This document shows positions 1-64,000 of a stretch of 64,000 bases of DNA, piece after piece; within the stretch, counting starts at the first letter, position 1; every line of letters starts with the position of its first letter. The stretch is from positions 248,001 through 312,000 of the forward strand of contig NZ_BSDC01000003.1 of assembly GCF_030268045.1 (NCBI RefSeq), given 5' to 3'. The stretch comes from Geothrix edaphica. GTDB lineage: Bacteria; Acidobacteriota; Holophagae; Holophagales; Holophagaceae. A program made the translations under genes and the position numbers. The notes under the pieces are model-generated. The model was not told the DNA's origin and did no database searches. It saw nothing but the letters and a program-made list of their open reading frames with translations.

Positions 1-466
1 AGAGCTCACAGCCCTCGCCCAGGACGCAGTCATCCCCCACGTGGACGCCTGGATGCAGGACGCACCCCTTCCCCAGCACGGTCCGGGCCCCCACGGTGGC
101 GCCCGGGGCGATGCGGCAGCCCGCGCCGATCACCGCCGAGGGATGCACGGGGACGTCGCCCCACTCGGGCGCGGGCTCGGGGTGGAGCCAGCCGATGGCC
201 TGGGCGAAGGCCCAGTAGGGATGCTTCACCCGCAGCACTGGCCTGTCGCCCAGATCCACCGTCGCATCCGCGAAGATCAGGCCCGCGGCACTGTCCTTCG
301 CCTTGGCGGCATATTTCGGGTTGGCCAGGAAGGATACGGAGCCCGCTCCCGCCTCTTCCAGGGGCCTCACTTCGGAAATCAGACGATCCGGGGGACAATG
401 GTCGAGCGTGCCCTCCAGCCGCGTCGCCAGTTCCTGGGCCGTCAGGGTCATCGTGGTCCGCGTCAT
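1..466 (-). CDS. lpxD: UDP-3-O-acylglucosamine N-acyltransferase, partial (C-terminus off the edge)
   Basis: Adds the second hydroxyacyl chain to UDP-3-O-acyl-glucosamine in lipid A synthesis, in the cytoplasm. About 155 codons are present. The N-terminal uridine-binding domain reads through the segments VRPLEEAG and SFLANPKYA, then at about residue 105 the left-handed beta-helix begins with hexapeptide repeats (VHPSAVIGAGCRIAPGATVG, then VLGKGCVLHPGVHVG). The start at 466 is chosen because GAGGAG lies 6 nt upstream; a second in-frame ATG is at 451. The gene runs off the window start, so the catalytic His region and C-terminal helices are not seen. It points away from lgt, with a heptamer repeat between them. 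Family assignment is firm from domain order. Confidence 0.93.
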   Translation of the reverse strand, partial: MTRTTMTLTAQELATRLEGTLDHCPPDRLISEVRPLEEAGAGSVSFLANPKYAAKAKDSAAGLIFADATVDLGDRPVLRVKHPYWAFAQAIGWLHPEPAPEWGDVPVHPSAVIGAGCRIAPGATVGARTVLGKGCVLHPGVHVGDDCVLGEGCEL

Positions 467-480
467 GGGGTCTCCTCGCC

Positions 481-519
481 AGTCTTCAGTCTTCAGTCTT
501 CAGTCTTCAGTTTCCAGTC
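481..519. repeat. Heptamer tandem repeat (AGTCTTC)n between lpxD and lgt
   Basis: Four perfect copies of AGTCTTC at 481-508, a degenerate fifth copy (AGTTTCC, 509-515) and a partial sixth. It sits in the divergent intergenic space, 15 bp upstream of the lpxD start and 19 bp upstream of the lgt start, so copy number could affect either promoter or leader. Confidence 0.9.
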
Positions 520-537
520 ATCCGTGCGGAATCCACC

Positions 538-1350
538 ATGCACCCAGTTCTTTTCGAGATCGGCTCCTTCCCCCTCGGCACCTACGGGCTGCTGCTGGCC
601 ATCGCCTTCTTTGCGGGCACGGCCCTGGCCAAGCGGCAGGCGAAGCTGGACGGCCTGAACCCGGCCGGCATCACGGACCTGGCCATCGCCGTGCTGATCG
701 CCGCCATCGTAGGGGCCAAGCTCCTGATGATCCTGGTGGGCCTCTTCACGCCCGCTGGCCAGGAAGGCGCCATGGCCCTCCGGGACGTCTTCACCCTCTC
801 GACCTTGCGGGCCGGCGGTGCCATCCACGGGGGCATCATCGCCGCCACGGCGGTGTTCTTCTGGAAGCTCCGCAAGGGTCAGGGCCTGCCGCTGCGCCTC
901 ACGGGTGACGCCCTGGTGCCCGGCGTGGCCCTGGGCCAGGCCATCGGCCGCCTGGGCTGCTTCTCCGCCGGCTGCTGCTATGGCACCGAGACCCATGTCT
1001 CCTGGGCCGCCACGTTCACCAACCCGCTGGCCCAGGCCTTCAGCGGCACGCCCCTGGGGATCCCCCTGCACCCCGTGCAGCTCTACAATTCCCTCGCCAA
1101 CCTCACCGTGATGGCCATCCTGCTGCTGGCCCGCGGCAAGCGCTCCTTCCAGGGGCAGATCTTCGCCCTCTATTTCCTGGTGGAGGGCCTGGGCCGCGTC
1201 ATCACCGAGACCTGGCGGGGCGATGTGGACCGCGGCACCGGCTGGCTGGGCTGGGCCTGGCTCAGTACGGGTCGCCTCACCGGCCTCGCCTTCATGATGC
1301 TGGGCCTGGGTCTGTGGCTGTTCTGGAACCGTCAGAAGGAGTCGAAGTGA
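538..1350 (+). CDS. lgt: Prolipoprotein diacylglyceryl transferase
   Basis: Transfers diacylglycerol from phosphatidylglycerol to the lipobox Cys of prelipoproteins at the inner membrane. The 270-residue length is normal. Several hydrophobic helices are visible, the first starting at about residue 15. The conserved H-G-G is at His97 (GGAIHGG), and the Lgt signature region appears as GRLGCFSAGCCYG, the Cys-rich variant found in many non-enterobacterial members, followed by HPVQLY. The stop overlaps the start of the pseudouridine synthase gene by 3 nt, so the two are probably co-translated. Several proteins in this window carry lipoboxes or signal peptides that would use this enzyme. Confidence 0.95.
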   Translation: MHPVLFEIGSFPLGTYGLLLAIAFFAGTALAKRQAKLDGLNPAGITDLAIAVLIAAIVGAKLLMILVGLFTPAGQEGAMALRDVFTLSTLRAGGAIHGGIIAATAVFFWKLRKGQGLPLRLTGDALVPGVALGQAIGRLGCFSAGCCYGTETHVSWAATFTNPLAQAFSGTPLGIPLHPVQLYNSLANLTVMAILLLARGKRSFQGQIFALYFLVEGLGRVITETWRGDVDRGTGWLGWAWLSTGRLTGLAFMMLGLGLWLFWNRQKESK

Positions 1351-2327
1351 TACAGCTTCTCGCCGAGGACGGCGCCCCCCGCCTGGACCGCTTCCTGGCC
1401 GACCGGTTCCCCGACATCCCCCGGGCCCGCTGGGATGCCCACGTCCGCACGGGCGAGGTGAAGGTGAACGGCGAGCCGGTGACCAAGGGCGGCGTGAAGC
1501 TGCGTCCCGGCGACCAGGTGGAGACCGAGCTCCCGGTGATCGCGGCCCCGGCCGCCCACCTGGAGGCCGAGGCCATCGACCTGCCGACGCTGTTCGAGGA
1601 CACCCAGCTGTGGATCGTGGACAAGCCCGCGGGCATGGTGGTGCATCCGGGCCCCGGCCACGCCAGCGGCACCGTCGTGAACGCCCTGCTGCACCGCCTC
1701 AAGGCGCCCGTGATCCTCGAGCCCAATGACGAGGAAGCGGAGGATGCCGAGGAGCTGGCTTCCGGCTGGCCGGGCCTGGTGCATCGCCTGGACCGCTACA
1801 CCACCGGCTGCCTCTGCCTCGCCAAGACCGCCGAGGCCCAGCGGGCCATCCAGGACCAGTTCAAGGCCCGCACCGTGGAGAAGCGCTACCTGGCCCTGGT
1901 GCGCCATTCCCCCAAGCTGCCCCAGCTGGGCAGCCTGCTCATCGACGAGCCCATCGCCCGCCACAAGCGGGACCGCCTGCGCATGGTGGTCGCCGATGGC
2001 GGACGCCCCGCCCAGACGCGCATCCGCGTGCTGGCCCGCACCACGAGCGTGGCCCTGGTGGAGTGCGAGCTGCTCACGGGCCGCACCCACCAGATCCGCG
2101 TGCATCTGGCCCACCTCCGCGCCCCGCTCATGGGCGATCCGCTCTATGGTGGACCGGGCCGCTGGAAGGATGTGGATGGCGGCGCCCTGCTGCTGCCGCA
2201 CCCGGCTCTCCACGCGTGGAAGCTGTCCGTGGACCACCCGGTGACGGGCGCCCGGATCGATGCGGTGGCCCCCATCCCCGAGACCTTCCTGGCCCTGGCC
2301 CGAGCCCTGGGCTTGCCCGAGGCCTGA
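1347..2327 (+). CDS. rluD: RluA/RluD-family 23S rRNA pseudouridine synthase
   Basis: Converts uridines in 23S rRNA to pseudouridine. An N-terminal S4 RNA-binding domain (RLDRFLADRFP to about residue 55) precedes the catalytic domain, which carries the family motif HRLDRYTTG with the catalytic Asp at residue 149, and ends with GRTHQIRVHL and DPLYGG. The GTG start at 1347 overlaps the lgt stop (GTGA) and has AGAAGGAG 5 nt upstream; an earlier GTG at 1314 lies inside lgt and lacks such a site. An acidic insertion (NDEEAEDAEE) lies just before the active site. RluD is the likeliest of RluA/RluC/RluD because of the S4 domain and length, but RluC-like specificity cannot be excluded. Confidence 0.88.
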   Translation: MIQLLAEDGAPRLDRFLADRFPDIPRARWDAHVRTGEVKVNGEPVTKGGVKLRPGDQVETELPVIAAPAAHLEAEAIDLPTLFEDTQLWIVDKPAGMVVHPGPGHASGTVVNALLHRLKAPVILEPNDEEAEDAEELASGWPGLVHRLDRYTTGCLCLAKTAEAQRAIQDQFKARTVEKRYLALVRHSPKLPQLGSLLIDEPIARHKRDRLRMVVADGGRPAQTRIRVLARTTSVALVECELLTGRTHQIRVHLAHLRAPLMGDPLYGGPGRWKDVDGGALLLPHPALHAWKLSVDHPVTGARIDAVAPIPETFLALARALGLPEA

Positions 2328-2359
2328 GGCGGGCGCATCATCCCCGTACCGGGGGAACC

Positions 2360-2824
2360 ATGTCCGCTTTCGCCCAGGACCTGACGACGCTGAAAGGCTG
2401 GATGGAAGCCTATCCCTTCCTGCCCGGCCTGGTTTTCGCGACGCTCTGCCTCGTGCTGCTGTTCGCGGTGGCCCTGCCGCGGCTCCGATCCTGGTTCCGC
2501 GGGAAGGGGCGGCCCGTGCTGGATCCCCTCCAGGTCGAGGAGCTGCTGCAGGGCCCCGGCGTGCTGCTGGTGGACCTGCGGGACGAGGAGGCCTTCCGCC
2601 GGGGCCACATCCGGGGCTGCCTCCACGTTCCCTTCGGGGAACTCACCCGGCGCTTCGCGGCCCCGGATCCCCAGGCCAAGCGCGCCCTGGTGCTGGTGGA
2701 CGAGACCGACGCCCTCTCCCACCGCGCCCTGCGCCTGCTCGTGGCCCGGGGCTTCGAGTGGGTCTATGTCCTCCAGGGCGGCATGCGGGCCTGGCGCGGC
2801 GAGAGCCGCCCGGTGGTGAAGTAG
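2360..2824 (+). CDS. Membrane-anchored rhodanese-fold protein lacking the catalytic Cys
   Basis: A 154-residue protein with one membrane helix (about residues 19-40) and a cytoplasmic rhodanese domain (about 53-150). The fold is recognisable from LLVDLRDEEAFRRGHIRGC near residue 69 and the end FEWVYVLQGGMRAWRGE. The active-site loop, normally Cys followed by R-x-G-x-x-S, reads VLVDETDALS, with Asp114 in the position of the Cys. Sulfur transfer is therefore unlikely; a binding or regulatory role is inferred. It follows the pseudouridine synthase by 32 bp and probably belongs to the lgt operon; its stop is 1 bp from the convergent permease stop. Confidence 0.85.
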   Translation: MSAFAQDLTTLKGWMEAYPFLPGLVFATLCLVLLFAVALPRLRSWFRGKGRPVLDPLQVEELLQGPGVLLVDLRDEEAFRRGHIRGCLHVPFGELTRRFAAPDPQAKRALVLVDETDALSHRALRLLVARGFEWVYVLQGGMRAWRGESRPVVK

Positions 2825-2825
2825 G

Positions 2826-4037
2826 TCAGGCCCCCTCCTCCGGCAGCCCCCAGCGGTCCCAGAGCAGCAGCAGCAGCAGGCCCGGAATGGCTGCCGCGGC
2901 GCAGACGGGGAAGTAGAGCTTCCAGCCGTACCAGTCGGCCATGAAGCCCGTGAGCCCGGCGAACACCGTGCGCGGGAGGGCCATGAGGGCGCTGAAGAGG
3001 GCGTACTGGGTGCCGGTGTAGCTGCGGTTGCAGGCGCCCATGAGCAGCGCGGCGAAGGCGCTGCCGCCCATGCCGTAGGCCAGGTTCTCCAGCGTGTTCG
3101 CCGCCACCAGCAGGGGCAGGTGCCGGCCCAGCAGCGAGATGGCCCAGAAACCCAGGATGCTGCCCGCCTGCACGAAGCCACAGATCCACAGCGCCTTGCG
3201 CAGGTTCATGCGCGTGAGCATCCAGCCACCGATCAGGCCGCCCAGGATGATGGCCACCATGGCGGTGGTCTTCTGCACGGTGCCGATCTCCATCTTCGTG
3301 AAGCCCATGCCCCGCAGCAGGAACGGGATGGTCATGGATTCCGCCAGCCAATCACCGAGTTTGTAGAACACGGCGAAGGCCAGCAGGTAGCCGATGCCCT
3401 TGCGCTGGAGCAGGTCCTTCAGTGGCCCCGAGATGGCCTCCTGCATGGACCGCGGCGCCCGGGCCACGCTGTCCGTGTCCATGGCCAGCCAGGTGCCGGC
3501 CAGGCCGAGCAGGGTGAGAACCGCCATGCCCAGGTAGGTGGCCCGCCAGCCGAAGGCCTGGGCCAGGATGAGCGCCAGCCCGCCGCTCACCAGCATGGCC
3601 ACGCGGTAGGTGGCGATGTGGAGGCTGTTGCCAAGGCCCAGGTGCTTCTGATCCAGGGCCTCGGCCCGCCAGGCGTCCACGGCGATGTCGAAGGTGGCGC
3701 TGGTGACGGCCACCGCCAGGGCCAGGACCACCACCCGGGTGAGATCCAGGTGCGGCTGGGTGAAGGCCAGCAGCCCCAGGGCCAACGCCATGCCCAGCTG
3801 CATGAGCGCCATCCAGCCCCGGCGGCGCCCCAGCCCCGGCAGCGCGAAGCGGTCCAGGAAGGGCGCCCAGAACACCTTCAGGCTGTAGGGCAGCGTCACG
3901 AAGCTGAAGAGCCCGATGGTGGCCAGGCTCAGCTTCTCGTCCACCAGCCAGGCCTTCAGCGTGGAGCCTGTGAGGAAGAGCGGCAGCCCCGAAGCGAAGC
4001 CGAGGAGCAGGAGGACGGTGTACTGGCGGGGCTTCAT
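2826..4037 (-). CDS. ampG: AmpG-like muropeptide/MFS permease
   Basis: A 403-residue, roughly 12-helix major facilitator protein. The N-terminus (GFASGLPLFLTGSTLKAWL, then IGLFSFVTLPYSLKVFWAPFLDR) is characteristic of AmpG, the importer of anhydro-muropeptides from the periplasm for cell-wall recycling. No ampC, ampD or nagZ gene is adjacent. It is convergent with the rhodanese-like gene and upstream of nothing on its strand. The family is clear; the substrate is inferred from the family, and some AmpG-like proteins carry other cargo. Confidence 0.85.
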   Translation of the reverse strand: MKPRQYTVLLLLGFASGLPLFLTGSTLKAWLVDEKLSLATIGLFSFVTLPYSLKVFWAPFLDRFALPGLGRRRGWMALMQLGMALALGLLAFTQPHLDLTRVVVLALAVAVTSATFDIAVDAWRAEALDQKHLGLGNSLHIATYRVAMLVSGGLALILAQAFGWRATYLGMAVLTLLGLAGTWLAMDTDSVARAPRSMQEAISGPLKDLLQRKGIGYLLAFAVFYKLGDWLAESMTIPFLLRGMGFTKMEIGTVQKTTAMVAIILGGLIGGWMLTRMNLRKALWICGFVQAGSILGFWAISLLGRHLPLLVAANTLENLAYGMGGSAFAALLMGACNRSYTGTQYALFSALMALPRTVFAGLTGFMADWYGWKLYFPVCAAAAIPGLLLLLLWDRWGLPEEGA

Positions 4038-4067
4038 CCCACCAGCCTAACCGGAGTCACCTGCAGC

Positions 4068-4541
4068 TCAGGGCTCGCCCCCGTGGGTGTGCAGGTCATG
4101 GACCATGTGGCCGCCCAGGTGCCCCGTGCGGAGCAGCGCGGCGACGCCCAGGCCGCTCCCCAGCAGCCAGAGGAGGAAGAGGGCCCGGGCCAGGCGCGGC
4201 GGGAGCTCCCGATGTAGGAAGCGGGACACGCCCAACCGGACGAACCACGCCACCGTCAAGAGGCCGAAGATGGCCATGGTCCACTGGGCGGACAGCTCAT
4301 GGGCGTTCAAGGCGAGCCTCAACTCCGGCGTCCGGTGGGCGAGGTTCTCCGCGGCATCCCCCGTGGCCAGGGCCAGCAGCCCGCCCAGGAGCCCCAGGAC
4401 CAGCAGGAGCAGCGCCACGGCATGGATTCCCCGGCGCTGGGAGGGCCAGAGGGCCCCCAGCAGGAAGAGGAGGGGCGCGGTCGCCAGCAGGGCGATGGGG
4501 AAGTGCACGATGGCCGGGTGGAGGTGGTTGAAGGGGGGCAC
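4068..4541 (-). CDS. DUF2231-type four-helix membrane protein
   Basis: A 157-residue membrane protein beginning with a His-rich segment (NHLHPAIVHFP, with His6, His8 and His13) and containing about four hydrophobic helices, ending in another His-rich tail (HLGGHMVHDLHTHGG). This is the pattern of the DUF2231 family, in which paired His residues suggest haem or metal binding; the family function is not established. The GTG start at 4541 is chosen because it begins just before the conserved first motif and has CGGAG 6 nt upstream; longer readings give an Arg-rich, implausible N-terminus. It is divergent from the Rieske lipoprotein and faces away, suggesting a shared redox theme. Confidence 0.75.
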   Translation of the reverse strand: MPPFNHLHPAIVHFPIALLATAPLLFLLGALWPSQRRGIHAVALLLLVLGLLGGLLALATGDAAENLAHRTPELRLALNAHELSAQWTMAIFGLLTVAWFVRLGVSRFLHRELPPRLARALFLLWLLGSGLGVAALLRTGHLGGHMVHDLHTHGGEP

Positions 4542-4744
4542 GGCGGGCTCCGGGAAGGGGTGCGGACGGGTTCTGCCCACGAGGATGCGCCTGCCGACGG
4601 GGAGAGCGCCAGACCGGAGGGGTCGGTTTCTGGTATCCGGATCTGGGGCCTTCCCGGGGAGGACCGCATCCTCACCCCCAAGCCACTCCGCCATCGCTGC
4701 GGCCCAACCCGGGCCCCAAGCCCGGCCCAACCAAGGGAGGTCCC

Positions 4745-5296
4745 ATGTCCCAGCCCGAACCATCCGTGCCGACCTGTGCCCCGGGCGGCCTCGACCGCCG
4801 GGAATTCTGCGCCTGCGCTCTCGCCGTGGCCGCAGCCGCCGCGGCCGTCTCCTGCGGCGGAGGCGGGGGCGGGGGTTACTCCAGTGCGCCGCCACCGCCG
4901 CCCCCGCCTCCCCCCAGCCCGATCACCACCTCCGAGACGAAGACCAGCCTGCTGGGCCAGCCCTCGGGCACCGTGCGCGACTACACGACCACCGCCTCCG
5001 GCGCCTGCCCGCTGATCCTGGGGGCCGCGCAGGGCTACTACCTCGTCCGCGACAGCGCCGGGATCTATGCCTTCAACGCCAGCTGCCTGCACCAGGGCGG
5101 GCGCCTCAACACCACCCAGACGGGCTTCGGCTGCCCCTGCCACGGCAGCCAGTACGACCTCAACGGCACGGTGACCGTGGGACCGGCCCCGGTGGGGGCC
5201 GTCCTGCAGCACTACCAGGTCAGCGAATCCACCCCGGGCGGGGTGCTCCTGATCGATCCCTCCAAGCCCGTCGCCGCCACCACGCGGCTCACCTGA
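4745..5296 (+). CDS. Rieske [2Fe-2S] lipoprotein
   Basis: A 183-residue exported iron-sulfur protein. The N-terminus has a Tat-like pair of Arg (LDRREF, residues 16-21), a hydrophobic Ala-rich stretch and a lipobox ending at Cys37, followed by a Gly run and a Pro run as a flexible tether. Cluster ligands are Cys114/His116 (CLHQGG) and Cys130/His133 (CPCHGS). The disulfide Cys normally found in the first loop (C-x-H-x-G-C) is replaced by Gly119, although its partner Cys132 remains. AGGTCCC precedes the start. The downstream DUF5777 barrel lies 17 bp away, so they are probably one operon. An electron-transfer role at the periplasmic face is inferred. Confidence 0.88.
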   Translation: MSQPEPSVPTCAPGGLDRREFCACALAVAAAAAAVSCGGGGGGGYSSAPPPPPPPPPSPITTSETKTSLLGQPSGTVRDYTTTASGACPLILGAAQGYYLVRDSAGIYAFNASCLHQGGRLNTTQTGFGCPCHGSQYDLNGTVTVGPAPVGAVLQHYQVSESTPGGVLLIDPSKPVAATTRLT

Positions 5297-5313
5297 CCCG
5301 GCCCGGACCACCC

Positions 5314-6105
5314 ATGCCCCGCCGATCCCCCGCCCCGTCCCTCCTCCTGCCCCTCCTCCTGTCCGCCCCCCTGCTGGGCCAGGACTCGGAACTGCCCCTG
5401 GGGCTCAACCTGCCCACGGCGGATCACCTCCAGGGCTGGCAGCCCGCCATCCGCTTCACCCACCGCTTCGCCGAGCCGGCCCGCGGGAACTCGAAGGACT
5501 TCTACGGCCTGGACGGCGGCAACTTCGCCGGCCTGGGCTTCGACCTCGGCATCGCCGCGGTGCCGGGACTCAACGCCCAGGTCTACCGCACCTCGGATGG
5601 CAAGACCGTGGTCCTCGCCCTCCAGGAGCAGCTCCTGGACCGGCCGCATGTTCGCCTGGCGATCCGCGGCGAGCGCTTCGACGAGACGATCAAGCGCGCC
5701 ACCTACACCTTCGGGACCGTGGGCGTGACCGGGGCAGCCTTGCAGCTCCCGGCGGAGTTCGTGGCGGGGCCGGTCACCTTCAGCCTCGTGCCCACCTGGC
5801 TCTCCCGCACCACCACCCAGGATCGGGCCCTCTTCACGGCCGGCGCCGGCCTCCGGTGGCGCATCGTCGAAGGCCAATCCATCCTCGCCGAGTACTACCC
5901 CCGCCCCGCCCGCCTGGACAGCACGGCCTACGAGCAGGGCTTCGCCCTGGGCTACCGCTTCCAGACCAAGGGCCACCGCTTCACCCTCCTGGCCACCAAC
6001 GTCCAGGGCACCACCGCCCACCAGGTGCTGGGCGGCGACTCCGCCGGCGGGCCCAGGTCCCCCGGGCAGTGGGCCCTGGGCTTCAACCTGGTGCGGATCT
6101 TCTGA
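5314..6105 (+). CDS. DUF5777-like outer-membrane beta-barrel protein
   Basis: A 263-residue protein with a cleavable signal peptide (about residues 1-22, Leu-rich, ending LLGQ) and alternating polar/hydrophobic strands throughout. The segment starting NLPTADHLQGW and then IRFTHRFAEPARG resembles the start of DUF5777 family barrels, which have no established biochemical role. The protein ends in FNLVRIF, with the terminal Phe typical of BamA-recognised barrels. It follows the Rieske lipoprotein with 17 bp spacing and no terminator, suggesting a joint function in the envelope. Its stop is 3 bp from the convergent acs stop. No strong ribosome-binding site is visible, consistent with coupling. 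Confidence 0.7.
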   Translation: MPRRSPAPSLLLPLLLSAPLLGQDSELPLGLNLPTADHLQGWQPAIRFTHRFAEPARGNSKDFYGLDGGNFAGLGFDLGIAAVPGLNAQVYRTSDGKTVVLALQEQLLDRPHVRLAIRGERFDETIKRATYTFGTVGVTGAALQLPAEFVAGPVTFSLVPTWLSRTTTQDRALFTAGAGLRWRIVEGQSILAEYYPRPARLDSTAYEQGFALGYRFQTKGHRFTLLATNVQGTTAHQVLGGDSAGGPRSPGQWALGFNLVRIF

Positions 6106-6108
6106 TGG

Positions 6109-8040
6109 CTAATCGGCCAAGGTGCTCAAGTCTCCCGGATCCTGCCCGAGGGCCTGGGCCTTGAGGGCGCGGCGGACGATCTTGCCGGAGCGGGTCTTGG
6201 GGAGGCTGGGCCGGATCTCGATCTCGCTGGGCATCGCGATGCCGCCCAGGTCCTCTCGGACATGGTCCTTGAGGCTGGCGATGAGCCCCGGGCCCGTGGA
6301 GATGCCGGCCTTGACCACCACGAAGGCCATGATGCGCTCGCCCTTGATGGGATCCGGCAGACCCACCACGGCGCTTTCGGCCACGGCCGGGTGGCGGATG
6401 AGCGAGCCCTCCACATCGGAGGTCCCGATACGGTGGCCCGCCACATTCAGCACGTCGTCCGAGCGCCCCAGCACGGCGAAGTAGCCATCGGCGTCCTTCA
6501 CGGCCACGTCGCCCACCGTGTAGTAGCCCGGGATCTCCTTCCAGTAGTCCTCGTAGCGCTTGTGGTCGTTCCACACGGTCCGCAGCATGTAGGGCAGCGG
6601 GAACTTGATGACGAGCAGGCCGCCCTGGCCGTCGGGAACCGGCGAGCCATCGTGGTTCACCACGGCCAGCCGGGCCCCGGGCATGGCCTTGCCGGCCTTG
6701 CCGGGCCGGACCTCGAAGGTGGGCAGCGTGCCGATCACCGGTCCGGCGATCTCGGTCTGCCACCAGTTGTCCACCACCTGGCCGTTGCCCTGGCCCACCA
6801 GGTGCTGCTGGGCCCAGCGGTGGGCCTCGGGGTTCAGGGGCTCGCCCGCGCAGGCCATGAGGCGCAGCTTGCTGAGGTCGAACTTGCCCGGGGCCTCAGC
6901 GCCGTGGCTCATCCACATGCGGACGGCGGTGGGGGCCGTGAACATCACGTTCACGCCGAAGCGCTCGCAGATCTCCCAGGTGACCTCCGGGCTCGGGTAG
7001 TCCGGCGCGCCCTCGCGGCAGAGCACCGTGGCGCCGATGCTGAGGGGGCCGTAGACGATGAAGCTGTGCCCCACGATCCAGCCGATGTCGGAGGTGCTCC
7101 AGTAGATGTCCCGCTCCTGGATCTGGTAGAAGGCCTTGCTCAGGTAGTTCACGCCCACCAGGTAGCCGCCCGTGGCGTGCACCACGCCCTTCGGCTTTCC
7201 GGTCGTTCCGCTGGTGTAGAGGATGAACAGCGGGTGCTCGGCATCCACCATCTCCGGCTCGCAGTGGATCTCCCGGCCCTGCTGGATGTCGTAGAAGTCC
7301 TTCTCGCGCTCGCTGGCGAAGGTCACTGGCGCGTCGCCAGGGCGGGAGCCCCGCCGGTGGACGATGACATGGTCCACGGAGGCCAGGTCGCGCACGGCCT
7401 CGTCCACGATGGGCTTCAGGGGGATGGCCTTCCCGCGCCGGTAGGTGAAGTCGGAACACACCACCACCTTGGCCCCGGCGTCCTCGATGCGGGTGCGCAG
7501 CGCGGCCTGGCCCATGCCCGCGTAGACCACGCTGTGGATGGCGCCGATGCGGGCGCAGGCCAGCATCGAGATGATGCCCTCTGGCGTGAGCGGCATGTAG
7601 AGGATGACGCGGTCGCCCTTCTTCACCCCCAGGCGCTTGAGGGTGTTGGCGAAGCGGTTCATCTCGCGGTAGAGCCGGTTGTAGGTGTAGGAGCGCTCGT
7701 CGCCGTCCTCACCCACCCACAGCAGGGCGGCCTTGTTGCGGCGGTCGCTGTGCACGTGGCGGTCGATGCAGTTCACGGTGGCGTTCAGTTTGCCGCCCAC
7801 GAACCAGGCATGGTCGGTGGCGTTGAACTCGAAGACCTTGGTCCAGGGCTCCGCCCAGTCCAGGGCCCTGGCCTTGTCACCCCAGAAGGCGGCAGGGTCA
7901 TCCTCGGCCAGGGAACGCTCTACCTCGTAGTTGATGGCCGCCTGCTTGGCCAGCCACCCGCGCATGGGAATGGGGGCCTCCCCCTTCTGCAGCGCCTCGA
8001 TGGTCTTCTGCTGGGTAATGCTGATTTCCACGTCGCTCAT
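6109..8040 (-). CDS. acs: Acetyl-CoA synthetase (acetate--CoA ligase)
   Basis: Activates acetate to acetyl-CoA through acetyl-AMP. The 643-residue length is normal. N-terminal ACS domain, then the AMP-binding P-loop-like motif YTSGTTGKPKGVVH, the substrate-pocket motif DNWWQTEIAG (the Trp that restricts the pocket to short acids is present), and the C-terminal PKTRSGKIVRR with the acetylation-sensitive catalytic Lys. The motif after the second Trp differs from the common WWQTETGG, so propionate or another short acid may also be used. Monocistronic, convergent with the DUF5777 gene; the 128-bp region to the divergent DUF4287 gene holds its promoter, which I could not define. Confidence 0.93.
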   Translation of the reverse strand: MSDVEISITQQKTIEALQKGEAPIPMRGWLAKQAAINYEVERSLAEDDPAAFWGDKARALDWAEPWTKVFEFNATDHAWFVGGKLNATVNCIDRHVHSDRRNKAALLWVGEDGDERSYTYNRLYREMNRFANTLKRLGVKKGDRVILYMPLTPEGIISMLACARIGAIHSVVYAGMGQAALRTRIEDAGAKVVVCSDFTYRRGKAIPLKPIVDEAVRDLASVDHVIVHRRGSRPGDAPVTFASEREKDFYDIQQGREIHCEPEMVDAEHPLFILYTSGTTGKPKGVVHATGGYLVGVNYLSKAFYQIQERDIYWSTSDIGWIVGHSFIVYGPLSIGATVLCREGAPDYPSPEVTWEICERFGVNVMFTAPTAVRMWMSHGAEAPGKFDLSKLRLMACAGEPLNPEAHRWAQQHLVGQGNGQVVDNWWQTEIAGPVIGTLPTFEVRPGKAGKAMPGARLAVVNHDGSPVPDGQGGLLVIKFPLPYMLRTVWNDHKRYEDYWKEIPGYYTVGDVAVKDADGYFAVLGRSDDVLNVAGHRIGTSDVEGSLIRHPAVAESAVVGLPDPIKGERIMAFVVVKAGISTGPGLIASLKDHVREDLGGIAMPSEIEIRPSLPKTRSGKIVRRALKAQALGQDPGDLSTLAD

Positions 8041-8168
8041 GGAAGACTCCGAGAACGGGGTGAGGTGGATCGGGTTGGATGGGTTGGGAGGGAAGGTAGC
8101 ACGGGACCACCGCCCGCGGCCGGGAAAGGATGACGGGGGTCACAGCTACACTTTCCCGGGAGCAGCCC

Positions 8169-8810
8169 ATGTCCAAGCCCCTCAGCCCCTCCAGTTCCTA
8201 CGACCTCCACCCCAGCGTCGCCTATGTCCAGAGCATCCTGGCCAACCTCGAGGCCCGGACCGGTCGCACGCTGGAAGCATGGGTGGCTCTGGCGAGAGCG
8301 GAAGGCCCCTCTGACGGCAAGGCGCGCGTGGTCTGGCTGAAGGCCCAGGGGCTGGGTGCCAGCCAGGCCGGGCTCGTGGCCCAGCGGGCCGCGGCCGGGC
8401 CCGGCCATGCCTTCGACGACACGCCGGCAGGCTACCTGGCGGCGGCGCCCGGCTATGTGGAGGCGCAGTACGGCGGGAAGAAGGCCGCCCTGCACCCCCT
8501 CTTCGAACGCATCGTCGAGCTGGCCCGGAGCCTGGGTCCCGAGGTGAAGATCTGTCCCTGCGAGACCATCGTCCCCTTCTACCGGAACCATGTCTTCGCC
8601 GAGGTGAAGCCCTTCGCCTCGCGGCTCGACCTGGGCTTGGCCCTGGGCGATCCCGCCGCCGTCGCGGACCTCTCCGGCCGCCTGAAGGACACCGGCGGCT
8701 TCCGGAAGAAGGACCGGATCACCCACAAGCTCGAACTCACCGGCGTGGCGGACCTGGACCTCGCCCTGGCCTGGCTCCGGCGGGCCTACGGGCGGGACTT
8801 GAAGGCCTGA
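8169..8810 (+). CDS. DUF4287 + DUF5655 domain protein
   Basis: A 213-residue soluble protein of unknown function. The N-terminal third (SVAYVQSILANLEARTGRT and following) matches the DUF4287 type, and the C-terminal half, starting around LFERIVELARSLGP and including FAEVKPFASRLDLGLAL, matches the DUF5655 type, which is often found alone or fused in this way. Start at 8169 has GGGAG 6 nt upstream; an in-frame ATG-less extension to 8130 is less likely. Single gene; its stop faces the aldo/keto reductase stop 16 bp away. Confidence 0.75.
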   Translation: MSKPLSPSSSYDLHPSVAYVQSILANLEARTGRTLEAWVALARAEGPSDGKARVVWLKAQGLGASQAGLVAQRAAAGPGHAFDDTPAGYLAAAPGYVEAQYGGKKAALHPLFERIVELARSLGPEVKICPCETIVPFYRNHVFAEVKPFASRLDLGLALGDPAAVADLSGRLKDTGGFRKKDRITHKLELTGVADLDLALAWLRRAYGRDLKA

Positions 8811-8826
8811 AGAGAAGGGGCGGCCC

Positions 8827-9780
8827 TCAGTTCCGGCTGGCGTCTTCCAGGGCGGCCATGTCCTCGGCGGCCAGGGTCAGGGAGGCCGCCCGGAGCAGGC
8901 TTCCGAGCTGATTCAGCGAAGTCGCGCTGGCGATGGGCGCGGTGACGCCGGGCCGGGCCATCAGCCAGGCCAGGGCGACCTCGGCGGGCTTCGCCCCGTG
9001 CCGGGCGGCTACGTCGTCGAGCGCCCGGAGGATGCGGAAGCCGCGTTCGTTGAGGTAGCCCTTGACCCCGCCGCCGCGCGGGCTCTGCCTCAGGTCGGCC
9101 TCGCTGCGGTACTTGCCGCTGAGGAAGCCCTTGGCCAGGCTGAAGTAGGTAATGACGCCGAGGCCCTCGGCCATGGCCAGGTCGCGCAGAGCGCCATCGT
9201 AGCTTTTGCGGTCGTACAGGTTGTACTCGGGCTGCAGCACCTCGTAGCGCGGGAGGCCCTTGGCTCCGGCCGCATCCAGGGCCGCGCGCAGCTGGCCCGC
9301 GTCGAAGTTCGAAGCCCCGATGGCCCGCACCTTCCCGGCGGCGATCAGCTTCTGGTAGGCGCCGAGGGTCTCCTCGTTCGAGGCGTCGGGGTCGTACTTG
9401 TGGGACAGGTAGACATCGATGCGATCGGTCTGCAGGCGCCGCAGCGAGTCCTCCACCGCACGCTCGATCCAGGCCGCGGACAGGCCCTTCCCGTCCGGCG
9501 TCATCGGCATGCCGACCTTGGTGATCAGGGTGATCCGGTCGCGGCAACCGCGGGCATGCATCCACTCGCCGAGGATGGTCTCCGACTCGCCGCCCACGTT
9601 GCCGGGCTTCCAGGTCGAGTACACATCGGCCGTGTCCACCGTCTCGAAGCCGGCCCCAGTGAAGCGGTCGAGGATATCGAACGAGGTCTGCTTGTCGATG
9701 GTCCAGCCGAATACGTTGCCACCGAAGACCAGTGGCGAGATCGCGAGGCCGGTGCCGCCCAGCGGGCGCTTGGGGATCAT
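8827..9780 (-). CDS. Aldo/keto reductase
   Basis: NADPH-dependent reductase of carbonyl compounds, TIM-barrel fold, 317 residues. The catalytic tetrad is visible as Asp49, Tyr54, Lys88 and His127 (in LSHKYD). The cofactor-binding region near the C-terminus reads APIASATSLNQL. The pattern (MIPKRPLGGTGL start, VDTADVYS motif) is that of the YajO/Tas-like AKR subfamily. Substrate cannot be told. The start has GGAGG upstream (GGAGGCTCCC). It lies 28 bp downstream of the YbaK-type gene on the same strand, and the two may be one transcript. Confidence 0.88.
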   Translation of the reverse strand: MIPKRPLGGTGLAISPLVFGGNVFGWTIDKQTSFDILDRFTGAGFETVDTADVYSTWKPGNVGGESETILGEWMHARGCRDRITLITKVGMPMTPDGKGLSAAWIERAVEDSLRRLQTDRIDVYLSHKYDPDASNEETLGAYQKLIAAGKVRAIGASNFDAGQLRAALDAAGAKGLPRYEVLQPEYNLYDRKSYDGALRDLAMAEGLGVITYFSLAKGFLSGKYRSEADLRQSPRGGGVKGYLNERGFRILRALDDVAARHGAKPAEVALAWLMARPGVTAPIASATSLNQLGSLLRAASLTLAAEDMAALEDASRN

Positions 9781-9808
9781 GGGAGCCTCCTCCTTCAGTC
9801 GGTCGGAA

Positions 9809-10288
9809 TCAGGGAATCGCCACGTTCACGCGCTGGATCTTCAGCACCCGGTCCAGGTCCTTCGGATCCAACCCCACGAGGAAGCCGCGGCTGCCGCCGT
9901 TGAGGTAGATGCGGCCCAGGTCGAAGAGGCTGGCCTCGGCATGCACGGGCATGGCCTTCCGGGTGCCCAGGGGGCTGGTGCCCCCCACCAGGTAGCCGCT
10001 GTGGCGGTTGGCCACCTCGGGCTTGCAGGGCTGCACGGCCTTCGCGCCGATCTGGCGCGCCAGCTCCTTGGTGCTCACCTCGCGGTCCCCGTGCATGAGG
10101 ATGATCAGGGGCGCGCCCTTCTCGTCCTCCATCACCAGGGTCTTGATGACGGCGTGCTCATCCACGCCCAGCTCCCGGGCGCTCACGGCCGTGCCGCCGT
10201 GCTCCTCGTAGCGGTAGGGGTGTTCGGTGTAGGGCACGCCCGCCTGCCTCAACAGCCGGGTGGCATTCGTTGACGGGGACTTGGCCAT
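9809..10288 (-). CDS. ybaK: YbaK/EbsC-type aminoacyl-tRNA deacylase
   Basis: Hydrolyses mischarged tRNA, typically Cys-tRNA(Pro). The 159-residue length and the sequence pattern (STNATRLLRQAGVPYTEHPY at the start, then KTLVMEDEKG, the GYLVGGTSPLGTRKAMPV motif and the Gly-rich RGFLVGL end) match YbaK. The conserved catalytic Lys equivalent is in VIKTLV. The start at 10288 gives the normal family length; a longer reading to 10330 overlaps the divergent hemerythrin gene. The two genes diverge with only 34 bp between starts, so their promoters must overlap each other's coding ends. Confidence 0.88.
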   Translation of the reverse strand: MAKSPSTNATRLLRQAGVPYTEHPYRYEEHGGTAVSARELGVDEHAVIKTLVMEDEKGAPLIILMHGDREVSTKELARQIGAKAVQPCKPEVANRHSGYLVGGTSPLGTRKAMPVHAEASLFDLGRIYLNGGSRGFLVGLDPKDLDRVLKIQRVNVAIP

Positions 10289-10322
10289 GGCACCATGATT
10301 CCACGACTCGGCAGGAGGCCCC

Positions 10323-11027
10323 GTGTCCATGTCGCCACCCGACCCCCTCCTTGCGATCGCCCTCGCCTTCGTGGCCCTGGGGCTGCTGGACCGGCTGGGG
10401 CTGTGGATGGAGAGCCGCGGGTGGATCTATTGGCGGAGGCGGAGGGCTCGGGGGTCCGTCCTGGGAACCACCTTCCTGGAGCTGCAGAAGATCTTCGAAT
10501 CGGGCAAGACCGAGCACGTCATCGAGGCGAAGCAGGACGGGGGGAAGGAATCGCCCGGTCCCTCCGCGGGCCGCCTGGCGGCGGATCACGCCGAGATCGA
10601 CCTCCTCTTCCGGGAAGCCCGGGCGGCGGTGGCAGCCCGGCGCCAGGCCGAGGCCCATCGGGCCGTGGACCGCCTCTGGATGCGCCTGGCCGTCCACATC
10701 CGCGCCGAGCACACCGTGCTCTTCCCCGCGCTGGCCGAGACCCGGCCCGAGCTGAAGGCCACCCTCCAGACCCTCAGGGAGGACCACGATGTCTTCATGG
10801 CCACCCTGGCCACGGCCGTGAACACCTTGAAGGGTCCCGAGGTGGACTGGGCGGCGGCGCAAGCCGCCCTGGTGGCGGTCAGCAGCCGCCTGGGCCCCCA
10901 CAACGCCCTCGAGGAGGAAAGCGTCTATCCCCTGGCCGACCAGTTTCCCGACGCGCAGCGGCGACGGCTGGTGGGGGACCTGTCCCGGGAGCTGGCCGCC
11001 CTCCCCAGGCGCTACGAAGAGGGCTAG
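10323..11027 (+). CDS. Membrane-anchored hemerythrin-domain protein
   Basis: A 234-residue protein with an N-terminal membrane helix (about residues 8-27), a basic stretch (WRRRRARG), a linker resembling DUF6191-type sequences (LELQKIFESGKTEHVIE), and a C-terminal hemerythrin-like four-helix bundle. The iron ligands are visible in order: DHAEID, HIRAEHTVLFP, DHDVF and HNALEEESVYP. Such domains bind O2, NO or store iron. AGGAGG lies 4 nt before GTG 10323 and 10 nt before ATG 10329; either could start translation. Its stop overlaps the convergent N-acetyltransferase stop by 4 bp. Confidence 0.82.
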   Translation: MSMSPPDPLLAIALAFVALGLLDRLGLWMESRGWIYWRRRRARGSVLGTTFLELQKIFESGKTEHVIEAKQDGGKESPGPSAGRLAADHAEIDLLFREARAAVAARRQAEAHRAVDRLWMRLAVHIRAEHTVLFPALAETRPELKATLQTLREDHDVFMATLATAVNTLKGPEVDWAAAQAALVAVSSRLGPHNALEEESVYPLADQFPDAQRRRLVGDLSRELAALPRRYEEG

Positions 11028-11812
11028 CCCTCGAAGGCGCGGAACCGCGCCCCTGCGGGCACCTCGAGACCGAAGACGTCGCGCAGGATCGGGATCACCT
11101 CCTCCGGCGCCAGCTCGCGGCCGGCCACCTCGGCCCCGCGGAGTTCGGCGTAGGCGCGGTTCCGCAGGATGCGGCGCACCTCGGGGCCGGGCAGCTGGGC
11201 CGTGAGCGTCCGGATGAACCGCGACTCCGGATGGGTGCTCGTGTAGTGGTTGGCCATCTCGAAATCGACAGGGAAGCGCGCTTCAGGCTGGAAGGCGTAG
11301 AGGTCCTCCCAGCCCTCCTCGCGGCGGGATTGCAGCACGCACAGGCCGCCTTCCCCGCTGACCCGGTAGAGGTTCTGGAACTGGGCGTGGGCCTGGCCGT
11401 CCAGCGGGACTGGATGGAGCAGCCCCTCGCCGCCGAAGCCCACGTCGCACAGCCAGGAGCCGCCTGCCAGCCGCGCGATCAGCAGCATGTGGGTGCGGGG
11501 CAGGACCTCCGGCGCCCCGAGCCGGACCCGGGCCTCGCAGGGGATGGCCTCGAAGCCGGCCGCCCTCAGCACGGCCAGGAACAGGGTGTTCTGCTCAAAG
11601 CAATAGCCCCCGCGCCGCCGCCGCACCAGCTTGTCCTGGAGCGAGGCCAGGTCCAGCCGGATGGGCAGGCCCAGCTGGATGTCCAGGTTCTCGAAGGGGA
11701 TCGTCGTGGCATGGGCGAAGTGGAGGGCGCGGAGGGTCTCCAGGCCCGGTTCCAGCGCGCCCGCGAAGCCGATGCGCCGCAGGTACGCGGCCAGGTCCAG
11801 GTCAGCGGACAT
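11024..11812 (-). CDS. Arylamine N-acetyltransferase
   Basis: Transfers acetyl from acetyl-CoA to arylamines or related acceptors. The 262-residue length is normal. The Cys-His-Asp triad is complete: Cys71 in RRGGYCFEQN, His108 in RTHMLL and Asp123 in CDVGFGG. The PFENLD motif near residue 40 is also conserved. The start overlaps the end of the DinB gene by 11 bp, so the DinB-NAT pair is probably one transcript with coupled translation. The natural substrate is unknown. Confidence 0.93.
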   Translation of the reverse strand: MSADLDLAAYLRRIGFAGALEPGLETLRALHFAHATTIPFENLDIQLGLPIRLDLASLQDKLVRRRRGGYCFEQNTLFLAVLRAAGFEAIPCEARVRLGAPEVLPRTHMLLIARLAGGSWLCDVGFGGEGLLHPVPLDGQAHAQFQNLYRVSGEGGLCVLQSRREEGWEDLYAFQPEARFPVDFEMANHYTSTHPESRFIRTLTAQLPGPEVRRILRNRAYAELRGAEVAGRELAPEEVIPILRDVFGLEVPAGARFRAFEG

Positions 11813-12296
11813 GCAGGCCCATCCAGGCTTCCCGGTTCCGGCGGATCTGGGCTGCGTGGATCTCCAGGTGGGCGGCGTAGCTGCGCAGCCAGTCGTCCGT
11901 GCCGTAGGGGCCGCTGTGGGTGTGGCGCCCCAGGCGCCCCCAGGCCGGCTCCGGAAGCCGGGAGAGCGTGGCCACCGTGTGGGCGCGCAGGGCCACGATC
12001 AGCTCCAGGGCCAGGTCCGGATCCGAGGCGTGGTAGTCGAAGCGCCGGGCCCACTCGTTCTCGTCGTAGCCCACGATAAGCGGCTCGGGATCGGCCAGCA
12101 GCAGGCGGATGCGGGTGGCCGCATAGGTCTCCGAATCCGCGCAGTGGATCACCACCTCATGGGCGCTCCACCGGCCCTCGCCGGGGCGCCAGGCGCGGGC
12201 CTCCGCGGGAACGTCCTCCCAGGCCCGGCGCAGCAGGTCGGGGCCCTGGCGGTAGCGGAGGAGGTGGGCCTCCCGGATGGCGGCATCGAAGGACAT
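11802..12296 (-). CDS. DinB-superfamily protein
   Basis: A 164-residue four-helix protein of the DinB/YfiT type. The three metal-binding His positions fit HEVVIHCAD near residue 50 and HLEIHAAQIRRN near the C-terminus. Family members act as metal-dependent thiol S-transferases or are uncharacterised. The start at 12296 has GAGG 5 nt upstream. First gene of a two-gene operon with the N-acetyltransferase. A second, unrelated-looking DinB member occurs at 35133. Confidence 0.8.
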   Translation of the reverse strand: MSFDAAIREAHLLRYRQGPDLLRRAWEDVPAEARAWRPGEGRWSAHEVVIHCADSETYAATRIRLLLADPEPLIVGYDENEWARRFDYHASDPDLALELIVALRAHTVATLSRLPEPAWGRLGRHTHSGPYGTDDWLRSYAAHLEIHAAQIRRNREAWMGLHVR

Positions 12297-12370
12297 GGGC
12301 ACCTCGGGGCCAGTGTCCCATTCTTCCTGGCCCCTCAGGAATGGTGCAGCGGGCGGCTCGATCATAAGCC

Positions 12371-12399
12371 TCGAATTGCGATGCAAGGCTGTCTATCAT
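12371..12399 (+). promoter_or_regulatory. Candidate sigma-70 promoter of the Met-zincin gene
   Basis: TCGAAT, 17 bp, TATCAT. The -10 is strong, the -35 weak. Transcription would start about 20 bp before the ATG at 12427. Confidence 0.35.
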
Positions 12400-12426
12400 G
12401 GGCCAGATCCCCCCTTCGGAGTCCCC

Positions 12427-15021
12427 ATGTCCTCCCGATGCCTGACCAGCCTCGCCTTGGCCCTCGCGGCCAGCCTGCTCCACGCCCAGCGCCCCACGAT
12501 CCAGGCCCCGCCCGCCAACGGCGGCACTTCCGCGCCGCGGCCCGTGGCCGCGCCAGATGCGGCCGAGCCCAAGCCCTACGACAAGGTGATCACGGCCGAG
12601 GCGAAGTCCCAGGACGGCCTGATCAAGGTGCATCAGCTGAAGGGCAAGCTCTACTTCGAGATCCCCAAGGCGCGACTGGACCGGGAGCTGCTGCTGGTGG
12701 TGTCCGCCAACCGCACCCCGGCCAACATCGACCATGCGGGGAGGGTGCTGGATTCGGACACCGTGCGCTGGGTGCTGAAGGAGCACCGGGTGCTGCTGCA
12801 GCAGGTCTCCCATTCGGTGGTGGCCGATCCGTCCAAGCCCATCGCCAAGGCCGTGGAGGCTTCCACCAGCGCCACCATCCTCATGAGCTTCCCTGTGGAA
12901 GCCTTCGCCAGGGATGGTTCCCCCGTCATCGAGGCGAGCCGCCTGTTCACCACGGAGATCCCCGAGTACAGCGCCCGCCAGTTGCTGGGCGCCCAGCTGT
13001 TCGACCCCTCCCGCAGCTTCGTGGACAAGGTGAAGGCCTTCCCGGCCAACCTCAACATCGAGGCCCTGCAGACCTACAGCGTGCCCTTCAGCCCCGCGGG
13101 CGCCGCAGCCCTTCCCGCGCCCTCGCCCTTCGGCACGCCCACGCTGCGTCCCGGCACCAGCGGCACCGTGGCGATGTTCTACTCCTTCGTCGAGCTGCCC
13201 GAGAAGCCCATGCTGCCCCGGGTCTCCGACGAGCGCCTGGGCTTCTTCAGCGTGCGGAACACGGACTACGGACGGCCCGAGCATGAGGCCGCCCGCCGCA
13301 CCTACATCACTCGCTGGCGCCTGGAGAAGAAGGATCCCGCCGCCGCCGTGAGCGAGCCCGTCAAGCCCATCACGTTCTACATCGACCGTGCCACGCCGGC
13401 CCAGTGGGTGCCCTTCGTGAAGAAGGGCGTGGAGGCCTGGCAGCCCGCTTTCGAGGGCGCGGGCTTCAAGGGGGCCATCGTCGCGAAGCTGGCGCCCACC
13501 AAGGAGGAGGATCCGGACTTCGACGCCGGGGATGCCCGCTACTCCGTGATCCGCTGGGTGCCCTCCCCGGTCGCCAACGCCTACGGGCCGCACATCAGCG
13601 ACCCGCGCACCGGTGAGATCCTGGAAGCCGACATCGTCATCTACCACAACATCCTCCAGCTCCAGCGCGACTGGTACTTCACCCAGGTGGCGCCCCTGGA
13701 CAAGCGGGCCCAGACCCTGCCCCTGCCCGATGACCTCATGGGCGAGCTGCTGGCCTACGTGGTGACCCACGAGGTGGGCCACTCCCTGGGCTTCCCCCAC
13801 AACTTCAAAGCCAGCTCCCAGTACCCCTTCGAGAAGATCCGCGACAAGGCCTGGGTCAGGCAGATGGGCCATGTGTCCACCCTCATGGACTACAGCCGCT
13901 TCAACTACGTGGCCCAGCCCGAGGATGGCTTCGATCCCGCGGACCTCATCCCGAAGCTCGGTCCCTACGACAAGTTCGCGGTGAAGTGGGGCTACACGCC
14001 GATTCCCGCGGCAAAGACCGCCGATGACGAGAAGGCCACCCTCAACGAGTGGCTGAAGGTCCAGGAGACAGAGCCCTGGTTGCGCTTCTCCACCGCCGGC
14101 GGCGCGGGCGTGGACCCGGGCGAGCAGACCGAGGCCGTGGGCGATGCGGACGCCGTGAGGGCCACGACACTCGGCACGAAGAACCTCCAGAGGATCATGG
14201 GGTTCCTGCCGAAGGCGGCCCTGAAGCCCGGTGAGGACTTCAAGGACTTCGCCCACCTCTACGAGGCCATCTGGGGCCAGTGGCGACGGGAGCTTGGCCA
14301 CGTGGCCGTACTCGTGGGCGGCTTCGACACCGAGAACAAGCATGCCGGGCAGGACGGCGGCCGGTTCACGCCCGTGCCGCGGGCCCGCCAGGCCGAGGCC
14401 GTGAAGTACCTCAACGGGGCCGTCTTCAAGACGCCCACCTGGCTGATGGACCCCGCCCTGCTGGCCAAGCTGGAGCCTGACGCAGGGCAGGTCCGGCTGC
14501 TGGCCGCACAGCGCGGCGTGCTGACCGCCCTGCTGGACCGCGCCCGCCTCACCCGCCTGGAAGAGCAGGAGGCCCTGCTGGGGGACAAGGCCTACACCAC
14601 CGCCCAACTGCTGACCGACCTGCGCGGGGGCGTCTTCACGGAGCTGCAGGCCCCCGGGGCCAAGGTCGCCCCCGCCCGGCGGAACCTCCAGCGCGCCTAC
14701 CTGGAGCTCCTGGGCAACCTGCTGAACCAGGCCCCGGCCCCCAGCCTGGCCATGGGCGGGCTCGGCATGTCCCAGCTGCCCGTGAACACCAGCGACGACA
14801 CCCGCGGCGTGGTCCGCGCCGAGCTGAAGGCCCTCCAGACCCTGGTGGCCCGGCCCGGCGGCGACAAGTCCCTCCGAGCCCACCTGGATGACCTGAAGGA
14901 CCAGATCGCCCGGATCCTCGATCCCAAGTTCGCGGCGCCCTCCGCGTCCACCGGTGTCACGATCACCACCCGCCGCGTCAGCGAGACCTGCTGGCCCGGC
15001 CTGGAAGACCTTCAGGATTGA
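12427..15021 (+). CDS. Secreted zinc metalloprotease (Met-zincin; DUF5117/DUF4953 type)
   Basis: An 864-residue protein with a signal peptide (about residues 1-20, ending LLHAQ). The N-terminal part with GKLYFEIPKARLDRELLLVV and the following beta-rich region match the DUF5117/DUF5118 domains; the central catalytic domain has HEVGHSLGFPH at residues 448-458 (zinc ligands His448, His452 and His458, catalytic Glu449), followed by a Met-turn-like region with STLMDYSRFNYV. The C-terminal 300 residues are alpha-helical, as in DUF4953 proteins. Active in the periplasm or outside. Gamma-glutamyltransferase follows 14 bp later, so the pair may release and process peptides together. Confidence 0.85.
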   Translation: MSSRCLTSLALALAASLLHAQRPTIQAPPANGGTSAPRPVAAPDAAEPKPYDKVITAEAKSQDGLIKVHQLKGKLYFEIPKARLDRELLLVVSANRTPANIDHAGRVLDSDTVRWVLKEHRVLLQQVSHSVVADPSKPIAKAVEASTSATILMSFPVEAFARDGSPVIEASRLFTTEIPEYSARQLLGAQLFDPSRSFVDKVKAFPANLNIEALQTYSVPFSPAGAAALPAPSPFGTPTLRPGTSGTVAMFYSFVELPEKPMLPRVSDERLGFFSVRNTDYGRPEHEAARRTYITRWRLEKKDPAAAVSEPVKPITFYIDRATPAQWVPFVKKGVEAWQPAFEGAGFKGAIVAKLAPTKEEDPDFDAGDARYSVIRWVPSPVANAYGPHISDPRTGEILEADIVIYHNILQLQRDWYFTQVAPLDKRAQTLPLPDDLMGELLAYVVTHEVGHSLGFPHNFKASSQYPFEKIRDKAWVRQMGHVSTLMDYSRFNYVAQPEDGFDPADLIPKLGPYDKFAVKWGYTPIPAAKTADDEKATLNEWLKVQETEPWLRFSTAGGAGVDPGEQTEAVGDADAVRATTLGTKNLQRIMGFLPKAALKPGEDFKDFAHLYEAIWGQWRRELGHVAVLVGGFDTENKHAGQDGGRFTPVPRARQAEAVKYLNGAVFKTPTWLMDPALLAKLEPDAGQVRLLAAQRGVLTALLDRARLTRLEEQEALLGDKAYTTAQLLTDLRGGVFTELQAPGAKVAPARRNLQRAYLELLGNLLNQAPAPSLAMGGLGMSQLPVNTSDDTRGVVRAELKALQTLVARPGGDKSLRAHLDDLKDQIARILDPKFAAPSASTGVTITTRRVSETCWPGLEDLQD

Positions 15022-15035
15022 AAGAAGGAGATTCC

Positions 15036-16745
15036 ATGCGCCCCACGCCGCTCCGCTCCCTGGCTCCCTTCGCTGTCGGCCTGATGATCCTGTCTCCTCT
15101 GCGTGGCGGAGATCGGGTCACGGGCCGGGCCTTCGCCACCCGCTCCGAGGTGGCGGCCCAGCACGGCATGGCCTGCACCAGCCAGGCCCTGGTGACCCAG
15201 ATCGCCCTGGATGTGCTTAAGCAGGGTGGCTCCGCCGTGGACGCGGCCATCGCCGCGGACGCGGCCCTGGGCTTGATGGAGCCCACGGGCAGCGGCATGG
15301 GCGGCGACCTCTACGCCATCGTGTGGGACGCGAAGACGAAGAAGCTCCACGGCCTCAACGGCAGCGGCCGCTCGCCGAAGTCGCTCACCCTCGATCACTT
15401 CAAGAAACTGGGCCTCAAGCACATCCCGCCCCAGGGGCCGCTCCCTGTGAGCGTGCCGGGCTGCGTGGACGGCTGGTTCGAGCTGCACAGGAAGTTCGGC
15501 AAGCTGCCCATGGCCCAGGTGCTGGCCCCGGCCATCCGCTACGCCAAGGAGGGCTTTCCCGTCAGCGAGCTCATCGCCTACTACTGGGGGCGGAGCGTGC
15601 CGGTGCTGGGCAAGTACCCGGGCTTCCTGGAGACCTTCACAGTGGACGGCAAGCGGGGCCCCGTGAGCGGCGAAGTCTTCCGCAACCCGCGCCTGGCGAA
15701 GACGCTGGAGCTCCTGGCCAGGGACGGCCGCGATGCCTTCTACAAGGGCGAGATCGCCCGGAAGATCGACGCCTACATGAAGGCCAACGGCGGCTTCCTC
15801 AGCTACGAGGACCTGGCGGCCCACCACTCGGACTGGGTGGAACCCGTCAGCGTCAACTACCGCGGCTACGACGTGTGGGAGCTGCCCCCCAACGGCCAGG
15901 GCATCGCGGCGCTCCAGATGCTGAACATCCTCGAGGGCTACGACTTCTCGAAGATCCCCTTCGGCAGCCCGCAGCACGTGCACCTGTTCACGGAGGCCAA
16001 GAAGCTGGCCTTCGAGGATCGGGCCAAGTTCTACGCTGACGCCGCCTTCATGAAGGTGCCGTTGTCCTGGCTGCTCTCGAAGGACTACGCCGCCCAGCGC
16101 CGGGCCCTCATCGGCGATCGCGCCTCGCGCCGCCTGGAGGCGGGCCACCCGCCCCTGAAGGAAGGCGACACCGTCTACCTGACCACCGCCGACGGCGAGG
16201 GCAACATGGTGAGCCTCATCCAGAGCAACTACCGCGGCATGGGCAGCGGCATGACGCCCGGCGACCTGGGCTTCTGCCTCCAGGATCGCGGCGAACTGTT
16301 CAACCTCGAAGAAGGCAACGCCAACACCTACGCCCCCGGCAAGCGCCCCTTCCACACCATCATCCCGGGCTTCATCACCAGGGACGGCCAGCCCTTCCTC
16401 AGCTACGGCGTCATGGGCGGCGAGTTCCAGCCCATCGGCCACGTCCAGATCGTCATGGACCTCATCGACTTCGGCATGAATGCCCAGGAGGCCGGGGACG
16501 CCCCCCGCATGAGCCACGACGGCTCCCCCGAGCCCACGGGCGAGAAGGGGAAGCTACCGGGTACCATTCAACTGGAGAGTGGCTTCCCCTACGAGACCGT
16601 CCGCGAGCTGATGAACCGCGGCCATGGCGTGGGCTGGATGTTCGGCGGCTACGGTGGCTACCAGGCCATCCGCTGGGATCCCAGGCAGAAGGTCTACTTC
16701 GGGGCCAGCGAGTCGCGGAAGGACGGCCAGGCGGCAGGCTACTAG
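15036..16745 (+). CDS. ggt: Gamma-glutamyltransferase / glutathione hydrolase
   Basis: Cleaves gamma-glutamyl bonds (for example of glutathione) and self-cleaves into two subunits. 569 residues, with an N-terminal export signal (residues about 1-24). The large-subunit start TSQALVTQIALDVLKQGGSAVDAAIAA is typical. The autocatalytic nucleophile is most likely Thr379 in GDTVYLTTADGEGN, followed by SNYRGMGSGM and the small-subunit Gly-rich GVMGGEFQPIGH. The ATG at 15036 has AAGGAG 5 nt upstream, better than the TTG at 15018. It belongs to a two-gene operon with the Met-zincin. Confidence 0.9.
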   Translation: MRPTPLRSLAPFAVGLMILSPLRGGDRVTGRAFATRSEVAAQHGMACTSQALVTQIALDVLKQGGSAVDAAIAADAALGLMEPTGSGMGGDLYAIVWDAKTKKLHGLNGSGRSPKSLTLDHFKKLGLKHIPPQGPLPVSVPGCVDGWFELHRKFGKLPMAQVLAPAIRYAKEGFPVSELIAYYWGRSVPVLGKYPGFLETFTVDGKRGPVSGEVFRNPRLAKTLELLARDGRDAFYKGEIARKIDAYMKANGGFLSYEDLAAHHSDWVEPVSVNYRGYDVWELPPNGQGIAALQMLNILEGYDFSKIPFGSPQHVHLFTEAKKLAFEDRAKFYADAAFMKVPLSWLLSKDYAAQRRALIGDRASRRLEAGHPPLKEGDTVYLTTADGEGNMVSLIQSNYRGMGSGMTPGDLGFCLQDRGELFNLEEGNANTYAPGKRPFHTIIPGFITRDGQPFLSYGVMGGEFQPIGHVQIVMDLIDFGMNAQEAGDAPRMSHDGSPEPTGEKGKLPGTIQLESGFPYETVRELMNRGHGVGWMFGGYGGYQAIRWDPRQKVYFGASESRKDGQAAGY

Positions 16746-16898
16746 GAATTAGCCCCGAAGACGGCGCCGGTGGGCGACCCTTCCGAATCGCCCATGTAGA
16801 ATGGACGCGGCGGGAGTCTATGCCTGCCCTCTGCGGGGGATGGTGCCCCGCCAAAGTCATATCGTTCGCGCCCAGCGGCGTTCTCAGGGGAGTTGACC
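16746..16898. other. Intergenic region before acnB
   Basis: 153 bp without a gene. A TAGAAT -10-like hexamer lies at 16797-16802, but no convincing -35 is at the right distance. AGGGGAG at 16886-16892 is the acnB ribosome-binding site. Confidence 0.4.
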
Positions 16899-19475
16899 GT
16901 GCTGCAAGCCTATCGCCAACATGTTGCCGAGCGTGCCGCCCTCGGAATTCCGCCCCTGCCGCTCACCGAGGCCCAGACCGACGAGCTCACCCGCCTGCTG
17001 GCCCAGCCCCCCGCGGGCGAAGAGGCCTTCCTCCTCGACCTGCTGACCCACCGCGTCCCCGCCGGCGTGGATGACGCCGCGCGCGTGAAGGCGGCCTTCC
17101 TGGCGGCCGTGGCCAGCGGCAAAGAGAAGGTGGCCCTGGTCTCCCGTGAGAAGGCCACCGAGCTGCTGGGCACCATGCTGGGCGGCTTCAACGTGAAGCC
17201 CCTCATCGACCTGCTGGACGACGCCACCGTGGGCGGCCTCGCCGCCGAGGGCCTCAAGAAGACCCTGCTGGTCTTCGACGCCTTCGCGGACGTGAAGGCC
17301 AAGGCCGACCAGGGCAATGCGAATGCGAAGGCCGTGCTGAAGAGCTGGGCCGAGGCCGAGTGGTTCACCAGCCGCCCCGAAGTGCCCCAGAGCCTCACCC
17401 TGACCGTGTTCAAGGTGACCGGCGAGACCAACACCGATGACCTCTCCCCCGCCCCCGACGCGTGGAGCCGGCCCGACATCCCGCTCCACGCCCTGGCCAT
17501 GCTGAAGAACGCCCGCCCGGGCATCAACCCGGATGATCCGGGCAAGGTGGGCCCCCTCAAGCAGCTGGAGGCCCTCCAGGCCAAGGGCAACCTCATCGCC
17601 TACGTGGGTGACGTGGTGGGCACGGGCTCCTCCCGCAAGTCCGCCACCAACTCCGTGCTGTGGTTCACCGGCGAAGACATCCCCTTCGTGCCCAACAAGC
17701 GCTTCGGCGGCGTCTGCCTCGGCTCCAAGATCGCCCCCATCTTCTACAACACCATGGAGGATGCCGGCGCCCTGCCCATCGAACTGGACGTCAACAGCAT
17801 GGACATGGGCGACGTCATCGAGCTGCGCCCCTACGAGGGCAAGGCCCTGAAGAACGGGAAGGTCATCGCCGAATTCAAGGTGAAGTCGGACGTCATCTTC
17901 GATGAAGTCCGCGCCGGGGGCCGCATTCCCCTCATCGTGGGCCGGGGCCTCACGGCCAAGGCCCGCGCGGCCCTGGGCCTGCCCGCCTCCACCGCCTTCC
18001 GCCTGCCCGCGATCCCCAAGGACACCGGCAAGGGCTTCTCCCTGGCCCAGAAGATGGTCGGCAAGGCCTGCGGCGTGGCCGGCATCCGCCCCGGGACCTA
18101 CTGCGAGCCCCGGATGACCACCGTGGGCTCCCAGGACACCACGGGCCCCATGACCCGCGACGAGCTGAAGGATCTGGCCTGCCTCCAGTTCTCCGCCGAC
18201 ATGGTGATGCAGTCCTTCTGCCACACCGCGCCCTACCCCAAGCCCGTGGACGTGAAGACCCACCGCGAGCTGCCGCCCTTCATCACCAACCGCGGCGGCG
18301 TGTCGCTGAAGCCCGGCGACGGCGTCATCCACTCCTGGCTGAACCGCCTGCTGCTGCCCGATACCGTGGGCACCGGCGGCGACTCCCACACCCGCTTCCC
18401 CATCGGCATCTCCTTCCCCGCGGGCTCGGGCCTGGTGGCCTTCGCGGCCGCCACGGGCGTCATGCCCCTGGACATGCCGGAATCCGTGCTGGTGCGCTTC
18501 AAGGGTGAGCTGCAGCCCGGCGTCACCCTGCGCGATCTCGTCAACGCCATCCCCTACTACGCCATCCAGCAGGGGCTGCTCACCGTGGAGAAGAAGGGCA
18601 AGAAGAACATCTTCAGCGGCCGCATCCTCGAGATCGAGGGCCTGCCCAAGCTCAAGGTGGAACAGGCCTTCGAGCTGTCCGACGCCTCCGCCGAGCGCTC
18701 CGCCGCGGGCTGCACTGTGCGCCTGGACCAGGAACCGATCATCGAGTACATGACCTCGAACATCACGCTCATGAAGTGGATGATCGCCAACGGCTACGAG
18801 CACCGCGAAACCCTGGAGAACCGCATCAAGGCGATGCAGGCCTGGATCGCCAAGCCCGAGTTGATGGCCCCCGATGCGGACGCGGAATACGCCGCCGTCA
18901 TCGAGATCAACCTCGCGGACGTGAAGGAACCCATCGTGGCCTGTCCCAACGATCCGGACGACGTGAAGCTGCTGTCCACCGTGGCCGGGGACACCATCGA
19001 CGAGGTGTTCATCGGCTCCTGCATGACCAACATCGGCCACTTCCGCGCCGCCGGGAAGCTGCTGGACGGCAAGACCGACCTCTCCACGCGGCTCTGGATC
19101 GCCCCGCCCACCAAGATGGACGCCTACATCCTCACCCAGGAGGGCTACTACGGCATCCTCGGCCGCACCGGCGCCCGCATGGAGATGCCCGGCTGCTCCC
19201 TGTGCATGGGCAACCAGGCCCAGGTCCGCAAGGGCAGCACGGCCATGTCCACCTCCACCCGCAACTTCCCGAACCGCCTGGGCCTCGACACGCGGGTGTA
19301 CCTCGGCTCCGCCGAGCTGGCCGCCATCTGCGCCCTGCTCGGGAAGATCCCCACGGTGGCGGAGTACCAGGCCCAGATCGGCGTGGTGGACGCCAAGGCG
19401 AAGGACATCTACCGCTACATGAACTTCGACCAGATCGCCGATTTCCGCGAGGTGGCGGACACCATCCAGGTCTAG
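16899..19475 (+). CDS. acnB: Aconitate hydratase B / 2-methylisocitrate dehydratase
   Basis: TCA-cycle aconitase with a [4Fe-4S] cluster; AcnB proteins also dehydrate 2-methylcitrate-cycle intermediates and bind mRNA when iron is lost. 858 residues, as in E. coli AcnB. N-terminal HEAT-like domain ([19 protein letters not shown]), then swivel domain ([21 protein letters not shown]), then domains with the cluster Cys residues: [11 protein letters not shown], and [11 protein letters not shown] near residue 765. The GTG at 16899 is preferred over TTG 16893 because AGGGGAG lies 6 nt upstream and the sequence then aligns with the E. coli start. A large hairpin terminator follows. Confidence 0.96.
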
Positions 19476-19485
19476 CTTTTCCCGA

Positions 19486-19530
19486 CTCGGAAAATGGCCC
19501 GGGGGCACCGCCCCTGGGCCATTTTCCGAG
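19486..19530. terminator. 21-bp perfect hairpin after acnB
   Basis: Left arm 19486-19506, 3-nt loop ACC, right arm 19510-19530, with one G-T pair. An AAAA run in the left arm pairs with TTTT in the right arm, so it resembles a terminator read from either side, but no T-run follows it. Confidence 0.75.
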
Positions 19531-19590
19531 ATGGCGATCCGGCCATGTGTGCTAACCTCATCGTTCTTGACCACCTTTCGGGGGGTTCCC

Positions 19591-20079
19591 ATGGGGATCT
19601 TTGAGGGCCACATCCGCGTCCACGACGGCGATCGCTTCGCGCTGGTGGCCTCGCGCTGGAACGATTTCATCGTCGACCGCCTCATCGAGGGCGCGAAGGA
19701 CTGCATCCTCCGCCACGGCGGTCACGAGGAACAGATGGACCTCATCCGCGTCCCGGGGAGCTTCGAGCTGCCCCAGGCGGCCAAGCTGGCGGCTCAGAGC
19801 GGCCGCTATGCCGGCGTCATCGTGCTGGGCTCGGTGATCCGGGGGGGCACACCCCACTTCGACATGATCGCCGCCGAGGTCACCAAGGGCGCGGCCCAGG
19901 TGGCCCTGGATACCGGTCTGCCGCTCTCCTTCGGCGTGCTGACCACGGACAGCGTGGAACAGGCCATCGACCGGGCCGGCGCCAAGATGGGCAACAAGGG
20001 CTGGGAGGCCGCCCAGAGCGTCCTCGAGATGGCCGATCTCGCCCACACCCTCAAGGCCGGGACGAAGGGACGCAAGTAG
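19591..20079 (+). CDS. ribH: 6,7-dimethyl-8-ribityllumazine synthase
   Basis: Penultimate step of riboflavin synthesis, condensing a pyrimidinedione with dihydroxybutanone phosphate; forms pentamers or icosahedral shells. 162 residues. Motifs: [16 protein letters not shown] at the N-terminus, [25 protein letters not shown] with the catalytic His, and [13 protein letters not shown]. The start at 19591 has a G-rich sequence (TCGGGGGGTT) just upstream. The nusB start follows immediately after its stop, the common ribH-nusB pairing. No ribA/ribB/ribD genes are in the window. Confidence 0.97.
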
Positions 20080-20547
20080 ATGGGAGTTCGCCGCCGGGGG
20101 CGCGAGTACGCCCTTCAAATGTTGTACGCCATGGACCTTACCGGCTACACGCCGGACCAGGTCTTTGCGGGGTTCTATGCCATCCAGGACCTGAACCGGG
20201 ATGCCTTCTACTACGCCCGCCGGCTGGTGGACGGCGTGCACGGCCACATGGAAGAGATCGACGAGGTGCTGACGAAGTACGCCGAGCACTGGAAGATCCA
20301 CCGCATGGCCGCCGTGGACCGCAACCTGCTGCGGCTGGGGCTCTTCGAGCTGATGTACGTGAAGGAGGTACCCTTTCCCATCGTCATCAACGAGGCCCTG
20401 GAGATCGTGAAGGAATTCAGCGACCAGGAAGGCACGCAATTCCTCAACGGCATCCTCGACGCGGCCCGCAAAGAGTTCCGCCCCGAAGAAACCGGCCCCC
20501 GGCTCCGCAAGAAGGCCGTGGCCGCAGACCCCCCGGAAGAATCGTGA
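20080..20547 (+). CDS. nusB: Transcription antitermination factor NusB
   Basis: Binds boxA RNA with S10 (NusE) to prevent premature termination of rRNA transcription. 155 residues, all-helical. Recognisable from RRRGREYALQMLYAMDLTG, AAVDRNLLRLGLFELMY and PIVINEALEIVKEFS. The C-terminal 20 residues are a charged tail longer than in E. coli NusB. The ATG abuts the ribH stop with no intervening base, so translation is probably coupled. Confidence 0.95.
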   Translation: MGVRRRGREYALQMLYAMDLTGYTPDQVFAGFYAIQDLNRDAFYYARRLVDGVHGHMEEIDEVLTKYAEHWKIHRMAAVDRNLLRLGLFELMYVKEVPFPIVINEALEIVKEFSDQEGTQFLNGILDAARKEFRPEETGPRLRKKAVAADPPEES

Positions 20548-20548
20548 C

Positions 20549-20577
20549 CTGACCCTCTCTGGCTGGTTTGGTATGCT
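20549..20577 (+). promoter_or_regulatory. Candidate sigma-70 promoter of accBC
   Basis: CTGACC at 20549-20554, 17-bp spacer, TATGCT at 20572-20577. Four of six matches at each box. It overlaps the end of nusB and would start an accBC transcript about 35 nt before the accB ATG. Confidence 0.5.
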
Positions 20578-20616
20578 CGTTCCCTTCCCCAGCCCGATCC
20601 GACCGTTGGAGCCTTG

Positions 20617-21201
<585 letters not shown>

Positions 21202-21203
21202 CC

Positions 21204-22631
<1,428 letters not shown>

Positions 22632-22679
22632 CGGGTCGCTCATCAGGCGACTGAATGTCGCCTGATGAGCGGGGACCCG
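22632..22679. terminator. Hairpin after accC
   Basis: A 14-bp perfect stem (22638-22651 with 22657-22670), loop TGAAT, and an extra 6-bp outer stem with a GGG bulge. No T-run follows, so termination is inferred from position only. Confidence 0.6.
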
Positions 22680-22727
22680 CCCGCGGATCCAGAGCAACCA
22701 GATCGGCCTCCCCCTTCCCCGGCATCA

Positions 22728-22756
22728 TTCAGGAATGCCGCAGAATCCGATAGACT
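22728..22756 (+). promoter_or_regulatory. Candidate sigma-70 promoter of tRNA-Thr
   Basis: TTCAGG at 22728-22733, 17-bp spacer, TAGACT at 22751-22756, ten bases before the mature 5' end of the tRNA. Confidence 0.6.
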
Positions 22757-22765
22757 GAATCTCGT

Positions 22766-22841
22766 GCCGCTATAGCTCAGTTGGTAGAGCGCCCGCCTTG
22801 TAAGCGGATGGTCGTTGGTTCAATTCCGACTAGCGGCTCCA
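22766..22841 (+). tRNA. tRNA-Thr (anticodon TGT)
   Basis: 76 nt including an encoded CCA end. Acceptor arms GCCGCTA and TAGCGGC pair fully. Anticodon loop CTTGTAA gives TGT. The first anticodon-stem pair is a C-A mismatch (22792-22808 region), while the other four are paired. T-loop TTCAATT is standard. Confidence 0.95.
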
Positions 22842-22881
22842 ATCCCGGGAGCCTCATGGACCACTCAGCCCAGCGCCGACC

Positions 22882-24483
22882 GTGAGCGACCCCACCCCCG
22901 CCCGCCCCAGCCTGCTCCGCTCCGCGGGGGTCGTGGGCTTCATGACCCTGCTGAGCCGGCTCACGGGCCTGCTCCAGACCTTCTTCCTCAGCCACGTGCT
23001 GGGCGCGGGGGCGGCGGCCGACGCCTATGCCGTCGCTTTCCGGCTGCCCAACATGCTGCGCCGGTTCACCGCCGAAGGCACCATGACCGCCGCCTTCCTG
23101 CCGACCCTGGCGGAGGCGGAGGCCACCGAGGGCCAGACCGCCGTGAAGGCCGTGGCGGCACGCTTCCTCGGCACCCTGCTGGCCCTGCTGTTGGCGGGGG
23201 TCGTCCTGGTGCTGCTGTTCATGGGGCCCCTGGCGGGACTGCTGATGATGGGGCGCCCGGAATCCCAGGGCGAGCTCACGACCCTGCTGGGCCGCATCAT
23301 GTTCCCCTACCTGGCCCTGGTGAGCCTCACGGCGGGCTTCACCGGCCTGCTCAACCTGCGCCACCGCTTCGCCCTGGCCGCCTCCGTCTCCGTGTTCTGG
23401 AACCTGGCCTTCATCGCCTTCGGGTGGACCGCGCTGCGGGTGCTGGAGCAGAAGGGGCGCCTCCCCCTCGAGACCGTGGCCGTGATCTGTGCCATCGCCG
23501 TCCTGGCGGGCGGCGTCCTCCAGCTCCTGGTGGTGCTGCCTGCGGTGCGGCAGGAGGGTTTCAGCCTCTCCTTCGGCCTGCACTTCCGGGATCCCTGGGT
23601 GGCGAAGGCCCTCAAGCGCATGGGTCCGGGCCTGCTGGCGGCGGGCATCTACCCCATCAACGCCCTCATCAGCGCCATGCTGGCCTCCCTGCTGCCCAAC
23701 GGCGCCCAGATGGTGCTCTACAACAGCGGAATGATGGGCGAGATGGTGCTCGGGCTCTTCGCCATGAGCCTCGCCACCGCCAGCCTGCCCACGCTCTCGC
23801 GTCAGGCGGGCGCCCAGGACTGGCCGGGGATGAACCGCAGCCTCACCCAGTCCATCTCCGCCTCGGCCCTGCTGGTGCTGCCGGCCTCCGTGGGGCTGGC
23901 CGTGCTGGCGCGGCCCATCTGCGCCCTGCTCTTCCGCACCGGCGCCTATACGCCCGCCGCCTCGGACTGGACGGCCCTCACCCTGGTGTTCCAGTCCGTG
24001 GGGCTGGTCTTCGTGGCGGCCCAGCGGCTGGGCAACCAGGCCCTCTACGCCCTCAAGGACTACCGCGGCCCTGCGGCCTTGGCCGGCGGCACCCTGCTGC
24101 TGAATGTGGCCCTCAGCCTCGCCCTGCTCAAGCCCCTGGGCACCGGCGGCCTGGCCCTGGCCAACGGCCTCGCCAGCCTCGCGGGCCTCATGGGCCTGCT
24201 GCTGCGCCTGCGCCCCCGCCTGCCGGGCCTGGACCTGCGCCCGCTCCTGAGCGCCACCGCCCGCGTCCTGGGGGCCTGCGCCCTCATGGGCGTGCTGGCC
24301 TGGGGCGGCGCCCGGTTCCTCGCCCTGGACGCACCCCACGCCTTCACCCGGGCCCTGCTCGCCTTCCGCCTGCTCCCCCTGGTGGCCCTGTGCGCGCTGG
24401 TCTACGGCGGGACCGCCGCGGGGCTCGGACATCCCGAAGCGAAGGCATTGGCCAAGAAGATCCAGCAGAAACTGCGGCTATAA
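22882..24483 (+). CDS. murJ: Lipid II flippase MurJ
   Basis: Flips lipid II across the inner membrane for peptidoglycan assembly; MOP superfamily, 533 residues, about 14 helices. Recognised from GFMTLLSRLTGLLQTFFLSHVLGAG at the start and the conserved FRLPNMLRRFTAEG segment (with the Arg implicated in cavity function), then INALISAMLASLLP. The GTG at 22882 lacks a clear ribosome-binding site; the start is therefore the least certain part. It lies 40 bp after tRNA-Thr and may be read through from that promoter. A 13-bp hairpin follows the stop. Confidence 0.95.
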   Translation: MSDPTPARPSLLRSAGVVGFMTLLSRLTGLLQTFFLSHVLGAGAAADAYAVAFRLPNMLRRFTAEGTMTAAFLPTLAEAEATEGQTAVKAVAARFLGTLLALLLAGVVLVLLFMGPLAGLLMMGRPESQGELTTLLGRIMFPYLALVSLTAGFTGLLNLRHRFALAASVSVFWNLAFIAFGWTALRVLEQKGRLPLETVAVICAIAVLAGGVLQLLVVLPAVRQEGFSLSFGLHFRDPWVAKALKRMGPGLLAAGIYPINALISAMLASLLPNGAQMVLYNSGMMGEMVLGLFAMSLATASLPTLSRQAGAQDWPGMNRSLTQSISASALLVLPASVGLAVLARPICALLFRTGAYTPAASDWTALTLVFQSVGLVFVAAQRLGNQALYALKDYRGPAALAGGTLLLNVALSLALLKPLGTGGLALANGLASLAGLMGLLLRLRPRLPGLDLRPLLSATARVLGACALMGVLAWGGARFLALDAPHAFTRALLAFRLLPLVALCALVYGGTAAGLGHPEAKALAKKIQQKLRL

Positions 24484-24485
24484 AC

Positions 24486-24514
24486 GGAAGGGCCGGGCAA
24501 AGCCCGGCCCTTCC
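24486..24514. terminator. Shared hairpin between murJ and the convergent S9 peptidase gene
   Basis: 13-bp perfect stem, 24486-24498 with 24502-24514, loop AAA. It begins 2 bp after the murJ stop and ends 16 bp before the S9 stop, so it could serve both strands. The TCC-rich tail lacks a T-run. Confidence 0.7.
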
Positions 24515-24530
24515 TCCCTGCGTCCAGTCT

Positions 24531-27248
24531 TCAGTTCTGCAGCTCCACCGTAACCACGGCGCCGCCCATCTGGGGGCCCGTCGCCACGGTCTTGAGCACC
24601 TTGCGGGAAGCCGTGTCCACCCACAGAGTCGTGGTCCCGGGATCGCCCTCGGCGGAAGTGAGCTCCACCTTCCAGGCCTTGAAGGTGCCTGCGGGGACTT
24701 TCAGCTCCTCCTGGCCCAGCACCTTGGCCTGCTTGAGCTGCACCTTCTGGCGCTGCAGGTCCACGTTGCGGAAGGTGACCGCATAGCCCTCCGCCAGGGG
24801 CAGGCAGGCCAGGGCATCCTCGGCACCGGAACCATCGGCGTAGATCCCACCGCCCAGGTCAATGCTGAAGGGCTTGGCGTTGCCGCCCATGGCCATGGTC
24901 CCGGTGGCCTTGCCGCCATCGAAGGCCATCTCGATGACCACGGGACCCTGCTTCACCTGGCGCTTCAGGGGCGCCAGCGTGTCCTTGGCCATGGTGGTGG
25001 TGTCCACCGCTTCGCCGCCAGGCAGCTTGGCGGTATCCGTCACCACCCAGGTGCCACCCTCCTCTTTCACCGTCCGGACCATGGAGATGGCCATGGAGCG
25101 GGGGCCCATGGCCATGGTTCCCGCGTAGGTGAAGGTGCCGGCCGTGGGCTTGGCCACGGGCTTGGGGACGCTCACGGACGCCGCGTCGGCCTTCTTCGCC
25201 AGCACCACGGTCTTGGGATCGACGGTGATCTCGGGCAGCCGCTTCATGACGTCGGGCTTGCCGCCCTCCTGATGGCGGGCCTTGAGGTACTTGGCCAGGA
25301 ACGTCTCCGCGGCCGCGAACATGGCCTGGTTGTTGACGGGACGGGCGAAGCCGTGGCCCTCGTCCGGCGCGCAGAGGTACTCCACCGGGAAGCCGCGATC
25401 GCGCAGGGCGATGACGATCTGGTCGCTCTCAGCCTTCTTCACACGGGGATCGTTGGCGCCCTGGATCACCATGAGCGGCGTGTGGATCTTCGCCGCGGAG
25501 TTCAGGGGCGACTGGCGCTCCAGCTGCTTCTTGCCCTCGGGCGTGTTGGGGTTGCCCATGCGCTCGTGGAAGATGATGCGGCCGGCTTCCCAGTAGGGGG
25601 GAATGGTCTCGAGCAGCGTCAGCAGGTTGGACGGTCCCACGATGGACACGGCGGCCGCGTAGAGGTCGGGCGTGAAGGTCACGCCTGCGAGGGTGGCGTA
25701 GCCGCCATAGGAGCCGCCCATGATGCCCACCCGCTTCGGGTCCACGATGCCCTTCGCCACCAGGTGCTTCACGCCCCAGGTGATGTCGTCCTGCATGAGG
25801 TCGCCCCACTGCTTGTTGCCCGCATTGAGGAACTTCTTCCCGTAGCCGGTGGAGCCGCGGAAATTGGGCTGCAGCACGGCGTAGCCACGGTTGGCCAGGA
25901 ACTGGGCCAGGCTGTTGAAGCCCCAGCCGTCCCGGGCCCAGGGACCGCCGTGGGGCACCACCACCAGGGGCAGGCTCTTGGCGGGCACGCCCTTGGGCAG
26001 GCTCAGGTAGGCGGGGATCTCCAGGCCATCGCTGGACTTGTACCGGATGGGCTGCATGGCGACCATGTGCTGCCGGGGCAGATCCTCCCGGGACACGTAT
26101 TCCAGGCTCAGCTTCTTGGTGCGGCGGTCGAAGAGGTAGCGGCTGCCCGGGTCGCGGTCGCTGTAGCTCGTGACCATCACCAGCTGCTCGTCGGCGGTCA
26201 TGGAGGCCAGGCCGATCTCCCCGCCCGGCAGCTTCTTCTGGATCAGCTTGTAGTCCGCCTCCCAGGCCTTGTCCTTCCAGTAGATCCTCGTGCGGTCGTC
26301 CTGATAGACGGTGGCGATGAGGTCATCGGTGAGGTCGGAGAAGATGGCGGAACCGAAGTCCACCCGGCCCTTGGGGTCGGATTCCAGCTTCGCCTCCTGG
26401 CCGGTGGCGGGGTCGAAGAGCACCAGCTCCGTGAGGTCCCGGGCGCCCTTGTTCGTCTCCAGGTAGACCCGCTTGCCATCCTTGTGGAAATTCACCGGCG
26501 CGGCGGACTCGAAGACCGAGCACTCGTAGACCTTGGTGAAGCCTTCGGGATCCACGCGGAGGATCTCGGTGTCGCCCTTTTCCGTGGTGCGGAGGGCGAG
26601 GCGCAGGTTCGCCTGCTTGTCGAACATCCAGCCGGCGATGCGCTCGGTGTTCTTCCGCAGCAGCGTCCGCTCGCCCGTGGAGATCTTCACCTTGTACACG
26701 TCATGCCAGGCGGCGTCCCGGTCGTTGAGGCCCACGTAGATCGTGTCGGGATCCGCCTTGGGCACGGCGTAGATCATGGCCCGGGCGCCCTTGGCGGCCG
26801 TCAGGTTGCGGGCCTCGGGCACGTCCTTGCCGGGCGCGGCGGGGGCCGCCGGATCCACGGCATAGACATTGAAGTTCTCGTCGCCGTCCTTGTCCTGCAC
26901 GAAGAGGATCTGCTTGCCGTCCCGGCTCCAGAAGAAGGCGGGGATGGGGCGCTTGGGATCCGCGGTGATCAGGTGCCCCTTGGCGTAGGGCTCGCCCACC
27001 TTCTTCACCCAGATGTTGCGAGTCTCCTTGTAGGGCTTGAGGAAGGCGATCCACTTCCCATCGGGGGAAAGCTGGGCCGCGGCGATCTCGGGATTGCCGA
27101 AGAACTTGTCCCGGTCGATGAGGGGCGGGAGCTGGCTCTTCTTCGCCTGGGCGGCCGGGGCCTTGGTTTCCGCGGCCGCCAGAGGCAGTGCCAGGGCCAA
27201 GGCCAAGCCAGACCACAGGAGGCTGGACATGGTCAGATGACGTTTCAT
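24531..27248 (-). CDS. S9 prolyl-oligopeptidase-family peptidase with extra C-terminal domain
   Basis: A 905-residue exported protein. Signal peptide at residues 1-26 (ending LAAAE), an eight-bladed-propeller-like N-terminal region with repeated SPDGKWI and SRDGKQI blade motifs, then the alpha/beta-hydrolase domain with Ser513 (GGSYGG), Asp600 (GANDPRV) and His632 (DEGHGF) as the triad. After about residue 665 comes a Lys/Pro linker and an additional region of about 230 residues, rich in beta strands, ending LPLAEGYAVTFRNVDLQ and LKVPAGTFKAWKVEL, which resembles DUF3108-type domains. Ordinary S9 proteins stop near residue 660. Start chosen with AAGGAG 9 nt upstream. Single gene, divergent from dtd. 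Confidence 0.9.
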   Translation of the reverse strand: MKRHLTMSSLLWSGLALALALPLAAAETKAPAAQAKKSQLPPLIDRDKFFGNPEIAAAQLSPDGKWIAFLKPYKETRNIWVKKVGEPYAKGHLITADPKRPIPAFFWSRDGKQILFVQDKDGDENFNVYAVDPAAPAAPGKDVPEARNLTAAKGARAMIYAVPKADPDTIYVGLNDRDAAWHDVYKVKISTGERTLLRKNTERIAGWMFDKQANLRLALRTTEKGDTEILRVDPEGFTKVYECSVFESAAPVNFHKDGKRVYLETNKGARDLTELVLFDPATGQEAKLESDPKGRVDFGSAIFSDLTDDLIATVYQDDRTRIYWKDKAWEADYKLIQKKLPGGEIGLASMTADEQLVMVTSYSDRDPGSRYLFDRRTKKLSLEYVSREDLPRQHMVAMQPIRYKSSDGLEIPAYLSLPKGVPAKSLPLVVVPHGGPWARDGWGFNSLAQFLANRGYAVLQPNFRGSTGYGKKFLNAGNKQWGDLMQDDITWGVKHLVAKGIVDPKRVGIMGGSYGGYATLAGVTFTPDLYAAAVSIVGPSNLLTLLETIPPYWEAGRIIFHERMGNPNTPEGKKQLERQSPLNSAAKIHTPLMVIQGANDPRVKKAESDQIVIALRDRGFPVEYLCAPDEGHGFARPVNNQAMFAAAETFLAKYLKARHQEGGKPDVMKRLPEITVDPKTVVLAKKADAASVSVPKPVAKPTAGTFTYAGTMAMGPRSMAISMVRTVKEEGGTWVVTDTAKLPGGEAVDTTTMAKDTLAPLKRQVKQGPVVIEMAFDGGKATGTMAMGGNAKPFSIDLGGGIYADGSGAEDALACLPLAEGYAVTFRNVDLQRQKVQLKQAKVLGQEELKVPAGTFKAWKVELTSAEGDPGTTTLWVDTASRKVLKTVATGPQMGGAVVTVELQN

Positions 27249-27369
27249 GGTCTGGGGCTCCTTGGAAAGAATGGATGAGGATCCCAGGTTACGCCGAAAG
27301 GGACATAGAGGTTGAGCATGAACCTCTGGAAGGTGCTCCCTTATGGCACAGTTCGGAGGGGGGCCTCCG

Positions 27370-27804
27370 ATGAAGGCAGTCATCCAGCGCGTGAAGCGGG
27401 CCTCGGTGCGGTGCGGGGAGCTGGAAGCCGCCATCGGGCCCGGCCTGCTCGTGCTGGCGGGCCTGGAGGTCGGGGATACGGAGGAGACCTGCGCCTGGGC
27501 CGCCGCCAAGATCGCCTCGCTGCGGGTCTTCGAGGATGGCGACGGAAAGCTGAACCTCGGCCTCCAGGAGGTGGGCGGGGAAATCCTGGCCATCAGCCAG
27601 TTCACCCTGGCCGGCAGCATCGCCCGGGGCCGGCGGCCCTCCTTCGATCAGGCCATGGCCCCCGACGCGGCCCGGGTCCTGTTCCGCCGGTTCCTCGACC
27701 TGCTGAAGGCCCAGTACCCCCGCGTGAAATCCGGTTTCTTCCAGGAGCACATGGAGGTCGAGTTGATCAACGACGGCCCGGTGACCTTCATCCTCGAGCG
27801 CTGA
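27370..27804 (+). CDS. dtd: D-aminoacyl-tRNA deacylase
   Basis: Removes D-amino acids (and Gly from tRNA-Ala) from tRNA. 144 residues. The start MKAVIQRVKRASV is the family signature start; the active-site segments SQFTLAG and DGPVTFILE are present. The ATG at 27370 gives the normal length; an upstream ATG at 27343 would add nine Gly-rich residues. GGAGG is 10 nt upstream. The stop overlaps the convergent PAP2 gene by 17 bp. Confidence 0.96.
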   Translation: MKAVIQRVKRASVRCGELEAAIGPGLLVLAGLEVGDTEETCAWAAAKIASLRVFEDGDGKLNLGLQEVGGEILAISQFTLAGSIARGRRPSFDQAMAPDAARVLFRRFLDLLKAQYPRVKSGFFQEHMEVELINDGPVTFILER

Positions 27805-28645
27805 GCCAGCGGGACAGCGGCGGTGCCAGCGCCATCCCCAGCCCCGCCAGCAGGAGGCCCGCGGCCACATCCGCCACGTAGTGGACGCCGATGTAGACGG
27901 TGGCGAACACGACGGCGGCGGCCCAGGCCCAGAGCAGCGGCGCCAGGCGGGGAAAGGGCCGCGTGGCCAGTATCGCGGGCAGCACGGACAGGGCGGTGTG
28001 CCCACTGGGGAAGGCATCCAGCGTGGTGGTTTCGGCGCCGTGGAGGAAGGCCCGGACCGCCTGGGAGACCGCGCCGCCGCCCAGCTGCGCAGCGGCCAGG
28101 GCCTCGGGCACCCGGGGCCCTTCCGCGGGCCACAGGAAGTAGCCCAGGAAGGACAGGTAGAACCCGAGGAGGATGGCGAACACCACCCGCTCGAAGAGCT
28201 CCGGCCCCCGCCGGACCCGCGCCAGCACGCCCACGGCGATGGGCAGCAGGTAGAAGCTCGCGTAGGCGAGGTAGACCAGATCCGTGACGGCCGCGGGCCG
28301 CCCGAAGGCGCCGTGCCAGGCCCGGGCGAGCGGGCCGAACCAGCGCCCATCGAAGGCGATCAGCGCCGCATCGCACCGGTGGGGGTTCACCGCCACCACC
28401 AGCGGCTGCAGGAGCAGGAACACGAGGAGCACCACCCCCACCGGGAGGAAGTCCCGCAGGAGCAGGAGCCCCTTCCCCCGGACCCGGCCCAGCCAAAGGA
28501 CCGCCAGGAGCAGCCCCGCGAAGACGGCGGCGCGCAGCGCCCAGCCTTCGGGCCGCGCCAGGAAGACGAGCGCCAGAAGCCCCGCCAGGACCAGCGCCGT
28601 CAGCCGCTCGGAGGGCCGCAGAGCCGCGATCGTCCCCCTGATCAT
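27788..28645 (-). CDS. PAP2-family membrane phosphatase
   Basis: A 285-residue protein with about six to seven helices. The phosphatase motifs are present near the C-terminus: FPSGHTALSV (catalytic His) and VYIGVHYVADVAAG (the His-Asp of the third motif); the first motif, around WPAEGPRVP, is weaker. This is the PAP2_3-like architecture of lipid phosphatases or phosphotransferases. The start overlaps the stop of the acyltransferase-like gene by 4 nt (ATGA), so both are translated together. A lipid-modification role is inferred from the coupling with an acyltransferase fold. The substrate is unknown. Confidence 0.82.
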   Translation of the reverse strand: MIRGTIAALRPSERLTALVLAGLLALVFLARPEGWALRAAVFAGLLLAVLWLGRVRGKGLLLLRDFLPVGVVLLVFLLLQPLVVAVNPHRCDAALIAFDGRWFGPLARAWHGAFGRPAAVTDLVYLAYASFYLLPIAVGVLARVRRGPELFERVVFAILLGFYLSFLGYFLWPAEGPRVPEALAAAQLGGGAVSQAVRAFLHGAETTTLDAFPSGHTALSVLPAILATRPFPRLAPLLWAWAAAVVFATVYIGVHYVADVAAGLLLAGLGMALAPPLSRWLSARG

Positions 28646-29520
28646 GATTCCCGCACGTCCGCCTCCACGCCCCGCCAGGCGGGCGTCCCCTCCGGCGGCC
28701 CCAGCCAGCGGCCCGGATTCTCCAGAATCTTCTGCACGAGCACCAGGGAGCGGGCGCAGGAGAAGGCATCGTCGATGCGCTCGTCGAAGGTCCAGCGCAC
28801 GGACAGGGCCTCCTCCACGGTCACGCCGTCCCGGGACGCGAAGGCGGCGCGCCGGGGGGAGGAGACCGCCCCGAAGATCGAGACCGTGCCGTATTCGTAG
28901 AGGTGGTGGTAGACATCGGACACGCCCACGGAACCGAGGTTGGCGAGGAAGATGCTCGCGTACATGGGATCGTCGCGGATCATGAAGCCCGGATAGAGGT
29001 TCCAGTGGTCCAGGCCTCGCGCCAGGGCCATCAGCAGGCGCACCAGGGGGCCGGGCAGCCGCATGACCAGGGCCACCTCCCGGTCCACAGCCCGCTCCGT
29101 CTCCCGCGCCTCGTCCACCTGGGTCGAGAGGCGCCGGGAGAAATCCTGGAAGCTCTCGCCCCCGACGGCCGCGAGCTTCACGGTGGCGTCCTCGCCCTCC
29201 TCCGTGAACTCCTTCTTGGCGACGAAGGAGAAGGACACACCGCGCCGCTGGTAGATCCGCCCCCCGGACACGAAGCGGTTCAGCCGCGGCCGGGCATCGA
29301 GGGTCACGGCCACGGCGTAGGCCACCAGGTGGAAGAGCGTGGCCCTGGGGTGGTGGGCGCGGTTGTAGGCCTTGAGCCACACCCGCGCAGCGGCCATGCG
29401 GTAGACGGATTCCTGGTAGACGCAGCTCTCGTTCCGGCCCCGCATGAGGTACGGCATGATGCGCCGCACCGGCGTCTCATCGCGGACCAGGTCGCCATCA
29501 GGACGGGAGAAGAGGGGCAT
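28642..29520 (-). CDS. Stand-alone E2/CAT-like acyltransferase-fold protein with altered active site
   Basis: A 292-residue protein resembling the catalytic domain of 2-oxo-acid dehydrogenase E2 and chloramphenicol acetyltransferase, without lipoyl or E1/E3-binding domains. LGSVGVSDVYHHLYEYGTVS and GVTVEEALSVRWTFDERIDD near residues 195-251 match the C-terminal region of those folds. The catalytic motif (D-H-R-x-x-D-G) reads D-E-R-I-D-D-A, at residues 246-252: His is replaced by Glu and Gly by Ala. Activity by the usual mechanism is therefore doubtful. The PAP2 gene is translationally coupled downstream. It is divergent from an outer-membrane barrel gene 113 bp away. Confidence 0.72.
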   Translation of the reverse strand: MPLFSRPDGDLVRDETPVRRIMPYLMRGRNESCVYQESVYRMAAARVWLKAYNRAHHPRATLFHLVAYAVAVTLDARPRLNRFVSGGRIYQRRGVSFSFVAKKEFTEEGEDATVKLAAVGGESFQDFSRRLSTQVDEARETERAVDREVALVMRLPGPLVRLLMALARGLDHWNLYPGFMIRDDPMYASIFLANLGSVGVSDVYHHLYEYGTVSIFGAVSSPRRAAFASRDGVTVEEALSVRWTFDERIDDAFSCARSLVLVQKILENPGRWLGPPEGTPAWRGVEADVRES

Positions 29521-29633
29521 GGACCAGGGTTGTCAGCTGGACCGGCGCTGTCAAGAACACCCGGATATCACCTTTTCGCATTGACACCCCTGGCCCGCAG
29601 GACTATCCCTGTGGCAATCCTTCCGGTGATGCC

Positions 29634-30386
29634 ATGACGACGCGCTCGGTCCGTCTCCAGCCATTCGCCTCCGGCCTGCTGGCCGCAGGCCTCCTCCTGG
29701 GGGGTGCCGCCGCCCGGGCCCAGGAGGTACCGAATCCCTGGACCATGACGGTCTATCTCCAGCAGAGCTGGCCCAAGCAGACGGAGACGAACCGCCAGAT
29801 CAAGGACATCAATGCCGCCCTGGGTTCGTCCTTCAAGACCTGGGACGACGTGGCGAACCTGAACCTCGGCCTCCAGGCCTACCGGGACCTGGACCCGCGC
29901 TGGAAGGTGGGCCTCGAGCTGGACTACTCCCGGGGGAAGATCGATGGCAAGGCCACGGTGGACACCCCCGCCGGCCCCGCCACCCTCGCCTTCGAGCAGA
30001 AGTACACGATCTACGCCGACCTCCTGGCCCTGGTCCAGTTCCGGCCCCTGGGGACGAGCCACCGCTGGACCCCCTTCCTCCAGGCGGGGCTCGGCCTGGC
30101 CTACGAGAAGGACCGGACCCTCCTGACCCTCCGCAACGACCTCCTCGACGAGACCCTGGTCCACGTGGACAACGACGGCTGGTTCCCCATGGCCACCGTC
30201 GGCGCTGGGGTGGATGTTTACTTCTCCGACCAGCGCACCTGGTACGCCGAGGCCGGCGTCAGCTACTCCTGGGCCCGCCTCAAGCACGATGTGCCGGCCA
30301 GCGGTTCCCTGGTCCCGCCCACGGTCACCGCCGACACCGATTCCACAGGACCCAACGTGTGGCTGGGCATCGGACGGCGGTTCTAG
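29634..30386 (+). CDS. Outer-membrane beta-barrel protein
   Basis: A 250-residue barrel with a signal peptide (residues 1-30, ending ARAQ) and alternating strands, ending GPNVWLGIGRRF with the terminal Phe used for barrel assembly. It resembles OmpW/OmpX-size eight-strand barrels, but I do not recognise a specific family. The second barrel gene starts 16 bp downstream with AGGAGG, so the two form an operon. Upstream is divergent from the acyltransferase-like gene. Confidence 0.75.
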   Translation: MTTRSVRLQPFASGLLAAGLLLGGAAARAQEVPNPWTMTVYLQQSWPKQTETNRQIKDINAALGSSFKTWDDVANLNLGLQAYRDLDPRWKVGLELDYSRGKIDGKATVDTPAGPATLAFEQKYTIYADLLALVQFRPLGTSHRWTPFLQAGLGLAYEKDRTLLTLRNDLLDETLVHVDNDGWFPMATVGAGVDVYFSDQRTWYAEAGVSYSWARLKHDVPASGSLVPPTVTADTDSTGPNVWLGIGRRF

Positions 30387-30402
30387 CTCGAGGAGGTGGC
30401 TG

Positions 30403-30942
30403 ATGGCCCGGCTCTCCCGCCTGCAGCCGGTGATGCTGCTCCTAGGGTCCGCCCTCCTCCAGGCGCAGGACTTCAGGGTGGGAGCGGGGGTGTTCCTCCT
30501 GGCCGATCAGGGCCAGGACTTCCAGGTCAGCTTCCGTCCAGCTTCGAGCCACTGGCAGTTCAGCTACCGCCACGTCCAGTGGCGGGACCACTTCAATGAT
30601 CCGTTCACCGGCCGCAGGCTGACGGAGACGACGGAGACGCGAACCGGCCCCCTCGTGGACTACCTCTTCAGCCCCCAGTCGCCGGGCAGCTGGTACCTCG
30701 GGGGCGCGGTGTTCCGCTGGTCCAAGCGGGAGGAATCCCTGCTGACCGGCGAGGTGGACCGGGTCACCACCACCGCGCCCTTCATCGGTGGGGGCTATAC
30801 CCGGACCCTGGGCCGGCACGTCTACTTCAACCTCGGCCTCTACCTCAGCCCCGGCACCCGGCTCTCCACCCGGACCAGCGTCAGCTCCGAGGACGACAGC
30901 GGCGCCTTCGACATCCAGATCCAGCTCGGGGCCCGGTTCTAG
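30403..30942 (+). CDS. Small outer-membrane beta-barrel protein
   Basis: A 179-residue protein with a signal peptide (residues 1-22, ending LLQAQ), strands with aromatic girdle residues and a C-terminal FDIQIQLGARF. Size fits an eight-strand barrel. AGGAGG lies 6 nt before the ATG. It is the second gene of the barrel pair. No named family is recognised. It ends 27 bp before the convergent esterase stop. Confidence 0.72.
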   Translation: MARLSRLQPVMLLLGSALLQAQDFRVGAGVFLLADQGQDFQVSFRPASSHWQFSYRHVQWRDHFNDPFTGRRLTETTETRTGPLVDYLFSPQSPGSWYLGGAVFRWSKREESLLTGEVDRVTTTAPFIGGGYTRTLGRHVYFNLGLYLSPGTRLSTRTSVSSEDDSGAFDIQIQLGARF

Positions 30943-30969
30943 CAGACTGATCCGATCGCGACGCCGCGA

Positions 30970-31665
30970 TCACGCCGCCCCGGAGAGCCCCCCGATCCAG
31001 GCCAGGACATCGGCCCGCATCTCGGGATTCAGGGTGTGGCCGGCGGGATAGACGCGGGTGACGTGGGGGATGCCCAGGTCATCCAGCAGACTGTCGGCCC
31101 GCTGGGCCCAGGCCAGGGGCAGGGTGCGATCCTGCTCGCCATGGCCGATGAAGCCGCGCAGGTGGGCGAGCCACTCGCGGCCGGCGACGCGGGGTTCGAG
31201 TTCCGGCAGGATGCGGCCCGAGAGGATGGCGAAGCCGCCCACGCGTTCGGGCGCGGTCAGGGCCACGCTGGCGCTCAGGATGCCGCCCTGGCTGAACCCG
31301 GCAAGGACCGTCCGCCGGGCTTCGATGCTGTACTGGGACTGCAGGTGGTCGACGAGGCGGATGAGCGCGTGGCGGCTGGCCTCGGCCTCATTTTCCTCGA
31401 TCTTCGGCCCCTCCGCCGTGAACGCCACGCGGAACCAGCCGAACTGCTGGGGACCGAGCTCAAGCCGGCTGCGGACGAGCACCACCAGGACACCCGGAGC
31501 CACGCCGGCCGCCAGCTCGGCCAGGTCTGTCTCCTGCCCGCCAACGCCGTGGAGAAGGACCACCAGCGCCCTGGGCTGGGTTGGGGGTGGCTGCATCACG
31601 CGGTAGGACAGGCCCGATGACGCGTCCTGCTGCAGGACGCCAGGGAATGGGGCCGGGGATGCCAT
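30970..31665 (-). CDS. Alpha/beta-hydrolase of carboxylesterase/phospholipase type
   Basis: A 231-residue serine hydrolase similar to YpfH-like carboxylesterases. The triad is complete: Ser125 (AGFSQGG), Asp179 (HGEQDRTLPL) and His210 (PAGHTLN), with the oxyanion-hole HGVGG at residue 39. The start at 31665 has GGAGG 6 nt upstream, better than 31701. It lies on the same strand as yceI, 95 bp downstream of it, so a shared transcript is possible. No signal peptide is seen. Confidence 0.87.
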   Translation of the reverse strand: MASPAPFPGVLQQDASSGLSYRVMQPPPTQPRALVVLLHGVGGQETDLAELAAGVAPGVLVVLVRSRLELGPQQFGWFRVAFTAEGPKIEENEAEASRHALIRLVDHLQSQYSIEARRTVLAGFSQGGILSASVALTAPERVGGFAILSGRILPELEPRVAGREWLAHLRGFIGHGEQDRTLPLAWAQRADSLLDDLGIPHVTRVYPAGHTLNPEMRADVLAWIGGLSGAA

Positions 31666-31760
31666 GGCAAGCCTCCAGGAAAGAAGGGCAGAAAGACCCA
31701 CCTCCAGCCGCTCCAGGGGAACGGCCGGAGGCGGATGGGTATGGCGTGATCGGAAGCGGC

Positions 31761-32354
31761 TTAATTCTTCGCGGCGGGGGCGACCTTGCCGGCCTCGGCG
31801 TTCAGGCTGACGGCCACGGTCTCGCCGATGACGCCGGGGAAGGTCTTGATGCCGAATTCGTTGCGGTTGAGGGTGAGGACGCCGTCGATGAAGCCCGCGA
31901 TCACGGTGCCGGGCGCCATGCCGGGCTGGGTCCCCGCGTTGGTGATGGGGAAGGTGATGCGCTTGGTCACGCCGTGCAGGGTGAAGTCGCCGGTGATCTC
32001 CAGCTTGCCCTTGGCCACTTCCTTCACGGCCGTGCTCTTGAAGGTGATGACGGGGAACTTGGCCACGTCGAAGAAGTCGGGGGACTTCAGGTGCTTGTCC
32101 CGGGCCTCGTTGTCGGTGGTGAGGCTGGTGGCGTCGATGGTGACGTCCACGCTGGACTTGCTCATGTCGGCGGTGTCCACCTTGATGAGCCCCTCGAACT
32201 TCGTGAAGCGGCCGCTGACCTTGGCCAGCAGGTGGCTGACCTTGAAGCTCACTTCGCTGTGGACGGGGTCGATCTTGTAGGTGTCCTCGCCGGCCAGGGC
32301 GGGCAGGGCCGCCAGGGCGAGGGACGCGAGCAGAGCACGGAAGGGGTGGCGCAT
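31761..32354 (-). CDS. YceI-family periplasmic protein
   Basis: A 197-residue protein with a signal peptide (residues 1-22, ending ALAGE) and the YceI lipocalin-like fold that binds polyisoprenoids: DTYKIDPVHSEVSFKVSHLLAKVSG, then SVDVTIDATSLTT, LKSPDFFDV, and GDFTLHGVTKRITFP. GGAGG is 4 nt before the ATG at 32354. Its upstream region holds a clear promoter overlapped by a palindrome. YceI proteins are often induced by acid, osmotic or oxidative conditions. Confidence 0.92.
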   Translation of the reverse strand: MRHPFRALLASLALAALPALAGEDTYKIDPVHSEVSFKVSHLLAKVSGRFTKFEGLIKVDTADMSKSSVDVTIDATSLTTDNEARDKHLKSPDFFDVAKFPVITFKSTAVKEVAKGKLEITGDFTLHGVTKRITFPITNAGTQPGMAPGTVIAGFIDGVLTLNRNEFGIKTFPGVIGETVAVSLNAEAGKVAPAAKN

Positions 32355-32391
32355 GGGACCTCCAGGGAATAGGTGTTTCACCATGTAATTC

Positions 32392-32422
32392 AGTCTAGGC
32401 TCTTCTTAGTGTGTTGCAACAC
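32392..32422 (-). promoter_or_regulatory. Promoter of yceI with overlapping 12-bp palindrome
   Basis: On the minus strand, TTGCAA (32419-32414), 16-bp spacer, TAGACT (32397-32392), putting the start about 30 nt before the ATG. The -35 lies inside the perfect palindrome GTGTTGCAACAC (32411-32422), a plausible operator. The surrounding 150 bp is far more A/T-rich than the rest of the window. Confidence 0.6.
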
Positions 32423-32502
32423 CTTTTTGGACTATTTTTGGCCGTTTCCATCTAACGCTGTTTATTCAGAACACATAAAAAATCAAGCACCGAACGCCGG
32501 GA

Positions 32503-34152
32503 TCAGCCTTCCCCCTTCACGCACAGGCAGGAGGTCTCCGCCTTCACCTCGGCGCGGGCCTGGGCCCGCTTGAGGGCGCCGGCGGCCCGGGCGGCTTCGG
32601 TCTTGCGGCCCTGGGCCTCCAGCGCCTTCTGCAGGCCGAGCAGGGACCAGTAGTTGGCGGGATAGGCCCTGAGATCCGCGCGATAGACGGCTTCGGCCTC
32701 CCTGGCCCGCTGGGCGGACAGCAGCACGGCCCCCAGCGCATGCCGCGCGGGGATGATGCAGGCGGGGGGCTCGTCGTACTTGAGGGCATCCTCCAGGCGG
32801 ACGGCCTCCGTCAGCTGCTGGATCGCCTCATCCACCCGCCCCTGGCCGAAGGCGATCTCGCCGGCAAGGAAGGCCCTGGAGACCTGCAGCACCTGGCGGG
32901 CGTTGTTGGAACCCCAGGTGTGGCTGTCGGGCACCTTGGGCAGTGCGGCCTCGAAGGCCGCCTGCTCCTTCAGGGCCTCCTCCCCCTTGCCGGTGGCGGC
33001 GAAGGCCGTGCCCCGCAGGGCATGCCAGCAGGCCTTGGCCAGCGGCAGCCGGGTGTCCGGCGCGGGCTCCGCCAGCAGCTCCTCCCACATCCCGAACCGC
33101 TTCAGCACGTCCCAGCGCCGGGTGGAGAAGGCCTCGGCAAAGGGCGCGTTCTCCACCACCCAGGCCAGGGGGAAGGCGCTCACCACGGCCTGGCTCTGGG
33201 CGAGGGCGACCTCCTTCCGGCCTTCCATGACCGCGGTGTAGGCCAGGAAATCCGCGTTGTGCACCATGTAGATCCCGTAGAAGCCGATCTCGGGCTGGCG
33301 GGCCCGGTAGCGGCCATCGGCCTCCATGGCCCGCTCGTTGGCCCGGGCCGCGCCGCTCCAGTCCCCGATGCGGGCATAGATGTGGCCCGGCATGTGGACC
33401 AGGTGGCCCGCATCGGGAGCCAGGCCGCGCAACCGGTCCGCCGCCGCCCTGCCCCGCTCGGGATGGGGAGAGCCTTCATAGGCGTGGGTGGTGAGGTGGA
33501 GGGCCAGCGGGTGGTTCGGGGCCAGGGCCAGGGCCCGGCGGAGGGAGGCGAGAATCTCCTTCGTGCCGGGCTGGGGCTCGCCGGCCCGGGTCCACTGGTC
33601 CCAGGGCCGGACATCCATCAGGGCCTCGGCGTAGAGCGCGGCCACGTCCGCATCCTTGGGGAAGCGGCCCGCCACCTCGCCCATGGCCTGGGCGTAGGCC
33701 GCGTCCAGGGCCTTCCGATCCGCGGGGTTGGGCAGCGCGTAGCGTGCACCGAGAGCGGCGATGAGGGCCTGCTCCACCGGGCTGGCGGAAGCGGCACGTT
33801 GCTGCGCGGCCCCGAGCGCCTCCCAGGCGGCCTTGGCCTGGGCCTCGTCCATGACGGGGTTGTTGATGTGGGGACCATTCACCAGGGCCAGGCCCCACCA
33901 GGCCATGGCGGAGGAGGGGTCCAGGCGGATCGCCTCATGGAAGGCCCGCGCGGCAGCCTCATGGTTGAAGGCGTAGGCCCAGATGAGCCCCTGGTCGAAG
34001 GCCGCCTGGGCCGCGGGAACCCGGGTGGAGATGCGCCGGTGGTGGGTGCCGAGGTCGAACGGCCTCCAGGGGGCCGCCTCCGCCGGGCCCGCGGGGGGTG
34101 CTCCCGCGAGCAGCGTGCAGGCGACAGCGAGCAGCGGGGAAAGGAGGCCCAT
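32503..34152 (-). CDS. Exported TPR-repeat protein
   Basis: A 549-residue protein with a signal peptide (residues about 1-24) and tetratricopeptide-like helical repeats, for example AAARAFHEAIRLDPSSAMAW near residue 70 and the C-terminal REAEAVYRADLRAYPANYWSL. The N-terminal segment HHRRISTRVPAAQAAFDQGLIWAYAFNHEAA and AWWGLALVNGPHIN match a family of exported TPR proteins of unknown function. It ends with a Cys-rich SCLCVKGEG. GAGGTGA precedes the start. Single gene; divergent from the DUF155 gene. Confidence 0.75.
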   Translation of the reverse strand: MGLLSPLLAVACTLLAGAPPAGPAEAAPWRPFDLGTHHRRISTRVPAAQAAFDQGLIWAYAFNHEAAARAFHEAIRLDPSSAMAWWGLALVNGPHINNPVMDEAQAKAAWEALGAAQQRAASASPVEQALIAALGARYALPNPADRKALDAAYAQAMGEVAGRFPKDADVAALYAEALMDVRPWDQWTRAGEPQPGTKEILASLRRALALAPNHPLALHLTTHAYEGSPHPERGRAAADRLRGLAPDAGHLVHMPGHIYARIGDWSGAARANERAMEADGRYRARQPEIGFYGIYMVHNADFLAYTAVMEGRKEVALAQSQAVVSAFPLAWVVENAPFAEAFSTRRWDVLKRFGMWEELLAEPAPDTRLPLAKACWHALRGTAFAATGKGEEALKEQAAFEAALPKVPDSHTWGSNNARQVLQVSRAFLAGEIAFGQGRVDEAIQQLTEAVRLEDALKYDEPPACIIPARHALGAVLLSAQRAREAEAVYRADLRAYPANYWSLLGLQKALEAQGRKTEAARAAGALKRAQARAEVKAETSCLCVKGEG

Positions 34153-34274
34153 GGGTCACCTCTTGGAGATGTCGGATCCGACTCTACTCCTCTGAGTCGA
34201 TAAAATGAATTGGAGTCTCAAATGCATTAAATTGCATGACCCCTGATGGAGCGCGGGTTCTCACGGGAGCTACA
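34153..34274. other. Divergent intergenic region, A/T-rich
   Basis: 122 bp between the TPR protein and the DUF155 protein. It includes the inverted repeat ATGCA-n6-TGCAT around 34222-34237. No clear promoter can be assigned on either strand. Confidence 0.4.
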
Positions 34275-35126
34275 TTGGAGGCCATGGATCCGGGCCGCCT
34301 GGCGCCTCCGCCCCCCCTCCGGCCCCTGGACGGGACCGCCACCGAGCTGTTCCTCCGGGCCGAATACTTCCTGGGCCAGATCGACTTCCGGGCCTTCTGC
34401 GCCCGTCATCCCCACTACCGGGTGCTGTCCACCAATCCCCTGGTGCTCGAACCCGAGGCCGGGGCCTGGGTCTACCTTTCGCGGTTCGGGGCCGTGGTGT
34501 TCTGGAATGCCCCTCCGGCGGTCGTGGAAGCGGTGCTCCACGATCTGGAGGACCTCCCGGGAACGGGCGCCCGGGCCGAGGGCGCCCGGGACGACCTGCG
34601 GGTCCACCTGCGCGCCGAGACGGATCGCGTGGACTTCTCCGAAGTCTGGCTGCGCGACCTCACCCTGGACAAGCTGAAGATCATCTCCCTGGCTCTGGCG
34701 CAGAGCGTCGCGCTGGATGAGGTGGAGGGGGAGGTGAGCCTGGCCATGGCCCGCTTCGGCCCCGTGGTGACGGCGCTGCGCGATGAGGGGCGGCTGTTGT
34801 TCGGGCAGAAGGATCTGCTGCGGACGGTGGGTTTCGCCATGGCGGTGCGGGCGGCGGTGCTGGACACCCTCACCCTCTTCGACGATCCGCCGGAGACCTG
34901 GGAGAGCGAGGCCCTGGCCCACCTCGACGGCGCCCTCTTCGATCAGTTCGACCTGGAGGAGCGGCTGTCCGCCGTGAACCAGAAGGTGGCCTACCTCCAG
35001 GATGCCGGCGCCACGGTGCTGGACGTGCTGGCCCACCGCAAGGACCAGCGGCTGGAGTGGATCATCATCATCCTCATCCTGGTGGAGGTGGTCCTGTTCA
35101 TCTGGAAGGAGTTCCCTCTGAAGTGA
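34275..35126 (+). CDS. DUF155 (RMD1/RMND1-type) family protein with C-terminal membrane helix
   Basis: A 283-residue protein with a soluble N-terminal domain (VYLSRFGAVVFWN, then the acidic SLALAQSVALDEVEGEV segment), a helical region and a C-terminal membrane helix (WIIIILILVEVVLFIW) followed by KEF, the layout of DUF155 proteins. Mitochondrial relatives (RMND1) support translation at the membrane; the bacterial function is unknown. Start choice: TTG 34275 has GGGAG 5 nt upstream; ATG 34284 has GGAGG only 2 nt away; ATG 34236 has no ribosome-binding site. Confidence 0.8.
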   Translation: MEAMDPGRLAPPPPLRPLDGTATELFLRAEYFLGQIDFRAFCARHPHYRVLSTNPLVLEPEAGAWVYLSRFGAVVFWNAPPAVVEAVLHDLEDLPGTGARAEGARDDLRVHLRAETDRVDFSEVWLRDLTLDKLKIISLALAQSVALDEVEGEVSLAMARFGPVVTALRDEGRLLFGQKDLLRTVGFAMAVRAAVLDTLTLFDDPPETWESEALAHLDGALFDQFDLEERLSAVNQKVAYLQDAGATVLDVLAHRKDQRLEWIIIILILVEVVLFIWKEFPLK

Positions 35127-35132
35127 ACGGAC

Positions 35133-35654
35133 TCAGACCTTCGGCGCCTCCAGCCCGAACGCCGCCCAGCCTTCCTTGGTGGGGCCATAGAGGCTGGGGA
35201 CATGCAGGCCCGCCTGCCGCATGAGGACGGTCATCTGGCCGCGGTGGTGGGTCTGGTGGTTCACGAGGACATAGAGCGCGAAGGCGCCGGTCCAGGTCTC
35301 GCCGTAGAGGGTGAAGTTCCGCCCCAGCTCGGTGTTGCTCCAGCTGCTGATGTGGTCCAGCAGGGACTCGCTGACCGCACGGTAGGCGGCGGCGGTCTCG
35401 GCCATGGTGGGCGGCGGCGGGGTGGCGATGAAGCCGTCGGGCCCCAGGCCCACAGGTCCCTTCACCCTCAGCCCCAGGTTCTGGGGCAGCTCCAGGATGG
35501 TCTCCACCAGGTGCCAGGCCATGCGCCGCAGGTCCCGGTGGTGCTCATCCACGGCCTGGTGGGCCGCCGCGTCGGGGATGGCCGCGAGGACCGCCAGGGT
35601 CTTCTCCGCCTCCTGCTGCCAGATGGTCTTGAAGTCATCCACGCGACGGAACAT
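35133..35654 (-). CDS. DinB-superfamily protein
   Basis: A 173-residue four-helix protein. The metal-site His residues are in RRMAWHLVETI near residue 50 and VNHQTHHRGQM near residue 135, the canonical DinB arrangement (H plus HxxxH). GGAGG is 5 nt before the ATG at 35654. It converges with the DUF155 gene (6 bp). Sequence shows little resemblance to the DinB protein at 11802. Confidence 0.85.
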   Translation of the reverse strand: MFRRVDDFKTIWQQEAEKTLAVLAAIPDAAAHQAVDEHHRDLRRMAWHLVETILELPQNLGLRVKGPVGLGPDGFIATPPPPTMAETAAAYRAVSESLLDHISSWSNTELGRNFTLYGETWTGAFALYVLVNHQTHHRGQMTVLMRQAGLHVPSLYGPTKEGWAAFGLEAPKV

Positions 35655-35847
35655 GCCAGCCTCCGGAAAGGTCCCCGGAAGCATAGCGCAACGACCTATG
35701 GGAGGGAGGGAAGAGCGTCTGGATCGGAGCGGAGCCCGAACCGAACTCAACCTTGCCGGCTGCAGACCGATAGCGAGTCGGTATCACACCTGGATTGCCA
35801 TCCTACACTTCCCCGTTTAGCCCAAGCATGTCCTCAAAGCAGAGCGT
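35655..35847. other. Divergent intergenic region before the GGDEF-EAL gene
   Basis: 193 bp. It contains ACCGA-n7-TCGGT (about 35777-35793), a small inverted repeat that could be an operator or hairpin. No confident promoter. Confidence 0.4.
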
Positions 35848-38829
35848 GTGATCATGCTTGCTCCTGGCACGCCCCTCTTGGATCTCCATACGCAGATGGA
35901 ACAAGCCAACCCCAGAGCCTCGAAGTTCTACCGGCAAGGTCTCCTCGCCCTGGCCTACTTTGCAACGGGGTGGCTGGGCCTGAAGACACCTTATGCGGGA
36001 ACGCACATCACCCTCATCTGGCTTCCCACGGGCATCGCGGTGGCCGCGCTCCTCCAATGGGGCCGTGGGGTCTGGCCCGGCATCGCCATGGGTGCCTTTC
36101 TGGTCAACCTCGCCATCGGTTCGACCTGGCACCTCGCCGCTGCCATCGCAGTGGGCAACACCTTCGCACCGATCCTCTGCCTGGCCTACCTCACCCGGTT
36201 CCAATTCGACACCGCCTTCTCCAGGCAGAAGGATGTCGGCCTATTCATTGTCGGGGCCGCCCTCGGCATGACCGTATCGGCCACGTTCGGCGTCGCAAGC
36301 CTCTCCCTGGCGGGGGCGATGCCGCTGAAAGCCGCCGGGCCCGCCTGGCTCTCCTGGTGGATGGGAGATACCGTGGGCGTGTTCCTGGCCGCCCCGCTCT
36401 TCCTGTCCCTCAACCGGAAAAACCTCGATCAGCTGAGGCAAGCCCAGAAGGAATACGCCCTCTGGCTCATGATCGCCGGCACAGTCGTGTGGCTGGCCTT
36501 CATCCATCCGCCTTCGCAGGCAGGCCGATCTCTGCCCATCGCCTTGCTGACCCTTCCCTTGCTCACCTGGGCTGGCCTGCGCTTTGGGAGAACCGGTACG
36601 GCCCTGGCCGGGCTGGCATTCTCCCTCGCCGCGGCGTGGGCCGTGCTCATGGGCCATGGGCTTTCCCGCTTCCTCAATCCCCAGCTCAGCCAATTGATCC
36701 TGTGGAGCTACATGACCGCCCTGGTCCTGACGGGTCTCCTGATCACGGCCCTGCAGGCCGAACGGGTGCGGATGGAGGACCGCCTCCGCGACCGGGAGGC
36801 GAAGCTCCGGGGGCTGTACGAGATGTCACCGCTGGGCATCGTGCTGACGGACATGCAGGGTCGCTACATCGAGTTCAACGACGCCTTCCAGGCCATGAGC
36901 GGCTACTCCGCGGAGGAACTCACCCGCCTCGACTACTGGGCCTTGACCCCTAAATCCTATGAAGCGGAGGAGGCCCGCCAGCTGGAATCCCTGAAGCGCA
37001 CCGGGCGCTACGGGCCTTACGAAAAGGAATACGTGCGCAAGGATGGCAGCCACATCTCCATCCAGCTCAACGGCATGCTGATGAAGCTGCCGGATGGCCA
37101 GCCGTCCATCTGGTCCATCATCGAAGACATCACCGCCCGCAAACGGATCGAGACGGACCTAAGGGTGGCGGCAACCGCCTTCGATTCCAGGGAGGCCATG
37201 ATCGTCACAGACGCCCAGGAGACCATCCTGCGGGTCAACCGGGCCTTCACCGAGATCACCGGCTACACCGCAGAGGAGGTCGTGGGACGAACGCCGCGCA
37301 TGTTCAAGTCGGGCCGCCACAATCAGGACTTCTACAAAGCGATGTGGGAGGCCATCGGGCAGGCCGGTGGTTGGCAGGGTGAGGTGTGGGACCAGCGCAA
37401 GAACGGTGAAGAGTACCCCAAATGGCTCACCATCTCCGCCGTCGCGGGGGAGGATGGGGTGGTCACCCACTACATCGGCACCCACTTCGATATCACGGCA
37501 CAGAAAAGGACCGAAGAGAAGATCCAGGCACTGGCCTTCTTCGATCAGCTAACGGGACTGCCCAACCGGACCCTCCTCCTGGATCGGCTGAAACAGACCA
37601 TGACCGCCACTGCGCGGAATGAGGGCCACGGCGCCCTGCTCTTCATCGACCTCGATCACTTCAAGAGGCTCAACGACACCTTGGGCCACGACCAGGGTGA
37701 CCTCCTCCTGAAGCAGGTCGCTCAGCGGCTGACGGCTTGCATCCGGGAAGGCGACACCGTCGCGCGGATCGGAGGCGACGAATTCGTGGTGGTCCTGCCA
37801 GGACTGAGTCCGGTCCTGGGGGAAGCCGCCCGGGCGACAGAGTTGGTAGGGGAGAAGATCATCCAAGCACTCAACGCCGACTACCAGCTGGGCGGACATC
37901 CCTACAGGAACACGGCGAGCGTGGGGGCCACCCTGTTCATGGGCAAGGACACCACCATTGACGACCTGATGAAACAGGCCGACCTGGCCATGTACCGCGC
38001 GAAGGAATCCGGGCGCAATGCCTTGCGGTTCTTCGACCCGGACATGGAAAGCGCCGTAATCAGTCGCGTTGCCCAGGAAAGGAGCCTGCGCGAGGCCATC
38101 GAGCAGCAGCAATTTTGTATCCATTACCAGGCTCAGGTCCAGGAGGATGGGGCCCTGACAGGTGCAGAAGCCCTGGTGCGTTGGCAGCATCCCGAACGGG
38201 GAACAGTGCTCCCTGCCGAGTTCATCCATCTGGCCGAGGAGACCGGCCTGATCCTGCCCTTGGGTCTGTGGGTCCTGAGGGCAGCCTGCGTTCAGCTGGC
38301 AGCGTGGAGCCAAGATCCCGGCATGGCCCATGTGACGATCGCCGTGAACGTCAGTCCCCGCCAATTCCGGCAGGCAGGCTTCGTGGACCAGTTGATCGAG
38401 GTGATCGGAAGCACGGGTGTGAACCCGGAACGGCTGAAGCTGGAACTGACCGAAGGCCTGCTGGTCGAGAATCCCGAAGAAGTCGCCGGCAAGATGACTC
38501 TCCTGAGGGCCAGGGGCGTGGGCTTCGCCCTGGATGATTTCGGAACGGGCTACTCCTCCCTGTCCTACTTGAAACGGATGCCATTCGACCTGCTGAAGAT
38601 CGACCAGTCTTTCGTCCAGGATGTGTTGACCGATCCCAATGATGCCGAAATCGCCCGCACCATCGTGGCGCTGGCCGAGAGCCTCAGCCTGGGTGTCATC
38701 GCCGAGGGCGTAGAGACCGTCGAGCAGCGGGACTTCCTGGCCAGCATCGGGTGCCATGCCTTCCAGGGGTACCTTTTCAGCCGGCCTCTTCCTGTCAACG
38801 AGTTCGAGGCGCTCGTCAGACGGGGGTGA
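35848..38829 (+). CDS. MASE1-PAS-PAS-GGDEF-EAL c-di-GMP protein
   Basis: A 993-residue membrane sensor that could make and break c-di-GMP. An N-terminal MASE1 domain of eight or so helices (residues about 30-305) is followed by two PAS domains (about 318-435 and 437-560), the GGDEF domain with GGDEF at 642-646 and an inhibitory-site R-E-G-D at 633-636 five residues upstream, and the EAL domain with E774-A775-L776, DDFGTGYSS and AEGVE. Both catalytic sites look intact. The gene is visibly richer in A/T and uses more mixed codons than its neighbours, which hints at transfer. Start is GTG 35848 or ATG 35854, both without a strong ribosome-binding site. Its 3' end overlaps the convergent carboxyltransferase by 14 bp. 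Confidence 0.94.
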   Translation: MIMLAPGTPLLDLHTQMEQANPRASKFYRQGLLALAYFATGWLGLKTPYAGTHITLIWLPTGIAVAALLQWGRGVWPGIAMGAFLVNLAIGSTWHLAAAIAVGNTFAPILCLAYLTRFQFDTAFSRQKDVGLFIVGAALGMTVSATFGVASLSLAGAMPLKAAGPAWLSWWMGDTVGVFLAAPLFLSLNRKNLDQLRQAQKEYALWLMIAGTVVWLAFIHPPSQAGRSLPIALLTLPLLTWAGLRFGRTGTALAGLAFSLAAAWAVLMGHGLSRFLNPQLSQLILWSYMTALVLTGLLITALQAERVRMEDRLRDREAKLRGLYEMSPLGIVLTDMQGRYIEFNDAFQAMSGYSAEELTRLDYWALTPKSYEAEEARQLESLKRTGRYGPYEKEYVRKDGSHISIQLNGMLMKLPDGQPSIWSIIEDITARKRIETDLRVAATAFDSREAMIVTDAQETILRVNRAFTEITGYTAEEVVGRTPRMFKSGRHNQDFYKAMWEAIGQAGGWQGEVWDQRKNGEEYPKWLTISAVAGEDGVVTHYIGTHFDITAQKRTEEKIQALAFFDQLTGLPNRTLLLDRLKQTMTATARNEGHGALLFIDLDHFKRLNDTLGHDQGDLLLKQVAQRLTACIREGDTVARIGGDEFVVVLPGLSPVLGEAARATELVGEKIIQALNADYQLGGHPYRNTASVGATLFMGKDTTIDDLMKQADLAMYRAKESGRNALRFFDPDMESAVISRVAQERSLREAIEQQQFCIHYQAQVQEDGALTGAEALVRWQHPERGTVLPAEFIHLAEETGLILPLGLWVLRAACVQLAAWSQDPGMAHVTIAVNVSPRQFRQAGFVDQLIEVIGSTGVNPERLKLELTEGLLVENPEEVAGKMTLLRARGVGFALDDFGTGYSSLSYLKRMPFDLLKIDQSFVQDVLTDPNDAEIARTIVALAESLSLGVIAEGVETVEQRDFLASIGCHAFQGYLFSRPLPVNEFEALVRRG

Positions 38830-40339
38830 CAGCCCGCCGCTTGGCGGGCCAGACCTCGCGGCGGCGGGCGCGGGCGAGGCGGGTGATGAGCTCGCGGCGG
38901 AGATCGGCGGGGTCCACGATGGCGTCCACGTGGAGGTCGGCGCCGAGCTTCTTGAGGTTGATGTCCTCGTTGTACTCGTCGCGGAGCTGCTGGACGAAGG
39001 CCGCGCGCTCCGCTTCCGGCTTCTCGGCGATCTTGTTGGCGAAGACGGCGTTCACCGCGGCCTCGGCCCCCATGACGGCGATGCTGGCCGTGGGCAGGGC
39101 CAGGGTGGCGTCGGGATCGAACCCCGGCCCGCTCATGGCATAGAGCCCCGCACCATAAGCCTTGCGCACCACCACGCAGATGCGGGGCGTGCTGCAGCTG
39201 GCCATGGCGCTGATCATCTTCGCGCCGTGGCGGATGATGCCCTGCTTCTCCACGGCGCTGCCGATCATGAAGCCCGGCACGTCGCTGAGGAACACCAGGG
39301 GGATGCCGAAGGCATCGCAGAGCGTCATGAACCGCGTGGCCTTGTCGGCGCTGTCCACGAACAGCACGCCGCCCTTCACCCGAGGCTGGTTGGCCAGGAT
39401 GCCCACGGGCTTGCCGTCGAGGCGCGCCAGGCCCGTGATGATCTCGCCCGCGAAGAGCTTCTTCACCTCCAGGAAGCTGCCCTCGTCGACCAGGCCCTCG
39501 ATGAAGTCCTTCATCTGGAAGGGGCTGTTGATGTCCTTGGGGACGAGGCCTCCCAGAGCCTTCGCCTTGGGAGAGACCGCCTTCGGCGGAACGGCGGGAA
39601 GTGTGTCTTCGCAGTGCTGGGGGAAGTAGGAGAGATACTGGCGGCAGAGGGCGATGGCCTCCGGCTCGGTCTTGCAGAGGAAGTCGCCGCAGCCGCTCAC
39701 GGAGCAGTGCATGCGCGCACCGCCGAGATCCTCGAGGCTGATCTTCTCTCCGATGACCATCTCGGCCATGCGGGGCGAGCCCAGATACATGCTGGCGTTG
39801 CCCTCCACCATCATCACCACGTCGCAGAAGGCGGGGATGTAGGCGCCGCCGGCCGCCGAGGGTCCGAAGAGCAGGCAGACCTGGGGCACCAGGCCCGAGA
39901 GTGCCACCTCCATGTGGAAGATGGTACCGGCGTGGCGCCGGCCCGGGAACATGTCGAGCTGGTCCGTGATGCGCGCCCCGGCGCTGTCCACCAGATAGAG
40001 CATGGGCACCTTCAGGCGCATCGCCACCTCCTGGATGCGGATGATCTTCTCCACCGTGCGGGCGCCCCAGCTGCCGGCCTTGATGGTGCTGTCGTTGGCC
40101 ATGAGCGCCACCGGGCGGCCGTCCACCGTGGCCGTGCCCGTGATCACGCCATCGGCGGGCAGGTCCTTGTGCAGCGCGTTGGCGAAGAGGCCGTCCTCCA
40201 CGAAGCTGCCCTCGTCCACCAGCAGGTGGATGCGCTCACGGGCGAAGAGCTTGCCCACTTCCGTGTTCTTCTCGTGGGCCTTGGACGAGCCGCCCTTCTT
40301 GATGCGCTCAACTTCCGAATGGAACTGATCCAGCTGCAT
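38816..40339 (-). CDS. Acyl-CoA carboxylase carboxyltransferase subunit (PccB/MccB type)
   Basis: Moves CO2 from biotin to an acyl-CoA. 507 residues with the two crotonase-fold halves: N-half GPSAAGGAYIPAFCDVVMMVEGNASMYL with FMTLCDAFGIPLVFLSDVPGFMIG in the C-half. It is a single-chain PccB/MccB/YngE-type subunit, not AccA/AccD. The adjacent MFS, aminotransferase and SDR genes do not name its substrate; methylcrotonyl-CoA is attractive because of the enoyl-CoA hydratase and biotinyl proteins at 54.9-56.2 kb, but propionyl-CoA is also possible. No partner carboxylase is adjacent; accC at 21204 may be shared. Single gene. Confidence 0.9.
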   Translation of the reverse strand: MQLDQFHSEVERIKKGGSSKAHEKNTEVGKLFARERIHLLVDEGSFVEDGLFANALHKDLPADGVITGTATVDGRPVALMANDSTIKAGSWGARTVEKIIRIQEVAMRLKVPMLYLVDSAGARITDQLDMFPGRRHAGTIFHMEVALSGLVPQVCLLFGPSAAGGAYIPAFCDVVMMVEGNASMYLGSPRMAEMVIGEKISLEDLGGARMHCSVSGCGDFLCKTEPEAIALCRQYLSYFPQHCEDTLPAVPPKAVSPKAKALGGLVPKDINSPFQMKDFIEGLVDEGSFLEVKKLFAGEIITGLARLDGKPVGILANQPRVKGGVLFVDSADKATRFMTLCDAFGIPLVFLSDVPGFMIGSAVEKQGIIRHGAKMISAMASCSTPRICVVVRKAYGAGLYAMSGPGFDPDATLALPTASIAVMGAEAAVNAVFANKIAEKPEAERAAFVQQLRDEYNEDINLKKLGADLHVDAIVDPADLRRELITRLARARRREVWPAKRRAVTPV

Positions 40340-40394
40340 GGGTACCTCGGGATGGATCCTTCAGCATAGCGGCCCGGCATGCCATTCTGGAGGG

Positions 40395-41594
40395 ATGCTG
40401 GACGCAGACGGATCGAGGCGGACCGGGTTCCTGACGGTGCCTTTCTTCGTGGTCTGCGTTTTCTACTTCCTGGTGTTCGCGGCCGGATACCAGCTGTTCC
40501 CCGTGGTGCCGCTGCGCCTGCGGGAGCTGGGTGCGAACCTGGCGGAGAGTGGCCGCTTCCAGACGGCCTTCATGCTCGGATCAGGATTCGGCGCGCTGTT
40601 CACGGGGCCCCTGGGCGACCGCCTGGGGCCGCGCCGCGTGCTGCGCGTGGCCTCCCTGGCGGTGGTGGGGATCCTCGTGGTCTACGCGCTGCTGAAGGTG
40701 CGCTGGGTGTTCTACCTGCTGGCGCCGCTGCACGGCCTGCTGTGGTCCGCCCTGCGCACGGCCTCTGTGGCCAAGGTCGGCGGCATCCTGCCCCTGGAGC
40801 ACCGGGCCCAGGGGCTGTCCATCTTCGGCCTCACGGGCCCCGGCGGCGTGGCGGTGGGCCCCCTGGTGGGCCTCTGGTTGATGCCCCACCTGGGCTTCAC
40901 CTGGATGCTGGTGCTGCTGGCGGGCGTGTTCGCGCTGCTGTATGCCCTCATCGGCGCTCTGCCCCGGGAGGCCACCCGCGAGATCGAGGGCCCGGTCTTC
41001 CAGTGGCCGGACCGCTCCGTCTGGGGAGGCGTGGCCGTGATGGGCCTGGTGGGCCTCAGCTTCCGCCCCATGACGCCTTACAGTGCCCAAGAAGCCAAGG
41101 CCCTGGGCATGGCCTGGCCAGCGGCGTTCCTGACCTGCTTCGCCCTGGGCATGATGGCCATGCGCGGCCTGCTGGCGCTGACCGGCATGGGCCGGCGGCC
41201 CGTGGCGCTGATGCCGGGCATGGCCGCCCTGACTGCCGTGGGCTACGCCATGCTGGCCTTCCTGCCCGGGGGCCTGGCCCGGCACCTGTCCTCAGGCCTC
41301 GTCTACGGCGCCGGCTACGGCATGGTGCACACCCTGATGCTCACCCACCTCATGGAGACCACGCCGCCCCAGCGCCGGGGCGCGGCCACGGGGGCCTTCT
41401 TCTTCGCCTTCGATGCCGCCACGGCCCTGGGCTCCCTGGGCCTCGGCTGGGTCATGCAGCACGGCGGTTTCCGCTGGGGCTGGGCCATCGGCGCGGGCCT
41501 GATGACCCTCTCCATCCCCGTGGCCCACCGCGTCGTCGGCAGGCGCCCGACCCTGGCCAGCGGTCCGGATCCCTCTGTCATCCTTGAGGCATGA
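40395..41594 (+). CDS. MFS transporter (first of a tandem pair)
   Basis: A 399-residue, 12-helix transporter. The N-terminal half has PVVPLRLRELGANLAESGRF and GPLGDRLGPRR, the last being the conserved MFS loop between helices 2 and 3. GGAGGG lies directly before the ATG with almost no spacer. The next gene is a clear paralogue that overlaps it by 4 nt, so the pair is co-transcribed and coupled. Substrate is unknown. Confidence 0.88.
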   Translation: MLDADGSRRTGFLTVPFFVVCVFYFLVFAAGYQLFPVVPLRLRELGANLAESGRFQTAFMLGSGFGALFTGPLGDRLGPRRVLRVASLAVVGILVVYALLKVRWVFYLLAPLHGLLWSALRTASVAKVGGILPLEHRAQGLSIFGLTGPGGVAVGPLVGLWLMPHLGFTWMLVLLAGVFALLYALIGALPREATREIEGPVFQWPDRSVWGGVAVMGLVGLSFRPMTPYSAQEAKALGMAWPAAFLTCFALGMMAMRGLLALTGMGRRPVALMPGMAALTAVGYAMLAFLPGGLARHLSSGLVYGAGYGMVHTLMLTHLMETTPPQRRGAATGAFFFAFDAATALGSLGLGWVMQHGGFRWGWAIGAGLMTLSIPVAHRVVGRRPTLASGPDPSVILEA

Positions 41595-42736
41595 AGGATC
41601 TTTCAAGCTCCCGGCCCCGCCTGATGACCCGGCAGTTCGCCCTGGTCTGGGCCATCACCTTCGTGACCTTCTTTGCGGCCTTCCAGCTCTTCCCCACGGT
41701 GCCGCTGCGCCTGCGGGAATTGGGGGCGAGCCTGGCGGAGAGCGGCCGGTTCATGAGCCTCTTCACGGCCGGCAGCGCCCTGGGCGCCCTGTTCACGGGG
41801 CCCCTGGGTGACCGCGTGGGGCACCGCCGCCTGGTGGTCCTCTCCGCCTCGCTCTACGCATTCTTCCTGGCCGCCTATGCCCTGATGCCCGTGCGCTGGG
41901 GCTTCTACCTGCTGGCCTTCCCCCACGGCATCGTGTGGTCGGGCCTGCTGACGGCCACCATGGCCTCGCTCTCCCATGTGCTGCCGGAAGACCGCCGGGC
42001 CGACGGGCTCAGCCTCTACGGGCTGGCCAGTCCGGGCGGCGTCATCGTGGGCCCTCTCCTCGGATTGTGGATCCAGCAGCACTGGGGCTTTGCACCCATC
42101 GGCTGGTACTTGGCCGTCCTGTTCCTCGCCCTCGGGGCCCTGGGCACCACCCTGCCCAAGGACCACCCGCACGGCCGGGCCGAGGGCTTCCAGTGGCCCG
42201 ATCCCTCGGCGCTGGGCCCCAGCCTCGTGCTCTTCTGCGTGGCGCTCGGCTACGGCGCCCTGGGCAGCTACACAGCCCAGGAGGCGCTGGCCCTGGGGAT
42301 GCCGCTGCCCTCGGCCTTCCTCTCCTTCATGGCCGTGGGCATGGTGCTCATGCGGATCGTCATGCTGCGACGGGGCTTCGGGAAGCGTCCCATCCGCAAG
42401 CTGCCGGGCATGCTTGCCGGCGCCCTGGTGGGCATGGTCCTGCTGGCCGCGCTGCCCGGCGGCACCGCGCGCCACGTGGCCTCCGCCATCATCTACGGCG
42501 CGGGGTACAGCATGGTGCACACGCTGCTCAACGCGAAGCTCCTGGAGACCGCGGATCCCAAGCGGCGGGGATCGGCCTTCGGCGCCCTGCTCTTCGCCTT
42601 CGACTCGGGCATCGGCCTCGGCAGCTTCGGCCTGGGCTGGGTCATCGGCAGCTACGGCTACCGCCTGGGCTGGGCGCTGGGCGCCCTGGCCATCCTGGCC
42701 GCCCTGCCCATCGCCTCGCGGCTCGCCCGGGACTGA
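41591..42736 (+). CDS. MFS transporter (second of a tandem pair)
   Basis: A 381-residue transporter that shares the PTVPLRLRELGASLAESGRF, GPLGDRVGHRR and YSMVHTLL segments with the preceding gene, showing a local duplication. The ATG overlaps the upstream TGA (ATGA). Both proteins have similar lengths and conserved helix order, so they may form one heteromeric unit or carry related substrates. Neither substrate nor partner is clear. It converges with the DUF302 gene 4 bp away. Confidence 0.88.
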   Translation: MKDLSSSRPRLMTRQFALVWAITFVTFFAAFQLFPTVPLRLRELGASLAESGRFMSLFTAGSALGALFTGPLGDRVGHRRLVVLSASLYAFFLAAYALMPVRWGFYLLAFPHGIVWSGLLTATMASLSHVLPEDRRADGLSLYGLASPGGVIVGPLLGLWIQQHWGFAPIGWYLAVLFLALGALGTTLPKDHPHGRAEGFQWPDPSALGPSLVLFCVALGYGALGSYTAQEALALGMPLPSAFLSFMAVGMVLMRIVMLRRGFGKRPIRKLPGMLAGALVGMVLLAALPGGTARHVASAIIYGAGYSMVHTLLNAKLLETADPKRRGSAFGALLFAFDSGIGLGSFGLGWVIGSYGYRLGWALGALAILAALPIASRLARD

Positions 42737-42740
42737 GCCC

Positions 42741-43127
42741 TCAGAGCGTCTGCTTGAAGGCCTCCTGGAGCTTCGCCCGCACCGCCTCGGCATGGTGTTT
42801 GAGGCCTGGGTTGTCGATGGCCGCCATGGAGGCAACCGGATCCACAAACGAGAGCTCGATGCCACCCTCGACACCCCGCAGGATCACGTTGCAGGGCAGC
42901 ATAACGCCCACGCGCGGTTCCAGTTCCAGGGCCCCCTTGGCAAAGGCGGGGTTGCAGGCCCCCAGGATCCGGTAGAGGCCCACTTCCGCGCCGAGCTTGG
43001 CGCGCAGGGTCGCCTCCACGTCGATCTCGGAGAGGATGCCGAAGCCCTGGTCCGCCAGGGCCTTCCTCACCTTCGCGTCCACCTCCGCCGGATCGCCCTT
43101 CAGGATCTTGGTCATGCAGTAGCTCAT
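42741..43127 (-). CDS. DUF302-family protein
   Basis: A 128-residue protein. The stretch GFGILSEIDVEATLRAKLGAEVGLYRILGACNPAFAKGALELEPRVGVMLPCNVIL matches the DUF302 fold, which is widespread and of unknown function, sometimes linked to metals or thiols. Two Cys residues of this fold, in GACNPAFA and LPCNVIL, are kept. GGAGGGG precedes the ATG at 43127. Single gene; 98 bp separates it from the SDR gene. Confidence 0.85.
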   Translation of the reverse strand: MSYCMTKILKGDPAEVDAKVRKALADQGFGILSEIDVEATLRAKLGAEVGLYRILGACNPAFAKGALELEPRVGVMLPCNVILRGVEGGIELSFVDPVASMAAIDNPGLKHHAEAVRAKLQEAFKQTL

Positions 43128-43225
43128 CGCCCCTCCTCCCCGGTCAAGGCCCAGCCCCGTGGCATGCACGCTACCGCCCGCCGGCCTCGCCCGCAAGCAG
43201 GTTCCAATCCAGGGTTGGGGTGGGC

Positions 43226-43993
43226 CTACGCTCGCCGGTGCAGCTTGTGGACGGCGGCCTGGTCGACGCACTTCACGAGGATCTCGTCGATGTTCACATG
43301 ATCCGGGAGCATGAGGCACCAGCGCACGCACTCGGCCACATCCATGGCGGTGAGGGGCTTCACGCCCTGGTAGACGGCCTTGGCCTTGTCGCCGTCCTTG
43401 AGACGCACGTTGGAGAACTCGGTCTCGGCCATGCCCGGGTCCACAGAGGTGACGCGGATCTGCTCGCCGTTCACTTCCAGGCGCAGGCTCTGCGCCATGG
43501 CCTTCACGCCGAACTTCGATGCGCAGTAGACGCTGCCGCCCTCGTAGGGCTGGTGGCCGGCCGTGGAGCCGATGAAGAACACATGGCCCCAGCCCGCCTG
43601 GCGAATGTGCGGCAGGCCCGCACGGATCGTCTTCACCACGCCCTCGACGTTGGTCCGCATCATGGCTTCCAGGTCCTCGTCCGGCGTCTCCCACAGCTTG
43701 TAGGTGCCGCTGGCCAGGCCTGCATTGGCGACCAGCACATGCAGCCCACCCAGCGCCGCCGCGGCCTCGGCCACGAAGGTGTCCACGCTGGCGGTGTGGC
43801 GGGTATCCACGGCCCCGGCGAAGACCTTCACGCCGTGGGCCTTGCTGAGCTCGCTCGCCAGGGCCTGCACGCGCTCCACGCGGCGGGCGCCCAGGGCCAG
43901 GTGGCAGCCCTGGGCGGCCAGCAGCCGCGCCATGGCTTCGCCGAAGCCGCTGGAGGCGCCGGTGATGAGGACGATGGGATGCTCGGGACGCAT
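43226..43993 (-). CDS. Short-chain dehydrogenase, YdfG-like
   Basis: NAD(P)-dependent oxidoreductase of 255 residues. Rossmann motif TGASSGFG at residues 11-18, NAG motif, Ser in FIGSTAG, Tyr156 and Lys160 (YCASK). The similarity to YdfG-type 3-hydroxy acid/serine dehydrogenases is clear but the substrate is not. GGAGT is 4 nt before the ATG at 43993. It lies 17 bp downstream of the aminotransferase and probably shares its transcript, which would fit amino-acid or hydroxy-acid metabolism. Confidence 0.9.
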   Translation of the reverse strand: MRPEHPIVLITGASSGFGEAMARLLAAQGCHLALGARRVERVQALASELSKAHGVKVFAGAVDTRHTASVDTFVAEAAAALGGLHVLVANAGLASGTYKLWETPDEDLEAMMRTNVEGVVKTIRAGLPHIRQAGWGHVFFIGSTAGHQPYEGGSVYCASKFGVKAMAQSLRLEVNGEQIRVTSVDPGMAETEFSNVRLKDGDKAKAVYQGVKPLTAMDVAECVRWCLMLPDHVNIDEILVKCVDQAAVHKLHRRA

Positions 43994-44010
43994 GGGGACT
44001 CCTGGATGGG

Positions 44011-45366
44011 CTAGCGGAAGGTGCGGTGGAACTCGCCGAGAGCCTGCACCACCTTCTGGAGTTTGTCCGTGGGCGGCAGGATGGTGGTGCGGAAGTGCGC
44101 GGTGCCCTCGGCCTGGCCGAAGCCGGAGCCCGGCACCACGCAGATGCCCGTCTGTTCCAGCAGGGCCATGGCGTAGTCGAAGTCCGTGCGGCCGGGGGGC
44201 AGGGAGATGCTGGGGAAGGCGTACATGGCCCCCGCGATCACGTTGCAGGTGATCCCCTCGATGCGGTTCAGGCCCTCGGCCAGCAGGATGGCGCGCTGCT
44301 TCAGCGTGTCCAGGATGGCCGTCTTCTCCGCCGCGTACTGGCCGTGGGAGGGCATGCCGGGCTTCGGGGGGCGCACCATGGCGTAGGTGGCCGCCTGGCC
44401 GGCGAGGTTGGCGCAGAGGCTCACGCTCTGCAGCTTCAGGATCTGCGCGGCCACGTCCTCGGGCACATTCCGGAACTCGAAGTAGCCGCCCCGCACCCCG
44501 CACTCGCCCAGGAAGCCCTTGGAGCAGGAGTGGAAGCTGAAGAGGGAGACGTCCCTCGCCTCCAGCTGGTGGAGCACCTTGGCGAAGGACACGAACTCGT
44601 CGCCCGGGAGGTAGATGTTCTCCTGGTAGACCTCGTCGGCCAGGATCGTCAGCCCGTGGTCCCTGGCGAAGCCGATGACCATCTCGATGTTGGCCTCGTC
44701 CAGCACCGCGCCCGTGGGGTTGCCGGGATTGATGACGCAGATGGCCTTCACGTGGGTGCCCTCGGCCTTCGCCTGGGCCAGGGAGGCTTCCAGCATGGTG
44801 CGGCTCAGCTTCCAGCCGTTGGCCTCATCCAGGAAGTAGGGCACCATGCGCCCCTCGTAGAGCGTAATGGTGGCCGAATAGAGCGGGTACTGGGGGATGG
44901 GGACCATGATGCCGTCCTGCGGACCGCTGATGAGCAGGCGCAGGGCGGTCTGCACGCCCTTGCTGGCGCCATCCGTGAGGAAGATGGCATCGGGGTCCAC
45001 GCCGATATGGTCGCGCTCCAGGATGAACTCGGCCACGGCCTCGCGGATGAAGCGCACGCCCCGGCTTTCGCTGTAGGCCCCGAGGCCATGCTTCGTGCCG
45101 GCCAGGATGGCCCGGGCGGCTTCGATCACGTCCGCCGGGAAGGCGGTGGGCGCCAGCTCCATGAGCGCCGGGTACTCGCAGAGGGCCAGGATCTGCCGGT
45201 TCCAGGTGAGGGGCTTCTGGCCCAGGGACTGGGGGTTGCCGATGTTGCAGTAGATGACCTCGCGGCCCTGCTTCTCCAGCTCCGCCGCCCGGGCCACGAT
45301 GGGCCCCCGCACAGCGTATTCGGTCTCGAGGACGGCCTTGCCCAAGTCGGTCAATCGGATGGTCAT
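44011..45366 (-). CDS. Alanine aminotransferase-like PLP enzyme (eukaryotic ALT type)
   Basis: Transfers an amino group between alanine and 2-oxoglutarate by homology. 451 residues, fold type I. The segments IGNPQSLGQKPLTWNRQILALCEYP near residue 42 and SFHSCSKGFLGECGVRGGYFE near residue 277 are characteristic of the eukaryotic ALT branch rather than bacterial AlaA. The PLP Lys is Lys283 (in SCSKGF), and NPGNPTGAVL binds the substrate carboxylate region. First gene of an operon with the SDR at 43226. No upstream promoter is evident in the 165 bp to the acyl-CoA dehydrogenase gene, which is divergent. Confidence 0.9.
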   Translation of the reverse strand: MTIRLTDLGKAVLETEYAVRGPIVARAAELEKQGREVIYCNIGNPQSLGQKPLTWNRQILALCEYPALMELAPTAFPADVIEAARAILAGTKHGLGAYSESRGVRFIREAVAEFILERDHIGVDPDAIFLTDGASKGVQTALRLLISGPQDGIMVPIPQYPLYSATITLYEGRMVPYFLDEANGWKLSRTMLEASLAQAKAEGTHVKAICVINPGNPTGAVLDEANIEMVIGFARDHGLTILADEVYQENIYLPGDEFVSFAKVLHQLEARDVSLFSFHSCSKGFLGECGVRGGYFEFRNVPEDVAAQILKLQSVSLCANLAGQAATYAMVRPPKPGMPSHGQYAAEKTAILDTLKQRAILLAEGLNRIEGITCNVIAGAMYAFPSISLPPGRTDFDYAMALLEQTGICVVPGSGFGQAEGTAHFRTTILPPTDKLQKVVQALGEFHRTFR

Positions 45367-45444
45367 GGGTACTCCAACCCTCGAGTTTAACCCGGGCCCA
45401 TGGTGTGACCGCCGTCATCCTACTTCGCGTCAGGACCTCCAGCC

Positions 45445-45473
45445 TTGGGGAGCCGGGGACGGGCAGATAGACT
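45445..45473 (+). promoter_or_regulatory. Candidate promoter of the acyl-CoA dehydrogenase gene
   Basis: TTGGGG at 45445-45450, 17-bp spacer, TAGACT at 45468-45473. The -35 matches only its first three bases. Confidence 0.45.
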
Positions 45474-45531
45474 GGGGCTTCCGGATCCTTCCAGCCACGC
45501 CACCCTCCCTTCATCACCCATAGAGGTCTTC

Positions 45532-46677
45532 ATGCTCGGTTTCTCCCTTTCCCCTGAACAGCTGGCCGAAAAAGAGCGGGCCCACACCTTCGCCGAGAAG
45601 ATCATGCGGCCCGTGGCGCGCAAGTACGACGAGACCGGCGAGTGGGCCGTGGATGTCTACAAGGCGGCCTGGGACCAGGGCTACCTCCAGGCCCTGGTGC
45701 CTGAGGACTGCGGCGGCCCCGGCGCCAAGCAGGTCGAGGAGGCCATCGTCTGCGAGGAGCTGGCGTGGGGTTGCGCCGGCCTCTACACCTCCATCATGGC
45801 CAACGGCCTCGCCATGACGCCCCTGCTCGTCGCGGCTTCCCCCGAGCAGAAGAAGAAGTGGCTGGGCATGCTCGCGGAAGAGCCCAAGTTTGCGGCCTTC
45901 TCTCTGTCCGAGCCCAATGCCGGTTCTGACGCCGGCGGCATGAGCTGCCGCGCCGAGAAGAAGGGCGACAAGTACATCATCAACGGCACCAAGTGCTACT
46001 GCACCAATGGCGGCTACGCCGACTGGTACGCCCTCTTCTGCAGCACCGATCCCAGCAAGGGCGCCCGCGGCACCAGCTGCATCGTGGTGCCCCGGGACAC
46101 GCCGGGCCTGGTGGTGGGCCGGGCCATGGACAAGATGGGCCAGCGCGCCTCCAACCAGGTGGAGCTCTACTTCAACGATGCCGAAGTGCCCGTGGAGAAC
46201 CTCCTGGGCAAGGAGGGCATGGGCTTCGTCATCGCCATGAAGACCCTGGACCAGACCCGCGCCGCCGTGGCCGCCGGGGGCGTGGGCGTGGCCCGGGCCG
46301 CCTTCGAGATCGCGCTGGACTACGCCAAGACCCGCATCCAGTTCGGCCAGCCCATCTTCGCCAACCAGGCCATCAGCTTCATGCTGGCGGACATGGCCAA
46401 GAAGATCGAGGCCAGCCGCCTGCTCACCTGGCAGGCCGCCTGGATGACCGACCACGGCATCAAGAACTCCAAGCAGAGCGCCATCGCCAAGACCTTCGCC
46501 ACCGACACCGCCATGGAGGTCAGCACCGACGCCGTGCAGATCCTCGGCGGCAACGGCTACAGCCGCGACTACCTGGTGGAGAAGTGCATGCGCGACGCCA
46601 AGCTGCTCCAGATCTATGAAGGGACGAACCAGATCCAGCGGCTGGTTATCGCCAAGGAAATCCAGCAGGGCAACTAG
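45532..46677 (+). CDS. Acyl-CoA dehydrogenase
   Basis: FAD enzyme of beta-oxidation or branched-chain catabolism that passes electrons to ETF. 381 residues, normal length. Motifs: FSLSEPNAGSDAGG (flavin), QRASNQVELYF, QILGGNGYSRDY, and YEGTNQIQR with catalytic base Glu363. Its pattern suggests a short or branched-chain acyl-CoA dehydrogenase; the exact chain length cannot be read. AGAGGT lies before the ATG. The last 17 codons are part of a 125-bp unit that is tandemly repeated beyond the stop. Confidence 0.93.
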   Translation: MLGFSLSPEQLAEKERAHTFAEKIMRPVARKYDETGEWAVDVYKAAWDQGYLQALVPEDCGGPGAKQVEEAIVCEELAWGCAGLYTSIMANGLAMTPLLVAASPEQKKKWLGMLAEEPKFAAFSLSEPNAGSDAGGMSCRAEKKGDKYIINGTKCYCTNGGYADWYALFCSTDPSKGARGTSCIVVPRDTPGLVVGRAMDKMGQRASNQVELYFNDAEVPVENLLGKEGMGFVIAMKTLDQTRAAVAAGGVGVARAAFEIALDYAKTRIQFGQPIFANQAISFMLADMAKKIEASRLLTWQAAWMTDHGIKNSKQSAIAKTFATDTAMEVSTDAVQILGGNGYSRDYLVEKCMRDAKLLQIYEGTNQIQRLVIAKEIQQGN

Positions 46678-46926
46678 GCCGCTGGATCGTCCGGGTCGCG
46701 AGCGGACAGCGCACCAGCGCTGTTCCGAGCGGGGCCCCGGCGTTCGTCCATAACCAGATCCAGCGGCTGGTTATCGCCAAGGAAATCCAGCAGGGCAATT
46801 AGGCCGCTGGATCGTCCGGGTCGCGAGCGGACAGCGCACCAGCGCTGTTCCGAGCGGGGCCCCGGCGTTCGTCCATAACCAGATCTAGCGGCTCGTCATC
46901 GCCAAGGAAATCCAGCAGGGCAACTA
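46627..46926. repeat. 125-bp tandem repeat that includes the 3' end of the acyl-CoA dehydrogenase gene
   Basis: Two full copies (46627-46751 and 46752-46876) and a third partial copy (46877-46926). Copy 1 begins in the last 51 bases of the gene. Copies 1 and 2 differ by few bases (for example CAACTAG against CAATTAG). Each full unit contains an 11-bp inverted repeat (GATCCAGCGGC at 46632-46642, GCCGCTGGATC at 46678-46688) and a 7-bp hairpin (ACAGCGC/GCGCTGT). The period is not a multiple of three, so there is no protein repeat. Confidence 0.95.
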
Positions 46927-46944
46927 AAGGGGCGGAGCCCCCGT

Positions 46945-46981
46945 ACACAGAAGGCGGCCCTTGGCCGCCTTCTGTGTTTTT
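46945..46981 (+). terminator. Strong intrinsic terminator
   Basis: 15-bp perfect stem (46945-46959 with 46963-46977), 3-nt loop CTT, and a T-run of five (46977-46981). It is the best terminator in the window and closes the acyl-CoA dehydrogenase transcript downstream of the repeat. Confidence 0.92.
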
Positions 46982-46986
46982 GGGTC

Positions 46987-47015
46987 TTGAAGACCGCAAC
47001 ACCCGACCCTAGAAT
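46987..47015 (+). promoter_or_regulatory. Promoter of the cold-shock gene
   Basis: TTGAAG at 46987-46992, 17-bp spacer, TAGAAT at 47010-47015. It lies directly after the terminator. Confidence 0.7.
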
Positions 47016-47021
47016 CCCTCT

Positions 47022-47183
47022 CAACCATCCATCTTTACCAGCTCAACAGCCGTGAAAGTGGGGAGGGACTCCCGCCGGGGATCCCGGTTTCACTCGGGCG
47101 CAAGCCCCCGCGATCCGCACGCCTGGTGCGTATCGCGCGATCAACCTCCAGGCGTGAGGGGCCTGGTCCCCGGGAAGAAAGTC
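47022..47183 (+). promoter_or_regulatory. Long GC-rich leader of the cold-shock gene
   Basis: About 160 nt of untranslated leader from the predicted start to the ATG, with several possible stem segments (for example CCAGGCGTG and the CGGGCGCAAGCCCCCG stretch). Long structured leaders that respond to temperature are known for cspA-type genes; here this is an inference. Confidence 0.5.
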
Positions 47184-47387
47184 ATGTCCGAAGGCACCGT
47201 CAAGTGGTTCAACGCCGAGAAGGGATTCGGCTTCATCACCCCGGATGAGGGTGGCGCCGACATTTTCGTCCACTACTCCGCGCTCCAGTCCAAGGGCTTC
47301 CGCACCCTGGATGAGAAACAGCGCGTCAGTTTCGATGTGGTGCAGGGCCCCAAGGGTCCCCAGGCCGCGAACGTCATCAAGATCTGA
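47184..47387 (+). CDS. Cold-shock protein (CspA family)
   Basis: A 67-residue single-stranded RNA/DNA-binding protein (CSD fold), acting as an RNA chaperone. RNP1 is KGFGFI and RNP2 is DIFVHY, both intact. It begins [10 protein letters not shown], the family start; the upstream in-frame ATG at 47052 lies in the leader and would add 44 unlikely residues. GGGAAGAAAG lies upstream. A hairpin at 47403-47428 follows. Confidence 0.96.
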
Positions 47388-47402
47388 CCACCCCGTTTTC
47401 CC

Positions 47403-47428
47403 CGAGCCCCGGTCCCGGCCGGGGCTCG
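47403..47428 (+). terminator. Hairpin after the cold-shock gene
   Basis: 10-bp perfect stem CGAGCCCCGG/CCGGGGCTCG with a 6-nt loop. No T-run follows, so termination may be partial. Confidence 0.6.
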
Positions 47429-47445
47429 TCGCGTACCCTGGAACC

Positions 47446-49128
47446 ATGAAGAAGGTCTCCCTGCGCCCCACGGCGGACATCCTGCTGATCGTGCTGATGG
47501 TCCTCCTGTCCCTGGAAGGATTCCGCCGCGACCCGGCCTTCGGCTGGATCCTGCCCCTCACCGCGGCGGCCGGGACCTGGCTGGGCTGGGCGATCCGGCA
47601 GGCCTGGGTCTACCCTGCGCGGCTGGCCCGGGCCGAGACCCTGTGGGCTGCGGGCGGGCCCGCCTCCGCCGTGGCGGAGCGCCTGTCCCGCACGCCCCTC
47701 GCCACCGGGGAGCTGGGCTACCGGATCGGCCTGTTGCGGAGCGCCGCCAACCAGGCCCTGGGCTATCGGGACCGGGCCTGGCTGGATGCCCTGGATGCGC
47801 AGCTCTCCCGCCTGCCCCTCTGGAAGCGCCTGGTGGTGTCCCGGGCCTTCCGCCGGCTCCCGGACCTGCCCTCGGCCCGCCGCCTGGCCTGGGGGGAGCG
47901 CCTGATTCGCCTGGCCCCTCGCCTGGCCCGGCTGCGCCACCTCCAGGGCCTCCTCCTGCTGCGCTCCGGCCGCGGGGACGCCCTGCACGAAGCCTGGGGC
48001 CACTTCGAGGCGGCCCTGCCCCTGGCCTGGGATGACCCGCTGGTGCTCGAGGACCTGATGCTGGCCGGACTCCAGCACGGACGGGAGGACATGGCGGAAC
48101 GCGCCCTGGCCGTGCTGGTCTCCCGGCATGGCGATCCCCGCCTGCCCTGGGACCGGGGGGCCGCCGCCATGCACCTGCTGCGCAACGGCCGGCCGGCAGA
48201 GGCCCTGGCCCTCATCGCGGGTCTTCCCCACGACCATCGCCGCGACCAGCCTCTGCTCTGGCTCGCGGAAAGCGTGTCCCGCCGGCGCCTGGGGGATCTC
48301 GAGGGCGCCTGGCAGGTGGCGGAAGCGGCGGTCGAGCACCTCCCGGAGGCCTTCCGGCTCTGGATGGAGCGGTACCAGATCGCCCTGGAGCTGCGGCGGG
48401 ACGCGGAGGCCCTCGGCAGCCTGGAACGGGCCCGGGGCGCCTTGCCGGCCGATGCGGAAGGCGCGGCCCTCCGTGACGAGTGGCTGCTCCGCCGGGCTGA
48501 GTTCGCCTTCTGGTGGGAGGACGATCCCGCGGCCGCCAGGGCGCTGCTGGAACAGGTCCCTCCCGAAGGCCAGGGCGACCACCACCCGCCCCTCCTCCTG
48601 CAGGTCCGGGTGGCCCTGGGGGAGTACGAGGCCGCCTACGGGGAAGTCGCCGCCCTGCTCCGGGAGGGCCCCCGCGACCCGGACCTCCTCATGCTCCAGG
48701 CCGACTGCCTCGCCGGCATGGAGGCCTGGGAGGCCCTGCTGCCCTACCTGGACAGCCTGGGCGAGGCCTGCCGGGAACAGGGGGATTTCTGGCACCTGCG
48801 GGGCCTGGCCCGCGCCAACCTGGGTGAACACGTGCCCGCGCGCCTGGATCTGGAGCGCGCCGTGCGCATGGACCCCCGGAACCTCCGCTACCTGCTGGAC
48901 GCGGGCCATGGCTGCGCCGAAGTGGGCGACTGGGACCGGGCCGAGAGCTACTGGCGGCAGGCCCTCCAGGTCGATGGCGAGGCTGAGGAGGCCCTGATCC
49001 ACCTCGCCGAGGCCCGGCGGGAACTGGACGATCTCGAAGGAGCCCGCCGCTACCTCCGCGAATGTCTCCTGCACCATCCCGACAGCGCGGAGGCCCAGGC
49101 CCGGCTCGCGGAACTGGAGGCCAACTGA
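47446..49128 (+). CDS. Membrane-anchored TPR-repeat protein
   Basis: A 560-residue protein with two N-terminal hydrophobic helices (about residues 10-22 and 33-50), so the N-terminus is in or across the inner membrane, and a long helical TPR region. Repeats are seen as for example LDLERAVRMDPRNLRYLLDAGHGC and SYWRQALQVDGEAEEALIHLAEAR near the end. Such proteins act as scaffolds; no partner is identifiable. The TG/TPR protein at 49147 is convergent, stop to stop 18 bp apart. The ribosome-binding site is weak. Confidence 0.75.
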   Translation: MKKVSLRPTADILLIVLMVLLSLEGFRRDPAFGWILPLTAAAGTWLGWAIRQAWVYPARLARAETLWAAGGPASAVAERLSRTPLATGELGYRIGLLRSAANQALGYRDRAWLDALDAQLSRLPLWKRLVVSRAFRRLPDLPSARRLAWGERLIRLAPRLARLRHLQGLLLLRSGRGDALHEAWGHFEAALPLAWDDPLVLEDLMLAGLQHGREDMAERALAVLVSRHGDPRLPWDRGAAAMHLLRNGRPAEALALIAGLPHDHRRDQPLLWLAESVSRRRLGDLEGAWQVAEAAVEHLPEAFRLWMERYQIALELRRDAEALGSLERARGALPADAEGAALRDEWLLRRAEFAFWWEDDPAAARALLEQVPPEGQGDHHPPLLLQVRVALGEYEAAYGEVAALLREGPRDPDLLMLQADCLAGMEAWEALLPYLDSLGEACREQGDFWHLRGLARANLGEHVPARLDLERAVRMDPRNLRYLLDAGHGCAEVGDWDRAESYWRQALQVDGEAEEALIHLAEARRELDDLEGARRYLRECLLHHPDSAEAQARLAELEAN

Positions 49129-49146
49129 CCGGCGGCCCGCGGGCGA

Positions 49147-50205
49147 TCAGTCCGGCCGGATGTTCCTCAGCAGCGTGAGCTTGCTGTCGAAGCGGGCCTG
49201 CGCTTCCGGCTGGGCCCACTTCCGGGCCTTCTCCAGGGACTTGATGGCATCCTTCGTCCGTCCCTGGGCCAGGGCCACCCGGGCCTGGATCCAGTAGAAC
49301 TCGGGTTCCATGGGAAGGAGCTTGATGGCCTGCTTGACGCGCCGGGCCGCCTCGTCCCACTGCTGGTCGCCAAGAGCCTCCTCGGCCAGGAAGGCGTTGA
49401 AGAACGGATCGCGCTTCCGGATCTCCAGTCCGCGCTCCCGATAGCCCTGCGCCTCCTCCACCCGGCCCTGGGCCCGCAGGAGGTTCTCCAGGTTCCCGCA
49501 GGGGGCGCCGTCCTTGGGATCCACCGCCAGGGCCTTCCGGAAGGAGGCTTCGGCCTCGACATCCAGCCCCTGGGCCCGCTGGACCACCCCTAGGATGTTC
49601 CAACCCACGCCCAGGCCCGGATCCACCTGGATGGACTGGTGGGCCGAGGCCAGGGCATCCTCGATGCGGTTTTCCGCCATCAGCTCGACGGCCCGGTTGC
49701 TGTGGAAGAGGGCGAGCACCCGCGTGGGTTCCAGCGGCGCGATGAGGAGGCTGACCCGCCGCACCTCCGGCAGGAAGTCGGCCACCAGCTCCTGGCCCGG
49801 GGTTCCACACTGCACCACGGCCACCACGTGCCGTTCGAACCGGACCGTCGCCCCCACCCGCCGCCAGCGGCTGATCCGCAGAGGTTCGCCGTACCGCACC
49901 GGGAGACCGATGGATTTGCAGGCACCAACACAGAGCGCGGTGAGACTGAGGCAGTTGGCTTTGCGATCCCGCCACACTTCCTTGGGGGTTCTGGTGTAGG
50001 CGTTGTCATAGGCGATCCCCAGCCCGCCCTCCTCGGGGGGCGAGAAGAAGGCCTTGAGCAGAGCCGAGACCTTGGCTGGAACGCCTTCTTTGGCCATGGT
50101 CTGCTGTCGAGCAAAGGCCTGGAGTTCGGGCGGGGCCTCAAAAGGGTCCTCCCCGGCCAGCAACAGCGCAGCGCCAAACAACAGGGGCAGGACGCGCACA
50201 CGCAT
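49147..50205 (-). CDS. Exported transglutaminase-like protein with C-terminal TPR repeats
   Basis: A 352-residue protein with a signal peptide (residues 1-18, ending LLAGE). The N-terminal half carries a transglutaminase-like Cys-His-Asp set: Cys85 (ANCLSLT), His126 (ERHVVAV) and Asp143 (VADFLPE), with a GLPVRYGE segment typical of the fold. The C-terminal half holds TPR repeats (EAEASFRKALAVDPKDGA, then DEAARRVKQAIKLLPMEPEFYW). A protease or crosslinker role in the envelope is inferred. CGGAG is 7 nt before the ATG at 50205. It is divergent from the formyltransferase gene. Confidence 0.78.
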   Translation of the reverse strand: MRVRVLPLLFGAALLLAGEDPFEAPPELQAFARQQTMAKEGVPAKVSALLKAFFSPPEEGGLGIAYDNAYTRTPKEVWRDRKANCLSLTALCVGACKSIGLPVRYGEPLRISRWRRVGATVRFERHVVAVVQCGTPGQELVADFLPEVRRVSLLIAPLEPTRVLALFHSNRAVELMAENRIEDALASAHQSIQVDPGLGVGWNILGVVQRAQGLDVEAEASFRKALAVDPKDGAPCGNLENLLRAQGRVEEAQGYRERGLEIRKRDPFFNAFLAEEALGDQQWDEAARRVKQAIKLLPMEPEFYWIQARVALAQGRTKDAIKSLEKARKWAQPEAQARFDSKLTLLRNIRPD

Positions 50206-50281
50206 GGATCGGCTCCGGGCACAACATAGGGCTACGGTGGGGAAGGTCAACGGGTTATGAGATGCTGGATCTGGAGGGATT

Positions 50282-51202
50282 ATGCCGAGCCCAAGCGCCG
50301 TCGTGTGCGCCTATTCCAGCGTGGGGACCGCGGCCCTGGAGGGGCTGCTGGAGGCCGGAGTCGCGGTGAAGGCCCTGTACACCTACGCCCAGGGGGCCGA
50401 CGAGCGGTGGTTCACGCCTCCCGCCGCCGTGGCCGAGGCCCATGGCATCCCGGTCCGCCTGGCGCCCAGCTTCAATACCGATGAGGTCTTCGAGGCCATC
50501 CGCGCCCACCAGCCGGACTTCCTCTTCAGCTTCTACTTCCGGGAGATGATCCAGGCGCGATTCCTGGAGCTCCCGCGGCTCGGCGCCTACAACCTGCACG
50601 GCAGCCTGCTGCCGAAGTACCGGGGACGGGCCCCCCTCAACTGGGTGCTGGTGAAGGGCGAGACCGAGACAGGCGTCACCCTCCACGCCATGACCCCCAA
50701 GCCGGATGATGGCCACATCGTGGCCCAGGCCCGCCTGCCCATCGACTGGGACGAGACGGCGCTGAGCCTCACCCTCAAGGCGGCGGACGCCGGCCGGGGG
50801 CTGGTGCGCGAAGCGGCTCCCGGCCTGGCGGACGGCAGCCTGCCCCGCATCGACCAGAAGACCCTCGGTCCCTCCACCTACTTCGGCGGCCGGAAGCCCG
50901 CCGACTCCCGCCTCGACTTCGCCATGACCGCCGGAGAGGCCTTCAACCAGATCCGCGCCGTGGCCGACCCCTGGCCCAACGCCTTCCTTGAGACCGCCGA
51001 AGGATCCGTGAAGGTGGCCTGGGCGCTGCCCACGGAGCTGCCCTGCCCCGCAGGCTGTTTCCGAAGTTCGCGGGAGGGCGTGCTGCTGGGGTTCGCCGAT
51101 GGCGCCCTGCGGATCCACACCTTGAAAGTGGATGGCGCCCGCCTGGAGCGCCCCAGCGAGCAGGCCATGGCCCTCCGGCTTCTGGGTGTGCCCCAGAGTT
51201 GA
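50282..51202 (+). CDS. ArnA-type formyltransferase, stand-alone
   Basis: A 306-residue 10-formyltetrahydrofolate-dependent formyltransferase. The Rossmann-type N-domain contains NLHGSLLPKYRGRAPLNW and KPDDGHIVAQ, so the catalytic Asn104, His106 and Asp142 match those of ArnA (Asn102, His104, Asp140). The C-terminal OB-like region with FGGRKPADSRLDF and RAVADPWPNAF also resembles ArnA. The ArnA dehydrogenase half is absent, so only N-formylation of a sugar nucleotide such as UDP-4-amino-4-deoxy-arabinose or a related amino sugar is inferred. Fmt (initiator tRNA) is a possible alternative. GGAGG lies 4 nt before the ATG. It is followed by fabH after 39 bp. Confidence 0.85.
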   Translation: MPSPSAVVCAYSSVGTAALEGLLEAGVAVKALYTYAQGADERWFTPPAAVAEAHGIPVRLAPSFNTDEVFEAIRAHQPDFLFSFYFREMIQARFLELPRLGAYNLHGSLLPKYRGRAPLNWVLVKGETETGVTLHAMTPKPDDGHIVAQARLPIDWDETALSLTLKAADAGRGLVREAAPGLADGSLPRIDQKTLGPSTYFGGRKPADSRLDFAMTAGEAFNQIRAVADPWPNAFLETAEGSVKVAWALPTELPCPAGCFRSSREGVLLGFADGALRIHTLKVDGARLERPSEQAMALRLLGVPQS

Positions 51203-51241
51203 ATCCGGATATGCTGACGCGCTCCCCTTGAAAGGACTGCC

Positions 51242-52300
51242 ATGCGAAGCGTCATCACCGGAACCGGCATCGGCGTGCCTCCGCATATCGTGACCAACGA
51301 GGCCCTGTCCCGGCTCATGGACACGTCGGATGAATGGATCCGGGTCCGCAGCGGCATCCAGGAGCGGCGCTATGCGGAAACGGGCCAGGGTTCCACGGAT
51401 CTCGGCGTCATCGCGGCCCGGGCCGCCATCGCCAAGGCGGGCCTCGGCATGGGCGACATCGACGCGGTGGTCTTCGCCACCATGACGCCGGACCATGTGC
51501 TGCCAGGCAACGGGCCGCTGCTCCAGGCCGCCCTGGGGCTCCGCACCGATCTCCCGACGTTCGACCTCCGCCAGCAGTGCAGCGGCTTCCTCTACGGATT
51601 GGAGCTGGCCGACCTCCTCATCCAGAGCGGCCGCTACCGGCGGGTCCTGCTCGTCGGCGCCGAGGTGCACACGGCCTTCATGCCCTGGCACCTGGGCTGG
51701 AATACCCTCATCGGCCAGTCCACCCGGGAGATCACCGAGGCCGAACGCGCGGAGAACACCCTCAGCCGCGACCGGACGGTGCTCTTCGGGGACGGCGCCG
51801 GCGCCGTGGTGATCGAGGCGCGGGACGGCGAGGCGGGCATCCTGAAGACCCGGCTCTTCACGGACGGCACCGGCGCCGGCGTACTGACGATGACCGGCGC
51901 CAGCTTCAAGCGGCGGCCCTTCGTGACCGCTGAGCAGATCCAGGCCGGCGAGACCATCCCCGTCATGTCCGGCAAGGAAGTCTTCAAGTCCGCCGTGACC
52001 CTCATGCCCCAGGCGGTGCGCGAGGTCTGCGCCGAGGCCGGCGTAGCCGTGGAGGACCTGGACCTGGTGCTGATCCACCAGGCCAACCTGCGCATCATCG
52101 AGGGCGTGCAGAAGGCCCTGGGGCTGACGCCGGAGAAGGTCCCCCACAACATCGAACGCTACGGCAACACCACCGCCGCCACGCTGCCCATCCTCCTCCA
52201 TGAATGCCTGGAGGACGGGCGGATCCAGCCCGGCATGCTCGTGGCCTTCACCGCGCTCGGCTCCGGCCTGCACTGGGGCGCCGCCCTCTACCGGGCCTGA
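51242..52300 (+). CDS. fabH: 3-oxoacyl-ACP synthase III
   Basis: Starts fatty-acid chains from acetyl-CoA and malonyl-ACP. 352 residues. Catalytic Cys113 (QQCSGF), His279 (IHQAN) and Asn309 (YGNTTAA) are all present, with FGDGAGAVV. A 25-residue insertion after residue 150 (PWHLGWNTLIGQSTREITEA) makes it longer than E. coli FabH, and a second, non-fatty-acid KAS III role (for example in a specialised lipid) is possible. It lies in the same direction as the formyltransferase and upstream of a PepSY gene with its own promoter. Confidence 0.9.
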   Translation: MRSVITGTGIGVPPHIVTNEALSRLMDTSDEWIRVRSGIQERRYAETGQGSTDLGVIAARAAIAKAGLGMGDIDAVVFATMTPDHVLPGNGPLLQAALGLRTDLPTFDLRQQCSGFLYGLELADLLIQSGRYRRVLLVGAEVHTAFMPWHLGWNTLIGQSTREITEAERAENTLSRDRTVLFGDGAGAVVIEARDGEAGILKTRLFTDGTGAGVLTMTGASFKRRPFVTAEQIQAGETIPVMSGKEVFKSAVTLMPQAVREVCAEAGVAVEDLDLVLIHQANLRIIEGVQKALGLTPEKVPHNIERYGNTTAATLPILLHECLEDGRIQPGMLVAFTALGSGLHWGAALYRA

Positions 52301-52330
52301 TTGCAGACCGGCCCCGCGCGGGGCTAGAAT
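52301..52330 (+). promoter_or_regulatory. Promoter of the PepSY gene
   Basis: TTGCAG at 52301-52306, 18-bp spacer, TAGAAT at 52325-52330. It begins one base after the fabH stop. Confidence 0.6.
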
Positions 52331-52352
52331 CCAGCCAAACCCCGGAGTCCCC

Positions 52353-52712
52353 ATGCGTTCCATGATCCTCGGCGCCACCCTGGCGCTGATCCCGGCCCTG
52401 GTCCTGTCCGCCGGCACCCCGAAATCCCGCAGGCATTCCAGGCATTCGGGCGGCCCCGTGAAGACCGCCGGGGAAGCCAAGGCCATCGCCGAGCGCGAGA
52501 CCGGCGGCCGGGCCGTCAGCGCCCGGCGCATCCCCCTGAACGGCGCCTCCGGCGGCTGGGAAGTGGATCTGCGGGTACCGAACGAGGACCGCGGCTGGCG
52601 CTGCATCATCGACTCGGACACTCACATGGTCCACAGCAAGGCGCGCATCGACCAGCCGGGCGCCAAGGGCAAGGCCGACGGTCCGGTGCGCGTGGTCAAG
52701 GGAAGCCGCTGA
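52353..52712 (+). CDS. Small exported PepSY-domain protein
   Basis: A 119-residue protein with a signal peptide (residues about 1-20, ending LSAGT) and a single PepSY-like domain (KTAGEAKAIAERETGGRAVSARRIPLNG, then WEVDLRVPNEDRGWRCIID). PepSY domains are often inhibitors or chaperones of secreted peptidases. The N-terminal region after cleavage is basic (SRRHSRHS). GGAG lies 6 nt before the ATG. The peptidases at 12427 and 24531 are far away, so no target is evident. Confidence 0.78.
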   Translation: MRSMILGATLALIPALVLSAGTPKSRRHSRHSGGPVKTAGEAKAIAERETGGRAVSARRIPLNGASGGWEVDLRVPNEDRGWRCIIDSDTHMVHSKARIDQPGAKGKADGPVRVVKGSR

Positions 52713-52765
52713 AGGGGACTCCCCGGCATGTGCCGACCGTTCGCCGGTTTTTCCCACCGCGCAGC

Positions 52766-52794
52766 CTGCCCGGCTTGACAGCCCGGCCTAGAAT
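52766..52794 (+). promoter_or_regulatory. Candidate promoter of the SPFH gene
   Basis: CTGCCC, 17-bp spacer, TAGAAT (52789-52794). The TTGACA at 52775-52780 is only 8 bp from this -10, so it cannot be its partner. Confidence 0.4.
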
Positions 52795-52829
52795 CGTACC
52801 TGCGGCCAGTGCCGCAAGGAGAACGACAC

Positions 52830-53882
52830 ATGGGTCTGATGGACTGGGGCAAAGCCCAATTCCTCGACATCCTCGAATGGCTGGATGATTCCAACGACAC
52901 CCTGGCCTGGCGCTTCCCCATGCGGGGCCAGGAGATCCAGAACGGCGGCAAGCTGGTCGTGCGGGAAAGCCAGGAGGCCGTCTTCGTCAACGAGGGCCAG
53001 CTGGCGGACGTGTTCAAGCCCGGCACGCACAACCTGACCACCCAGAACCTGCCCATCCTCGCCACGCTGAAGGGCTGGAAATACGGCTTCGAGAGCCCCT
53101 TCAAGAGCGATGTCTACTTCATCTCCACCAAGCTCTACAACGACCTGAAGTGGGGCACCTCGAACCCCATCATGATGCGCGACGCCGACTTCGGCATGCT
53201 GCGCATCCGGGCCTTCGGCATCTATACCATCAAGGTCGTGGACAGCGGCACCTTCCTCAAGCAGCTGGTGGGCACCAACGGCGTCTACACCGTGCCCGAC
53301 ATCAGTGAGCAGCTCCGCAAGACCATCATGAGCCGCTTCACCGACACTCTGGGCGAGGCCAAGATCCCCGCCCTCGACTTGGCCGCGAAGTACGACGAGA
53401 TCTCCGACCTGGTGAAGCAGAAGCTCCAGGACGAGTTCAAGACCATGGGCCTGGAGCTGTCCAAGTTCTTCGTGGAGAACATCAGCCTCCCCGAGGAAGT
53501 GGAGGCCATGATGGACAAGCGCACCGGCGTGGGCATGATGGCCCCGGTCATGGGCGCCTACACGCAGATGCAGGTGGCCGACAGCATCCCCCTGGCCGCC
53601 CAGAACCCCGGCGGCGTGGCCGGCATGGGCATGGGCGTGGGCCTGGGCTTCGGCATGGGCAACATGATGGGCCAGCAGATGACCGGCGCCGCCCAGCAGA
53701 TGGGCCAGCAGGGCTTCCCCGCCGGCAACGCCCCCGCCCCCGCGGCGCCTGCGGCCCCCGCGAAATCCCTCAAGGATGAGCTCACGGACCTCAAGGAGCT
53801 CTTCGACGGCCAGCTCATCACCCAGGCCGAGTTCGACGCCCAGCGCGCCGCCATCCTGAAGAAGCACGGAATGGGCAGCTGA
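52830..53882 (+). CDS. SPFH-domain protein with C-terminal SHOCT motif
   Basis: A 350-residue protein like YdjI/virion-core-type SPFH proteins. SPFH region: QNGGKLVVRESQEAVFVNEGQLADVFKPGTHNLTTQNLPIL, continuing to about residue 240. A low-complexity Gly/Met/Pro/Ala linker (residues about 245-315) precedes the SHOCT-like end LKDELTDLKELFDGQLITQAEFDAQRAAIL. SHOCT often acts in oligomerisation. No membrane helix is obvious. AAGGAG lies 8 nt before the ATG. A hairpin TGCGGC-CAGT-GCCGCA sits just before the ribosome-binding site (52801-52816) and could control translation. A large terminator hairpin follows. Confidence 0.88.
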   Translation: MGLMDWGKAQFLDILEWLDDSNDTLAWRFPMRGQEIQNGGKLVVRESQEAVFVNEGQLADVFKPGTHNLTTQNLPILATLKGWKYGFESPFKSDVYFISTKLYNDLKWGTSNPIMMRDADFGMLRIRAFGIYTIKVVDSGTFLKQLVGTNGVYTVPDISEQLRKTIMSRFTDTLGEAKIPALDLAAKYDEISDLVKQKLQDEFKTMGLELSKFFVENISLPEEVEAMMDKRTGVGMMAPVMGAYTQMQVADSIPLAAQNPGGVAGMGMGVGLGFGMGNMMGQQMTGAAQQMGQQGFPAGNAPAPAAPAAPAKSLKDELTDLKELFDGQLITQAEFDAQRAAILKKHGMGS

Positions 53883-53898
53883 GTTCCATTCTTCCCAC

Positions 53899-53940
53899 CT
53901 GCAAAATCAAGGGCGGCGCTGGCCGCCCTTGATTTTGCAG
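53899..53940. terminator. 19-bp perfect hairpin between the SPFH and CDF genes
   Basis: Arms 53899-53917 and 53922-53940, loop GCTG. AAAATC in the left arm pairs with GATTTT in the right arm, so it reads as a terminator on both strands between convergent genes. Confidence 0.8.
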
Positions 53941-53955
53941 TGGGTGAGAAGCGGC

Positions 53956-54897
53956 CTAGTGGTGATGGTCTGCCTCCGCCTCGTGCCGATGATCGAACCG
54001 GTGGTGGTGGCGGTCCGCCATCTCCCGGGTCTCGAAGTGCACCGTGAGGTGGCGGACGCCGTGGCGCTCCCAGAGCAGGTGCTCGATCCGCTCCAGGTGG
54101 GCCTCGGTGTCCCCCAGCCGGTCGCCCTCCACGATGATGTGGGCCGTGGCGATGGTGAGGTGGCTGCACATCTTCCAGCTGCGGAAGTCCTCCACGCCCA
54201 GCACACCCGGCAGGCCCATCAGCTCCGCCTTCACGGCCTCGTGCTCGAAGGCGGCGCGGTGCATGAGGATGCCCACGGCATCCCGCAGCAGCAGCACGGC
54301 CCCACGCAGGATGACCAGCAGGATCACGAGCGCGATGGCCGGATCCACCCAGCGCCAGCCCGTGAGCCGGATGAGGACCATGCTCCCCACCAGGGAGATG
54401 CTGGTGAGGCTGTCTGCGAAGGCATGCAGGTAGGCGGCCTTCAGGTTGGCATCCCGCTCCAGCAGGCTGCGGTCCCGGGGCACCAGCACCACCGTGGCCA
54501 GGATGTTCAGGAGCAGGCCGAGGCTGGAGAACACCAGCACCCAGCCCGTCTGGATGGGCACGGGATGGCGGAACCGGGCCAGGGCCTCCCAGCCCACGGC
54601 CCCGGCGAGGAACAGCAGGAACCCCACGCCCACCAGGCTGTTGAACACCTCCAGGCGGTGCCAGCCGAAGGTCCAACGGTCGTCGGGGTCGCGCCGGTTG
54701 GCCAGCCAGAGGCTCAGGATGCCCAGGCTGTTCACCAGGACATCGTTCAGGTTCTCCAGGCTGTCACTGACCAGGCCGATGGAACCCGTCCACCAGCCAC
54801 CGAGCCCCTGGAGGACGAAGCTGACGAAGAAGATCCCGGCGCTCCAGGCGAGGCGCCCGGTGGTGCTGGGCCCGTGATGGTGAGGATGGTCGGCCAT
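53956..54897 (-). CDS. Cation diffusion facilitator
   Basis: Proton-coupled efflux of zinc or related divalent metals at the inner membrane. 313 residues with six helices and a His-rich N-terminus (MADHPHHHGP) and C-terminus. The metal site includes SDSLENLND in helix 2 and HAFADSLTSI in helix 5 (H-x-x-x-D). The C-terminal cytoplasmic domain is typical (LGVEDFRSWKMCSHLTIATAHII). The ATG at 54897 overlaps the stop of the enoyl-CoA hydratase by one base (TGATG), so it is the last gene of an operon otherwise concerned with acyl-CoA metabolism. Why a metal exporter is there is unclear. Confidence 0.88.
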   Translation of the reverse strand: MADHPHHHGPSTTGRLAWSAGIFFVSFVLQGLGGWWTGSIGLVSDSLENLNDVLVNSLGILSLWLANRRDPDDRWTFGWHRLEVFNSLVGVGFLLFLAGAVGWEALARFRHPVPIQTGWVLVFSSLGLLLNILATVVLVPRDRSLLERDANLKAAYLHAFADSLTSISLVGSMVLIRLTGWRWVDPAIALVILLVILRGAVLLLRDAVGILMHRAAFEHEAVKAELMGLPGVLGVEDFRSWKMCSHLTIATAHIIVEGDRLGDTEAHLERIEHLLWERHGVRHLTVHFETREMADRHHHRFDHRHEAEADHHH

Positions 54898-55682
54898 CAC
54901 TCGCCCCGGTACCGGGGCTTCCGCTTCTCCCGGAAGGCAGCCAGTCCCTCCAGGCGATCCTTCGTGGGGATCACCTGGGCGTAGCAGGCCCGTTCGAAGG
55001 CGAGGCCGGAGGCCTGGTCCATCTCGAGGCCCCGGTTCACCGCCTGCTTGGCCATCCGCAGGGCCAGCGGCCCGTTGGGGAGGATCTCCCGGGCCAGGTT
55101 CAGGGCCGCGTCCAGGGCCCCGCCCGCGGGGGCCACGCGGTCCACCAGGCCCAGGCGCTCCGCCTCGGAGGCGCCGATGCGCCGGGCCGTGAAGATCAGC
55201 TCCTTGGCCCGGGCGGCCCCGATGAGCCGCGGCAGGCGCTGGGTGCCCCCGGCGCCCGGAATGATGGCGAGGGCCGTCTCCACCAGGCCCATCTTCGCGT
55301 CCGCCCCCGCCACGCGGAGGTCCGCGGCCAGGGCCAGCTCCAGGCCCCCACCGAAGGCCGCGCCCTCGAGCACGGCGAGCACGGGCTGGGGCAGGTCCTC
55401 CAGCTCGGTGAAGGCGCTCCGCAAGCCGTGGACGAAGACGGCGGTGTCGGCCTGGGACATGCCAGCCCGCTCCTTCAGGTCGGCCCCGGCGCAGAAGACG
55501 CCGGGCACCAGACTATGCACCACCACCACCCGGACGGCCGGATCGGAGCGCAGCTCCGCCAGGGCCTGCCGGAATTCGGCCAGGAGCTGGCGACCCAGGG
55601 CGTTCTTGGCGGCAGGCCGGTCCAGCCCGAGCAGGGCGATGCCGGCATCGTCCCCCGCGAGGCGTTCGAGCCGGACCTCCAT
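54897..55682 (-). CDS. Enoyl-CoA hydratase family protein
   Basis: Crotonase-fold protein of 261 residues. The oxyanion-hole segments are FCAGADLKER (near residue 65) and AFGGGLELALAADLRVA (near residue 110), and the catalytic Glu positions are in GLVETALAIIPGAGGTQRL. The pattern is closest to AUH-type methylglutaconyl-CoA hydratases of leucine breakdown, but plain enoyl-CoA hydratase is possible. It is flanked by biotinyl-domain genes with TGATG overlaps on both sides, so it is co-translated. That context supports a carboxylation-linked pathway such as leucine catabolism, using the carboxyltransferase at 38816. Confidence 0.87.
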   Translation of the reverse strand: MEVRLERLAGDDAGIALLGLDRPAAKNALGRQLLAEFRQALAELRSDPAVRVVVVHSLVPGVFCAGADLKERAGMSQADTAVFVHGLRSAFTELEDLPQPVLAVLEGAAFGGGLELALAADLRVAGADAKMGLVETALAIIPGAGGTQRLPRLIGAARAKELIFTARRIGASEAERLGLVDRVAPAGGALDAALNLAREILPNGPLALRMAKQAVNRGLEMDQASGLAFERACYAQVIPTKDRLEGLAAFREKRKPRYRGE

Positions 55683-55894
55683 CAACCCAGCTCGACGATG
55701 GCATCCCCTTCGTTGAGGAACTGGTCGGGGGTCACAAAGACCTTCTTGACCGTCCCCTCCTCAGGGCTGCCCACGGGAATCTGCATCTTCATGGACTCGA
55801 TGATCACCAGATCCTGGTCCTCGCCCACAGCATCGCCTTCGGCCACGCAGACTTCCAGAACCTTCCCCGCCATCTCGGCTCGCACCAGGGCCAT
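55682..55894 (-). CDS. Small biotinyl-domain protein
   Basis: A 70-residue stand-alone biotinyl/lipoyl domain. The biotin-type motif ESMKM puts the modified Lys at residue 36. N-terminal start MALVRAEMAGKVLEVCVAEGD is normal for such carriers. It is short enough to be a mobile carrier for a carboxylase. The stop overlaps the enoyl-CoA hydratase start by one base. Confidence 0.92.
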   Translation of the reverse strand: MALVRAEMAGKVLEVCVAEGDAVGEDQDLVIIESMKMQIPVGSPEEGTVKKVFVTPDQFLNEGDAIVELG

Positions 55895-55930
55895 CCCTCA
55901 CCTCGTAGAAGATGGCTTCAGTCTAGCTCG

Positions 55931-56167
55931 CTATTCGTCCTTGTCGGAGTCGCCGATCACCACCAGGTCATCGTCCTCGTAGGCGAAGTCGCCCTCCTCC
56001 ATGAGGACCTCGCGGACCTTCCCGCATTCGGGGGCGTTGATGTAGAAGGCCGTGCGGGAGGAATCCGTGCCCTCGAGGATCATCAGGGGCTCGTCCTCTT
56101 CCACCTCCTGGCCGGGGCGGACGAGGACGTCCACCACATAGCCCGGCCATTCCGCCCGCACGATCAT
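55931..56167 (-). CDS. Biotinyl-like domain protein without the modified Lys
   Basis: A 78-residue protein with the same fold pattern as its neighbour (IVRAEWPGYVVDVLVRPGQEVEEDEPLMIL), but the hairpin where the Lys should be reads LEGTDSSRTAFYINAPECG, with no Lys and three extra residues. It cannot carry biotin or lipoate. An acidic tail follows. It lies 36 bp upstream of the true biotinyl protein, so it may have arisen by duplication and may regulate or structure the complex. It is the first gene of the minus-strand operon; ychF is divergent from it. Confidence 0.78.
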   Translation of the reverse strand: MIVRAEWPGYVVDVLVRPGQEVEEDEPLMILEGTDSSRTAFYINAPECGKVREVLMEEGDFAYEDDDLVVIGDSDKDE

Positions 56168-56296
56168 GCTGCCTCCCCTGGCCCATCTGTGACCTTGGCC
56201 GGGAGAGTATGGCGCCCGGGGCCCCCGCGCAAGTCCTGGAAGCCGTTCTTTTCGTCACATGTCCAGTAGGCGATACTGGAGGGCTTGGAGGATGGA

Positions 56297-57397
56297 ATGG
56301 CTGTCGCCTGTGGCATCGTGGGTCTCCCCAACGTGGGAAAGTCCACCCTTTTCAACGCCCTCACCCGTGCGGGCGCGGCTTCGGCCAACTATCCCTTCTG
56401 CACCATCGAGCCCAATACGGGCGTGGTGGACGTGCCGGACCCCCGCCTGGCGCTCCTGGCGGAGATCGTGAAGCCCCAGCGCATCCTGCCGGCGGCCCAG
56501 GAGTTCGTGGACATCGCGGGCCTGGTCCGCGGGGCCAGCAAGGGCGAGGGCCTGGGCAACGCCTTCCTGGGCCACATCCGGGAGACGGATGCCATCGTGC
56601 AGGTGGTCCGCTGCTTCGAGGATACGAACGTCACCCATGTGGAGGGCGGGGTGAACCCAGAGCGTGACCTCAGCATCATCGAGACCGAGCTGGTCATCAA
56701 GGACCTGGACGCCGTGGAGAAGGGCCTGGAGCGCCACCGCAAGGTCGCCAAGACCGGCAACAAGGAGTCCCTGGCCCTGGTGGCCGTGCTGGAGCGGGTC
56801 TTCGCGGCCCTGGACGCCGGCCAGTGGGCCCGCACCGCCGGCCTTTCGCCTGAGGACAAGGCCCTCATCAAGTCCTACGGCCTGCTCACCCTCAAGCCCA
56901 CTCTCTTCGTGGGCAACATCGGGGAGGAGGACATCCGCAACCCCGAGGGCAACGTCCACTACCGGAAGCTGCAGGAGCTGGCCGCGGCGCGCCAGGCCCC
57001 CTGCATCCCCATCTGCTCCAAGCTGGAGGCCGAAATCCAGGACCTGCCAGAAGAGGACCGCCCCCTGTTCCTGGAGGAGGCGGGCCTGACCGAGCCGGGC
57101 CTGAACGTGCTCATCCACGCCAGCTACGACCTGCTGGGCCTCCAGACCTACTTCACCGCCGGGGTGAAGGAGGTCCGCGCCTGGACCATCCACAAGGGCG
57201 ACACGGCCCCCCAGGCCGCGGGCGTCATCCACACGGACTTCGAGAAGGGCTTCATCCGGGCCCAGGTCATCGCGTATGAGGACTTCATCCAGTTCAAGGG
57301 CGAGCAGGGCGCCAAGGATGCGGGGAAGATGCGCACGGAAGGCAAGGACTACGTCGTCAAGGACGGCGACCTGATGAACTTCCTCTTCAACGTCTAG
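56297..57397 (+). CDS. ychF: Ribosome-binding ATPase YchF
   Basis: OBG-family ATPase that binds ribosomes and modulates translation and stress. 366 residues. P-loop [15 protein letters not shown] at residues about 8-22, switch regions around [14 protein letters not shown] and [18 protein letters not shown], then the TGS-like C-terminal domain ending [11 protein letters not shown]. The NKxD motif is replaced by the ATP-specific segment, as in the family. The ATG at 56297 has GGAG 6 nt upstream. It converges with htpX, stops 4 bp apart. Confidence 0.96.
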
Positions 57398-57400
57398 GGC

Positions 57401-58240
57401 CTAGCGGGCCTCGATGGGCATGCGCCGCAGCCGCTCCACCCGCGCCTCCATGGGGGGGTGGGTGGAGAAGAGGTTCATGAGGCCGCCCGCGCTCAGGGGG
57501 TTCACGATCATCATGTGGGCCGTGGCGGGCTGGGCGGACTGCATGGGCGCCTGCTGGTTGTAGTTCTGCAGGCGCTCCAGGGCGGAGGCCAGCATGTCCG
57601 GACGGCCCGTGAGGTGGGCGCTGTAGTCGTCGGCCAGATACTCCCGGGAGCGGCTCACGGCCATCTGGAGCATGATCGCGGCCAGAGGGCCCAGGATCAT
57701 GATGGCGATGCCCGCCAGGGGGTTGGAGCGGCCCTCCTCGTCCCGGGGACTGACCCACATGGCCATGCGGGAGAGGAACATGATGGCCTGGGCCAGCACC
57801 GCCGCCATGCTGCCGATGAGGATGTCCCGGTGCTTCACGTGGCCCAGCTCGTGGCCGATGACAGCCTCCAGTTCAGGCCGACTGAGGATCCGCATGATGC
57901 CCTCGGTGACCGCCACCACGGCGTGCTCGGGGTTCCGGCCCGTGGCGAAGGCGTTGGGCGTGTCCTCGGGGATGATGGCGATGCGGGCCATGGGCAGGCC
58001 GGCCCGCTGAGTCAGGTTCGCCACGATGGCGTAGAGCTCGGGGGCCTCGGCCTGCGTCACCACCCGGGCGCCGTAGCTGGCCAGCACGATCTTGTCGGAA
58101 AAGAAGTAGCTGACCCCGTTCATCACGAGGCCGATGGCGAGGGCCATCACCATACCGGACTGGCCCCCGAAGTAATCGCCGATCCACACCAGCAGCCCGG
58201 TCATGGCCACGATGATGAGAAGGGTTTTCGCCTGGTTCAT
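57401..58240 (-). CDS. htpX: Membrane zinc metalloprotease HtpX
   Basis: Quality-control protease of the inner membrane. 279 residues with two N-terminal helices. Zinc motif HELGH at His130, Glu131 and His134, the downstream Glu in SREYLADDYSA, and two more helices between. A conserved NPLAGIAIMILGPLAAIM helix is present. Single gene; GGAGG lies upstream of the ATG, 34 bp after the stop of the PP2C gene. Confidence 0.95.
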   Translation of the reverse strand: MNQAKTLLIIVAMTGLLVWIGDYFGGQSGMVMALAIGLVMNGVSYFFSDKIVLASYGARVVTQAEAPELYAIVANLTQRAGLPMARIAIIPEDTPNAFATGRNPEHAVVAVTEGIMRILSRPELEAVIGHELGHVKHRDILIGSMAAVLAQAIMFLSRMAMWVSPRDEEGRSNPLAGIAIMILGPLAAIMLQMAVSRSREYLADDYSAHLTGRPDMLASALERLQNYNQQAPMQSAQPATAHMMIVNPLSAGGLMNLFSTHPPMEARVERLRRMPIEAR

Positions 58241-58274
58241 GAAGTTGCCTCCAGGTACCAGGATACGGAGGGGA

Positions 58275-59846
58275 TCAAGCGCCCATCCGCTTGACCACCA
58301 CCAGGGTCACGTCATCCCGGAAGCGGCCCCCCTCCAGGTGCTGGAAGGCCTCCACCAGCAGGGCCTCGAACAGCTCGTCCGCCCCGGCCCGGGGGCGGCG
58401 GCGGATGACCTCGGCCAGGCGGCCGTCCCCCAGCTCCTCGCCCGCGGCGTTCTCCGCCTCCACCAGGCCGTCGGTGAAGATCACCAGGACGTCCCCGGGT
58501 TCCATGGCGGCATGCCCCTCGGCGAAGACGACTCCGGGCAGCAGGCCCACCATGGGCCCCGTGGGCGCGAGCCGGACGACCTCGCCGCCGGACCGCACGA
58601 GCAGGGGCGGGTTGTGGCCGCCGTTCACGAACCGGAGATCGCCGTTGAGGGGATGCAGGCTCGCGGCGAACAGGGTGGTGTAGCGGTTGCCATCGCGCAC
58701 GTCGTTCATGCGGCGGTTCAGGCGCTCCGCCAGCTTCCCCCAGTCCTGCACGCGGCGGCCGCCCAGGGCCCGGAGGAAGGCGGAGAGCTGCGTCATCATC
58801 AGAGAGGCGGGCAGGCCCTTGCCGGAGATGTCGCCCACGGCGATGTGGAGCCGGTCGCCCAGCTCCTCGTCGCGGGCCATCCACACGTCGTAGAGATCAC
58901 CGCCCACGGCCTGGTAGGGCAGGTTCGCCGCGGCGCACTGCCAGCCGCTGGGCTCCGGCAGCGTCTTGGGGAGCAGGCTGCGCTGGATGTCCCGGGCCAG
59001 GTCCAGGTCCTTCTCCATGCGCTCGGCCTGAAGGCGGGCCTCGCGGAACTCCAGACTCGACAGCTGGGAGGACGTGAGGTTCAGCAGGGTGTGCAGGAAG
59101 ACTTCGTCATCGTCAGACAGCTTCCCCACGGCCGGGTCGGCCGCGTAGGCGAAGCCGTGGCTGTGGTTCTGGTCCAGCAGCTCCACGGCGTGGACCAGCC
59201 CCTTCGCCTCGACCAGCTCGTGCAGGGCATCGCCCTCCAGGAGCTCCGGGACCTGCCCGAGGCCCTTGGCGTGCAGCACGGCCCCCTGGGCGTCCACCAC
59301 CAGGAGGCGCATGATCCGGAACTCGCCCATGAGCGTGTTGGCCATGAGCCGGACCAGATCCTGCCGGGTCTCCACCAGGCCCAGGTTGCGGGTGAGCTCG
59401 AAGACTGTGTTCAGGCGGGACAGCTGCAGGGCCAGGGCCTGGTTCTGGGTGCTGCGCACCGCCTCGGCCCGGCGCCAGGCCAGCAGGGGCGCGCTGATGG
59501 ACAGCAGCAGCGGCACCGCGCCCGGCATTTCCTCCGTCCGGAGGACCAGGTGGCCGTAGACCTCCTCGCCGTAGGCCCAGGGCAGCACCTGCCAGCCCTC
59601 GCCGGGGTGGGTGGGGAAGGCCGGGGCCGCCCCCCGGAGGAAGAGCCACTTGCCGCCATCCCAGAGCCCGCCCTGGCCCGTCCGGGCGATGCCCATGACC
59701 GTGACGCCCACCAGATGGACGAGGTCCTCCTCGGTGCCCTGGTCCGGGAAGGTCTCCAGGAAGTCAATGAGCGGAAGCAGCTCCTGGGCCCCTTCCGGGA
59801 TCTTCAGCGCCAGCTGGCGGAGGCGGTCGAAGGGATTGGTCGGCAT
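58275..59846 (-). CDS. RsbU-like SpoIIE-type serine phosphatase
   Basis: A 523-residue PP2C phosphatase that would dephosphorylate the STAS protein encoded upstream. The N-terminal 270 residues include a GAF-like region (around LLVVDAQGAVLHAKG) for sensing, followed by a coiled linker (EARLQAERMEKDLDLARDIQRSLLP) and the SpoIIE domain with the metal-binding motifs GGDLYDVW, GDISGKGLPASL, GGHNPPLL, FTDGLVEAEN and DDVTLVVV. No ribosome-binding site is strong. It is the third gene of the STAS-kinase-phosphatase operon. Confidence 0.9.
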   Translation of the reverse strand: MPTNPFDRLRQLALKIPEGAQELLPLIDFLETFPDQGTEEDLVHLVGVTVMGIARTGQGGLWDGGKWLFLRGAAPAFPTHPGEGWQVLPWAYGEEVYGHLVLRTEEMPGAVPLLLSISAPLLAWRRAEAVRSTQNQALALQLSRLNTVFELTRNLGLVETRQDLVRLMANTLMGEFRIMRLLVVDAQGAVLHAKGLGQVPELLEGDALHELVEAKGLVHAVELLDQNHSHGFAYAADPAVGKLSDDDEVFLHTLLNLTSSQLSSLEFREARLQAERMEKDLDLARDIQRSLLPKTLPEPSGWQCAAANLPYQAVGGDLYDVWMARDEELGDRLHIAVGDISGKGLPASLMMTQLSAFLRALGGRRVQDWGKLAERLNRRMNDVRDGNRYTTLFAASLHPLNGDLRFVNGGHNPPLLVRSGGEVVRLAPTGPMVGLLPGVVFAEGHAAMEPGDVLVIFTDGLVEAENAAGEELGDGRLAEVIRRRPRAGADELFEALLVEAFQHLEGGRFRDDVTLVVVKRMGA

Positions 59847-59865
59847 GGTGGGCGGACCTGGGGCT

Positions 59866-60303
59866 TCAATCCAGCTTCTTGATCAGGCAGCACTCGTTCC
59901 GGCCCGAGGCCTCGTCCGCCTTGAACCGCACCTCGTCCATGAACCGGCTCATGAGCAGCAGGCCCAGCCCCCCCTTCCGGGGATGCTTGATGTATTCCTT
60001 CGGATCGGGCAGCACGATCTGGTCGCCGCGGAGCCCCTGGCCGGAGTGGAGGATGTGGATCTCCAGGGCCTGCTCGGTGAAGCGCAGCTCCAGCTCGACG
60101 CTGTGCTCGCCCTCGCCGTGGTAGGCATGGAGGATCACGTTGGTCACCGCCTCGTCCACCGCGATGCTCACCTTGGCGGCGGTGGCATCATCGAGACCGG
60201 CGACCAGGGAGGCCCGCTTGGCCAGCCCCGTCACCAGGTTCAGGTAGCGGGTCTGGCTCGGGATCACGAGTCGGAACTCGGCTGGTTCCATGGTGGCCGC
60301 CAC
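59866..60303 (-). CDS. RsbW-like anti-sigma/serine kinase
   Basis: A 145-residue HATPase_c protein. N-box DEAVTNVILHAY (near residue 56) and the G-loop HPRKGGLGLLLM are present. It would phosphorylate the STAS partner and bind its target. No sigma factor gene lies nearby, so the bound output protein is unknown. Start choice: GTG 60303, with AAGGGG 7 nt upstream, is preferred to GTG 60309, which overlaps the STAS stop. It is the middle gene of the operon. Confidence 0.88.
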   Translation of the reverse strand: MAATMEPAEFRLVIPSQTRYLNLVTGLAKRASLVAGLDDATAAKVSIAVDEAVTNVILHAYHGEGEHSVELELRFTEQALEIHILHSGQGLRGDQIVLPDPKEYIKHPRKGGLGLLLMSRFMDEVRFKADEASGRNECCLIKKLD

Positions 60304-60305
60304 GC

Positions 60306-60665
60306 TCACCCCTTCCGTTCCGGCGTGACCGCGGCCAGGGCCTGGTCCTCCGCGCCGAAGACCCGGTAGAGCTGGGTGAAGCCCAGGGTATCGAAGATGG
60401 CGAAGACGTTCGGTTGGAGGTCGGACAGCAGGATGTCGCCCTGGTGTTCCCGGACCGTCTCGATAAGGCCCATGATGGCCCCCAGGCCGGCCGAGCTGAT
60501 GTAGTTGAGGTTCTTGCAGTTGAGGAGGATGGTGTAGCGTCCGTCGCGGACCAGCCCTTCCAGGGCCTCCTCGAACTCGCGCACGGTGTGGGCGTTGATG
60601 AAACCAGCGGGCAGGAGCACCGCCACGTCGCCAGCCTGCCTCACCGCAATGGAAAGATCCGCCAT
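60306..60665 (-). CDS. STAS anti-sigma-factor antagonist (RsbV/SpoIIAA-like)
   Basis: A 119-residue STAS domain protein. The phosphorylation site is in NYISSAGLG, with Ser57 or Ser58. Unphosphorylated STAS protein would release the RsbW partner's target. GGAGA lies 6 nt before the ATG at 60665, which is preferred over a 48-bp longer reading. First gene of the partner-switch operon; the GTG start of the kinase follows within 3 bp of its stop. Confidence 0.9.
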   Translation of the reverse strand: MADLSIAVRQAGDVAVLLPAGFINAHTVREFEEALEGLVRDGRYTILLNCKNLNYISSAGLGAIMGLIETVREHQGDILLSDLQPNVFAIFDTLGFTQLYRVFGAEDQALAAVTPERKG

Positions 60666-60774
60666 CCGCCATCTCCAAGGAACCTGGGCCATCCTATCGG
60701 TTCCACGGGGCAATTGCCAGTGAGCGCCCCGAACTGGGATACCCTGGATCCGAACCTTTCACTCGAGTCCCCCC

Positions 60775-61842
60775 ATGAGCGCCGCCCGCCCTGAGGACCA
60801 GCCCACCCACGACGCCCTCCGCGGGCCCCTGGAATCGTGGCTGAATCAGAAGAACCAGAGCCTGCTCGAGGAGGTGATCGCCACCTGGCAGCTGGCCATG
60901 GAGCGCTTCCAGCCCGACGAGGCCCTGCTGGAGCGCCTCCGCCAGGCGCTTCCGGCCCAGGCACCCGCTGAGCCGGAAACAGGCGGCGCCATGGCGGCCT
61001 TCGCGGGAGCCCTCGATCTCGTGGAGGGGGCCCCCTCCCAGGGCGACCTCCTCAAGCGCCTCCTGGACGGCCTGGAGCCCCTCGTCGAGCGCAGCGCCCT
61101 CTTCATCCTCAAGCAGGGGCTGGCCTCCCTGTATGCCCACCGCGGCTTCGAGGCGCATGCCCCCCTGAAGCCCGGCGCCGTCGTGCCCCCCCCCGACCTG
61201 GAGGCCGTGATCCAGGGCCTGGGGCGCTCCCTGCGGAAGAAGGGGGCCGGCTACTCGGCCCTGCTCGCGGTGCTGAGCCCCTACGAGGCCGCCGACCTGG
61301 TCATCCTCCCCATCCGCCACAAGCGCAAGGCCGTGGCCCTGCTGCTGGTGGACAGCGGGCTGCGCCAGAAGCTGGACCACCCCGAGCTGGTGCGTGCGCT
61401 GGTGCTGGCGGCTTCCGCCTCGCTGGGCAGCCTGGCCGCCGGGAAGGACGAGCCCGCCCACCCTCTGCCCCAACCCATGGCGCACGCCCTGCCCGTTCCC
61501 AGCGCCGCCAGCCAGTCCAGCGCCCCCACGCAGATGGTGCCCGATACCATCGAGGCCCCTCCATCGATGGACCTGGACCCCAAGACCCGCGCCGCCGCCG
61601 AACGGCTGGCCCGCGTCCTGGTAGGCGACGTGGAGCTGTACTTCCCGGGGAAGGTCGCCCAGGCCCGCAGCCAGGGCAACCTCTACGGCCTGCTCCGGGA
61701 CGAGCTCGAGCGGAGCCGCGCCACCTTCGTGGAGCGCTTCGGGGAGGACGTGGAAGTGCAGCACCGGATTTTCACCAGCACAGTCATTCACCAGCTGTGC
61801 GATGACGACGCTTCCAAGCTGAGCGGAGCCCCCTGGGCCTGA
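60775..61842 (+). CDS. GAF-like hypothetical protein
   Basis: A 355-residue soluble protein of unknown function. The N-terminal 80 residues are helical; residues about 80-220 have a GAF-like pattern (ERSALFILKQGLASLYAHRGFEAH, then LVILPIRHKRKAVALLLVDSG); a Pro/Ala/Ser linker follows, and the C-terminus (AERLARVLVGDVELYFPGKVAQARSQGNLYGLLRDELERSR) resembles a conserved end found in some deltaproteobacterial and acidobacterial regulators, but I do not know its name. It is divergent from the partner-switch operon (109 bp), so it may be an input to it. That is only an inference. Confidence 0.6.
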   Translation: MSAARPEDQPTHDALRGPLESWLNQKNQSLLEEVIATWQLAMERFQPDEALLERLRQALPAQAPAEPETGGAMAAFAGALDLVEGAPSQGDLLKRLLDGLEPLVERSALFILKQGLASLYAHRGFEAHAPLKPGAVVPPPDLEAVIQGLGRSLRKKGAGYSALLAVLSPYEAADLVILPIRHKRKAVALLLVDSGLRQKLDHPELVRALVLAASASLGSLAAGKDEPAHPLPQPMAHALPVPSAASQSSAPTQMVPDTIEAPPSMDLDPKTRAAAERLARVLVGDVELYFPGKVAQARSQGNLYGLLRDELERSRATFVERFGEDVEVQHRIFTSTVIHQLCDDDASKLSGAPWA

Positions 61843-61860
61843 GATCCCCATCCAGAAGGG

Positions 61861-61889
61861 GTGACAACCGGAGCCGACTCTGGTAGAAC
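61861..61889 (+). promoter_or_regulatory. Promoter of the FYDLN gene
   Basis: GTGACA at 61861-61866 (five of six), 17-bp spacer, TAGAAC at 61884-61889, about 35 bp before the ATG. Confidence 0.65.
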
Positions 61890-61923
61890 CTTGTTCCTTT
61901 GGGCATGGGCGAGGAACAAGTCA

Positions 61924-62217
61924 ATGGCGGATCTCGGCAAGAAGTTTTCGTGTTTCCAGTGCGCGACGAAGTTCTATGACTTCGGCAAGCCGGAGGCGGT
62001 GTGTCCCAAGTGCGGTGCCAACCAGAAGGCGGCCCCCGCCAAGCCTCGCGCCGTGAAGAAGGAGAAGAGCGTCCACGTCATCGAGGACGACTTCACGCCT
62101 GAGCCCGAGGCCGAGAACCTCGAGGAGGCCTTCAGCGAAAGCGGCGTTCCCATCGAGCGCGGCCGCGGCGAGGGCTTCGATCCCGGCGACCTCCGCATGG
62201 ACGACTACGACGAGTAG
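61924..62217 (+). CDS. FYDLN-type zinc-ribbon acidic protein
   Basis: A 97-residue protein of the TIGR02300/FYDLN type. The N-terminus has four Cys forming a zinc ribbon (Cys10, Cys13, Cys27, Cys30) around the segment KFYDFGKPEAVCPKCG, followed by a Lys/Ala stretch and a strongly acidic tail ending MDDYDE. The function is unknown; such proteins are common in proteobacteria and acidobacteria. GAGG is 9 nt before the ATG. A hairpin directly follows the stop. Confidence 0.85.
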   Translation: MADLGKKFSCFQCATKFYDFGKPEAVCPKCGANQKAAPAKPRAVKKEKSVHVIEDDFTPEPEAENLEEAFSESGVPIERGRGEGFDPGDLRMDDYDE

Positions 62218-62240
62218 CGAATGAGCTGCGCTCATTCGCT
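62216..62240 (+). terminator. Hairpin after the FYDLN gene
   Basis: 11-bp perfect stem AGCGAATGAGC/GCTCATTCGCT with a 3-nt loop, beginning inside the stop codon. No T-run follows. Confidence 0.6.
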
Positions 62241-62275
62241 GTGAGGAAGAAAAGCCTTTCCGGGAGGGGCCGGGG

Positions 62276-63211
62276 ATGAACGACCCGTCGATCCACCCTC
62301 TCGTTGACCGGCACACCCACCTCGAGGGCTCCCTTGATCCGGCCTGGGTCCGGAGCGAGGCCGAGCGCCGCGGGCTGACGCTGCCCGGCCCGCTGGAAGC
62401 CCTGTGGTCTGGCGCCGCCGTGCCCTTCGAGGGCTTCATCGAGGCCTTCCTCTTCGGGGCGGCCCTGCTGGACAGCCGCGAGGCCGTGCGCGAGGCGGTC
62501 CGGGCCGTGACCCGGCGCACGCAGCTGGCGGGGGGCGTGGGCTTCGACCTCTGGGCCTCTCCCCACTTCCTGGTGGTCCATCGCGGCCAGATCACCCTCG
62601 ACGCCTTCTGGCGGGGCCTGGAGGAGGGCCTCACTGAGGCGCGGGCCCAGGGGCTCCGGGGCTGCGTCGTGGTGGATGCCGTGAACCACTTCGGCCCCAA
62701 GCATGGCCACGCGGTCCTCGACTTGGTGCTGCCGGACCTGTCCCCCTTCGTGAGGGGCTTTTCCACCGGCGGGCTGGAGGGCCGCCCCTTCCGGGACTGG
62801 GCCCCGGTCTTCGACCGCGCCCGGGCCGCGGGCCTGCGCATCGCCGCCCACGCGGGCGAGAACGGACCGGGTTCGAACGTCCGCGAGGCCGTGCTGGAGG
62901 GTGGCGTGGCCCGCATCGTCCACGGCATCCGGGCCGATGACGCCACCCTGGAGCTGCTGGCCGGGCGCCGCATCCCGGTCGACATCTGCCCCACCTCCAA
63001 CGGGGCCCTGGCCGCCGACATGACCCCCCACCCGCTGCCCCGCATGCTCCGCGCCGGGGTGCGCTGCGCCCTGGGCACGGACGATCCGGGCGTCATCCCC
63101 TGCGACCTGGCCACCGAAGCGGCCGGAGCCCGGTCCATGGGCCTGGACGATACCGCCCTGGCCGCCCTGAGGCGGCACGGAGCCGAAGATGCCTGGTGTC
63201 TCCTGCCCTGA
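62276..63211 (+). CDS. Adenosine deaminase family protein
   Basis: Amidohydrolase-fold deaminase of 311 residues that would convert adenosine (or a related nucleoside) to inosine. Zinc-site His13 and His15 (DRHTHLEGSL), His192 with Glu195 (AAHAGE), the IVHGI motif, and GTDDPGV containing the Asp ligand. It is 20-40 residues shorter than classical ADA, and adenine or methylthioadenosine deamination is an alternative. GGGAGGGG precedes the ATG. No other purine genes are adjacent. Confidence 0.9.
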   Translation: MNDPSIHPLVDRHTHLEGSLDPAWVRSEAERRGLTLPGPLEALWSGAAVPFEGFIEAFLFGAALLDSREAVREAVRAVTRRTQLAGGVGFDLWASPHFLVVHRGQITLDAFWRGLEEGLTEARAQGLRGCVVVDAVNHFGPKHGHAVLDLVLPDLSPFVRGFSTGGLEGRPFRDWAPVFDRARAAGLRIAAHAGENGPGSNVREAVLEGGVARIVHGIRADDATLELLAGRRIPVDICPTSNGALAADMTPHPLPRMLRAGVRCALGTDDPGVIPCDLATEAAGARSMGLDDTALAALRRHGAEDAWCLLP

Positions 63212-63245
63212 CGCTTCCGGGGTCGAAGCCAGGGGGTCTTCCCGG

Positions 63246-63251
63246 TAGACT
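63246..63251 (+). promoter_or_regulatory. Possible -10 box for tRNA-Arg
   Basis: TAGACT 14 bp before the tRNA, as in the tRNA-Thr promoter, but no acceptable -35 is present at 17 bp. Confidence 0.35.
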
Positions 63252-63265
63252 AGGGGATTCGGTGC

Positions 63266-63342
63266 GCGCCCATAGCTCAGCTGGATAGAGCATCAGGCTT
63301 CGAACCTGAGGGTCGGGCGTTCGAGTCGCTCTGGGCGCACCA
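63266..63342 (+). tRNA. tRNA-Arg (anticodon TCG)
   Basis: 77 nt with encoded CCA. Acceptor arms GCGCCCA and TGGGCGC pair. Anticodon stem TCAGG/CCTGA, loop CTTCGAA gives TCG. T-loop TTCGAGT is standard. Confidence 0.96.
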
Positions 63343-63366
63343 CCGGACAGACAATTTGGCATCCCT

Positions 63367-63451
63367 GCGAGCGTGGCGGAACTGGTAGACGCACTGGATT
63401 TAGGTTCCAGCGGTTCACACCATGTCGGTTCGAGTCCGACCGTTCGCACCA
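63367..63451 (+). tRNA. tRNA-Leu (anticodon TAG)
   Basis: 85 nt with the long variable arm of class II tRNAs and encoded CCA. Acceptor arms GCGAGCG and CGTTCGC (one G-T pair). Anticodon loop ATTTAGG gives TAG. It lies 24 bp after tRNA-Arg and 33 bp before tig; likely co-transcribed. Confidence 0.96.
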
Positions 63452-63484
63452 TTTCGCACGTCCCTCGCATCACACGGAGCATCC

Positions 63485-64000
63485 ATGTCCGCCACCCTGC
63501 ATCACCAGTCCCCCACCCGCAAGGCCGTCGAAGTGACGGTGCCCGCCGCCGAGGTGAGCGCCACCTTCAACGAGGTGGTGGCGAAGATCGCGCCGAAGGT
63601 CCGCATCCCCGGCTTCCGCCCCGGCAAGGCCCCCCGGCCGGTCCTGATGCAGCGCTACGCCCGGGAGATCCAGTCCGACGTGGCCCAGCAGCTGGTGGAG
63701 AAGCACTTCTGGAAGGCGGCCCAGGAGGCGGGCGCCATGCCCATCTCCCACCCCTCCCTCGAGAAGCTGGACCTGAAGGAGGGCGCCGATGCCGTCTTCC
63801 GCGCCCAGTTCGACGTGGCCCCCGAGGTGGTGCTGCCGGACTACAAGACCATGGTCCTCACCAAGAAGAAGCGGGCCATCGACGAGGCCACCGTGGCCGA
63901 GCACCTCGAGGGCCTCCGCCAGCGCGCCACCAAGCTCCTCCCCATCGAGGACGGCGCTGTGGCCCAGGACCTGGTGGTCACCTGCGACATCCGCGTGAAG
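63485..64000 (+). CDS. tig: Trigger factor, partial (C-terminus off the edge)
   Basis: Ribosome-associated chaperone. The first 172 codons are present: the ribosome-binding domain with GFRPGKAP (the conserved signature loop near residue 45) and the start of the PPIase-linked region (VAPEVVLPDYKTM). GGAG is 5 nt before the ATG. The remaining two-thirds lies outside the window. clpP/clpX, often next, cannot be checked. Confidence 0.93.
   Translation, partial: MSATLHHQSPTRKAVEVTVPAAEVSATFNEVVAKIAPKVRIPGFRPGKAPRPVLMQRYAREIQSDVAQQLVEKHFWKAAQEAGAMPISHPSLEKLDLKEGADAVFRAQFDVAPEVVLPDYKTMVLTKKKRAIDEATVAEHLEGLRQRATKLLPIEDGAVAQDLVVTCDIRVK

Follow-up and report, generated by a model that had tools for sequence, protein, structure and literature searches.

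A candidate rebuilt active site in an E2/CAT-fold protein whose gene overlaps that of a PAP2 membrane enzyme in Geothrix

The locus described here lies in a 64,000-nucleotide stretch of the Geothrix edaphica genome (the window, by which we mean the whole stretch analysed) and is built around two genes on the minus strand. One of these (28642-29520, minus) encodes a 292-aa protein, referred to here as E2L, which by its ORF, its Pfam match and its predicted fold is placed in a DER subfamily of the E2/CAT-fold family PF00198. The other (27788-28645, minus) encodes a 285-aa PAP2_3 membrane phosphatase or phosphotransferase (ORF and PF14378). The TGA stop codon of E2L and the ATG start codon of the PAP2 gene share the four nucleotides ATGA (28642-28645, minus), an overlap that the original prediction had reported and that recurs at all 17 named loci carrying the pair. 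E2L residues 188-273 match PF00198 (2-oxoacid dehydrogenase acyltransferase) at 33.7 bits (cut-off, 23). This is the sole match above cut-off, and neither a lipoyl nor a peripheral-subunit-binding domain was found by Pfam or NCBIfam within the 292 aa. The PAP2 protein matches PF14378 at 76.6 bits (cut-off, 27); for neither protein did an NCBIfam model reach its cut-off. A genome search found E2L to be single-copy in its own 3.16-Mb genome. The nearest named record for the locus is that of Geothrix oryzisoli SG189, whose E2L is 93% identical, and a comparison with the G. oryzisoli gene (dN, 0.032; dS, 0.251) indicates that E2L is under purifying selection. On one side of the pair, the PAP2 gene meets a D-aminoacyl-tRNA deacylase gene (27370-27804, plus) tail to tail, with their 3′ ends overlapping by 17 nt (27788-27804). 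On the other side, two small genes (29634-30942) are divergent from E2L, the first of which (29634-30386, plus) encodes an outer-membrane beta-barrel-like protein according to Pfam and neighbour comparison.

Ordinary E2/CAT trimers build each active site from two subunits, one of which gives the catalytic histidine (of the DHR motif) and the other a serine or threonine. In E2L, residues 246-252 read DERIDDA (codons for D246-E247-R248-I-D-D251-A252, 28765-28785, minus) in the place where sequence and alignment set DHRxxDG; this replacement had been described exactly in the original prediction. Ala193 (codon 28942-28944, minus) corresponds to the active-site Ser/Thr of E2 enzymes, an assignment made from alignments and from the matching residue context of Escherichia coli E2o, in which a primer table puts Thr323 just before the Asn-Gly-Gly of the corresponding strand (PMC5986005). 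Further along lie the codons for H205-H206-L-Y-E-Y-G211 (28888-28908, minus), whose His pair is invariant in DER sequences, the DHR sisters having Pro206. No E1 or E3 gene was found among the 11 other genes scanned (20617-35123). E2L is therefore not an E2 subunit, having neither the catalytic His nor the facing Ser/Thr, and neither a lipoyl domain nor E1/E3 neighbours. Naming it by PF00198 alone would mislead, because DER proteins match only this general E2 domain model.

Structure prediction, one of the checks originally proposed, gives the E2L monomer an E2/CAT fold. The model, made from 92 sequences, has a pLDDT of 93.5 and a pTM of 0.90; the stretch 201-210, which holds the His pair, rose from a mean pLDDT of 42 with 12 sequences to 91 with 92. 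Its best fold match is the E2 core 3l60 (Z, 21.7; rmsd, 2.4; 204 residues aligned), with CAT-type matches ranking after the E2 cores (Z, 17.4 to 17.6). The best 50 matches of each list are E2/CAT relatives or 2-oxoglutarate dehydrogenases that carry an E2-like domain, and they include the core model of E3BP (6h60; Z, 20.4).

The DER motif is not a local oddity. We collected E2L relatives from close genomes, genome contigs and whole-genome profile searches, and after ORFs shorter than 150 aa and identical aligned rows were dropped, 236 rows became 146, of which 144 are readable in the alignment. Aligned to the A3 profile, 122 of the 146 unique rows combine Ala193, His205-His206 and Glu247, and one (from Vescimonas) combines Thr193 with His-His and Glu247. 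The reciprocal combination, Thr/Ser193 with Ala-Pro or Val-Pro at 205-206 and His247, is found in 20 rows (the DHR sisters); these are only the nearest such rows. The profiles that yielded the larger relative sets had been made from DER members. The remaining three rows, a fragment (L047) and a protein split in two (L020), stand outside this count. Both groups retain D246, R248 and D251. Within the 122 DER rows, residue conservation, another check originally proposed, leaves Glu247 invariant (122/122), Asp251 present in 120 and position 209 occupied by Glu in 116 and Asp in 6; position 252 is Gly in 99 and Ala in 23, so that Ala252 of the window is a local detail. F83, K102, E148, P177, F191, L195, E209, G211 and F216 are likewise fixed in DER proteins and different in DHR proteins. 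In alignment A4 (92 sequences, <80% identity; rows >80% identical or short were left out), nine residues never vary, namely R6, D184, A193, H205, H206, G211, F216, E247 and R248; D246 and D251 are conserved to at least 90%. Loci added later read HHL and DER in 23 of 23 cases (3 of the 23 being repeats). By sequence, then, E2L is a member of a distinct and widespread DER subfamily of the E2/CAT fold.

A phylogeny of 99 proteins, computed with the motif columns removed and without rows that were short or >72% (DER) or >90% (DHR) identical, puts the DER proteins on one side of one branch (SH-aLRT, 100). In this sample E247 and the His-His pair each change once on the tree; residue 193 changes five times among A, T and S. 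The reciprocal swap is thus one old event that has been kept since, and its reciprocity does not amount to a series of independent observations. In one acidobacteriotal protein (L020, 1501-2379, about 24% identical) a lone His (FHLPTHMG) is combined with DTR, which puts Thr at 247; it possibly represents a half-changed active site. We rejected the idea of a half-changed lineage, since the alignment of this protein is split in two and a relative of it (L256, 34% identical) reads DHK without the His pair, which is the ordinary state.

DER proteins were found in Myxococcota (where they are common), Acidobacteriota, Gemmatimonadota, Actinomycetota and one Clostridia record, the phylum names of the genome sets being approximate. 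The Myxococcota set gives profile matches at E <= 1e-15 in 170 of its 282 genomes (DER and DHR mixed), and the same threshold is passed in 15 of 297 acidobacteriotal genomes and in 10 of 296 genomes of the actinobacterial set (2 DER and 8 DHR); about 120 of the 282 Myxococcota genomes score below 1e-70, and all of those inspected are DER. In the Gemmatimonadota set, 3 of 220 genomes match at E <= 1e-40. A contig scan contributed 27 loci, which are biased to DER because the scan pattern contained it. The clostridial copy, from Vescimonas fastidiosa, has DER and HHHCYEFG (27% identical by tblastn; hhalign E, 3e-34); it lies on an 861-kb plasmid (L184, 4998-5831), where it is annotated as a hypothetical protein, and a search of plasmids for further Clostridia relatives returned none but Vescimonas itself. 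A literature search (open PMC, titles and abstract starts) found nothing on the DER/His-His motifs, the E2L family or the E2L-PAP2 pair.

Where the His pair would sit can be judged from alignment and from published structures. A profile alignment to 1b5s (E, 1.3e-6) sets DER on DHR and pairs His205-His206 with a Thr-Pro of E2p, on the strand next after the active-site position. In published structures, the E2 active site is placed at the subunit interface, with H603′ and D607′ from one subunit and S551 from the other (PMC8421416); Ser566 faces His620′, 54 residues apart (PMC9681731); and CAT residues 12, 14 and 16 after the catalytic Ser line the docked-substrate pocket (PMC12549896). The spacing from A193 to E247 is likewise 54, and H205 lies 12 residues after A193. 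Taken with the alignment, these structures lead us to infer that residues 205-206 lie on a strand lining the inter-subunit pocket, where the His pair would be opposite Glu247 of the neighbouring subunit, E2L presumably being a trimer as its relatives are. The original prediction had called the protein a pseudo-acyltransferase and had asked whether homologues hold a histidine elsewhere in the pocket. As far as sequence goes they do, in the form of His205-His206, its place in the pocket being drawn from alignment and literature. The E2/CAT fold with a non-standard active site stands; the "pseudo" part does not hold up well, given a His pair that is invariant just where His247 is missing, and a simple pseudo-acyltransferase is weakened to the same extent.

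The reading that we favour, at roughly even chances, is that E2L is a rebuilt E2/CAT active site with a relocated catalytic His, likely an acyl-transfer or acyl-hydrolysis enzyme, which in Geothrix probably shares a lipid pathway with the PAP2_3 protein. In the DER subfamily Glu247 stands in place of His and Ala193 in place of Ser/Thr, and the strand after Ala193 has gained His205-His206. According to this proposal, either His205 or His206 would reach into the shared inter-subunit pocket and, together with Glu247 and Asp251 of the neighbour, could supply the catalytic group, be it a base or a hydrogen-bond donor. The product would be an acyl-transfer or acyl-hydrolysis enzyme and no dead relative, and an acyltransferase function is one that E2L may have retained. 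In Geothrix and a few other lineages, E2L and the PAP2_3 enzyme would act in the same lipid or lipid-phosphate pathway.

An unlikely alternative, though the next most probable, is that E2L is a catalytically dead E2/CAT scaffold or regulator that binds and controls a partner (here the PAP2 enzyme), E3BP/protein X being a case of an E2-like fold in a non-catalytic role. The loss of both Ser/Thr193 and His247 in 122/122 rows would fit such a role, as would the apparent lack of a lipoyl domain, the presence of an E3BP core among the best 50 fold matches and the overlap of the E2L and PAP2 genes, an arrangement in keeping with 1:1 partners. A pocket without function would be expected to drift, however, and yet H205, H206, E247 and R248 are invariant, and D251 very nearly so, across phyla; moreover, a PAP2 neighbour of this kind is missing from most loci outside Geothrix.

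The conservation of the pocket can also be read as the sign of new chemistry, in which His205, His206 and Glu209, together with Glu247′ and Asp251′, bind a metal or an anionic substrate, making E2L a hydrolase or some other non-acyltransferase. The invariance of His-His and Glu247, the restriction of position 209 to Glu or Asp and the near-invariance of Asp251 are all in keeping with this, and the swap is concerted rather than a single change. Against it, no metal-site relative appears among the best 50 fold matches per list, although this proves little; to our knowledge the DER/His-His motif resembles no known metal site. We regard this reading as improbable, and somewhat more so than the dead scaffold.

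No less doubtful than a metal site is the idea that E2L is an ordinary E2/CAT acyltransferase that tolerates Glu for His, with Asp246 and other residues stabilising the intermediate and the His pair being structural. Here the published data cut both ways. D-H-R is stated to be conserved in all E2 sequences (PMC8421416). Work on E. coli E2o (PMC5986005) reports that His375Trp keeps 59% of activity with an unchanged pH profile, that His375Gly keeps 13% and that Thr323Ala keeps 45%. Its authors regard His375 as a hydrogen-bond donor and not as an acid-base catalyst. Because E2o tolerates these changes, losing His and Ser/Thr is not in itself fatal to the fold and need not call for a substitute; by the same data, a relocated His may work through hydrogen bonds rather than as a base (PMC5986005). 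On the other side, His375Ala, His375Cys and His375Asn keep only 2.1%, 1.0% and 0.5%, and the same report names only Trp and Gly as recovered in a saturation screen at this position (PMC5986005). Plain tolerance also leaves unexplained why His205-His206 occurs in rows without His247, and why Glu alone is found at 247 (122/122). A relocated catalytic His thus ranks first, a dead scaffold second, and metal-type chemistry and plain tolerance share the last place.

The pairing with PAP2 is close within the genus. Across 60 genomes, own genome included, E2L (E < 1e-100) and PAP2 (E < 1e-80) occur in the identical 14, all of them from the window's genus; G027 and G057 each have a weaker PAP2 match, G057 also has a weak E2L match, and several genomes lacking the pair are incomplete. 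The pair is also present in Geothrix fermentans DSM 14018 (L026). PAP2 adjoins E2L in 16 of 16 genus genomes with E2L (the 14 and 2 more). The PAP2 motifs PSGH and HYxxD are kept in all 18 aligned copies. The ATGA-type overlap is present at all 17 named loci with the pair, even where identity falls to 61% (E2L) and 52% (PAP2), for which reason it cannot be put down to chance. One of these loci is from a MAG titled Myxococcales (L030), and another is from an Acidobacteria MAG that belongs to a different family (L037; E2L, 61%; PAP2, 52%). At locus L293, which comes from the order of the L030 genome, a PAP2 relative with 50% identity across 181 aa and intact PSGH and HYVVD precedes E2L with a 4-nt gap, so that the pair is present in reversed order. 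Within the loci fetched for E2L, many of them redundant, every relative of the PAP2 protein directly adjoins E2L on the same strand; two loci fetched with PAP2 as the query (L182 and L183, 31% identity) hold PAP2 relatives without an adjoining E2L. Six Geothrix genomes without the pair have the D-aminoacyl-tRNA deacylase gene, with an S9 peptidase nearby in 4, DinB in 2 and MurJ in 2, a pattern suggesting that the pair is gained and lost as one block.

Outside Geothrix the picture is sparser. By tblastn with the PAP2 protein, a PAP2 neighbour is present at 3 of 65 distinct E2L loci (L030, L037 and L293), a count made on 41 + 12 + 14 loci minus two duplicates (L306 = L030 and L147 = L046); it takes in loci absent from our first neighbour table (e.g., L114, L116, L119, L120, L123, L126 and L146), and some of the loci end at contig edges (L031, from the same family, is on a contig of 5,990 bases). 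The synteny with PAP2 for which a check had been proposed is therefore kept in Geothrix, with all of its overlaps, and is mostly missing in other relatives. No common partner gene emerges among 56 operon-like same-strand neighbours either; the commonest families (best 25 of 65) reach 4/56 (DnaJ and GNAT, from one related locus group), and PAP2_3 reaches 2/56. In that Myxococcota group (L133, L138, L139 and L144), E2L is closely flanked by a GNAT acetyltransferase gene on one side and a DnaJ-family gene on the other. In near Myxococcota copies without PAP2 (L295 to L297), the gene that comes next, at most about 10 nt after E2L, encodes a lipoprotein-like protein of 297-298 aa; the L294 version of this gene is 158 nt from E2L and encodes CIPCH, a cytochrome c type motif. 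A sphingolipid link, through a PLP enzyme beside an Actinomycetota copy (L046, the same locus as L147), was considered and dropped; the enzyme is a Pfam Aminotran_1_2 protein, a family seen in 1 of the 56 neighbours. The beta-barrel-like gene adjoins E2L at all 15 named loci with the pair in Holophagaceae, even at those where most other neighbours differ. We rejected it as a part of the E2L-PAP2 unit, as it is lineage-specific and was not found at L030, L037, L038 or L031.

Whether the two genes are neighbours by mere accident in one clade, without functional meaning, is a separate question that we judged independently of the active-site readings. The 3/65 count is what such an accident would give, near Myxococcota copies (L294 to L297, 59-61% identity) lack PAP2, and gain or loss of a block would equally produce matching presence and absence. 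Nevertheless, the overlap survives at identities as low as 52-61% although the surrounding genes vary, and the pair is found with its gene order reversed in L293; we therefore consider an accident rather unlikely. The PAP2 link is real but local to a lineage. The "small lipid-modifying unit" of the original prediction survives as an overlapping, co-inherited pair that includes a PAP2 membrane enzyme, and a lipid-modifying role for that pair is plausible for the Geothrix lineage only.

The fullest form of the proposal, in which the catalytic His has moved across the pocket (Glu on the donor subunit, His-His on the facing strand), E2L is a working enzyme and the two genes form a lipid-phosphate unit in Geothrix and a few lineages, is put forward tentatively, at somewhat less than even chances. 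If it is true, then a textbook fold with a supposedly fixed catalytic residue has a branch that rebuilds the site from the opposite subunit, showing how catalytic residues can migrate across an interface. The residue pattern names the positions to mutate, and the Geothrix lineage adds a partner gene.

With regard to known systems, the PAP2 protein is a clear member of the PAP2_3 family (PF14378), with PSGH and HYxxD kept, and differs from it in that its gene is overlapped by that of E2L and that no NCBIfam model matches it at cut-off. E2L itself shares its predicted fold and the D-x-R-x-x-D frame with the E2 domains of 2-oxoacid dehydrogenases (PF00198; the E2p, E2o and E2b cores). Unlike these, it has Glu for His at DHR, Ala for the facing Ser/Thr and a gained His-His pair, and it comes with no detectable lipoyl or subunit-binding domain and no E1/E3 gene among the 11 scanned. 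In its stand-alone, single-domain size, E2L resembles the CAT protein 2i9d (Z, 17.6; 206 residues aligned) and the Bacteroides O-acetyltransferase 9xc8 (Z, 17.4; 207 aligned), the matches to which start at model residue 7-8, those to E2 cores starting at residue 24-32. Unlike CAT, it has DERIDDA in place of HHxxxDG and Ala at the place of the catalytic Ser. E3BP/protein X, a non-catalytic protein with an E2-like fold that forms part of the pyruvate dehydrogenase core, offers a third comparison: like E3BP, E2L has an E2 fold without the canonical catalytic role, but unlike E3BP it stands alone, and its replaced residues are strictly conserved.
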